Below, piece by piece: positions 1 to 37,555 of a DNA stretch of 37,555 nucleotides (positions within the stretch are counted from its first letter, which is position 1; every line of letters starts with the position of its first letter). The position numbers and the translations under genes are program-made. Where the stretch lies: contig JAMOOV010000129.1 in NCBI GenBank assembly GCA_027065125.1, positions 1-37,555 on the forward strand, given 5' to 3'. The notes beneath the pieces are model-generated. The model worked only from the letters and a program-made list of their open reading frames with translations, did not search any database and was not told the origin of the DNA. The stretch is from Campylobacterales bacterium. Its GTDB lineage: Bacteria > Campylobacterota > Campylobacteria > Campylobacterales > JALSKU01.

Positions 1-310
1 GCACTATTTTTAATGGTTTTAAAATTATGGTAGAATTGAAGATGTAGAATGGTTAATCTTGTGAAATTTGGATTTTTCAGGGTTGACTAAATATTTCAAA
101 AGAAGAAAAATATCCCCAACCCAAAGAATTATACAGGAGTTGAATGACGGTTTAGAGTTTGGCATATGCACCACTTCTGAAACCGCTATATTATTTGAGA
201 TAAAAAAATGGATACCCGAGCTCATAATAATCTCACCCGAGTACCTTGCGAACGATATGCTTAATATCATAAAAGAGTATGAAAAAAATCAAACTATTTC
301 TTCGGTCTAA
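1..310 (+). pseudogene. Decayed 3' end of a WYL-domain transcriptional regulator gene
   Basis: Positions 68-310 read as about 80 residues that match the C-terminal extension (WCX part) of WYL regulators: KYFKRRK, then LNDGLEF, then IKKWIPELIIISPEYL. The intact WYL protein at 17829-18797 ends with the same pattern (KYFQKD, NHDGSIEF, IKRWIPDIKILSPKSL). The same reading frame upstream keeps recognisable family residues (YGRIEDVEW, about 26-52) but is broken by in-frame stops at 11-13, 20-22 and 62-64. There is no convincing start for the 68-310 piece: its first codon would be TTG with no ribosome binding site. The simplest reading is a dead regulator gene. The rest lies outside the window, so how much remains is unknown. 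It converges on mog, overlapping it by 17 bases. Confidence 0.6.
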
Positions 311-827
311 AAGCCTTTATGACATTTTCATCCGTTTCTATGTATGGTCCCTCAAGTAAATCTATGCAGTATGGAATAGCTGGAAAAACTACATCAAGAC
401 ACTCTCTTATGCTTTTTGGTTTGCCGGGGAGGTTGACTATGAGGGTTTTTCCTCTTATGCCGGCTGTTTGTCTTGAGAGTATGGCTGTGGGTACATACTT
501 TAGGCTTACTTGTCTCATAAGCTCACCAAATCCGGGCATCATCTTATCACATACCGCTTCGGTGGCTTCGGGAGTCACATCTCTTTTAGCAGGTCCTGTA
601 CCGCCTGTGGTGACGATAAGGCAACATCCCTCTTTGTCTGCCATCTCTATGATGGTTTCCTCTATTGTTTTTTGATCATCTGGTATTACTTCATATATCT
701 CCGTCCAAGAGCTTTTTAAGTACTCATCTATGGTGTCTATGATAGCTTTTCCCGAAATATCCTCATAAACTCCTTGACTTGCTCTATCAGAAGCCGTAAT
801 GATGCCTATCTTTATATCTAAACTCAT
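294..827 (-). CDS. mog: Molybdopterin adenylyltransferase (MogA)
   Basis: 177 residues, full length for MogA/MoaB. It adenylylates molybdopterin so that MoeA can insert molybdate during molybdenum cofactor synthesis in the cytoplasm. Visible marks are the N-terminal IGIITASDRASQG strand-loop, the TTGGTG loop (residues 73-78) followed by RDVTPEAT with the conserved aspartate, and the LPGKPKS loop (about 133-139). The start ATG overlaps the bioV stop as ATGA (824-827), so it is translationally coupled as the last gene of a six-gene minus-strand operon. Molybdenum enzymes such as periplasmic nitrate reductase are common in Campylobacterota, which fits the nitrite reductase at the other end of the window. 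MogA is preferred over MoaB by length and the SDRASQG start; certainty is high for the family. Confidence 0.92.
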   Translation of the reverse strand: MSLDIKIGIITASDRASQGVYEDISGKAIIDTIDEYLKSSWTEIYEVIPDDQKTIEETIIEMADKEGCCLIVTTGGTGPAKRDVTPEATEAVCDKMMPGFGELMRQVSLKYVPTAILSRQTAGIRGKTLIVNLPGKPKSIRECLDVVFPAIPYCIDLLEGPYIETDENVIKAFRPKK

Positions 828-1330
828 AGTAAATGTCCCCCATTGTTTATAAAATATACCTCTGTGAATTCTTTGAAAAATTCGAGAGCCTTTATGCTGT
901 GTATTATACTATCTTTTTTGCCAAGATACACCTCTATCTTTACACCTTTTTGTAAAACTTTTTCTATATCCTCTTTTTTCCATTTGTGGTAAAGCAGGAT
1001 TTTTAAATCCTCTAAAGAGTCCTCTTTTTTATATTTGTCTATATTCAAATCTTTCGGATAGATGGCATTTTTGTAAAAATTCTTTAAATATCTATATTTA
1101 TCTTTTCTATATGAAATGATTTGCAGTTTTTTGAATTTTTCATCTCTGTCTTGAAAGAAAGCTGGAGAAAAGAGTTGAAGTGTGTCTATCCTTTTGTTTT
1201 GTTCAAGTGTGTATTTGAGGGCTTTTATGGCCCCATAGCTAAATCCTGCCGCACAAAAGTCGGTTTTTATCAAAAAATTATCAAAAAGTTCCTCTTCATT
1301 TTGAAAACAAAAACCGCTAAAAAACTTCAT
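824..1330 (-). CDS. bioV: Pimeloyl-ACP methyl ester carboxylesterase, BioV type
   Basis: 168 residues. It closely resembles the Helicobacter BioV protein as I remember it: start MKFFSGFCF (BioV: MRFFSGFGF), GFSYGAIKA with nucleophile Ser31 in a GxSxG motif, LFSPAFF, and an end in GGHLL carrying the probable catalytic His. A candidate acid residue is in GKKDSI. BioV removes the methyl ester from pimeloyl-ACP, closing the fatty-acid-derived route to the biotin precursor, and replaces BioH in this group. It is an atypically short alpha/beta hydrolase. The start ATG lies inside the end of the FtsH-like gene (14-base overlap) and the stop overlaps the mog start. No other biotin gene is in the window, so its operon partners do not explain it. 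The assignment rests on recalled similarity, not a search. Confidence 0.8.
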   Translation of the reverse strand: MKFFSGFCFQNEEELFDNFLIKTDFCAAGFSYGAIKALKYTLEQNKRIDTLQLFSPAFFQDRDEKFKKLQIISYRKDKYRYLKNFYKNAIYPKDLNIDKYKKEDSLEDLKILLYHKWKKEDIEKVLQKGVKIEVYLGKKDSIIHSIKALEFFKEFTEVYFINNGGHLL

Positions 1331-2984
1331 TGATGATCTTTTTTAATTCCTCTTTTGTAATGATTTCATAAGTTAGGATGTGTTCTTTTATCTTTTCTAA
1401 TACCATCGAATATCCTTCAAGAAACTTTTTAATTTCACTTTTGGCATCTTCTAAAATATTAGAAGTATCTAGTTTATTTGGATAAAGAGTATTGCCCATG
1501 CCATATTTTTCAACCATTAAAGTTGCTAAGTCTTTGGCTTTTTGTAAATCGTTTATGGAGTTTGAAAATCTATCTTGATAAAATATTTCCGTAGCTACAA
1601 TGCCTGATAAATATACCTTTATCTTAGAAATCATTTCACTTTTTGATTCGATCTCTTTATCTACATCTTTTATGCCATCACTCATGATAGATACTTTGTC
1701 AAACTTAAGATCAAACCAATATGCACTTAAAGCTTTTGCGGCTTGATATATGGCTTGTATCTCTTTTTCTCTATCGGAAAAACTTAGTATTTTCTTTTTT
1801 CCAAGTAAAACTTTGTCTCGTACAGCATAAAAATCACTCTCTTCTATGATATTTGAACCTCTTTTTAGTGCATTAATGGCTGCTTCATTAACAAGAGTTG
1901 ATAGTGCGGCACCGCTAAAACCTACTGTTATATCTGCTATATTTTTTATATCTATGTTATGTTTTTTATTTTTGAGATAAATTTTTATGATGGCTTCTCT
2001 CTCTTTTTTATCCGGTAGAGAAACAAAAACTCTTCTGTCAAATCTACCCGATCTTAAAAGTGCCTCATCGAGTACTTCTATCTTATTGGTTGCAGCTATG
2101 ACGATAACTCCGGAGCTATCCTCAAAGCCGTCCATTTCGGAAAGTAGTTGGTTTAGTGTGGATTCTCTTTCGTCGTTTCTGTAGTTTCCTCTTGCTTTTC
2201 CTACGGCATCTATCTCGTCTATAAAGATGATAGAGGGAGCATATTTTTTAGCATAAGCAAAAAGTTCTCTTACTCTTTTAGCTCCGATGCCCACATATAT
2301 TTGAACAAATGATGAGCCGCTTTGATAGAAAAACGGTACATTTGCTTCTCCTGCTACGGCTTTTGCTATCATAGTCTTTCCAACCCCGGGAGGTCCCACA
2401 AGAAGTACTCCTTTTGGAAGTTTTATACCGAAATTTCTATATTTTGACGGATTTTTTAAAAAATCAACTATCTCTTGAAGCTCCTCTTTTACCTCATTGA
2501 TACCCGCAACATCTTTGAAAGTTATATCCGATATGGCAGGTTTTATGGGGGTACTCATAAAATTATCAAGTTCAAAAGCACTCTGTTTGTTTCTCTCTTT
2601 TTCTATTTTCTCTATATTCTTCAAATCTTTTTTTCTAAGATAGAGGATAAAAGCAAATATCATCAAAAAGAGAATGATACCGCTTAGTATGTCATCTATA
2701 AATGTACTATTTTTTGCGATGGATACCGGAACCATAGAAAGAAGTTTTTTTATATCTACCCCATCTTTAATGATTTTATATCTTTTTCCTTGGGTAGTTT
2801 CTATGATAAGTTGATTATTATCAATCTTGGCAGATACAATATCGTAGTTTTTTATCAGTTCTTGATATGTTTTTTGACTGATATATTCAGCACTATTTCT
2901 ATAGTAGCCAAATGCAAGTAAGATTAAAACAACAACAAGTGCAGCTATAGTGTATAAAAGCTTTTTATTTTTAAAATATTGCAT
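1317..2984 (-). CDS. FtsH-like AAA ATPase with a degenerate protease site (pseudoprotease)
   Basis: 555 residues from the ATG at 2984, chosen because AGAGG lies about 9 bases upstream; an ATG at 2993 abuts that GAGG and a farther start at 3008 has no site. Architecture is that of FtsH: two membrane segments (about 8-27 and 99-116) around a small periplasmic loop, then an AAA module with Walker A GPPGVGKT (about 197-204), Walker B IIFIDEID, pore loop YVGIGA, and an intact second region of homology (LLRSGRFDR). In the C-terminal domain the zinc motif HEAGH is replaced by YQAAK (about 413-417), so both histidines and the glutamate are lost, although the distal Asp (SINDLQKAK) remains. It should unfold or remodel membrane proteins but not cut them. 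H. pylori HP0286 occupies the same gene-order position. It overlaps mtaB upstream and bioV downstream. Confidence 0.85.
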
Positions 2985-4218
2985 AATTTGCATCCTCTTT
3001 AACTTCATAATTTACCATGGTAACCCACTCTTTATCTATGTTCATATCGCTTTTTATAAATATTTTATTATAGTATTGGTCGTATCCTGTATAATAACCG
3101 TTTTTAAACTCTTCGACAAGAACAACAAGCTCTTTGTTGATACTTTTTCTAAAATTATAGTTTTTTTTCTTGATTAAATCAACAACTTGCCTATGTCTCT
3201 CTTTGGCAACATCACCTTTTACCTGCTCTTTTATGGCTGCGGAGGGTGTACCATCTCTTTTGCTGTATGTAAAGCAGTGTATGTGGGTCAGAGGTAACTC
3301 TTTTAGTTTGCTATATCCGTCTTCAAATCTCTCTTTTGTTTCGCCTGGGTGTCCCACTATGAAGTCCGTTCCTATAGCAAAACCTTTTTGAGATAATTTT
3401 TCTAATAATTTTTTATCTTTATCATAAGAGTTTCTTCTGTGCATAAGTTTTAACATATCTTTATTGGTGTGCTGTAAGGCTATATGCAAATGTCTTTCAA
3501 GCCACTCCTCATTAAGTATTTCTATAAAATCATCATCTATCTGTATAGGCTCAATACTACCCAATCTTATCCTCTTGACACCTTTTATTTTTGAAATATT
3601 TTTTAAAAGTTTTCCAAGAGAAGTGTTTTTATCTTTTCCATAGCTTCCTATATTTGTACCTGTGAGGATAAATTCTCCATATCCATTTGAAGAGAGTATC
3701 TCTATCTGTTGCAATATTTTACTCTCATCTTGGCTTCTAGCATCTCCCCTAACAAATGGTATGATGCAGTAACTACATCTAAAGTTGCAACCCTCTTGTA
3801 TCTTGATAAAAGCTCTATTTTTACCCTCAAAGTTATGCACTATACTCTTTTCTACCGATTTTAAGTCGCCTATATTGTAAAATCTATCATCATTTTTTAG
3901 TAGTGTGTTAATGTTTTCTTTTTGAGAGTGTCCGAAAACTCCAAATACTTTTTTATCGTTATATAACTCTTTGCCTCTGTTTATCGCTCCACATCCTGCA
4001 AATATTACTCTTTTTCCTAGTTTTGAAACTTTTGAGATATAGTTTCTAGCCGTAGAATCAGCCGAGTTTGTCACAGTACAAGAGTTTATAACAATAATAT
4101 CCGCATCTTTTTCATTATCGACAATCTTAAAATCTTTCAGTTTTTCTATCATAACTTGAGTATCATAGATATTTGTTCTACAACCGAAAGTTTTGAAATA
4201 GACTTTTTTTTTCAGCAA
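2971..4218 (-). CDS. mtaB: tRNA (t6A37) methylthiotransferase, MtaB family
   Basis: 415 residues. A radical-SAM enzyme that adds a methylthio group to N6-threonylcarbamoyladenosine at tRNA position 37. The N-terminal UPF0004 domain has the three cluster cysteines: C13 (TFGCRTN), C47 (NSCTVTNSAD) and C76 (FAGCGA). The radical-SAM CxxxCxxC is GCNFRCSYC (C144, C148, C151). A short TRAM-like tail follows from about residue 350 (KELVVLVEEFKNGYYTGYDQYY). MtaB is preferred over MiaB by overall length and the SCTVTNSAD form, which is usual for the MiaB-like subgroup (H. pylori HP0285). Start is a TTG six bases after the aroB stop; no better start is visible. Third gene of the six-gene operon; its 3' end overlaps the FtsH-like gene by 14 bases. 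Confidence 0.88.
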   Translation of the reverse strand: MLKKKVYFKTFGCRTNIYDTQVMIEKLKDFKIVDNEKDADIIVINSCTVTNSADSTARNYISKVSKLGKRVIFAGCGAINRGKELYNDKKVFGVFGHSQKENINTLLKNDDRFYNIGDLKSVEKSIVHNFEGKNRAFIKIQEGCNFRCSYCIIPFVRGDARSQDESKILQQIEILSSNGYGEFILTGTNIGSYGKDKNTSLGKLLKNISKIKGVKRIRLGSIEPIQIDDDFIEILNEEWLERHLHIALQHTNKDMLKLMHRRNSYDKDKKLLEKLSQKGFAIGTDFIVGHPGETKERFEDGYSKLKELPLTHIHCFTYSKRDGTPSAAIKEQVKGDVAKERHRQVVDLIKKKNYNFRKSINKELVVLVEEFKNGYYTGYDQYYNKIFIKSDMNIDKEWVTMVNYEVKEDANYAIF

Positions 4219-4223
4219 ATCAC

Positions 4224-5261
4224 TTACTCTTCTAAAACAGATAATATCAAATCTTTTTCTATATCATCAAGCATTTTATAGTTACCTATATGGTCAAGCA
4301 GGATAAATTTTATCTTTTGGTTGCTACTTTTTTTATCAAGAAAAAAAGTTTCGTAAAAATGTTCCGAATCGACTATATCGTAGCTAACGGGTAAATCATA
4401 TCTTTTTAAAAGTTCATAAACCCTATCAAATTCATCTTGGTTTAAAAGTCCAAGTTTCATGGCTAACTTGTTGGCCAATACCATACCTATAGCCACTGCT
4501 TCACCGTGAAGATATTTTTTGTAGTTTGTTTCATTTTCTATCACATGGGCAAATGTATGTCCATAGTTGAGTACGGCTCTGATTCCAGCCTCTTTTTCAT
4601 CCATAGAAACAACTTTTGCTTTGATCTTTATGCACTCTTTGATAGCTTTTACTAAATTTTTCTCTTTATATAGACTGTTGTTTTCGAGCCATTTGAAAAA
4701 ATCCCTATTAAAAGTTAGAGCCATTTTTATCATTTCGGCTACTCCGGCACTAAACTCTCTTTTTGGAAGTGTTTTTAAAAAAACTGTTTCGCAATAAACG
4801 GCTTTAGGCTGATAAAAAGAGCCTATAAGGTTTTTGCCGAATTTATTATTTACTCCTGTTTTACCCCCTACACTGGCATCAACTTGAGAAAGTAGAGTGG
4901 TTGGAATTTGGATAAAGCTTATACCTCTTAAGAAAATTGATGTTACAAACCCTGTCATATCTCCCACTACTCCACCTCCAAAGGCTATGAGAATCGATTT
5001 TCTATCAAGTCTATGCTCATTTAATCTATCGAGTATAAACTCTATAGTGTCAAGATTTTTATACTCTTCACCATCGGGGATAGTAACTATATATAACTCT
5101 TTTGCTGATACTTTATCCAATAAACTTTTTAAATGAAGTCCTGATACTTTTGGATTTGTTATGATGGCAACTTTTGAATCAAATTCTAAATGTTTCAAAT
5201 CGTTGATAAAAATTTTATAACTTTTATCATTTTTTTCTTCTATATTTATATCTACTATCAT
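4224..5261 (-). CDS. aroB: 3-dehydroquinate synthase
   Basis: 345 residues, normal length. It converts DAHP to 3-dehydroquinate, the second step of the shikimate pathway. NAD-binding GGGVVGD (about 95-101), the [11 protein letters not shown] signature (126-136), and zinc ligands E176 (AGVAEMIK), H235 (NYGHTFAH) and H252 ([10 protein letters not shown]) are all present, so it looks fully active. Start ATG is supported by AAGGAC about 5 bases upstream, within the 10-base gap after the TrkA-like gene. Second gene of the operon; the mtaB start follows six bases after its stop. Confidence 0.95.
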
Positions 5262-5271
5262 CTTTGTCCTT

Positions 5272-6681
5272 CTATTTTTCTTCGCCTATCGGCATAAATA
5301 CTTGATATAAGTTTTCAAGTTTGTAATGTAATTTTTGAAAATTGGTTGTAAAAAGTGAAAATATATTTGCATCTTTTACATCTTTATCAAAAGGTATAAA
5401 TTCAATAGCATCACTTCTACTTTTTAACTCCATGATGGGGTTGTTTTTAGATTTGATGATATTAAAATGCCTATTAAACATTGCAGATAGATTTTTAAAA
5501 TGTTGAATAAGTTCCTCATTTTTACTTAAATTTTCCGGATCATAATCATACAAATCTATATCAAATCCAAGTTGAGAAGATATATCAAATATAGTTGCTG
5601 TTATTTTTTCCATTTCAAGACTGTTTTGAGGGAGTAGTACACTTTTTTTTATCTTGCTAAAGTCATAATTTCCAACTTTTAATATAGGTATTTTAGCATC
5701 ATAAAGTTGTGTTTTATATCTTTTAAATATTTTATTATTGACTACCATAAGACCAATATTTGCTATCTTTAAATCCTCTTTTAAAACTTTTTCAAAATCA
5801 CTTTTTTCATAGTCTATAAAAACTCTTGTGGATCCGGTATTATAACTCTTTATCTTATTAAAACATTTGGAATAAGTCGGATTTATAACTTTAATGATAA
5901 GTTTTTGATTGTTTATCATTGAGTGCAATAAAAAAGCATTATTTATCATATTCATTATCTCTTTTTCGCAAGACATAAGCATATCTATAAGTATATAAAT
6001 ATTTTTGCCATATGGAGAAGGAAAAGAACCAAATTCCTGTTTTATACTTATATCTACTCCTCTTAAAATATTTGGATCGCCTATAACCAGCAAGACATCA
6101 TTAGGTAATATCATGGTTGATTTGGTCGGAAGGATTAGAGAATTTGCCCTATATATTGCGGATATTTTCCAGTTTTTTTGCTTTATAGCGGAAATATGTC
6201 TATAAACATAGGGGCTGCCAAACGGCACACTTATCTCCATAATTTCACCGATGCCAAGACCTACATTTTGTGCTATAACGGAAACATTTGGTAAAAAGTC
6301 AAAAAGTCTTGAAGTGAGTATTTCTCCTGCACTCAACAAGGATAGATGATTATCTTCGTATTCTAATTTCCAGTTATCCAGTATGATTATATGCACATCC
6401 TTGCTGAGAATTCTGATATTTTTATATGTTTCTTCGGTATCAAATTTCTTTTTCATGACAATAAAAACTTCAACTATGCTATCATTAAATATAGATCTAA
6501 GTTTTGAAAAACTTGTAGGATCAAAGTTAAAATATTTAACTTGTGTAGCCTTTTTATCAGTTATTGTCTTTTCGTTGTAATAAACAACTTTATAATTATT
6601 GTCTGAAGATAGATCTGTGCAAACTCTTTCTAAAAATTGTTTTGCTACAATACCATCTGCTATTATTAATATCTCTTTCAT
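5272..6681 (-). CDS. TrkA-like protein with RCK-C domain (COG3400 type)
   Basis: 469 residues, cytosolic, no membrane segments. The N-terminus ([20 protein letters not shown]) reads like a Rossmann TrkA-N/RCK-N start but without a clean GxGxxG. Residues about 145-215 match an RCK-C/TrkA-C module: [20 protein letters not shown], then [11 protein letters not shown], then [10 protein letters not shown]. The remaining C-terminal half is family-specific. Proteins of this type sit beside tgt and aroB in Helicobacter (HP0282); RCK modules usually gate potassium channels or transporters by nucleotide binding, but no partner channel is encoded here, so its target is unknown. It is the first gene of the six-gene operon. 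No ribosome binding site precedes the ATG; instead a TATAAT ends six bases before it, which suggests a leaderless transcript. Confidence 0.7.
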
Positions 6682-6719
6682 TTTAATATTATAGCCAAAA
6701 TTGCTTTGTAGGAAGATTA
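6682..6719. promoter_or_regulatory. Divergent promoter, TrkA-like/aroB operon and tgt
   Basis: Only 38 bases separate the two start codons. On the minus strand a perfect TATAAT (6693 to 6688), preceded by TTTTGGC, ends six bases before the ATG at 6681; transcription would begin at or next to that ATG, giving a leaderless mRNA. On the plus strand TATTAT (6687-6692) overlaps it almost exactly, with AGGAAG ahead of the tgt ATG at 6720. Two polymerases could not occupy both -10 boxes at once, so the two units probably compete. Seen in sequence; transcription starts are inferred. Confidence 0.55.
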
Positions 6720-7841
6720 ATGGATTTTAAGATAGATAACACAGATGCCAATGCAAGAGCTTGTACGATACAAACTGCTCACAGCACTATACAAACTCCG
6801 GTATTTATGCCCGTAGGTACTGTTGGTTCAGTTAAGTCGCTTGATAGTTATGATATGACTACACTTTTAGATAGTAAAATCATACTTGCAAACACATATC
6901 ATATGTATTTAAGACCGGGTGAAAAAACAGTTAAAGAGTTTGGCGGATTGCATGGTTTTACCAAGTATGATAGGAGTTTTTTAACAGATAGTGGCGGTTT
7001 TCAAGCATTTTCCTTGAGTAATATATCAAAAGCTGATCATGACGGTATAAAATTTAAAAGTCATATAGACGGCTCATCTCACTACTTTACTCCTGAAAAA
7101 GTTTTGGATATAGGATATGCTTTAAACTCCGATATTATGATGATACTTGATGATTTGGTTGCTTTGCCCGCCACCAAAGAGAGGGTCAAGTTGTCTATAC
7201 AAAGAACTTTTGAATGGGCAAAAAGATCAATAGAGTATCACAATAAAATGAAACTATCGGAGGCAAATTCCAAACAGAATATTTTTGCTATTATCCAAGG
7301 CGGAACGGATAAAGAGTTTAGAAAGATTTCTGCTGAAGGGTTGGTTTCTCTTGAGGATTTTGACGGATATGCTATCGGAGGACTTAGTGTAGGGGAAAGC
7401 AATAAAGAGATGTATGATATAGTAGAGTACACCACTCCTTTTATGCCAAAAAACAAACCAAGATATTTGATGGGGGTGGGAACTCCAGAAGATTTGGTAG
7501 AAAATATTCAAAGAGGTGTAGATATGTTTGATTGTGTTATGCCGACAAGAAATGCAAGAAACGGTACTTTATTTACTACATATGGAAAAGTAAACATAAA
7601 ATCCTCAAGATATAGACTATCCGATGAACCTATCGATAAGGAGTGTGATTGTTACACTTGCAAAAGATACTCTCTTGGGTATATGCATCATCTTTTCAGA
7701 GCTAAAGAGCTTACATACTTTAGACTCGCTTCATTGCACAATCTTCACTACTATCTAAATCTAATGAAAAAGGCGAGAGAAGCTATTTTGACCAATAAAT
7801 TTGGTAAATTTAAGGAAAATTTTTATTCCAAGAGGGTATAA
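6720..7841 (+). CDS. tgt: tRNA-guanine transglycosylase
   Basis: 373 residues, full length. It exchanges guanine-34 for preQ1 in tRNAs with GUN anticodons, toward queuosine. The active-site signature [10 protein letters not shown] (about 91-100) and the nucleophile-region [17 protein letters not shown] are intact, as are the zinc ligands CDCYTC followed by MHHLF. AGGAAG is spaced correctly before the ATG at 6720. It is divergent from the aroB operon with a 38-base shared promoter region and is followed by the chemoreceptor gene after 39 bases. The tgt / TrkA-like / aroB / mtaB neighbourhood is conserved in Helicobacter. Confidence 0.95.
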
Positions 7842-7880
7842 TCCTACTTTGTATATTTAATTTGATTTAAAGGTTGGACT

Positions 7881-9470
7881 ATGTTAAAAACAATTAAAGC
7901 CAAGTTAATGGCAACAACACTGCTATTTTTTATAGTCGGTTCTATTGTGCTATTAATTTTTATCTCATACAACTCTAATAAAATTCTTAAAAATGCTACG
8001 AGTAATAATATTAAAACACTTAGTAGTGCCATATTTGTTGCTATTAGAACAAGTATGAATATGGGAGATTCTAAAGTAGTTGAAGATACGATAAAAACGA
8101 TAAAAAAGATAAAAGGTATCGAAGAAATTACAATTGACAAATCAAAAGATGTTATAAAAGCTTTTGGATTAAAAGATGCTTTTGCTGCCAATCCAATTGT
8201 AAAGAAGATATTTGAAACAAAAGAGCAAAAAATTATAGAGCATAATGACAAAGCACATTATTTGGAACTTTTTAAACCTTTAATAGCAACAAAAGAGTGT
8301 TTAATGTGTCATGCTACTTCTAAAAAGGGTGATGTATTGGGGGTAATGAGTTTAAAATTGTCTCTTCAAAAGAGTGACGAAGAGATTAGTGCATTTAACA
8401 ATTCTACAGTTATAGGCTTGATAGTAGGTGTTATTGTTGCTGTGATAGGATTTTTACTATTTTTCAAAAAAGAGATTCTTAAGCCTCTTGATTTTCTAAC
8501 TTTAAGAGTTAAAGATATAGCTACGGGTGATGGGGATTTGACAAAAAGACTTCATTTTTCAAAAGAAGATGAACTTGCAAAAGCTGGAAAATGGATAGAT
8601 ACTTTTATAGCCAAAGTTCAAAACTCTATATCAGAAGCTAAAAATTCAAGTCAGCAAAATCTTATATTGTCGGATAAATTAGATACAAATTCCGCTTTAG
8701 TTAGTAAAAAAATTCACCAAAATCTATCTTTGATAGAAGAAACTAACGATATGAGTGTGGATATGAAAACTATACTCGAAGATACTGTCGCAGGTGCTCA
8801 AAAAAGCAAAGAAGATGTTGAAATTGCAGATAAAAAGTTAGAAAAAGTTAGGGATAGTATAAGTAATATTGCAGAAAAAATGCAATTAGAGTCTCAAGCC
8901 GGAATTGAACTTGCTCATAGAATAAGCGAATTAAATAAAACAGCCGAAGATACTAAGGCAGTATTAAGTAAGATATCCGAAATCTCCGATCAAACAAATC
9001 TTTTAGCTCTTAATGCTGCTATAGAAGCGGCAAGAGCAGGTGAATATGGAAAAGGTTTTGCTGTAGTTGCAGATGAAGTTAGAAAGCTTGCCGAGCAAAC
9101 ACAAAAAGCTCTTCTTGAGATAGATGCTACTACAAATTTGATGGTTCAAGAGATTGCAAATGCGAGTGGCAGTGTAAGTAAAAATGCCAAAAATATAGAA
9201 GAATTGACTAATGTTGCGATAATGACCAATGAAGAGGTTGATGAGACATCTCATACAGTTAGAAATGCACAGAGAGTATCTGAAAAATCTCTTGCCGAAT
9301 CCATCGAACTTGCAAAGTATATTGAAAAAGTATTTTCTAAAATTAACCACATATATCAATTTTCAAATGAGAATATAAAAACAATAGATGAGATAAAAAT
9401 TATAGCAGATCAAGTAAAACTTGCTGCCAAAGATTTAAATAATAAATTAAATAGTTTTAAAACAAATTAA
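7881..9470 (+). CDS. Methyl-accepting chemotaxis protein with a periplasmic c-type heme motif
   Basis: 529 residues. Membrane segments at about 12-30 and 177-195 bracket a periplasmic sensor domain. Near its end is ECLMCHA (C140, C143, H144), a c-type heme attachment motif, followed by [14 protein letters not shown]; this arrangement matches the DUF3365/Tll0287-like heme sensor family. A HAMP region follows (about 196-250, [12 protein letters not shown]), then a cytoplasmic coiled coil with the MCP hairpin tip [20 protein letters not shown] (about 368-387) and [17 protein letters not shown]. It should signal through CheW/CheA in response to a redox potential or a gaseous ligand such as NO or O2; the ligand is inference. 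AAAGG lies seven bases before the ATG. It lies alone between tgt and the convergent hisD. Confidence 0.9.
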
Positions 9471-9534
9471 TATTTCACTATACTTCAAAGGTGTTTTTTA
9501 AAGTTATACAAAAGCATAGTTGAAAACATATCAG

Positions 9535-9557
9535 GAATTAGGCTTAAAGCCTAATTC
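9535..9557. terminator. Perfect palindrome at the MCP/hisD convergent junction
   Basis: GAATTAGGCTT and AAGCCTAATTC form an 11-base perfect inverted repeat around one central A. It spans the hisD stop codon (9544-9546) and lies 64 bases after the chemoreceptor stop. It is probably a shared terminator for the convergent genes. On the plus strand GATTTTT follows about 6 bases later; on the minus strand there is no T-run, so termination of hisD would be weak. Confidence 0.45.
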
Positions 9558-10830
9558 TAACTGATTTTTCATGTGCTGTCAATCCCTCTATGTTTGCAAG
9601 TAATGCACAAGACTTCCCTATCTCTTTCAAGCCGTTATCGCTTATGCTAATGATTGAGGATTTTTTAATAAAATTATCAACACTTAGTGGTGAATAAAAT
9701 CTTGCAGTACCTCCGGTAGGAAGAGTATGATTTGGTCCGGCTATATAGTCGCCTATGGGTTCCGGAGTATTTTTTCCAAGAAATATAGCTCCTGCATGTT
9801 TTATAAGCGGTAGTAATTCAAAAGGATTTTCTACCATAAGTTCAAGATGCTCTGGAGCTATTTTATTCATCAAATCTATTGCTTGGGTAATCTCTTTTAC
9901 GACGATTATCGCCCCTCTTGTTTCTATCGACTTTCTTGCTATCTCTTCTCTTGAAAGAGATTTTAACATTGTATATATGTGATCTTTTGTTTTTATTGCT
10001 AACTCTTTGTCTATTGTTATCATAATGGAACTTGCCATTTCATCATGTTCGGCTTGAGAGAGTAAGTCTATAGCAAGATATTTTGAATTTGCTTTTTCAT
10101 CGGCTATTATACCTATCTCGCTTGGACCTGCTATCATATCTATATTTACTTCACCATAAACTAATTTTTTTGCAGTAGCCACAAAGATATTACCCGGACC
10201 CGTTATAACATCTACTTTTGGTATATTTTTAGTACCGTAAGCCATAGCAGCTATAGCACTTGCCCCTCCTACTTTAAAAGCTTTTTTTATACCGCATAGA
10301 TAAAGTGCTGCCAGCAATAGTTCATTTATCTCAGCATTTGGAGTAGGAGTACAAACTACTATCTCTTTTACTCCGGCAACTATCGCAGGTATGGCATTCA
10401 TAAGTAAAGAGCTTGGATATGCAGCTTTTCCTCCCGGGATATAAAGACCAGCTCTTTCGACGGGAGTGATTTTTTGTCCTGTCATACTTCCGTTATCTTC
10501 AAAATCTATCCATGATTTTGGTAACTGTTTTTTATGAAAAGATGTGATTCTGTCATATGATAAATGGAGAGCTTTTTTCAAATCTTCATCTATATTTTCA
10601 TAAGCTTTTTTCATACTATCTTGTGAAATCTCCAAATCTTCATCCGATTTTGGTGACCACTTGTCAAACTTTTTGATATGCTCAAATATTGCTTCGTTTT
10701 TTCTCTCTTTTATATCTTTCAATATACTGGAAACGATTGGAGTTACCGTATCGATATCCATCTTTCCTCTAATTAATAGTTCATTAAACTCATTATCAAA
10801 ATTTTTATCATCTATTTGTAAGACTTTCAT
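9544..10830 (-). CDS. hisD: Histidinol dehydrogenase
   Basis: 428 residues from the ATG at 10830, chosen because AAGGAAA precedes it by 5 bases; a longer reading to 10866 lacks a site. It catalyses the last two oxidations of histidine synthesis (histidinol to histidine). Visible signatures: PGGKAAYPSSLLMNAIPA, VDVITGPGN, AGPSEIGIIAD, the zinc-site region LLSQAEHDEMA, APEHLELM, and GPNHTLPTGGTARF. All catalytic regions look intact. The start lies inside the end of the upstream PLP-enzyme gene (23-base overlap), indicating co-translation as the last gene of the yebC-to-hisD cluster. No other his genes are in the window, normal for Campylobacterota with scattered histidine genes. Confidence 0.95.
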   Translation of the reverse strand: MKVLQIDDKNFDNEFNELLIRGKMDIDTVTPIVSSILKDIKERKNEAIFEHIKKFDKWSPKSDEDLEISQDSMKKAYENIDEDLKKALHLSYDRITSFHKKQLPKSWIDFEDNGSMTGQKITPVERAGLYIPGGKAAYPSSLLMNAIPAIVAGVKEIVVCTPTPNAEINELLLAALYLCGIKKAFKVGGASAIAAMAYGTKNIPKVDVITGPGNIFVATAKKLVYGEVNIDMIAGPSEIGIIADEKANSKYLAIDLLSQAEHDEMASSIMITIDKELAIKTKDHIYTMLKSLSREEIARKSIETRGAIIVVKEITQAIDLMNKIAPEHLELMVENPFELLPLIKHAGAIFLGKNTPEPIGDYIAGPNHTLPTGGTARFYSPLSVDNFIKKSSIISISDNGLKEIGKSCALLANIEGLTAHEKSVRIRL

Positions 10831-11734
10831 CACATTTCCTTTTATATCTTTGTAGCATTGATTCATTGCCTTTTATTCCACCTTGATGAATGTAAAGTAT
10901 CTTTTCATCTTCGGAAGGTTTTGATGATCTTAAGTTTTTAACCATTTCGCTAAAACCAATAGGATCATAAAGTAAGTCAAACTCAATGCTGGTTTGCTGA
11001 CATAATTTTATCCAAAATTTGTATAATTCACAATCAAGTTTTCCAAAATGATACTTTTTTGTATCTAATATTTCAGGATGATAACTCTCATTTTTGCAGA
11101 GTGAATAAAATTGTTCTTTTAGATACTCCTTTCCTCCTACACAAGCTACGGTATAAACTTTTGCATCATCATTAAAATCTCTTATGGATTGTTGCAAGAA
11201 AAGTGCAGTAGTACCGGTGCCGGAAGGTAAAAATATCTTTAGTTTTTTAATATTGTTATCTTTTTTGTACTCTATTATCTCTTTTGACAGCATAGATATA
11301 CCGTATTTTGAAGTTTCACATCTACCACCTTCTGGTATGTAGAGTGTTGAGCCTTTTTTTACCGTTTTTGAGAGATTTTTCAAAAAAGCATGTTTTAAGT
11401 TGTCAAATATTTTTATTTTCATACCATTTTTGACAGCATATTTATAGTTTCCAACGGGATACTCTTTTAAAAAATCCGGTATATGATTTGTATAATACTC
11501 AAATTTTATACCTTTATCTTTGCATAAAACGGATAGAGAGTACATTGCATTTGATTGGTTTGAGCCGAAAGAGACTATCTTATCAATACCACTCAAATCC
11601 TTTTCAAGAAAGTAGATAAATTTTCTTGCTTTATTGCCGGAAAAGTCGGGATGAAGTAAATCATCCCGTTTTATGAGTATATCAAAGCCGAAACATTCGA
11701 TGCTTTGAATAGGAGAGTTGTTAATTTCTATCAA
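10808..11734 (-). CDS. PLP-dependent enzyme of the ACC deaminase / D-cysteine desulfhydrase family
   Basis: 308 residues. The fold-type II PLP signature is FSGNKARKF (about 31-39), in which the lysine of GNK corresponds to the cofactor lysine; IKRDDLLHPD just before it and SFGSNQSNA (about 54-62) are the family's substrate and phosphate loops, and LPSGTGTTALF is the glycine-rich phosphate-binding loop. The family includes 1-aminocyclopropane-1-carboxylate deaminase and DcyD; which reaction this member carries out cannot be read from sequence alone. D-cysteine desulfhydration is the commoner role in bacteria. The apparent start is a TTG inside the last codons of fbaA (14-base overlap) without a clear ribosome binding site, consistent with coupling. 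Its end overlaps hisD. Confidence 0.78.
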   Translation of the reverse strand: MIEINNSPIQSIECFGFDILIKRDDLLHPDFSGNKARKFIYFLEKDLSGIDKIVSFGSNQSNAMYSLSVLCKDKGIKFEYYTNHIPDFLKEYPVGNYKYAVKNGMKIKIFDNLKHAFLKNLSKTVKKGSTLYIPEGGRCETSKYGISMLSKEIIEYKKDNNIKKLKIFLPSGTGTTALFLQQSIRDFNDDAKVYTVACVGGKEYLKEQFYSLCKNESYHPEILDTKKYHFGKLDCELYKFWIKLCQQTSIEFDLLYDPIGFSEMVKNLRSSKPSEDEKILYIHQGGIKGNESMLQRYKRKCDESLTNR

Positions 11735-12800
11735 TACAGTTCAAATCTTTAAAAGCTTCGATTAGTCTGTTTTTCATAGATACTTCGCCTTCCCTTAACC
11801 ATTTTCTGGGATCGTAGTATTTTTTATTGGGTTTGTCGTCGCCTTCCGGGTTGCCTATTTGGGCTTGTAGATAGTCATGATATTTTTCTACATATCCCTT
11901 AACACCATCCCAAAAAGCCCATTGTGTATCGGTATCTATATTCATCTTAACTACACCGTAACTGACTGCCTCTTGAATCTCTTCATGAGTAGATCCGCTA
12001 CCTCCGTGAAATACAAAATTGACAGGTTTTTGAGCCGTATTGTATTTTTTCTCTATATATTTTTGTGAATTATCTAAAATCTTTGGAGTAAGTACGACAT
12101 TGCCCGGTTTATATACTCCATGTACATTTCCAAAAGATGCGGCTATAGTAAATTTATCACTTATCTTGCTTAATCTTTCATAAGCAAGAGCTACATCTTC
12201 GGGCTGAGTATATAGTCTGGAGTTGTCTATATCGCTATGGTCTATACCGTCCTCTTCACCGCCCGTTACTCCCAGCTCAATCTCAAGAGTCATATCTATG
12301 GCACTCATTCTTTTTAGATATTCTTCACATATAGAGATATTTTCCTCTAAATCTTCAACGGATAAATCTATCATATGTGAGCTAAATAGAGGTTTACCGA
12401 GTCTTTTGTAGTGTTGTTCTCCCGCATCAAGTAAAGCATCAATCCATGGGAGAAGCTTTTTGTTTGCATGGTCTGTATGTAAAATGACAGGTACACCATA
12501 GGCTTCCGCCATACTGTGTACATGCATAGCACCGCTGATAGCACCTAAAACCGCTCCTTTTGAGCTATCTATACCTTTACCGGCAAAAAAAGCAGCACCT
12601 CCGTTTGAAAATTGTATGATTATAGGAGAATTTATCTCTTTTGCCGACTCAAGTGCTGCATTTATGGAGTTTGTTCCGACTACATTTACAGCAGGAAGAG
12701 CAAAATTTTGCTCTTTTGCCAAAGAAAACAGTTTTTGCATATTCTCCCCGACAACTACACCCGGTTTAATCAAGTCTAAAACTTTTTTAGTACTGCTCAT
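11721..12800 (-). CDS. fbaA: Fructose-bisphosphate aldolase, class II (FbaA type)
   Basis: 359 residues, the long E. coli FbaA-type subgroup. It is a zinc enzyme interconverting fructose-1,6-bisphosphate and the triose phosphates in glycolysis and gluconeogenesis. The zinc and catalytic region is HTDHANKK (about 110-117), with the E. coli Cys of HTDHC replaced by Ala; FNGGAAFFAGKG, FHGGSGST and MNIDTDTQWAF phosphate-binding loops are present. GGAG lies 6 bases before the ATG. The pairing with a PEB4-like isomerase gene immediately upstream is the same as in Campylobacter (peb4-fba) and Helicobacter (HP0175-HP0176). Together with fbp in this window, it supports gluconeogenesis, usual in autotrophic Campylobacterota. 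Confidence 0.95.
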   Translation of the reverse strand: MSSTKKVLDLIKPGVVVGENMQKLFSLAKEQNFALPAVNVVGTNSINAALESAKEINSPIIIQFSNGGAAFFAGKGIDSSKGAVLGAISGAMHVHSMAEAYGVPVILHTDHANKKLLPWIDALLDAGEQHYKRLGKPLFSSHMIDLSVEDLEENISICEEYLKRMSAIDMTLEIELGVTGGEEDGIDHSDIDNSRLYTQPEDVALAYERLSKISDKFTIAASFGNVHGVYKPGNVVLTPKILDNSQKYIEKKYNTAQKPVNFVFHGGSGSTHEEIQEAVSYGVVKMNIDTDTQWAFWDGVKGYVEKYHDYLQAQIGNPEGDDKPNKKYYDPRKWLREGEVSMKNRLIEAFKDLNCIDRN

Positions 12801-12821
12801 TTTATAACTCCTGTCAATATA

Positions 12822-13640
12822 TTAAAATTTTTGTATTTTTGCTTTTGCTCTTAATTTTTTTGCTATAGCTTGTACTTTCTTTTGAAATGCAACTACTTTA
12901 AGCTGAGCTTTGATTCTATTTTTTACATTTTCAAAAGGAATTTTTCCTCCGTCTTTTTTTGCTTCAACATAGATAACATGGTATCCAAATTGTGTTTTAA
13001 CCGGTTTGGTAGTAATCTCTCCAGCTTTTAAAGCAAATGCCGCATTAGAAAATGCCGGAACCATTCTTTTTTTGGTAAACCATCCGAGTTCTCCACCGTT
13101 TGCACCACTTGGTCCTGTAGATTTGGTTTTTGCAAGTTTTATAAATTTACTCTCAAGTTTTTTACCTTTTAAGCCTTTTAGCTGAGATATGATATCTTTA
13201 GCCTCTTTTTCCGTCTTTACAAGAATATGTCTTGCTTTTACTTGAGGAGGCTGAACAAATTTATTGCTATATTTATCATAGTATGCTTTTGCTTCTTTGT
13301 CGGTTATTTTAACATTGCTATACTCTTTTTTCATCCAAGTCTCAAGTGCTAAATTTGTTTTTAATTTTGCAAGTGCTTTTTTGTAAGTTTTTGTTTTTTC
13401 TATTCCTGATTTTATAGCTTTTTGTGAGAGTAGTTTGCTATCTATTGCCTGCTCAAGTATCTTTTGTTGAGTTTGCTTGGGAAGTACATCATAATTTATC
13501 CTGGGATCTCTTACAATCATTGCAATATCATCTGCCGTTACATTCATCCCATTTACCGTAGCATATACTTTCTCTACCGCAAATGCGGAACTTGTTAGCA
13601 TTACTGATGCTGTTACTACACTTAAAATAGTCTTTCTCAT
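12822..13640 (-). CDS. Periplasmic peptidyl-prolyl cis-trans isomerase, PEB4/Cbf2-like
   Basis: 272 residues. A signal peptide (MRKTILSVVTASVMLTSSAFA) is followed by a SurA-like helical chaperone region and a parvulin rotamase domain (about 132-235) with VKARHILVKTE, the GELGWFTKKRMVPAF motif and FGYHVIYVEAKK. It ends with a basic helix. The protein should act as a periplasmic chaperone and proline isomerase for outer membrane proteins, like C. jejuni PEB4 (Cbf2) and HP0175. AGGAT precedes the ATG, and a TATAAT at 13672-13667 gives it a promoter of its own. Next downstream is fbaA, 21 bases away. Confidence 0.9.
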   Translation of the reverse strand: MRKTILSVVTASVMLTSSAFAVEKVYATVNGMNVTADDIAMIVRDPRINYDVLPKQTQQKILEQAIDSKLLSQKAIKSGIEKTKTYKKALAKLKTNLALETWMKKEYSNVKITDKEAKAYYDKYSNKFVQPPQVKARHILVKTEKEAKDIISQLKGLKGKKLESKFIKLAKTKSTGPSGANGGELGWFTKKRMVPAFSNAAFALKAGEITTKPVKTQFGYHVIYVEAKKDGGKIPFENVKNRIKAQLKVVAFQKKVQAIAKKLRAKAKIQKF

Positions 13641-13666
13641 CTTTATCCTTTTAAAAAATTTGTATT

Positions 13667-13697
13667 ATTATAGCTGAAAAAAGTAACTCTAAAGTTA
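13667..13697 (-). promoter_or_regulatory. Weak yebC terminator and promoter of the PEB4-like isomerase gene
   Basis: Reading the minus strand after the yebC stop: a short stem TAACT-TTAG-AGTTA followed by CTTTTTTC (a weak intrinsic terminator), then TATAAT (13672 to 13667), which lies about 27 bases before the ATG at 13640. This suggests the isomerase-fbaA-PLP enzyme-hisD run is a transcription unit separate from yebC. Motifs are seen; function is inferred. Confidence 0.4.
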
Positions 13698-13698
13698 A

Positions 13699-14412
13699 TC
13701 AGCTCATATTATGATAAACATTTTGAACATCGTCGTCCTCTTCAAGAACTTCGATAAGTCGTTCAACTTTTTGTGCAACATCATCATCAACATCCACTTC
13801 ATTGTTGGCAACTAATTCCACGGAGCTGTCCATAATATTTACATCAAGTTTTTCAACTGCCTGCAAAAGCTCATTGAAGTCTGCAGGGTCAGATTCAAGC
13901 AGTATAAAATCATCAAACTCTTTTATATCACTTGCCCCATTATCCATAGCCACTTCCATAACTTCATCATCTTTTTCACTTCTTTCAACCGTTATGATAC
14001 CTTTTTTATCAAACATCCAAGCTACACATCCACTTTCACCCATACTGCCACCGTTTTTTGAAAAAGCATGTCTTATAGAAGCAACCGTTCTATTTTTATT
14101 GTCAGTCATGCACTCAACCATGATGGCCACTCCATTTGGACCGTATCCTTCATAAGTAATTTCGTCATAATGAACACCTTGAAGATTTCCCGTAGCTTTG
14201 TCTATGGCTCTTTGGATATTGCCTTGAGGCATAGAAACTGCTTTTGCTCTCTCAACTGCAAGCCTTAAGGAAGCATTACTGTCAAGATCTCCACCGCCAG
14301 CTCTTGCTGCAGTTGTTATATCTTTTATAGCTTTAGTAAAAACTTTTCCTTTTATTGCATCTTGTTTTGCTTTGACATGTTTTATCTTTGACCATTTATT
14401 GTGTCCGGACAT
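13699..14412 (-). CDS. YebC/PmpR family protein (TACO1 family)
   Basis: 237 residues from the ATG at 14412, which has AAGGAA six bases upstream and begins with the family-typical [20 protein letters not shown] longer reading to 14484 has no such support. Other signatures: [61 protein letters not shown]. The family was annotated as a DNA-binding regulator; recent work on YebC/TACO1 proteins assigns a role in translation of difficult proline-rich stretches. Which applies here is not visible. It is divergent from ribBA. Confidence 0.93.
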
Positions 14413-14486
14413 ACCATTCCTTATCTTTAAAATTTTATAGATTATAGTTAAAATATCTTTAAAATATTGTAAATTTTGCTCCAAAG

Positions 14487-14519
14487 TGATACAATACTAT
14501 AAAAATTTAAAAGAGGTAG
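14487..14519 (+). promoter_or_regulatory. Extended -10 promoter and ribosome binding site of ribBA
   Basis: TGATACAAT (14487-14495) is an extended -10 form (TG, one base, TACAAT). The expected start of transcription is about 14502, and AGAGGTAGG precedes the TTG start at 14523 by a few bases. No -35 box is evident, which is normal for Campylobacterota sigma-70 promoters. Confidence 0.45.
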
Positions 14520-14522
14520 GTT

Positions 14523-15548
14523 TTGCAAATCAATAGAGTAAAACAAGCTATAGAGGATATCAAGTCCGGTAAAATGGTTATCATGATAGACGATGAAGAT
14601 AGAGAAAACGAGGGCGATTTAGTATATGCAGGTACCTTTTCTTCTGCGGAAAAGGTAAATTTTATGGCAACACATGCAAAAGGATTAATATGTGTATCTG
14701 TCAATAAAGATATATCTGATAGATTAAAGCTCTCACCTATGGTAAAAGATAATAATTCTCAACATGAAACAGCTTTTACGGTAACAGTCGATGCGAAAGA
14801 GTGTACAACAGGAATTTCCGCTTATGAAAGAGATATGACTATAAAAGTTTTAAGCAATTACAATTCAAAGCCTTCGGATTTGGTTAGACCCGGGCATATT
14901 TTTCCTCTTATCGCAAAAAAAGGAGGAGTGCTTGTAAGGACAGGTCATACAGAGGGATCTGTTGATTTATGTAAAATGGCAGGTTTATCTCAAGTAGCTG
15001 TTATATGTGAAGTTATGAAAGATGATGGAACTATGGCAAGAAGAGATGATTTGGAACTTTTTGCAAAAAAACATAATTTAAATATCATTTATATATCCGA
15101 TCTTGTCGAATATAGGTTGCAAAATGAATCTCTTATACGAGAGATAGCTGAAGCGAAAGTAAAGTTTATGGATAGTAATGCCAAAAGGATAGATTTTATC
15201 GATCATAAAGATTCTCATCATATAGTTTATCAATTTGGAGCTTTAAAAGAGACTACGAATGTTAAATTTCACAATGTAGGATTGGATATAGATTTGTTAT
15301 CAAATGACAAAAGATACAACAATCTTATAAAATCTATAAAATATTTACAAAAAAATGGGGGTTTGCTTGTCTTTTTGGAAAAAGAGGAAAACAGAAATCC
15401 CTATATGAAAGAGTATGGCATAGGTGCAGGAATACTTAAAGATATGAAAGTTAAAAACATAAAACTTCTTGTTGGTAAAAAAGGAGTAGAATTTGTAGGT
15501 CTTAGCGGTTTTGGACTAAATGTTATTGAAGAGATTGAAATAGGCTGA
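14523..15548 (+). CDS. ribB: 3,4-dihydroxy-2-butanone-4-phosphate synthase fused to a degenerate GTP cyclohydrolase II domain
   Basis: 341 residues. Residues 1 to about 200 are a complete RibB: DEDRENEGDL (about 21-30) with metal-binding acids, RPGHIFPL, and RTGHTEGSVDLCKMAGL. It makes the four-carbon precursor of riboflavin from ribulose 5-phosphate. The C-terminal 140 residues sit where RibA lies in RibBA proteins, but the RVHSEC and CDC zinc cysteines are missing (the aligned stretch is KFHNVGLDIDLLS) and the GRGIGL catalytic loop is replaced by ENRNPYM. GTP cyclohydrolase activity is therefore unlikely, and a separate ribA must exist elsewhere. The TTG start is supported by the AGAGGTAGG just upstream and by alignment with RibB N-termini. 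Confidence 0.88.
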   Translation: MQINRVKQAIEDIKSGKMVIMIDDEDRENEGDLVYAGTFSSAEKVNFMATHAKGLICVSVNKDISDRLKLSPMVKDNNSQHETAFTVTVDAKECTTGISAYERDMTIKVLSNYNSKPSDLVRPGHIFPLIAKKGGVLVRTGHTEGSVDLCKMAGLSQVAVICEVMKDDGTMARRDDLELFAKKHNLNIIYISDLVEYRLQNESLIREIAEAKVKFMDSNAKRIDFIDHKDSHHIVYQFGALKETTNVKFHNVGLDIDLLSNDKRYNNLIKSIKYLQKNGGLLVFLEKEENRNPYMKEYGIGAGILKDMKVKNIKLLVGKKGVEFVGLSGFGLNVIEEIEIG

Positions 15549-15666
15549 TAAAAATAAGAATTTATATAACTTTCAGACAAGATATCAAGATTAGATTTTT
15601 TTAGTTTCAAAGAGATGTTAACTACTTGTGAGATTTGAATTTACTAAAAATAACAAAGGAGAAGTG

Positions 15667-15939
15667 TTGTTGAAAGATTTATTGTATGCTGGGCTTGGTG
15701 CAGCTTCTATCATGAAAGATAGCATTGAAGAAGAGGTTAAAAAGCTCGAAGAGAAAGGGAAAATCAAAAAGGATGATGCGAAGAGTTTTTTAGAGTCTCT
15801 TCAAAAGAGGGGAGAAGAGGAGGATGATAGAGTTAAAAAGCTATTTAAAAATACCATAAAAGAGGTGATAGACGAGCTTGGCTTGGCTACGAAAGAGGAT
15901 ATACAAAAACTTAAAGAGGAATTGACATCAAAGGATTGA
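15667..15939 (+). CDS. Small phasin-like coiled-coil protein
   Basis: About 90 residues from the TTG at 15667, placed five bases after AAAGGAG (15655-15661); a GTG at 15628 is possible but has no ribosome binding site and adds residues unlike the family. It opens with MLKDLLYAGLGAASIMKDSIEEE and continues as a strongly charged helix (KKLEEKGKIKKDDAKSFLES) ending TKEDIQKLKEEL. The pattern matches the small phasin-like proteins annotated as PHA synthesis regulators, but no PHA genes are in the window. It directly precedes, and overlaps by 4 bases, the UbiB-family gene, suggesting a joint function at the membrane. The function is not known. Confidence 0.7.
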   Translation: MLKDLLYAGLGAASIMKDSIEEEVKKLEEKGKIKKDDAKSFLESLQKRGEEEDDRVKKLFKNTIKEVIDELGLATKEDIQKLKEELTSKD

Positions 15940-17465
15940 GATATTATAACCCGTTGAGGGTGTATAGTGTATTTTCTTTTTTGCTGACCCTCTATCTTAT
16001 CATCAAAAAAAAGGAGAAATTTCTCTTTTTTAAACCTTTAAAGCCAAAAGAACTAAAAGAGAGTATTTCCACTTTGGGTGCGAGTTTTATCAAATTGGCT
16101 CAAGTTTTGGCAACAAGATCGGACTTTTTTTCGGAAGATTATTTAAGTGAGTTAAAAGAGTTGCATGATAAGTTGCCTCCGATGAAAGAGTTTGAATTTG
16201 ATGATGTTTTTAGGGATGCTTTTGGTAAAGGCGATATATTTGAAAATTTTGAAAAAGAGCCTATAGCATCAGCCTCTATAGGTCAAGTCCATAAAGCTTA
16301 TTTGAAAAATAATACAAAAGTCGCAGTAAAGCTTAGAAGATACAGCATACAAAGGCAGGTAAAAGCGGATATAAAAATAATAATTTTTTTCAATACCCTT
16401 TTTAAACCGCTATTTAGCACATATACTAAAAATTCCATTGATGCGGTAATAAGTGAATTTAGTAAAATGATAACAAAAGAGGTCTCTTTTATATCAGAAC
16501 TCCATAACCTAAAAAGTTTTACTCAAATGTATAAAGATAGTGGCATCAAGTTTCCTATACCTTTTGAAGAGTATTGTAGCGACGGTGCTATTGTGATGAG
16601 TTTTGAAGAGGGATTTAGGTTTGATGATAAAGCAAATCTCTTGAAATACAATATAGATTTTAAACCTCTTATCAGGAAACTTGTCAATTTTTATACTGAT
16701 CAAATGCTTATAGAAGGCTATTTTCATGCCGATCCGCATCCCGGAAATCTTTTGGTTTCGAAAGAGGGGGAGCTTATACTTCTTGATTTTGGTATGGTAA
16801 AAAGAGTATCCAATGAAACGAGAGTTGCCATCATCGAACTTGTTAAAGCCGCTCATGAGCAAAACTATGAACTTTATATAAGTGCCAACAAAAGACTCGG
16901 AACTATTGCATACGAAGCTCCAACATCCGAACTTGCCGAATTTACCTCTAAAATGTTTGCTATATTCGGTGATGAAAATTTAAGTAGCGAATCTATGCAA
17001 AAATTGGCTTTTGATATTCTAAGCACCACTAAAGATTTGCCGTTTAAATTGCCAAGTGAAGCTATATATATACTAAGAACAAGTGCCATCATAGAGGGTC
17101 TTGGAACGACATATATAGAAAATTTTAACGGTATAAAAGATATACTTCCAATTTTGCAAGAAAATATCCCCAAAGCTCTTGGAAGTAAAAATTTTACCGA
17201 ACTTATGGTGGATACCGTTAAAGATACTCCATTTTTTATCCAAAATGTTCAAAAATCTATGCAACAAATCTCAAAAGGAGAGGTCGGAGTTGTACTCTCA
17301 AACGATCAGCTAAAATGGTTGGCTAAAGAGATAAAAGAGTATATAAAACCTAAAATACAAGGGTTTTTGTTGATAGCTGCTGCATTTTTTATTTTGTTAT
17401 ATTCTTCCGATTTGAAACCTCTTTCATTGGTTTTATTTATTTTGGGGGTTTTTAAAACCTTCTAA
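15936..17465 (+). CDS. UbiB/ABC1/ADCK-family atypical kinase-like protein
   Basis: 509 residues. Protein-kinase-like fold with the family's Ala-rich loop and signature ASASIGQVHKA (about 111-121), catalytic HADPHPGNLL and metal-binding LLDFGMV. The N-terminal KxGQ helix reads FIKLAQVLATRSD, with Ala in place of the usual Gly. Two hydrophobic segments end the protein (LLIAAAFFILLY and LSLVLFILGVF), anchoring it in the inner membrane. Family members bind ATP and help lipid or quinone metabolism; in E. coli UbiB acts in ubiquinone synthesis, but Campylobacterota use menaquinones, so the role here is open. Start is a TTG overlapping the previous stop; AAAGG is closer than usual. It converges on the Csx20-like gene with a 14-base overlap. 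Confidence 0.85.
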   Translation: MRYYNPLRVYSVFSFLLTLYLIIKKKEKFLFFKPLKPKELKESISTLGASFIKLAQVLATRSDFFSEDYLSELKELHDKLPPMKEFEFDDVFRDAFGKGDIFENFEKEPIASASIGQVHKAYLKNNTKVAVKLRRYSIQRQVKADIKIIIFFNTLFKPLFSTYTKNSIDAVISEFSKMITKEVSFISELHNLKSFTQMYKDSGIKFPIPFEEYCSDGAIVMSFEEGFRFDDKANLLKYNIDFKPLIRKLVNFYTDQMLIEGYFHADPHPGNLLVSKEGELILLDFGMVKRVSNETRVAIIELVKAAHEQNYELYISANKRLGTIAYEAPTSELAEFTSKMFAIFGDENLSSESMQKLAFDILSTTKDLPFKLPSEAIYILRTSAIIEGLGTTYIENFNGIKDILPILQENIPKALGSKNFTELMVDTVKDTPFFIQNVQKSMQQISKGEVGVVLSNDQLKWLAKEIKEYIKPKIQGFLLIAAAFFILLYSSDLKPLSLVLFILGVFKTF

Positions 17466-17832
17466 ATATCTGATGAACAAATTCGCTTACCTTGATAAGT
17501 CTATTATCTTTTAAAAATTCTCTTACTACTCTTTTATTTGTCGAATATATCGGGATGAGATTTAAATCTTTGGTAAAGTTTACCATATGACAAGTAGCTC
17601 CGAAATCTCCTTGGATAAGCACCATATCTTGAGGTTTTGCATTTTGCATCAAAAACTCTTTTATCGGATCAAGCCAATCATCAATATATTCGATATCAGG
17701 AGGTATTTGAGACCAGATATCTTGTAAATCTTTTGGAAGATAGATAAAAATTTTTATACCGAGAGATCTTTTTGCATCCTCTGTCTGCAAAGGTGTCAAT
17801 TTGTGAGAAAACAGTAAAAACATCTTTCTCAA
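17452..17832 (-). CDS. csx20: Csx20-like CRISPR-associated small protein, not next to any cas locus
   Basis: 126 residues. The sequence MRKMFLLFSHKLTPLQ, then DAKRSLGI, IYLPKDLQDIWSQIPPD, and VLIQGDFGATCHMVNF (about 71-86) followed by LIPIYSTNKR matches the Csx20 family as I remember it. Csx15, Csx16 and Csx20 are small Rossmann-like proteins associated with type III CRISPR systems and proposed to degrade cyclic oligoadenylate messengers (ring nucleases). No CRISPR array, Cas10, Cas7-type or CARF effector is visible in the window. The start TTG overlaps the WYL gene stop as TTGA, so it is translationally coupled; an ATG at 17823 is an alternative. It is the last gene of an operon with the WYL regulator and a 40-residue protein. 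Family assignment is from recall and needs a profile search. Confidence 0.65.
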   Translation of the reverse strand: MRKMFLLFSHKLTPLQTEDAKRSLGIKIFIYLPKDLQDIWSQIPPDIEYIDDWLDPIKEFLMQNAKPQDMVLIQGDFGATCHMVNFTKDLNLIPIYSTNKRVVREFLKDNRLIKVSEFVHQIFRRF

Positions 17833-18797
17833 AATAGTGCCTTTTTCAAATCTTTTTCAAACTCATCTTGCAAACTTTTTGGGGAGAGTATCTTGATATC
17901 GGGTATCCATCTTTTTATGAAAGGGAGTATTTCAAGCGGCTGGGTAAACTCCAAAGAGAACTCGATTGAGCCGTCGTGATTTGTGCCTATATACTTTTGA
18001 GAGGGATAAAACTTTTTCATATCCTTTTGAAAGTATTTTGCTATCTTGGGTGAAGCTAAAAGTCTTGTTGTTATCTTTTCCACTCCATAAAGAGTTAGAG
18101 AGTTTTGAAAAGTTTTAAAAAATTCTATATATTTTTCATTTATGCTTTTTTGGAAAGAGTAGTCTCTGACTTTTTTTATATTTTTGATAAAAGAGATTCT
18201 TAAAAACTTTAGTTTGCTGTTTTGATCCTCTATGGCAATATACCAATTGTTATCGACAAAGACAAGCTTTAAACATTTGGCATCTTTATATCTCTCAAGC
18301 TCATCATAAAGATACTCTATATCCCTGTATTCGTTATTTTTAACGGCGATTTTAAGCTCGTCAAATATCTCTTTTATCCCTTCACTGCTAAACTCTTCAA
18401 AAGGATAGGACTTAAATATAAACATCTCCTTGTCCTTGACGGATATCTTTTGTAAAGCTTTTTTAGTATCCTCTTCAAGCTCTTTATATGCAATGCTTTC
18501 ATCCTTTAACCAGTCAAACAAAAAGCCTATATTGCTATCTTTCAACTTGATAAAGTTCATTAAAATATCTGAAGCTTTTACCATTTTGTAGTAGTTTGTT
18601 TTTGATCTTTTGACGGTTATGATATGTCCGTATGTCATCTCTATATCTTTTAAATATCTCTCAAGTGTTTTATAGCTTATGCCAAATTCATCAAGAAGTA
18701 CAGGGTCTTTTGGGCTTATCTCTCGTCCTTCAAGAAGATACTCCATCAGCTTAAATATTGCAACCACTTTTTTATCCGTTTGATTTGTTTTTGGCAT
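17829..18797 (-). CDS. WYL-domain transcriptional regulator
   Basis: 322 residues. The N-terminal winged helix-turn-helix (about 10-70, ISYKTLERYLKDIEMTYG) recognises DNA. The WYL domain (about 145-225) has the ligand-pocket strand LVFVDNNWYIAIE, in which WYI stands for WYL, followed by KFLRISFIKNI. The C-terminal WCX extension ends IKRWIPDIKILSPKSL. WYL regulators bind nucleic-acid-type ligands and often control CRISPR and other defence genes, typically as repressors relieved by a signal. It lies between a 40-residue small protein gene (its ATG starts one base after that stop) and the Csx20-like gene (4-base overlap), so it probably regulates its own operon. A dead relative lies at 1-310. 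Confidence 0.88.
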   Translation of the reverse strand: MPKTNQTDKKVVAIFKLMEYLLEGREISPKDPVLLDEFGISYKTLERYLKDIEMTYGHIITVKRSKTNYYKMVKASDILMNFIKLKDSNIGFLFDWLKDESIAYKELEEDTKKALQKISVKDKEMFIFKSYPFEEFSSEGIKEIFDELKIAVKNNEYRDIEYLYDELERYKDAKCLKLVFVDNNWYIAIEDQNSKLKFLRISFIKNIKKVRDYSFQKSINEKYIEFFKTFQNSLTLYGVEKITTRLLASPKIAKYFQKDMKKFYPSQKYIGTNHDGSIEFSLEFTQPLEILPFIKRWIPDIKILSPKSLQDEFEKDLKKALF

Positions 18798-18798
18798 C

Positions 18799-18921
18799 TT
18801 AATACTCCGCTTTATAGTTTTTTCTGCTGTATATCTTTTTGTTTTTGATAACTCTTGTAGTCGGATTAAATCCCCATACGACTCTTTTTCTCAGTTTTTT
18901 TACAGTTACTTTTGTTTTCAT
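18799..18921 (-). CDS. Small basic protein, 40 residues, first gene of the WYL-csx20 operon
   Basis: A small open reading frame of ATG-39 codons-TAA. It begins MKTKVTVKKLRKRVVWGFNP, continues TTRVIKNKKIYSRK and ends NYKAEY. There are 15 Lys/Arg and a single acidic residue, with a tryptophan-centred core (VVWGFNPTTRV). It has a textbook start: GGAG seven bases before ATG, and a TATAAT (18952 to 18947) suitably upstream. Its stop is one base before the WYL ATG. The W-x-x-NP-x-TRV, then KK-x-Y-x-RK pattern resembles small basic proteins I believe are widespread and unannotated in bacteria, but I cannot name a family. Nucleic acid binding is likely from the charge; nothing more specific is supported. 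Confidence 0.72.
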   Translation of the reverse strand: MKTKVTVKKLRKRVVWGFNPTTRVIKNKKIYSRKNYKAEY

Positions 18922-18936
18922 CTCAAATCTCCAAAA

Positions 18937-18996
18937 TTTTTAGAAAATTATACTCCAAATTTTAGACAAAAACCGTCTTTTTAGAAAGTTTTTAGA
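18937..18996 (-). promoter_or_regulatory. Promoter of the small protein-WYL-csx20 operon with four TTTTAGA repeats
   Basis: The -10 box TATAAT (minus strand, 18952 to 18947) is 25 bases before the small protein ATG. Four copies of TTTTAGA (plus-strand sense) lie at 18938-18944, 18960-18966, 18979-18985 and 18990-18996, three of them extended to TTTTTAGA, spaced 22, 19 and 11 bases apart, close to whole helical turns. They cover the -10 to -50 region and the start of transcription. This is the layout of an operator array, and the WYL protein of the same operon is the obvious candidate to bind it. The repeats are seen; the binding is inference. Confidence 0.5.
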
Positions 18997-19027
18997 TAAA
19001 AAGGTGATAAACAAGCAGTGATGAGCA

Positions 19028-19040
19028 TAAATCATCTTGA
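19028..19040. repeat. Left copy of a 13-bp direct repeat flanking the ATPase gene
   Basis: TAAATCATCTTGA, repeated exactly at 20438-20450 in the same orientation. The pair brackets the ATPase gene and its promoter (19094-20399). It may be a duplicated target from insertion of that gene or a chance match in AT-rich DNA. Confidence 0.4.
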
Positions 19041-19093
19041 AAGAAGTAAAATTATAAATCTATCTCGTTTTAAAGTCAAAGGCTAAAGCTGAT

Positions 19094-20350
19094 TTAAACT
19101 TTGGCAAAATAATCCCAAAAAGAGAGTACCTCTATATCATCGATTGTTATATTTTCGTTATCAAAAGTGAGTAAAATCTTTTTATCAACATCAAATCTCA
19201 ATCTTTTCAACCCATTTATCTCTCGCTCTAAATTTTGTTTATTTAGCATATAACAAATCTGCATAGCGATAACTTTTTGCTCTTTTACAACGATAAAATC
19301 ACACTCAAGCTCTTTATTGTAAAAATAGATTTGATAATTTTGTTTTTTAAGTTCGGTATATACTAAATTTTCAAACAATTTCCCGAAATTTTTACTAAAA
19401 TTAAATGAAATTTGAGCTAAAAGACCATTGTCGTTGACATAAAATTTTTTCTTGCTTTTTATCTGCTCTTTTAGTTTATACGAGTATTGTTTAAGTTCGT
19501 TCAATAGATAACTATCTTTAAGAATTTCTATATATTGTTTGATTGTATTATCATTTGATCCGATAGCTTTTGCGAGAGAGTTGTATGAATATAGATTTGT
19601 GGCATTTGAGATAAAAAAATGGGCTATCTCTTTAAAACCTTTTATATCTCTAATGTTATGTTCCGATACACAATCTTTCAGGATAATAGTTTCATAATAA
19701 TTCACAAGTAACTCTCTTTTGTATTTTGGCTCCTTCGTAATCTCAAAAAAACTACCGTATAGCATCATCTCTTCTACCAATTTAAGAGCTTGGATCTTTT
19801 TATCTATAAGCTCAAATCTATTGGTTATATTGTATAATTTTAAAATCTCACTATACGAAAGAGGCATTACTTCATCTTGTAAATATCTGCCACTCAAAAG
19901 TTTTGTGTATTCATTATCTAACAAAGAGGCATTTGAACCTGTTATGAATATTTTTTTTATCAACTCATTATCATATATGGTTTTTATAAATTTCTCCCAT
20001 CTTTTTACATTTTGAATCTCATCTAAAAATAGATATGCCACTTTTACATCCGTTATCTTTTCGCTCATCTCTAAAAGCTTATACAAATTTTTACTATCAC
20101 AGCAAATCTCGGCAAAAAAAGGATCATCAAAATTTATATAAAGTATCGATTTTGGTTCTATGTGATTTTCCATCAAATAGTTTATCAGAAGTTTTAAAAG
20201 AGATGTTTTACCGCTTCTTCTAATGCCTTTTACAACTTCTATCTGTCTTAAATGCAATTTATCGACAACATTGTCTAAAATATCTCTTTTTAAAAGATTT
20301 TGGTATCTTTTTTTCCAGTGAGGATTGTGTTTGATTATCGTACCTTCCAT
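19094..20350 (-). CDS. AAA ATPase with DUF4143 domain (AAA_14 family)
   Basis: 418 residues. Walker A KGIRRSGKTSLLK (about 41-53), Walker B AYLFLDEIQNV (about 104-114), and sensor region FITGSNASLLDNEYTKLLSGRY are those of the AAA_14 / DUF4143 class. The C-terminal half carries the DUF4143 nuclease-like fold (YVNDNGLLAQISF, LFENLVYTELKKQ, IYFYNKELECDFIVVKEQKVIAMQICY), where E and D plus a later Q-x-C replace the common E-x-D-F-V and Q-V-x-Y pattern. These solitary ATPases are abundant in archaea and anaerobes, often exchanged horizontally, with no settled function. It stands alone, with its own promoter, palindromic operator and terminator-free surroundings, between the WYL operon and rmuC. 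Confidence 0.85.
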   Translation of the reverse strand: MEGTIIKHNPHWKKRYQNLLKRDILDNVVDKLHLRQIEVVKGIRRSGKTSLLKLLINYLMENHIEPKSILYINFDDPFFAEICCDSKNLYKLLEMSEKITDVKVAYLFLDEIQNVKRWEKFIKTIYDNELIKKIFITGSNASLLDNEYTKLLSGRYLQDEVMPLSYSEILKLYNITNRFELIDKKIQALKLVEEMMLYGSFFEITKEPKYKRELLVNYYETIILKDCVSEHNIRDIKGFKEIAHFFISNATNLYSYNSLAKAIGSNDNTIKQYIEILKDSYLLNELKQYSYKLKEQIKSKKKFYVNDNGLLAQISFNFSKNFGKLFENLVYTELKKQNYQIYFYNKELECDFIVVKEQKVIAMQICYMLNKQNLEREINGLKRLRFDVDKKILLTFDNENITIDDIEVLSFWDYFAKV

Positions 20351-20371
20351 TTATATTTCCTAAAAATCTAT

Positions 20372-20399
20372 ATTTTTACTAATTATACTTAGTAAAAAT
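20372..20399 (-). promoter_or_regulatory. Palindromic operator over the -10 box of the ATPase gene
   Basis: ATTTTTACTAA (20372-20382) and TTAGTAAAAAT (20389-20399) form a perfect 11-base inverted repeat with a 6-base spacer. The minus-strand TATAAT (20387 to 20382) lies in the centre, 31 bases before the ATG at 20350, and AGGAA serves as the ribosome binding site. A dimeric repressor bound here would block the promoter directly. Confidence 0.55.
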
Positions 20400-20594
20400 T
20401 AAAGAGAGGTAAAATTTAATTTTTCTATATGCGGATTTAAATCATCTTGAGAACATTGAAACAAATCGTAATGAACGAAGTGAATTAGATTTGTGGTTAA
20501 GTGTCTTTTGGTTTAATATTTAAAACCTTACGATTTTATAATCTCATTTTGTTTAATTATGATACTAAAACCTTTCAGCTTTATAACTGTAAAT
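20400..20594. other. Intergenic stretch between ATPase promoter and the rmuC-coupled small gene
   Basis: 195 bases without a gene that I can support. It contains the right 13-bp direct repeat (TAAATCATCTTGA, 20438-20450) and an inverted repeat ACAAATC (20461-20467) / GATTTGT (20488-20494), with an inner TAAT/ATTA pair, enclosing GAACGAAGTG. This stem could be a dispersed intergenic repeat unit or an RNA hairpin. All frames are interrupted by stops. Confidence 0.4.
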
Positions 20595-20720
20595 CTATTT
20601 TTTCAAATCCAAGATAATCCAAAAGCCGATAATCATAAAAATCCACATATTTTTTCGGGCTTTAAAACCGTATGTTGCTTTACTCAATAATTGTGCAAAT
20701 CTTAATTCTGAAAAACTCAC
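20595..20720 (-). CDS. Small single-pass membrane protein, 41 residues, coupled to rmuC
   Basis: The frame runs GTG to TAG over 42 codons: MSFSELRFAQLLSKATYGFK, then ARKNMWIFMIIGFWIILDLKK. The GTG start overlaps the rmuC stop as GTGA (20717-20720), the same coupling geometry used by other gene pairs in the window. An amphipathic, positively charged N-terminal half is followed by one membrane segment (MWIFMIIGFWIIL) and a short DLKK tail. There is no strong Shine-Dalgarno, which is acceptable for a coupled start. I know no named family. The compositional pattern and exact overlap argue for a real gene; a chance frame cannot be excluded without homologues. Confidence 0.5.
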   Translation of the reverse strand: MSFSELRFAQLLSKATYGFKARKNMWIFMIIGFWIILDLKK

Positions 20721-22423
20721 TCAACAAGATTGATCGTAGCATCATCCATCATCGCTCTATCTACTAAAGCATTATCCAACTCTTTTTTGGGTCTTATATT
20801 TGATACTTTTTTTAGCATAGTTACTTGACTTATAAGATTGCCACGACCGCTGCTTAATTTCTTGAATGCTTCATCATATGAAATCCTTGCATTTTCGAGT
20901 CCCTTATCTACCTTTTTCAAATCCTCTACAAAGCCGGTAAATTTTTTGTATAACTCTTCAGCTCTTTTATATACATCTTGTATATTTTGAGCTTGTCTTT
21001 CATATCTCCAACTATTTTCGATCGCTCTTAAGGCTACAAGTAAAGTGCTGGGGCTTATGAGGATTATCTTTTGCTTAAATGCCTCGTTGTATAAGTTGGT
21101 ATCATTTTCAAGAGCAAGGAGCAAAGCACCCTCTATGGGCAAAAACATAAATATAAAGTCTAAGCTATTTATATTTTTCAAATCTTCATATTTTTTATTG
21201 CTCAACTCTTTGATATGATCTTTTATGGATTTGATATGATTTTTTAAATGTATCTGTTTTATATTGTCATCCGTTTCCGCCATATACTCATTGTATGCTG
21301 TTAGTGAAGTTTTTGCATCTACGATGACATGCCTGTTATCTGGTAGATTTACTATTACATCCGGTTTAAAAAGTTTGTCATTATCATCTCTTAAAGTTAC
21401 CTGTTTTTTATATTCATACCCCTCTCTTAAACCCGAACTTTCAAGTACATTATCAAGTACCATTTCACCCCAGCTACCTTGTGTTTTATTGTTGTGTTTT
21501 AGTGCATTAGTAAGATTTGTAGCTTCCGTAGCCATTTTGAGATTTAACTCTTTTAGCATTTTTAGTTCCGCACCCAATGCACTTCTGTCTTTAGCCTCTT
21601 TATCATACACATCTTCAACTTTTTTCTTAAATTCGCTTAACTGTTGCTTCATGGGATTTAAAATAAGCCCTAAACTCTCTTGGGATTGCTCTTTAAATTT
21701 TTGGCTGTTGCTGTCAAATATCTTATTTGCCAAGTTTTCAAACTCTGTTTTTAGTTTGGCTTCGCTATTTTGCAAAAGTTGTAATTTTTCTTGCATAGCT
21801 TTGTTCTGCTCTTCTAACTGAGTTTTGAGCTGTGATAGTTCGGCTTTATCTTTATTTACTTGAATTTGCAACTCTTTCTTGTCCATTTCTAAAGTTTTGA
21901 TAGTTTGTTTCAATTCATTCATATGGATTTTGTTTATATTGGAGAGTTTTTCGCTATTTTTTTTCTCTTCTGTAACTTCTGTTTCCAATTTTGAAATAAC
22001 GGATTTACTGTTTTTTATCTCTTCGTTATATCTATTGTTTTGCATTTTAAGTTGAGCAAGCTCACTTTTTAACTCTTCAACTCTTTTGTCGCTACTGATT
22101 TTAAAATCTTTATATTTTTCTTTTTGCTCATCAAGCGAAGTTATGGCTTTTGAATACTTCTCTTTTAGAGCGGTTAGTTCGCTTTCCTTGTTATGTAGTG
22201 CATTTTCCAACTCTTTAATTTCATTTTGCATAGTATTAAAATGAGCAACTTTTTCGGTAAGTGTCGCAATATCAATATCTTTTTTATTTAATAGTTCGCT
22301 ACTTTCGTCTAATTTCTCTTTATAGTCATCAATGATCTTTATATATCTATTTTGCTGTTTGTATAAAAATATAGAAATAGCACCGACCAACACAATGCTT
22401 ATCGCTATAAACATCTCATTCAT
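20717..22423 (-). CDS. rmuC: RmuC-family DNA recombination protein
   Basis: 568 residues from the ATG at 22423, which has AAAGGAAG five bases upstream; a reading to 22441 starts before that site. An N-terminal membrane anchor (MFIAISIVLVGAISIFLY) is followed by a long coiled coil (about 25-265, rich in K/E heptads) and then the RmuC nuclease-like domain (from about 300: NNKTQGSWGEMVLDNVLESSGL, DVIVNLPDNRHVIVDAKTSL, and FMFLPIEGALLLAL). RmuC limits rearrangement at inverted repeats and has a PD-(D/E)xK type core (D-x-K in VDAKTS). A TATAAT (22447 to 22442) gives it a promoter. It is directly followed by a coupled 41-residue membrane peptide gene. Confidence 0.9.
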   Translation of the reverse strand: MNEMFIAISIVLVGAISIFLYKQQNRYIKIIDDYKEKLDESSELLNKKDIDIATLTEKVAHFNTMQNEIKELENALHNKESELTALKEKYSKAITSLDEQKEKYKDFKISSDKRVEELKSELAQLKMQNNRYNEEIKNSKSVISKLETEVTEEKKNSEKLSNINKIHMNELKQTIKTLEMDKKELQIQVNKDKAELSQLKTQLEEQNKAMQEKLQLLQNSEAKLKTEFENLANKIFDSNSQKFKEQSQESLGLILNPMKQQLSEFKKKVEDVYDKEAKDRSALGAELKMLKELNLKMATEATNLTNALKHNNKTQGSWGEMVLDNVLESSGLREGYEYKKQVTLRDDNDKLFKPDVIVNLPDNRHVIVDAKTSLTAYNEYMAETDDNIKQIHLKNHIKSIKDHIKELSNKKYEDLKNINSLDFIFMFLPIEGALLLALENDTNLYNEAFKQKIILISPSTLLVALRAIENSWRYERQAQNIQDVYKRAEELYKKFTGFVEDLKKVDKGLENARISYDEAFKKLSSGRGNLISQVTMLKKVSNIRPKKELDNALVDRAMMDDATINLVE

Positions 22424-22523
22424 CTGGCTTCCTTTTGTCAAATTATAATATTTCTTTGAAACAATTCATAAAGAGGGGTTATTTAGATAACTTTTATATT
22501 TTTATCCTTTTTTATAAAGCTAT

Positions 22524-23105
22524 TTATATAGGTTCATCAAAATATTCACATATTGTATCAAACTTTTCGTACTCTTTGTTTAACAAATTCTTATCAAAAT
22601 CATCTTCATCATATTCGGTTGCTTCGTACCATTCACTCATCTCTTTATATCGAGGATGATTTTTGTCGTTTATGATCTCCTTGAACTCCATAAATCCCCA
22701 AACACCCCCTATATCTTCGGGGATTGAATTTCTTGCACCTCTTACACATTTTGGATAAGTCTCATCCTCTTTTTTATTTAAAATTTTCATCAATGTTATC
22801 TGATGATCCCAATTGTCTCCAAAATCATAAGTGTATTCAGATTTTTGCTTGATAGAATGTACCTTTTCATTAAGCTTGATCGCCGTTTCATCAAGAGGTG
22901 GCACAAAGGCATCATCATCATCTATCCCAATCTCCTCACCATCTATATTGAAAATGTGCCAATGTGCATTTTCCCAATCAAAAGCTATCTGTATAGCCAC
23001 ATGAAGCTGAAAAAAAGTAAAATCTGACGGAACTTGAATAACCCTATAAACAGATGGTTTTACACCTTTTATCTGTACTTTAAACTCAAAAATTTTATCT
23101 TGCAT
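22524..23105 (-). CDS. Plasmid pRiA4b ORF-3-like protein
   Basis: 193 residues covering one PRiA4_ORF3 domain: FKVQIKGVKPSVYRVIQVP, LHVAIQIAFDWENAHWHIF, YTYDFGDNWDHQI and KCVRGARNSIPEDIGG. The family also occurs fused to IS1096 TnpR-like proteins and is carried on plasmids and mobile DNA, but its function is unknown. The acidic C-terminus (YDEDDFDK) is typical. AGAGGA lies six bases before the ATG. It stands between the TRAP transporter genes and rmuC, at the right edge of the accessory island. Confidence 0.85.
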   Translation of the reverse strand: MQDKIFEFKVQIKGVKPSVYRVIQVPSDFTFFQLHVAIQIAFDWENAHWHIFNIDGEEIGIDDDDAFVPPLDETAIKLNEKVHSIKQKSEYTYDFGDNWDHQITLMKILNKKEDETYPKCVRGARNSIPEDIGGVWGFMEFKEIINDKNHPRYKEMSEWYEATEYDEDDFDKNLLNKEYEKFDTICEYFDEPI

Positions 23106-23134
23106 TTTTTAATCCTCTGTTTATTTCAATATAC

Positions 23135-24502
23135 TTAACTATGAAATCCATAAAATCCTGGAAATATGACTACCGAGATAAGAATCAATATCTGTAAAGA
23201 TATAAACGGTATAACACCTTTATAAATGTCAGTAGTTTTTACCGTAGGCGGTGCGACACCTTTTAAATAAAAAAGAGAAAAGCCAAAAGGTGGTGTTAAA
23301 AATGATGTTTGTAAATTTAGAGCTATCAATATGGCAAACCATAAAGGATCTAAGCCTATCATATTGGCTATCGGTAAAAGAATAGGAACAACAATATAAG
23401 AAATTTCAATAAAATCAATAAAAAATCCCAAGAACATGATAGATAACATAGAGAGTATCAAAAATCCCCACTTGGCACCCGGTAAATGAGTCATAAACTG
23501 TGCAGTTATCTCATCTGCACCGCTATATACAAAAACCATAGAAAATGCAGTTGCTCCTATGAGTATGGCAAAAACCATAGCAGTAATTTTAATCGTACCG
23601 AGTGATGCTTCCTTAATCATTTTAATACTTAATTCTTTATAACCTGCGGCAAGAAGTATAGCACCTATGGAACCAACAGAGGCGGATTCTGTTGGAGTTG
23701 CAATTCCGGCAAATATTGAACCGAGTACTAAAATGATGAGTACCAAAGGAGGAATGATAGAAACAAGAGCTTTTTTTATATTTTGAACTTTTGATATGCT
23801 ATCATCAATCTCTATGGCAGGTGCGATATCTTTATTTATAAAAGAGACTATGAGAATATAAACTATATATGCACCCACCAATACAAGTCCGGGGAAAAAG
23901 GCGAACTTAAAAAGATCTCCTACGGGAAGTTGAAAAACATCGCCAAGGACGATAAGTACAATAGAAGGAGGAATTATTTGTCCAAGAGTTCCAGCCGCAC
24001 AAATTGTACCGGTACTTAATTTTTTGGAATAACCATGCTTTAGCATGATGGGCAGCGATATGACACCCATAGCTACAACACTTGCACCGACTACTCCGGT
24101 AGAAGCGGCAAGTAAAGCACCTATTAAAACCGTACTAACGGCAAGTCCTCCTCTAACTTTTCCAAAAAGCATTCCCATAGATTCTAAGAGTCTTGTTGCA
24201 AGATTGGATTTTTGCAAAACTATACCCATAAATATAAAAAGCGGAACGGCCATGAGTATCTTGTTTGTCATAATGGAGTAGATGCGAAAAGGCATCATGG
24301 CAAACATTTGCAAAAACTCATCAGTAAAATCTGCCATAGTCCAGCCATGGAAGAAATGCATAAATGTCCAATTGTCCGGAACTATATTTAAAAATGCTGC
24401 CATCGCTCCAAAAAACATTGAAACCGCTCCAAAAGTAAATGCAACAGGATAGCCAACAACAAGCAAAAGCAGTGCAGCCCCAAACATGTAGATACCTATC
24501 AT
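23135..24502 (-). CDS. dctM: TRAP transporter large membrane subunit (DctM)
   Basis: 455 residues with about a dozen hydrophobic segments, the size of a DctM. Family marks include MAVPLFIFMGIVLQ, GVVGASVVAMGVISLPIMLKHGY, AAGTLGQIIPPSIVLIVLGD, GIATPTESASVGSIGA and LQTSFLTPPFGFSLFYLKGVAP. It forms the sodium-driven transport channel with DctQ. Its start overlaps the dctQ stop by 4 bases (ATGA). The closest subgroup by wording of motifs is the FcbT/TakP-type, which transports keto acids or aromatic acids. It is the last gene of dctP-dctQ-dctM. Confidence 0.93.
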   Translation of the reverse strand: MIGIYMFGAALLLLVVGYPVAFTFGAVSMFFGAMAAFLNIVPDNWTFMHFFHGWTMADFTDEFLQMFAMMPFRIYSIMTNKILMAVPLFIFMGIVLQKSNLATRLLESMGMLFGKVRGGLAVSTVLIGALLAASTGVVGASVVAMGVISLPIMLKHGYSKKLSTGTICAAGTLGQIIPPSIVLIVLGDVFQLPVGDLFKFAFFPGLVLVGAYIVYILIVSFINKDIAPAIEIDDSISKVQNIKKALVSIIPPLVLIILVLGSIFAGIATPTESASVGSIGAILLAAGYKELSIKMIKEASLGTIKITAMVFAILIGATAFSMVFVYSGADEITAQFMTHLPGAKWGFLILSMLSIMFLGFFIDFIEISYIVVPILLPIANMIGLDPLWFAILIALNLQTSFLTPPFGFSLFYLKGVAPPTVKTTDIYKGVIPFISLQILILISVVIFPGFYGFHS

Positions 24503-25038
24503 GATAAAGCTCCCTGAGGATCTTCTTTTGGCATCTCTTCGATACCTCTGTAAATATTGATATTTTTTATAATATAGTGAAAAGCTTCAAGAAGTAATAC
24601 GATAAAAGATAGAGGTATCATAGCCTTTATCATCCATAAATGTTTCAATCCTCCCGGATCACTTGAGATTTCATTGGTCGTATAAGAATCCATTACAAAT
24701 GCATAAGAGCCATATGTAATCAATGAAGCAAATGGAAGTAAAAACAGTATCGTACCGATTATATTTATCATAGCTTTTGCTTTAACACTAAGTCTATCAT
24801 AAATAAAATCAACTCTTACATGAGCATCTTCTTTTAGCGAATAAGAGACTCCAAATAGTATGATGATGGCAAATAGATGCCATTCCATTTCTTGCATAGC
24901 TATCGAGCTATTGTGAAAAACATATCTCATGACAACATCATAAAACACATTTAATATCATCAATAAAAGAAATACTATTAAAATATTTCCAAGCATATCT
25001 ATAAGTTTATTAAGTTTTTTTTCTATTGCGATCAACAT
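24499..25038 (-). CDS. dctQ: TRAP transporter small membrane subunit (DctQ)
   Basis: 179 residues with four membrane segments (about 17-36, 53-68, 88-110, 136-154). The DctQ pattern is NVFYDVVMRYVFHNSSIAMQEMEWHLFAIIILFG followed by LKEDAHVRVDFIYDRLS. It stabilises and couples DctM to the substrate-binding protein. Start ATG after AAAGAGA. It is separated from dctP by 65 bases containing a strong stem-loop, and its end overlaps dctM. Confidence 0.9.
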   Translation of the reverse strand: MLIAIEKKLNKLIDMLGNILIVFLLLMILNVFYDVVMRYVFHNSSIAMQEMEWHLFAIIILFGVSYSLKEDAHVRVDFIYDRLSVKAKAMINIIGTILFLLPFASLITYGSYAFVMDSYTTNEISSDPGGLKHLWMIKAMIPLSFIVLLLEAFHYIIKNINIYRGIEEMPKEDPQGALS

Positions 25039-25061
25039 AATTTATCTCTTTAATGGATTTT

Positions 25062-25086
25062 AAAGGGAATCTGGCGGATTCCCTTT
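25062..25086 (-). other. Intercistronic stem-loop between dctP and dctQ
   Basis: AAAGGGAATC (25062-25071) and GATTCCCTTT (25077-25086) make a 10-base perfect stem with a 5-base loop. On the transcribed strand it follows dctP by 17 bases and precedes dctQ by 23 bases. There is no T-run on that side, so it looks like an mRNA stabiliser or partial attenuator that keeps the binding protein in excess over the membrane subunits. On the opposite strand a T-run follows, but no gene reads that way. Confidence 0.55.
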
Positions 25087-25103
25087 TTTGTTTTAATTGT
25101 GAT

Positions 25104-26180
25104 TTATTCTCCAGTTTCAACTTCTTGAGATGCTTTTAAATAGTAGTATTCACTCATCATTGTCCAAGTTCTGGCTTTTTTCATGTAAGACTTATAGTCT
25201 GTCCAAATCTCTTTAAATAGAGCATTTTTGTCAGCATAGTTTTGCATGATTTCATTTGTGGCTTTTTTCATAGCCTTAAGTACGGGAACAGGAAAAGTTT
25301 TTACTTTGATACCTGGATACTCTTTTTTCATTTTTTGCCAAGCAGTTACACTTTTTGCAAAATTTTCTATATACATATCCGCTGCAGCAGCTTTCATAGC
25401 TGTTGTTAGCATGGCTTGATATTTTTTTGGAAGCTTATTGAAAGCTTTTTTATTTACGAGAAATTGCATTTCACTTGCAGGTTCATGCCATCCGGTATAG
25501 TAGTACGGAGCAACTTTATAAAAACCCATTTTTATATCCATGGCCGGTCCAACCCATTCGAGTGCATCTATAGTTCCTCTATCAAGAGAAGTGTATAACT
25601 CTCCACCGGGAATATTTGTAACATTTACACCAAGTTTAGCCATAACTTTACCGGCAAATCCGGGGATTCTCATCTTGAGACCTTTTAAGTCTTTTACAGT
25701 TTTTATCTCTTTTCTAAACCATCCACCCATCTGAACTCCGGTATTTCCTCCAGGAAAGTTATAAACACCAAATTTGTCATATACTTTTTTCATATATTTC
25801 ATGCCATTTCCGTAATAGAACCAAGCATACTGTTCAGATGTAGTCATACCCCAAGGAACAGTTGTAAACCATACTGTATTGGGATCCTTTCCTATCCAAT
25901 AGTAACTCCCGCTATGACCTATTTGATATGAACCGCTTTTTACCATATCAAGAACCCCAAGAGCTGCTTTTGTCTTTTCTGCACCTTCAACTCTTATGAT
26001 AAATTTACCATTACTCATCTTTTTAACAAGTTTTGCAACTATCATTGGCGGAGAAGAAAGTGGTGTCAAATTTGATGGCCAACTAAGAGCCATTCTCCAT
26101 CTTATTGTCTTTGCCGATAGTGGAGATGTCAACAAAATAGCTGATGCTCCAAGCAGTAAAAGCTTTGATATTTTCTTCAT
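25104..26180 (-). CDS. dctP: TRAP transporter substrate-binding protein (DctP/TakP type)
   Basis: 358 residues from the ATG at 26180, preceded by AAAGGGG; an upstream frame to 26210 overlaps the promoter -10 box and is not used. Signal peptide MKKISKLLLLGASAILLTSPLSA. The body has ALSWPSNLTP, the conserved arginine region GLKMRIPGFAGKVM, GGELYTSLDRGTIDALEWVGP and WHEPASEMQFLVNKKAF, wording typical of COG4663, whose studied member TakP binds 2-oxo acids. The exact ligand cannot be read. It captures the substrate in the periplasm and hands it to DctQM. It has its own TATAAT (26214 to 26209). Confidence 0.9.
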   Translation of the reverse strand: MKKISKLLLLGASAILLTSPLSAKTIRWRMALSWPSNLTPLSSPPMIVAKLVKKMSNGKFIIRVEGAEKTKAALGVLDMVKSGSYQIGHSGSYYWIGKDPNTVWFTTVPWGMTTSEQYAWFYYGNGMKYMKKVYDKFGVYNFPGGNTGVQMGGWFRKEIKTVKDLKGLKMRIPGFAGKVMAKLGVNVTNIPGGELYTSLDRGTIDALEWVGPAMDIKMGFYKVAPYYYTGWHEPASEMQFLVNKKAFNKLPKKYQAMLTTAMKAAAADMYIENFAKSVTAWQKMKKEYPGIKVKTFPVPVLKAMKKATNEIMQNYADKNALFKEIWTDYKSYMKKARTWTMMSEYYYLKASQEVETGE

Positions 26181-26208
26181 ATGTACCCCTTTAAAAAAAT
26201 TTATTAAC

Positions 26209-26214
26209 ATTATA
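26209..26214 (-). promoter_or_regulatory. -10 box of the dctPQM operon
   Basis: TATAAT on the minus strand, 28 bases before the dctP ATG and between the ChaA-like stop and dctP. It separates the transporter operon from the upstream metG cluster. Confidence 0.45.
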
Positions 26215-26232
26215 TTGAAACTATTTTAAAAA

Positions 26233-27405
26233 TTAATAAAAACCTGCTATTATTGCATAAGAAATAAAGAGCATCAAGTGCGATAATCCTTCAAAATAGT
26301 TTGTTTCGCCATTATCTGTCGTTTTCCAAGCGAGAATGACGGTAAAAATCAAAGCCCCAACTTGCAATGGATTGAAATTTAGTATCAAGTTTATATTAAA
26401 CATAAAACCAAGAAACATTAAGATAGGAACAGTTAAAAGTATGGATACCGTCGAAGCACCCATGGCAATATTTATAACTCTTTGGATTTGATCATTTTTG
26501 GCTGCTTTTATGGCTGTAAATATCTCCGGTGTTACACTTATAACAGCTATCATAAGACCTGCTATTCCGGTAGAAATATCAAATTCTTTAAAAAGAGGAA
26601 GACTTGTTTTTGCAAAAATTTCAGCCATATACCCTATAATAAATATAAAAATAAACATAAAAAAGAAATTTATGGGAATAGAAAAATTATCAAATATATA
26701 CACTACTCCTTCGTTGTTATCATCATTATCTAAACCTTCTAAATGTTGCTCTTTTAACATTTTTTTATATCTAAAAATTCTACTTCTTGCTGTAGATTTG
26801 AAAAAATCCGTATGTGTTTTAGTTTGAAAAATCAATATAACAATATAAAAAAGAAATAAAACAAGTGAAATATCAAAACTTGCATTTTCAATAGCTTCTT
26901 TGCCATGTTTGGTATAGTCAAGAATTCCTGGTACAAGAAGAGTTAAGGAAGCTACATACAATATAGTAGTGTATGAACTTGAAGTGTCCTCGTTGTGTTG
27001 TTGTTCTTTAAAAGATAATCCACCTATAAAAACGGCAAGTCCAAGTAGGACATTCATATCCACAAGTACGGCGGATATAATACCACCTTTAACCGTTTCC
27101 ATGGCATCAACATTGTTGGATGTTTGAAGTAGTATGCTAAATAGAAGTATTATTTCCACGGCTACTGCAGAAATTGTCAATAAATAGCTGCCATATGGTT
27201 CATTTATCCTATGTGCAAGTATTTCAGCTATTTCTGAAACAGTTATGCTAAAAAGTCCTATGGACACTGCTGAAAATATTGCCGCTAAAGCATCATTTCC
27301 ATCATGATGAACATATATTGTCAAGAAAGCAAAAAGTAAACCGCCTACCAAATCCCAATATTCGCTAAAATAACTTTCGTTACTCGAGTTAGGTTCTTCG
27401 CTCAT
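26233..27405 (-). CDS. ChaA-like cation/proton antiporter (CaCA superfamily)
   Basis: 390 residues with about ten membrane segments in two similar halves. The half-repeats carry acidic motifs as in ChaA: AHRINEPYGSYLLTISAVAVE in the first and AVISVTPEIFTAIKAAKNDQIQRVINIAMGAST in the second. Such proteins exchange Ca2+, Na+ or K+ for protons across the inner membrane. Cation specificity cannot be assigned. A cytoplasmic charged loop sits between the halves (about 205-235). AAGGGA precedes the ATG, 12 bases after the Mur-like gene stop, so it probably closes the mobB-metG operon. Confidence 0.8.
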   Translation of the reverse strand: MSEEPNSSNESYFSEYWDLVGGLLFAFLTIYVHHDGNDALAAIFSAVSIGLFSITVSEIAEILAHRINEPYGSYLLTISAVAVEIILLFSILLQTSNNVDAMETVKGGIISAVLVDMNVLLGLAVFIGGLSFKEQQHNEDTSSSYTTILYVASLTLLVPGILDYTKHGKEAIENASFDISLVLFLFYIVILIFQTKTHTDFFKSTARSRIFRYKKMLKEQHLEGLDNDDNNEGVVYIFDNFSIPINFFFMFIFIFIIGYMAEIFAKTSLPLFKEFDISTGIAGLMIAVISVTPEIFTAIKAAKNDQIQRVINIAMGASTVSILLTVPILMFLGFMFNINLILNFNPLQVGALIFTVILAWKTTDNGETNYFEGLSHLMLFISYAIIAGFY

Positions 27406-27416
27406 TAATCAATCCC

Positions 27417-28424
27417 TTAAAATAGTGTTTTTTCTCTTTTTTTATTATAAGTTGATAGTTGTTTTAAGATATGATCTTTTTCTATTTGTAAAATAAGAAA
27501 AAAATTGTAATTTTTCCTTTTTAGATATGAAATGTCAATATTTTTTTGATAAAATAGTGTATCTATATCGTAATTGGTAGAAATATTTTTAAGATTGTTT
27601 GGTAATAAAAGTACACTTTTTGCATATTTTGCACTATGCTTTAAATATTTCACTTCATTATCTATAATATTTTGATTATTTTCTACAATAATAACTTTAT
27701 TTGTTTCTCCAAACTCTTTTAAGTTAAAATTATTATCGATAAATAATGGCTCAAAGTGAGATTTAATCGATAAATTTTCAATATTGTAATTATAATTAAG
27801 ATTTTCTAAAAATTGTATAGAACTGTTTAAAAATTTTAAAAAAATCTTTGGTATATTTATATTTTTATAGTATTTTTCATTTAAAATAAAATCTGATTTA
27901 AATATCGTATGCTTAACCAATCTTATATCATTAGTGTTTAAAATGGGGATATCGATATGTTTTGGTCCAATGCCATCTAAAAATTTTTTATTGTTGGATA
28001 TAAAAATACAATTGCTATTTGCATTGATGATTTTATTGAAATTTTTAAATATATCGTTATCCAAAAAAATCAAATCTCTGATAGCAACAATGCTTTTTAA
28101 GATTTGAAAAATTATATCATTGCAATAATATATCTTTGAAGATATCTGTATAGTTTTATATCTTAAATATCTTATAAGTGTTTTTTCTATATTTTCAACT
28201 TTTATCCATGCTATTTCATCATCAAGGATAGAAATATCTTTTGTGTATATGATGACATATGCCCCATTATCTATGGCTGTTTGCAAATCATTTTCATCAA
28301 TACATAAAAAAGCATCAGCTCTTTTAATTTGTTTGGCATCAAGTCTTATTTGATCGAAAAAAGAGACAGATGGGGAATTTTCTAACTCCCCATCAATAAT
28401 TTTTAGTAGATTTTCTATCCTCAT
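27417..28424 (-). CDS. Mur-ligase N-terminal-like protein without ATP-binding domain, metG partner
   Basis: 335 residues. Residues about 20-95 read like the N-terminal UDP-substrate domain of MurE/MurF ligases: IRLDAKQIKRADAFLCIDE, AIDNGAYVIIYTKDI, WIKVENIEKTLIRYLRY. No GKT-type ATP loop or ligase active-site lysine follows; the rest is an Asn/Ile/Lys-rich stretch with weak conservation. So it cannot be a working Mur ligase. Its ATG overlaps the metG stop (ATGA, 28421-28424), and Campylobacter/Helicobacter genomes carry a hypothetical gene in the same place after metG. The function is unknown. The unusually high AT content of its C-terminal part suggests relaxed constraint. Confidence 0.6.
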   Translation of the reverse strand: MRIENLLKIIDGELENSPSVSFFDQIRLDAKQIKRADAFLCIDENDLQTAIDNGAYVIIYTKDISILDDEIAWIKVENIEKTLIRYLRYKTIQISSKIYYCNDIIFQILKSIVAIRDLIFLDNDIFKNFNKIINANSNCIFISNNKKFLDGIGPKHIDIPILNTNDIRLVKHTIFKSDFILNEKYYKNINIPKIFLKFLNSSIQFLENLNYNYNIENLSIKSHFEPLFIDNNFNLKEFGETNKVIIVENNQNIIDNEVKYLKHSAKYAKSVLLLPNNLKNISTNYDIDTLFYQKNIDISYLKRKNYNFFLILQIEKDHILKQLSTYNKKREKTLF

Positions 28425-30361
28425 CCAACAGTTGAACCGTTTGCTACACTCTTTTGAGGCATTATAATCGTAAGCCCATTTTTATCTTTTGCGGCAAGTA
28501 GCATACCCTCACTTTTATTGCCAAATATCTTGGCAGGTTTTAGGTTGGATACTACACATATCTGTTTGCCGATAATATCATCAGGCTTATAAAACTCTTT
28601 TATTCCTGCTATTATTTGTCTTTTTTCATTTTTACCTAAATCTATCTGCAATCTTAAAAGTTTATCGCTACCCTCAATCTCTTCCGCTTCTAAGATAGTG
28701 GCAATTTTTATCTTGGATTTGAAAAACTCATCTATCGTTATAATGCCGTCTTTATTGTTTTCGCTTTTTTGTTCTTTTTTCTTTTTTTCTTTTGTTACGG
28801 CAGGTTGTGGAGAAGACATTAGCATATCTTCTATTTTTGGAAATAGAGGATCTATTTTTTTTAGTGTTACGGTATCTAAGAGTTGTTTCTCCTCAATAAA
28901 TTTTTTATAATTATCCGCATTTATTTCAAATCCAAAAACAGTAGCGATTTTAGAAGTTGTTTTGGGCATAACAGGATGCAGTAAAAAAGCGGTTTTTGTT
29001 AGTATGTTGGCTATCAATGCCACAAGAGCCATAGCTTCATCACTCTTTCCCTCTTTCATTTTTACCCAAGGTTCATAAGTAGTAATGGCTTGATTTGCTA
29101 TTGATAAAACTTTCCATAAATTTTCAAGATATTTATTGAGTTGCATTTCAAAAATATATTTTTGCAAAGAATCAATAATATCTTCACACTCTTTTAACTC
29201 TTTTTTGTGGAAAATCATAATATCTTTAGAATCAACTCTCAATTCAAAATATTTTCCGCTCATTCCAAGCACTCTGTTGACCAAATTTCCAAGATCGTTT
29301 CCAAGATCGGAGTTTATTCTGTCGATTAAAGCTTTTTGAGAAAAGTCTCCGTCTTGTCCAAAGGGAACTTCTCTAAGCATAAAATATCTAAAATTTTCAA
29401 GTCCGTATGCATTCGCGACTTCTCTTGGATTGACTACATTACCTTTTGATTTACTCATTTTTTCGCCGTTTCTTGTCCACCAGCCATGTGCTGCTATGTG
29501 CTTAGGCAAAGGAAGATCCAAGCTCATTAAAAATGCAGGCCAATAAATAGCATGAAATCTCAATATATCCTTACCCACCACTTGAACAACGGCAGGCCAA
29601 AACTTCATCAATTTTTCATCTTTTCCATATCCAAGAGCTGTTATATAGTTTAAAAGAGCATCAAGCCATACATACATCACATGCTTTGGATCATTGATGC
29701 TTTTTGGTAGCTTTATGCCCCAGTCAAAACTTGTCCTTGTAACAGAGAGATCTCTAAGTCCTTGTTTAACAAAGCTTACGACTTCATTTTTTTTACCTTT
29801 TGGTAAAACACAATTTTCTTTGTCTTCGTACCATTCAAGGAGTCTTTTTTCGTATTTAGAAAGTCTAAAAAAGTAACTCTCCTCTTTTACTATTGTAGTT
29901 GATTTGCCACAATCAGGACAGTACTCGTTGTCTATGAGTTGATTTTGTGTGAAAAAAGTTTCGCAACTGACACAATAATGCCCCTCGTACATATCTTTGT
30001 AAATATCTCCCTTTTTATACATTACCTCAAAAGCTTTTTGAACTCCTATCTTGTGATCTTCATCGGTTGTTCGTATAAATTTATCGTAACTTATTTCAAA
30101 TTCATCCCACAAATCTTTAAAATAAGCACTTATCTCGTCGGCATACTGCTTAGCACTTTTACCTCTTTTTTTAGCCGCTTCTTCTATCTTTTGTCCATGT
30201 TCATCCGTACCGGTTAAAAAATATGTTTCAAGCCCTATTAGTCTTGAATATCTTGCCAATACATCACAAATGATAGTAGTATATGCATGACCTATATGAG
30301 GCACATCATTGACATAATATATCGGAGTTGTTATATATGCTTTTTTGCACTTATTTTCCAT
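28421..30361 (-). CDS. metG: Methionyl-tRNA synthetase
   Basis: 646 residues, the long form. Catalytic HIGHAYT near residue 20 and KMSKSKGN (about 301-308) are intact. The zinc knuckle has four cysteines (CVSCETF then CPDCGK). An anticodon-binding helical domain follows, then an EMAP-II-like tRNA-binding domain (from about residue 540: IDEFFKSKIKIATILEAEEI, GSDKLLRLQIDLG, SNLKPAKIFGNKSEGMLL), linked by a lysine-rich hinge. AAAGGA is six to seven bases before the ATG. Genes before and after are tightly linked, as in C. jejuni. Confidence 0.96.
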   Translation of the reverse strand: MENKCKKAYITTPIYYVNDVPHIGHAYTTIICDVLARYSRLIGLETYFLTGTDEHGQKIEEAAKKRGKSAKQYADEISAYFKDLWDEFEISYDKFIRTTDEDHKIGVQKAFEVMYKKGDIYKDMYEGHYCVSCETFFTQNQLIDNEYCPDCGKSTTIVKEESYFFRLSKYEKRLLEWYEDKENCVLPKGKKNEVVSFVKQGLRDLSVTRTSFDWGIKLPKSINDPKHVMYVWLDALLNYITALGYGKDEKLMKFWPAVVQVVGKDILRFHAIYWPAFLMSLDLPLPKHIAAHGWWTRNGEKMSKSKGNVVNPREVANAYGLENFRYFMLREVPFGQDGDFSQKALIDRINSDLGNDLGNLVNRVLGMSGKYFELRVDSKDIMIFHKKELKECEDIIDSLQKYIFEMQLNKYLENLWKVLSIANQAITTYEPWVKMKEGKSDEAMALVALIANILTKTAFLLHPVMPKTTSKIATVFGFEINADNYKKFIEEKQLLDTVTLKKIDPLFPKIEDMLMSSPQPAVTKEKKKKEQKSENNKDGIITIDEFFKSKIKIATILEAEEIEGSDKLLRLQIDLGKNEKRQIIAGIKEFYKPDDIIGKQICVVSNLKPAKIFGNKSEGMLLAAKDKNGLTIIMPQKSVANGSTVG

Positions 30362-30378
30362 AATTTTATAATCCTTTT

Positions 30379-30585
30379 TTAAAATTCAAATCCGCCACTT
30401 TGACCTTTGTTCATACTGTCATAAACGGCTTTTACATAGTTATTTCTTATTTCACAAGCGATAATTTCGCTACATTTCAAACAACTTTTCAAACCTTTTT
30501 TATTTTGACACTCTTCAAGCTCTTTTTTTTTCTCAAAAAGTTTTTGCTCAAATTCGTCATTTTGATTGTTGCTTTCTTTACTCAC
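30379..30585 (-). CDS. Small conserved CxxC protein between fbp and metG
   Basis: 68 residues from the GTG at 30585, favoured by the AGAGA six bases upstream; a TTG at 30591 is an alternative. Its start lies seven bases before the fbp stop is finished (overlap) and its stop is 17 bases from metG. A charged coiled N-half ([20 protein letters not shown]) leads to [25 protein letters not shown], in which three cysteines (C-x-x-C and a later C) could bind a metal, and ends [11 protein letters not shown]. jejuni has a small gene (Cj0839c) in this position. No function is known. Confidence 0.72.
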
Positions 30586-31438
30586 TATCAATCTCTTCTT
30601 TGTCTTTGTAGGTCTCTTTTACTACACCAATTTCATACTTTGAGCCAAAAAAACAAGGAGTTGTATCATGTATGTGAGTAGGAGAAAGATCAAGTAGTCT
30701 TCTATGACCGTCTATCGCTTCTCCTCCGGATTTTTCAAAAATAAAAGCAAATGGAAAAACTTCAAATAACATTCTTAATTTACCCTTTGGCTTATCGGAA
30801 GTTCCGGGATATGAGAATAGTCCGCCACCTTTTAAAAGTATTTGATGAAGATCAGGTACCATTCCGCCTGAATATCTTAGTCTATATCCTTCTTTAAAGA
30901 AACCATCTACCATATTTTTGTGATATGGTTGCCAATTTTGCTGTGTACCGCCGGGTGCATTAAGATTACCTTTTTTATTTAAATTGATAAGTTTTAAATA
31001 TTTAAATTTATTATTTAGTCTCAATTTATATATTTCTACGGTATCTCTTGCTACAACCATTTCAACTCTCGGACCATAAATAACATATATAGCAGCTTTT
31101 AAGTCTTTTCCGCTTATGCCACCCTCGTATATGCCAAATATTGAGCCGACACTTAAGTTGACATCAGCAAGGCTTGAGCCGTCAAGCGGGTCATAAGCTA
31201 TCGTATATTTACCGTTTGGGTTGACACTCATTGTATGCTCTTTTTCTTCGCTAATTATCTCTTTGATGGTAAAAACTTTACTAAGTTCCTCTTCAACAAT
31301 AAAGTCGCTTTTTATATCAAGTTTTAGCTGAACATCTCCGGTTGCATTTTTAGTGTCGCTATATAGTATATCTTCCTCTATAAAAGCCTCTTTTATCCTT
31401 ATGGCTATTTTTTCAATTGCTTCAATTATCTCAATCAT
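30578..31438 (-). CDS. fbp: Fructose-1,6-bisphosphatase class I
   Basis: 286 residues from the ATG at 31438 (GGAG six bases upstream; the ATG overlaps the mobB stop as ATGATTGA). It hydrolyses fructose-1,6-bisphosphate in gluconeogenesis. Metal-binding [22 protein letters not shown] and the earlier IISEEKE (Glu ligands) are present, as are [22 protein letters not shown] and the [23 protein letters not shown] tail. Second gene of the mobB operon; the order mobB-fbp-small-metG is as in C. jejuni. Confidence 0.94.
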
Positions 31439-31928
31439 TTTCAACTCCGTTTTTAAATATCCAATCTATAATCATATTTGTATCATTCAAATCCAAAATA
31501 TCAATTTTTTCAGGTATTTGATAATCCGATACATTTATGGAATTATCACAAGCTATAGCATTGATGTATGGAAAATAGGCTGTATCTATACTGTTTCTAA
31601 ATACTCCAATTCTTGGTAAATCAAGATGTTTTAGACCCTCAACGATCAAGATATCATAATCTCCAAGCAGTTTTGCTACATCTTTTATAGATTTGTTTTC
31701 TTGAAAAAAGATAGTAGTTCTCGTAGGAGAAACAACCGCTACATTTGCACCGGTTTGAGAAAATTTCCAACTATCCTTTCCCTCAACATCAAATCTAGCC
31801 TTATCTCCCGGGTCATTTTTTATAATAGCAACTTTGTATTTTTTAGTCAGCTTCTCTGCTATCTTTACGATAGCGGTAGTTTTTCCGCTATTTGACGGAC
31901 CCGTAAATGCGATAGATATTTTTTTCAC
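31431..31928 (-). CDS. mobB: Molybdopterin-guanine dinucleotide biosynthesis adaptor MobB
   Basis: 165 residues from the GTG at 31928, with GGGGA six bases upstream; a TTG at 31940 lies before that site. A P-loop GTPase: Walker [10 protein letters not shown] (about 9-17), then [20 protein letters not shown] (the MobB substrate-loop region), SPTRTTIFF and Walker-B-like [16 protein letters not shown]. It assists guanine dinucleotide attachment to the molybdenum cofactor needed for enzymes such as nitrate reductase or formate dehydrogenase. Complements mog in the same window. Confidence 0.9.
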
Positions 31929-32003
31929 AATTTTCCCCAAAAATTAAATTTCAATATTTTACTATAAAAGTTTTTATTGTTTTATAAAACTATCTATATT
32001 GTA

Positions 32004-32009
32004 TATACT
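32004..32009 (+). promoter_or_regulatory. Probable -10 box of the lipoprotein gene
   Basis: TATACT in the 148-base divergent gap between mobB and the lipoprotein gene. If used, transcription would start near 32016. The rest of the gap is AT-rich with no other clear element. Confidence 0.3.
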
Positions 32010-32076
32010 ATCGAAGTAAAAAATATTAATAGTTAAGGAAAAAGTGTGTATAATTTTGAGAAACGGATATATAGAT

Positions 32077-32571
32077 ATGTATAAAATTTTTTTGAATGTA
32101 GTGTTAATACTTTTTGTTGCTCTTTTTGCAGGTTGTTTTAGCAAAAAAAAATTTGCAGATTTAAATATAGACAAAGTCCATGAATTAAGTATAGTCAATA
32201 CAAGAAAAGCTCAAATTAACTCTTGTAAAAATTCAAAAGTTATCATCGTTGCTACATACTTAAATCCCATAAAAATTTCTCTTTTAAAAAATGATAAAGA
32301 AAATTTTATTGTAGGTATATATATAGACAAACAAAATCAAGCAAAAAATTTAAATCCTTTTTATAAAATTTTACTAAATAATGATAACGAAATAGATATG
32401 ATAAAAAAAATTGATAAAGATAGTATTTATATGAAAATGATACCCTTGGTTAATAAATGGGCAGATTATTATTTGATACAATTTCCAAAAAAAGATACAA
32501 AAAAATTGGCACTTGTATTTCAAACCAATAACGGCTCTAAGGCTTTATTAGCTTTTGAAAAAGAGTTTTGA
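32077..32571 (+). CDS. Hypothetical lipoprotein
   Basis: 164 residues from the ATG at 32077, chosen because it gives a standard lipoprotein signal: MYKIFLNVVLILFVALFAGC, with the lipobox LFAGC. The frame extends upstream to a GTG at 32044 near AAGGAA, so the start is uncertain. The mature part is a lysine-rich, probably beta-sandwich domain (SKVIIVATYLNP, FIVGIYID, ADYYLIQFP, KLALVFQTNNGSKALLAFEKEF). No family is recognised. The same place in C. jejuni holds a lipoprotein gene (Cj0842). It converges with slt, overlapping its 3' end by 35 bases. Confidence 0.65.
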   Translation: MYKIFLNVVLILFVALFAGCFSKKKFADLNIDKVHELSIVNTRKAQINSCKNSKVIIVATYLNPIKISLLKNDKENFIVGIYIDKQNQAKNLNPFYKILLNNDNEIDMIKKIDKDSIYMKMIPLVNKWADYYLIQFPKKDTKKLALVFQTNNGSKALLAFEKEF

Positions 32572-34138
32572 TATTGATATTTTTCCCAAAAATACTACTA
32601 TATATGATATAGTTTGCTACCACTTTTTTTCCATATCTTTTACTCTCATCATAAGGAACAAGTTCCATACTTAGATATGGCTCATATTGCCCTTTTTGAA
32701 AAAAGCCTTGTTTTAACATTTTTAAAGTAAAACCTATACCTCCGTTATAAGCATAAGCTATTAAGAGAGGATGATGTAACTTTTTGTCAAGATAGTCTAA
32801 ATGTTTTGAGGCAAATTTATATGCTATTTTAGGATGAAATATATTATCAAGATCAAAATTTTTTATCTTCAATTTTTTAGCCATAGCACGAGTTAGAAAA
32901 GGCATAAACTGCATCATTCCAAGTGCATAAGAGGATGATATGCTTGCGGGTATAAAACGACTTTCCTGTCTGGCGATAGACAATATAAGCACTCTTTTGT
33001 TTAATGGTATTTTTTGTAAATATTTTTTGTATGGGACGATAAAATAATTTTTATTTTTATAGTTCAATCTTTCAAGTGTAAAAGCTTTGTACGGCAACTC
33101 TTTGCAACTTGTAAAATTATTGGCAATTTTTGTAAGATTGCTCTCTTTTAAATTTAATTGTTTTAATATTTTAAGCCAAGTAAACGGATCGGCAATATCA
33201 TTTTTTGCATTGCAGTTTTTGCATTTTATATTCGATATGATATTTAAAGATTTGATACTGTTTAGTTTTTGTAATGCATATATGGAGTAAATGTTTGCAT
33301 CAAAACTTTTTGTAAGCTTATAAAGTATATCCAAATCTTTTGTTATAAGGTATTTCCAAAAAAGAACCTTATCTTTGTCAAAACGATAATAGAATTTTTT
33401 ATCAGCAATAGATAAGTACTTTATTGCCTTTTTTTTATCATTGTATCTAAGGGCATTCATAGCAAGAAAAAAGTTGCTATTTGCATTCAAATTGCTACTA
33501 TTTATATCAAGTATTGATTTTTGTAATTTTTTTAATTTCAAATTTGTTACTATTAATTTAACGGAATAATTAAACCGTCTATCGTTTGAAAGTTTTGAGA
33601 CTATTTTTTTTGGTATTATTTTATTGAAATGTTTCAAGCGATACTTCGAGCCGATATGGTTAAAAACGAAAAAAAATGTTTTATTATCACTTCTTAAAAG
33701 CTTGTTAAAAGGATTGTTGTCTATTAAAACATCTATAGCTTCGTATAAATCTTTATATCTATCTTTTATCTTACTGTTTATTGTTTTTAATTCTTGTTTG
33801 GTTAGCTTTGTTGCATCATATATGCTAAAACCTATCTTTATGCAATCCTCATCTGATTTTAGAAACTCTTTCGGTCTCATTTTGTAGCATTTTGCTATCT
33901 TTTTATAGCTTTTGTCATCTACCCTTTTAGCAAATCTCAAAAAAAGTTTTCTATTGACTCTTTTTGTTTCTCCAAGAAGCTTTACAGCATTGTCTGAAGT
34001 TACATTTTGATCTAAATATCTCCATATATAGTAATCTTTATATATACTTCTTGGTTTTGAATCCAAAAAGTTCATACTAATCTCTTTGGCATTTACAAAA
34101 GAGATTAGTATGAAAAATAATACAAAAAGAGTTTTCAC
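32537..34138 (-). CDS. slt: Soluble lytic murein transglycosylase, Slt type
   Basis: 533 residues. Signal peptide MKTLFVLFFILISFVNA; a long alpha-superhelical U-domain (to about 380), then the SLT catalytic domain with SIARQESRFIPASISSSYALGMMQF (catalytic Glu in RQESRF), and AYAYNGGIGFTLKML. It cleaves glycan strands to 1,6-anhydroMurNAc ends in the periplasm. The GTG start lies three bases after the yggT stop, so it is read with yggT. The U-domain is weakly conserved, as usual. Same position as Cj0843c in C. jejuni. Confidence 0.9.
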   Translation of the reverse strand: MKTLFVLFFILISFVNAKEISMNFLDSKPRSIYKDYYIWRYLDQNVTSDNAVKLLGETKRVNRKLFLRFAKRVDDKSYKKIAKCYKMRPKEFLKSDEDCIKIGFSIYDATKLTKQELKTINSKIKDRYKDLYEAIDVLIDNNPFNKLLRSDNKTFFFVFNHIGSKYRLKHFNKIIPKKIVSKLSNDRRFNYSVKLIVTNLKLKKLQKSILDINSSNLNANSNFFLAMNALRYNDKKKAIKYLSIADKKFYYRFDKDKVLFWKYLITKDLDILYKLTKSFDANIYSIYALQKLNSIKSLNIISNIKCKNCNAKNDIADPFTWLKILKQLNLKESNLTKIANNFTSCKELPYKAFTLERLNYKNKNYFIVPYKKYLQKIPLNKRVLILSIARQESRFIPASISSSYALGMMQFMPFLTRAMAKKLKIKNFDLDNIFHPKIAYKFASKHLDYLDKKLHHPLLIAYAYNGGIGFTLKMLKQGFFQKGQYEPYLSMELVPYDESKRYGKKVVANYIIYSSIFGKNINIKTLFQKLIKP

Positions 34139-34143
34139 CTTTT

Positions 34144-34416
34144 TTATAGTGACCTTAAGATGTTTGATAGTAATAGCTGTATAAATTGGAGCAATAGTAT
34201 CAAAATAACAGGAGCAAGATCTATACCCCCAATAACAGTAGGTATATATCGTCTAATCCAAGAGTAAACCGGTTCTGTCAATTTATATAAAGTTTGTACT
34301 ATAGGATTGTACGGATCAGGTCTAACCCATGTAATTAAAGCAGCAATGATAACAACCCAAATATATAAGCCAATTACCATATTTAGCATTTGTATTATAG
34401 TAACCAATAGTACCAT
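34144..34416 (-). CDS. YggT-family integral membrane protein
   Basis: 90 residues with two membrane segments (about 5-27 and 67-86) and the family's loop IVVIIAALITWVRPDPYNPIVQTLYKLTEPV, then IRRYIPTVIGGIDLAPVILILLLQF. YggT/YlmG proteins are linked to cell division and osmotic or nucleoid organisation; the precise activity is not settled. GGGAG precedes the ATG. It leads the slt gene, as in C. jejuni (Cj0844c-Cj0843c). Confidence 0.88.
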   Translation of the reverse strand: MVLLVTIIQMLNMVIGLYIWVVIIAALITWVRPDPYNPIVQTLYKLTEPVYSWIRRYIPTVIGGIDLAPVILILLLQFIQLLLSNILRSL

Positions 34417-34594
34417 TTTGATCTCCCTTATTATCTCTTTTATATAAGTTTAATTTCAATCTGTGAATTTTAAAAAAATCATATCAATTTTTTCCTTAAT
34501 TTCCACTCTTATATGTATAAAATTTGTGATAAGTTTGCCAATATTATATCTTGGTTAATAATTTATACAAATTTGAGTTTAAGTAATATTTTCA

Positions 34595-34600
34595 TATAAT
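34595..34600 (+). promoter_or_regulatory. -10 box of the tandem CRP/FNR genes
   Basis: TATAAT 31 bases before the first regulator ATG, which also has GAGG. The 215-base gap to yggT (34417-34631) is AT-rich and holds no gene; no good FNR box is present at -41.5. Confidence 0.4.
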
Positions 34601-34631
34601 TAAGCAATTTTATATATTTGCAGAGGTTTTT

Positions 34632-35273
34632 ATGGATATTGATTTAAAAAGAATATCGCTTTTTTCAAGTTTTACAGATGAAGAGTTAAATGAAATAAAA
34701 AAATTTACATCTATTAAAACATATAAGGCGGGAGATATATTGTTTTATGAGCAAGAAGAGCCTCAGTATCTTTTTCTTCTTTTGTCAGGCAAGATAAATT
34801 TATATAAAACAAATTCAAAAGGTAGGCAATTATATATTCATACCATAGAAGCCATTGATTTTGTCGGAGAAATTTCAGCTTTTAAAAATGTACCATTTTC
34901 TGTAACTGCAGAGTGTGCGACTTGTTGTGAGATTTTAAAAATCAATTATCATAAAATAGATAAAAATATATTTGAAAAATTTTTTTTCTGTAAAAAACTA
35001 ATAGATTTGATATATAATAAAATGTTAATATTGATGAATGTTATAGATAATAGTTTTTTAACTTCTCAAGAGAGAGTGGTAAAATTGATTTTAAATGATG
35101 TTTCTGATTTTGATGATGCAACATATACAAATATCGCTAAAAAATTAAATATGACTCCCGAAACATTATCAAGAATTTTAAACAAATTAAAAAAAGAGGG
35201 ATATATCAATATTGATAAAAATCATAAAATTAAAATTGTATCAAAACAGGATTTGAAAAAAATATGCGATTAG
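34632..35273 (+). CDS. CRP/FNR-family transcriptional regulator (first of a tandem pair)
   Basis: 213 residues. An N-terminal cyclic-nucleotide-type beta barrel (about 8-115: FSSFTDEELNEIKKF, YLFLLLSGKINLYK, GRQLYIH, FVGEISAF) is followed by a dimerisation helix and a C-terminal helix-turn-helix with TPETLSRILNKLKKEGYI. It lacks the N-terminal cysteine cluster of FNR; the only clustered cysteines are CATCC (about 95-99) and one after FFF. Proteins like this (NssR/Dnr/NarR group) sense nitrosative or redox signals. It is 7 bases ahead of a paralogue and two genes before nirS, so control of nitrite respiration is the natural inference. Ligand unknown. Confidence 0.85.
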   Translation: MDIDLKRISLFSSFTDEELNEIKKFTSIKTYKAGDILFYEQEEPQYLFLLLSGKINLYKTNSKGRQLYIHTIEAIDFVGEISAFKNVPFSVTAECATCCEILKINYHKIDKNIFEKFFFCKKLIDLIYNKMLILMNVIDNSFLTSQERVVKLILNDVSDFDDATYTNIAKKLNMTPETLSRILNKLKKEGYINIDKNHKIKIVSKQDLKKICD

Positions 35274-35280
35274 AGGCAAA

Positions 35281-35919
35281 ATGTATTTAAAAGATATAAC
35301 ACTATTTAATAGCTTAAGCAAAAAAAATTTAGAAGAGATTGAAAAGATTTCTTCTAAGGAAGATTTCAAAGCAGGAAATATTATATTTTACGAAGGCGAT
35401 AAGCCAATTTTTCTGCATATTCTCTTAGAAGGTGTTGTTAAATTATATAAAACAGACTCTAAAGGACGACAGATATATATCCATCAATTTACTCCTGTTT
35501 CTCTTATTGGAGAGTTGGCAAATTTTGAAAATATTCTCTTTCCTGCAACTGCAGAAGCTATAACAAAATGTAAAATCCTTAAAATTGAATATTCAAAATT
35601 TGATAATAATTTTTTAAGAAATCCAAATGTTTCTTTTGAAATCATAAAATCGCTATCAAAAAAAACTAAAATATTATCAAATATAATACATCAAGAGATG
35701 ATTTTATCTACTGATGCCAAAATAGCAAAACTTATAGTAGAACATCTCGAACTTTTTAAGCAATTAAAAAATGGTCAAATAGCATCATTGGTCAATATTA
35801 CTCCTGAAACACTTTCAAGAATATTGACAAAATTTAAAAAAAAGAGATATATAGAGAGTACCAATAGCCACAATCTTGCAATATTGGATAAAAAATCTCT
35901 CGAATCTCTCTATAGATAA
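35281..35919 (+). CDS. CRP/FNR-family transcriptional regulator (second of a tandem pair)
   Basis: 212 residues, clearly paralogous with the preceding gene (shared FKAGNIIFYE, KLYKTDSKGRQIYIH, GELANFENI and the recognition helix TPETLSRILTKFKKKRYI). Only one cysteine is near the barrel-dimerisation boundary (TKCKILKIEY), so an FNR-type iron-sulphur cluster is not expected. The recognition sequence matches the first regulator nearly exactly, so both probably read the same operator, possibly the box at 35931. AGAGG lies before the ATG. Its stop is 11 bases before that box. Confidence 0.85.
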   Translation: MYLKDITLFNSLSKKNLEEIEKISSKEDFKAGNIIFYEGDKPIFLHILLEGVVKLYKTDSKGRQIYIHQFTPVSLIGELANFENILFPATAEAITKCKILKIEYSKFDNNFLRNPNVSFEIIKSLSKKTKILSNIIHQEMILSTDAKIAKLIVEHLELFKQLKNGQIASLVNITPETLSRILTKFKKKRYIESTNSHNLAILDKKSLESLYR

Positions 35920-35930
35920 AAACTAATTTT

Positions 35931-35972
35931 TTGACTTAAATCAATGTTTTAATAGTTTATCTATACTATAAT
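35931..35972 (+). promoter_or_regulatory. FNR/DNR-type box and -10 box of the nirS promoter
   Basis: TTGACTTAAATCAA (35931-35944) matches the FNR/CRP-type consensus TTGAT-N4-ATCAA in nine of ten defined positions. TATAAT lies at 35967-35972. The predicted start, about 35979, puts the box centre 41.5 bases upstream, the class II activator position. The remaining 97-base leader contains a possible weak stem CAAACTC / GGGTTTG around 36008-36032, and AAGGAGG before the ATG. Confidence 0.75.
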
Positions 35973-36075
35973 TATAATTTTAAATATTATATTTAAAAAA
36001 ACGAAGCAAACTCTCTTGGAAAAAGGGTTTGATAGTTGAAAAATAGGGTGGGGTACAATCTTACAAGGAGGAAAT

Positions 36076-37555
36076 ATGAAGTTAAGTAATGTCCTATGTT
36101 TAGCTGCCGGAACAATGTTGGCAGCAACAATGGCTCAAGCGGGTACTTCGAAGATGGACTTTGCAAAAGTCTATGAGAAGGAGTGTCAAGGTTGTCACGG
36201 TCCTATCCACCAAGGTGGTGTGGGAGCTGATCTTAGACCGAAAGCATTAAAGAAGAAAAATGCACAAATGTTGGCAGAAACCATTATGGGTGGTAGAGCC
36301 GGAACTGCTATGCCTTCATGGAAACATATGTTTTCAAAAGATGATGCTGCGGGTATGGTTGATTGGTTGGAGAATTGGAAAAATACAGTTACCCTAAAAC
36401 TTTCTTTACAAGATGTTAAAAAAAGTTGGAAAAAGTTAGCTGATAGAGAAAAACTATACAAAAAATATCCAACTCCTACAGATGTAAAAAGTGTAAAAGA
36501 TATAATTTTTGCAACTGAGAGGGATGCCTCTTTGGTTGATTTTATCGATGGTACTACCGGTAAGGTTTTAAGCAGACATAAAGCCGGATTTGCTGTGCAT
36601 GTTACTGTTACAAACAAAAGAATTCCAAGATATGCTTACTCAATTAGTAGATCAGGAAGACTTACAATGTTTGATCTAAATGCTCCGGGACAACCTGCTG
36701 TCGCAAGTGTACAAGTCGGACAAGAAAGTCGTGGTCTTGCAGTTAGTCCAAATGGCAAATATGTAATGGCCGGTAACTACAATCCGGGTGGTGCTGTACT
36801 TTGTGATGCTATGACTTTGGAGCCTTTAAAAGTTTATCCAACTTCAAGTGTTATTGATACAACGGGAAATATAGGACCAAGCAGAGTTGCTTATATAGCT
36901 GATACTCCTTATGCTCCATATTTTACTTTTGCATTGAAAGACGGTGGACATGTATATATAGTTGATTACTCTAAACCTAACTTCCCAATCGTTGGAGATA
37001 TTCCAAATATTGGTAAAATACTTCATGATGCTTTTGAGAACGAAGGTAAGCAGATGGGAAGATTTGTTTATGTTGCTTCTCAAGGTAGTGACTTGATGGG
37101 TGTTATAGATCTTAAGACAAAAAAATTGGCTGCAAAAGTTTACACAGGTCCAGGAACAAAACCGCATCCTGGTCAAGGAAGCTCTTGGTATAATGATAAA
37201 TACGGACAACTTAATGCTACAAACAGCATGAATGTCGGTGATGTTGTTATATGGGATATGAATAACGAAGTTGTTGCAAATGTTCCTACTGCAGGTGGTG
37301 GACTTTTTGTGGGAACAAGCAAAGATAGCCCATATATTTGGTCAGATTGTGTTCTTGGCGGACCTCACAACTACAATAAAGTTTATCTAATCAATAAGCA
37401 AACTCTTAAAGTTGATAGAATTATAGAGGTTGGTAAGAAAAAAGGACATTTGATCGATGCTCATACAGGTAAAGTTCTTCAAACTTGGGATGCTACTCAG
37501 TATAAAACAGTTAAGCACAAAGAGGTTAAATCTAAAGTTTCTGATGAGACTTTGG
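36076..37555 (+). CDS. nirS: Cytochrome cd1 nitrite reductase (NirS type), 3' end outside window
   Basis: 493 residues visible, no stop before the window end. Signal peptide MKLSNVLCLAAGTMLAATMA-QA. The c-type heme domain carries ECQGCHG (C37, C40, H41) and probable Met ligand in GTAMPSW (M79). The eight-bladed d1 propeller follows: proximal d1 ligand region GFAVHVT (H175), and the two active-site histidines in KILHDAF (H317) and KPHPGQG (H364), all matching NirS positions. It reduces nitrite to NO in the periplasm, in denitrification. NirN has the same layout, so that alternative remains until the C-terminus is read; promoter and regulators favour NirS. AAGGAGG is ahead of the ATG. Confidence 0.85.
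   Translation, partial: MKLSNVLCLAAGTMLAATMAQAGTSKMDFAKVYEKECQGCHGPIHQGGVGADLRPKALKKKNAQMLAETIMGGRAGTAMPSWKHMFSKDDAAGMVDWLENWKNTVTLKLSLQDVKKSWKKLADREKLYKKYPTPTDVKSVKDIIFATERDASLVDFIDGTTGKVLSRHKAGFAVHVTVTNKRIPRYAYSISRSGRLTMFDLNAPGQPAVASVQVGQESRGLAVSPNGKYVMAGNYNPGGAVLCDAMTLEPLKVYPTSSVIDTTGNIGPSRVAYIADTPYAPYFTFALKDGGHVYIVDYSKPNFPIVGDIPNIGKILHDAFENEGKQMGRFVYVASQGSDLMGVIDLKTKKLAAKVYTGPGTKPHPGQGSSWYNDKYGQLNATNSMNVGDVVIWDMNNEVVANVPTAGGGLFVGTSKDSPYIWSDCVLGGPHNYNKVYLINKQTLKVDRIIEVGKKKGHLIDAHTGKVLQTWDATQYKTVKHKEVKSKVSDETL

Follow-up and report, generated by a model that had tools for sequence, protein, structure and literature searches.

The minus-strand open reading frame (ORF) at positions 18799..18921 of the window (the whole 37,555-nucleotide stretch of DNA analysed here) was confirmed as the gene of a conserved, basic 40-residue protein, which we assign to a putative, unnamed and unstudied accessory family of defence operons with relatives in phages. 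The family, its conservation and its linkage to defence loci were traced through genome comparisons, and from these we infer the function proposed below.

The 40-codon ORF and its operon

Translation of the ORF gives MKTKVTVKKLRKRVVWGFNPTTRVIKNKKIYSRKNYKAEY, a basic protein with a lysine plus arginine count of 14/40 (15 in the preliminary description), with no membrane-spanning segment in its sequence and with a core motif at residues 13-34 that reads R-V-V-W-G-F-N-P-T-T-R-V-I-K-N-K-K-I-Y-S-R-K. A GGAG Shine-Dalgarno sequence (18929..18932, minus strand) is separated from the ATG by a 7-nt spacer and is preceded by an exact TATAAT -10-like hexamer (18947..18952, minus strand). Both were read off the sequence, the hexamer being suggestive only: no -35 match was found for TATAAT at 18952-18947, and the promoter was absent from a simple two-hexamer sigma-70 scan. 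The stop of the peptide gene (18799) falls one base ahead of the ATG of the following WYL gene (18797). The ORF, the spaced GGAG, the -10 hexamer and the stop-to-start distance had all been pointed out earlier and were confirmed on the sequence. The bare existence of a 40-codon ORF would be unremarkable, and it is conservation that establishes the gene as real.

The genome of origin holds a single full-length copy of the peptide. Translated genome searches recovered homologues, in frame and over the full length, from two congeners (identities of 74% and 58%) and from members of other families, and a profile search gave strong full-length matches in about 12/397 genomes of the class (~3%). Searching 84,980 species genomes with a Campylobacterota peptide alignment yielded 39 loci. 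Loci were picked by the peptide alone and not by their context, and weak matches (L006-L009 and L029-L042) were left out of the homologue count; distinct Campylobacterota loci numbered 35. In an alignment of 35 sequences R13, W16, P20, K28, Y31 and R33 (window numbering) were invariant and the phenylalanine nearly so, the motif common to the family being R-[VI]-x-W-x-F-x-P-x-[TS]-R-x3-[SN]-K-K-x-Y-[ST]-R-K. Relatives of the peptide on Arcobacter plasmids carry the annotation "hypothetical protein".

Comparison of the window gene with that of congener G005 (the window-L010 pair) gave pS 0.76 and pN 0.155, comparison with L063 gave pS 0.71 and pN 0.167, and 16 non-overlapping peptide pairs pooled gave pS 0.60 and pN 0.15 with changes by codon position of 108/83/247, all pairs having been picked through protein similarity, which biases dN downwards. 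Synonymous sites being nearly saturated with changes and the protein little altered, the gene is under strong purifying selection. The preliminary description had proposed a genuine small basic protein, easily missed, to be checked by a search for homologues and by the spread of substitutions over codon positions; both checks bore it out, the homologues being in frame over their full length and the changes concentrated at synonymous sites.

The gene that follows, on the same strand, encodes a WYL/WCX-domain transcriptional regulator (17829..18797, minus strand; PF25583 WCX, E 1.4e-7; PADLOC WYL, E 5e-18), and its end is overlapped by a gene of the cA4 ring-nuclease family, csx20 (17452..17832, minus strand; NF040559, E 3.3e-44). 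Csx20 has been confirmed as a cA4 ring nuclease (PMC12409355). An AAA_14/DUF4143 ATPase gene (19094..20350, minus strand; PF13173, E 1.7e-31; PF13635, E 1.1e-25) lies 173 bp upstream of the peptide gene and is a candidate operon member only. ATPases of this kind were seen near the peptide in 7/35 loci (the window, L051, L053, L054, L066, L077 and L083), most of them type III CRISPR loci that also carry Csx20 or CARF genes.

In congener G005 the gene order is peptide-WYL-Csx20-RAMP-Cas10, the RAMP protein being Cas6-like by eye. The type III-B system of the window's own genome sits on a separate contig, C47, with CRISPR repeats, CARF-PDDEXK, DHH-CorA, Cas10b, RT-Cas1 and Cas2 (Cas1 and Cas2 identified by eye), and for this reason the window operon looks like a regulatory module that serves this system from elsewhere in the genome. 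The DHH-CorA protein (C47, locus L117, 5783-7990) has 735 residues with DHH-type hydrolase and CRISPR CorA domains according to PADLOC, adjoins Cas10b, CARF-PDDEXK and RT-Cas1, and is reminiscent of the CorA-linked SAM-AMP signalling described previously (PMC10600005). Because a CorA-type protein is encoded on C47 and a cA4 ring nuclease in the window, this genome may use two signal types.

Defence-locus surroundings in Campylobacterota

Neighbours within 7 kb of the 35 Campylobacterota loci were clustered, and representatives were identified with PADLOC and Pfam. A defence marker (WYL, CARF, Cas, Csx20 or HisKin/iREC) lay within 7 kb in 33/35 of these loci and in 0/23 non-Campylobacterota or viral loci, counts for which the cluster models were built from the same loci and the identities checked against independent libraries. 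Type III CRISPR neighbourhoods accounted for about 21/35, with recurrent linkage to cas and CARF genes (CARF-HEPN Csx1, CARF-PDDEXK, Cas7 III-D, Csx20, Cas6, Cas1, Cas2 and RT-Cas1), and there the peptide gene often lay between the CARF/WYL/Csx20 genes and cas1-cas2, shortly ahead of cas1/cas2; the Cas1 match in L050, 5.3 kb off, may be spurious. HisKin-conflict genes were present in eight loci, seven of these with iREC-domain proteins, and vWA-type systems in two. The peptide gene was usually on the same strand as its nearest neighbours and often closely spaced from or overlapping them.

This linkage to defence loci is far above expectation. A WYL gene was found within 7 kb in 23-24/35 loci against ~0.6% of sequence expected for a random place, a figure taken from the WYL count in 150 class genomes that treats the 35 loci as phylogenetically independent, which they are not. 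Among the class genomes, Cas10 co-occurred in 6/12 peptide genomes versus 34/385 others (p 4e-4), and the peptide is optional, since it was present in only 6/40 Cas10-positive genomes.

WYL regulators are known from CRISPR and defence loci (PMC4012209) and are recurrent neighbours and probable operon partners of the peptide, to which they show no sequence relation. Across the loci the peptide gene was variously upstream of WYL, downstream of it or without any WYL gene, none being detected within 7 kb in L015, L046, L051, L056, L061, L063, L066, L067 and L071, where some contigs are short. The preliminary description had placed the peptide at the head of a WYL-csx20 operon, which is true in the window and did not extend to the family, where other defence types and stand-alone copies were encountered; the specific partnership with the WYL regulator was not upheld, as the peptide recurs with type III effectors, cas1/cas2, HisKin-conflict/iREC and vWA genes, sometimes without WYL. 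It is tied to several defence-operon types rather than to WYL or Csx20 in particular, and from its genomic linkage we regard it as a putative optional accessory gene of these operons in Campylobacterota. Literature searches returned no paper that mentions Csx20 together with WYL, no paper text with the peptide's motif strings and, for HisKin-conflict/iREC, only unrelated uses of the terms.

Csx20 and the other type III ring nucleases resemble the peptide in being encoded by small accessory genes within these operons, and phages, too, make use of ring-nuclease families (PMC12409355). They differ in being enzymes of more than 100 aa with a CARF-like fold, and ring nuclease identity was rejected for the peptide, which at 40 aa and with no fold in the AlphaFold2 model falls short of a CARF-like/Rossmann fold of ~100 aa or more.

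Several neighbouring genes were recorded in passing. A protein of 95-129 aa that matched no Pfam or PADLOC family (L054:8161-8520, L071:10637-10933, L073:11531-11893, L083:7168-7557, L097:333-647 and L072:4288-4575) came right after cas1-cas2 in 5/6 of these Campylobacterota loci and is possibly a further CRISPR-associated gene. A coiled-coil-like protein of ~150 aa recurred next to the peptide, or close to it, in CARF/WYL loci (L051:4159-4599, L074:3206-3685, L083:4950-5393 and L073:7731-8210), Pfam giving it only a sub-threshold YafO toxin match. In the type III CRISPR locus L054, two ORFs after the peptide (5199-6508) resembled, by eye, DarT and a macro-domain protein, and were located between the peptide and cas2-cas1-cas2. 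Three loci have an outer-membrane beta-barrel gene immediately adjacent to the peptide gene (L014:5439-5930, L055:10098-10589 and L053:2061-2558), and such genes lie within ~7 kb of it in L015, L046 and L047.

Relatives outside Campylobacterota

Scans of the 40-residue peptide against Pfam and NCBIfam matched no family, and no sequence relative was found in the PDB (best chance match E 0.75, with the A2 profile); the lack of a relative among solved ribosome structures is still compatible with ribosome binding. Residues 7-35 of the window peptide aligned to positions 9-37 of phrog_2701 (E 6.7e-5), a phage family of unknown function and 46 positions, whose profile was also matched by 9/10 further members, bacterial and viral, at E <= 0.01. 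Profiles of the Campylobacterota, Clostridia and phage members aligned to one another with hhalign probabilities of 98-99% (98% with phrog_2701), and no shuffle reached the lowest real score in any of three comparisons (0/14,000, 0/5,000 and 0/14,000), so the likeness goes beyond a shared basic composition. The window peptide and phrog_2701 share the core R..W...P.T.V...K..Y.RK; the phage members of phrog_2701 differ in their N-terminus (KRKTIGKMS) and in being located among virion or unrelated genes and not near CRISPR genes. The window copy is a bacterial homologue in a WYL-csx20 operon and is not phage-encoded.

The phage members belong to large Bacillus phages and to Herelleviridae, among them Kayvirus, Twort and Brochothrix phage A9. 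Further relatives occurred in Clostridia, other Firmicutes and Omnitrophota, standing alone in unrelated surroundings, with 3/245 genomes (~1%) carrying the peptide in one sampled clostridial class. The clostridial and phage neighbourhoods (tail genes, PRPP synthetase, a sigma factor and groES) offered no clue to function. The family is an unnamed, lysine/arginine-rich one of ~40-60 aa that spans Campylobacterota, Clostridia, Omnitrophota and large Firmicutes phages.

Structure model and possible roles

AlphaFold2, run with an alignment of 35 sequences, returned an extended chain with no fold (pTM 0.16, pLDDT 70), from an alignment that is shallow and a 40-mer query for which folding on a partner would be missed. 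The model suggests that the peptide is intrinsically disordered and folds on a partner, which seems the most likely behaviour because it combines 14 K/R and invariant Trp, Pro and Tyr with no hydrophobic core and no predicted fold; the same features fit binding in an extended form.

Our preferred reading, with a probability of roughly 0.4, is that of a disordered basic family whose Campylobacterota members now serve as optional defence-operon accessories that bind RNA or the ribosome to tune the response. Peptide genes would have been co-opted there as accessories of anti-phage operons of the type III CRISPR, HisKin-conflict/iREC and vWA types, and the peptide would probably be co-transcribed with the defence operon. 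The R..W.F.P..R...KK.Y.RK segment would then fold on a negatively charged partner, possibly the ribosome or its rRNA or else an RNA belonging to the defence complex, and the bound peptide may tune the defence response in one direction or the other. An RNA or ribosome partner was proposed in view of the breadth of the family, whose members in phages, clostridia and several defence types have no protein neighbour in common; no RNA-binding family or structure matching the peptide was found, nor a PDB relative, so that the proposal draws on composition and breadth. Of the earlier suggestion of an RNA/DNA-binding cofactor or antitoxin-like partner of the regulator, nucleic-acid binding is plausible, and the WYL partnership and the antitoxin role found no support.

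The main rival to RNA or ribosome binding is protein docking, in which the peptide would act as an adapter or inhibitor on the operon's regulator (WYL, iREC or a CARF effector) and set its threshold with no need of nucleic acid. The peptide is often directly beside WYL, CARF-HEPN or iREC genes, its invariant W, P and Y with the nearly invariant F resemble a docking epitope, and it is disordered alone in the AlphaFold2 model; however, the loci share no one protein neighbour, and the Clostridia and phage members have no WYL, iREC or CARF partner nearby, so we hold this somewhat doubtful. It is unlikely that the peptide originated as a phage takeover or counter-defence protein, of which defence operons keep a copy as decoy, trigger or brake. 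In favour of this are the more than 300 staphylococcal and related phages with a homologue, the further homologues of Bacillus/Brochothrix phages, the near confinement of Campylobacterota copies to defence loci and the precedent of ring-nuclease families that serve both host and phage, but the staphylococcal phage copies lie among virion genes and not in an anti-defence cluster, and no Campylobacterota phage bearing the gene was found.

A small protein that associates generally with the ribosome or RNA, and whose placement in defence operons is fortuitous, would account for the stand-alone clostridial and Omnitrophota copies in ordinary surroundings; it is distinctly improbable given the strength of the defence linkage in Campylobacterota and the patchy distribution noted above, which speaks against a core gene. 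Membership of a toxin-antitoxin pair, as antitoxin or toxin, is very improbable: the peptide is small and basic and in some loci near HTH, HipA-like or AbiEii-like genes, but no constant toxin or antitoxin partner recurs across the 35 loci, as would be expected of a type II antitoxin, and neither a DNA-binding fold nor a membrane-spanning segment is predicted. That the peptide is a regulatory leader of the WYL gene, as its place just ahead of that gene in the window might suggest, is strongly disfavoured, as the amino-acid sequence is well conserved across phyla and the gene is not confined to one operon's 5' end, being also found downstream of WYL, without WYL or as a separate gene in phages.

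Beyond the preferred reading of an RNA- or ribosome-binding accessory, we entertain as a long shot that a minimal disordered protein common to large phages and unrelated defence operons is a shared regulator (brake, trigger or decoy) through which defence would detect or withstand the seizure by phages of a single host target, such as the ribosome, attacked by the phages' own copy. Surveys of CRISPR accessory genes depend on called genes, by which 40-codon ORFs can be skipped, and the small size of the peptide puts it within reach of simple genetic and biochemical tests. Because it recurs under strong constraint across type III CRISPR, HisKin-conflict/iREC and vWA-type loci, with relatives among phages, it may represent an overlooked control element that these forms of bacterial immunity share.
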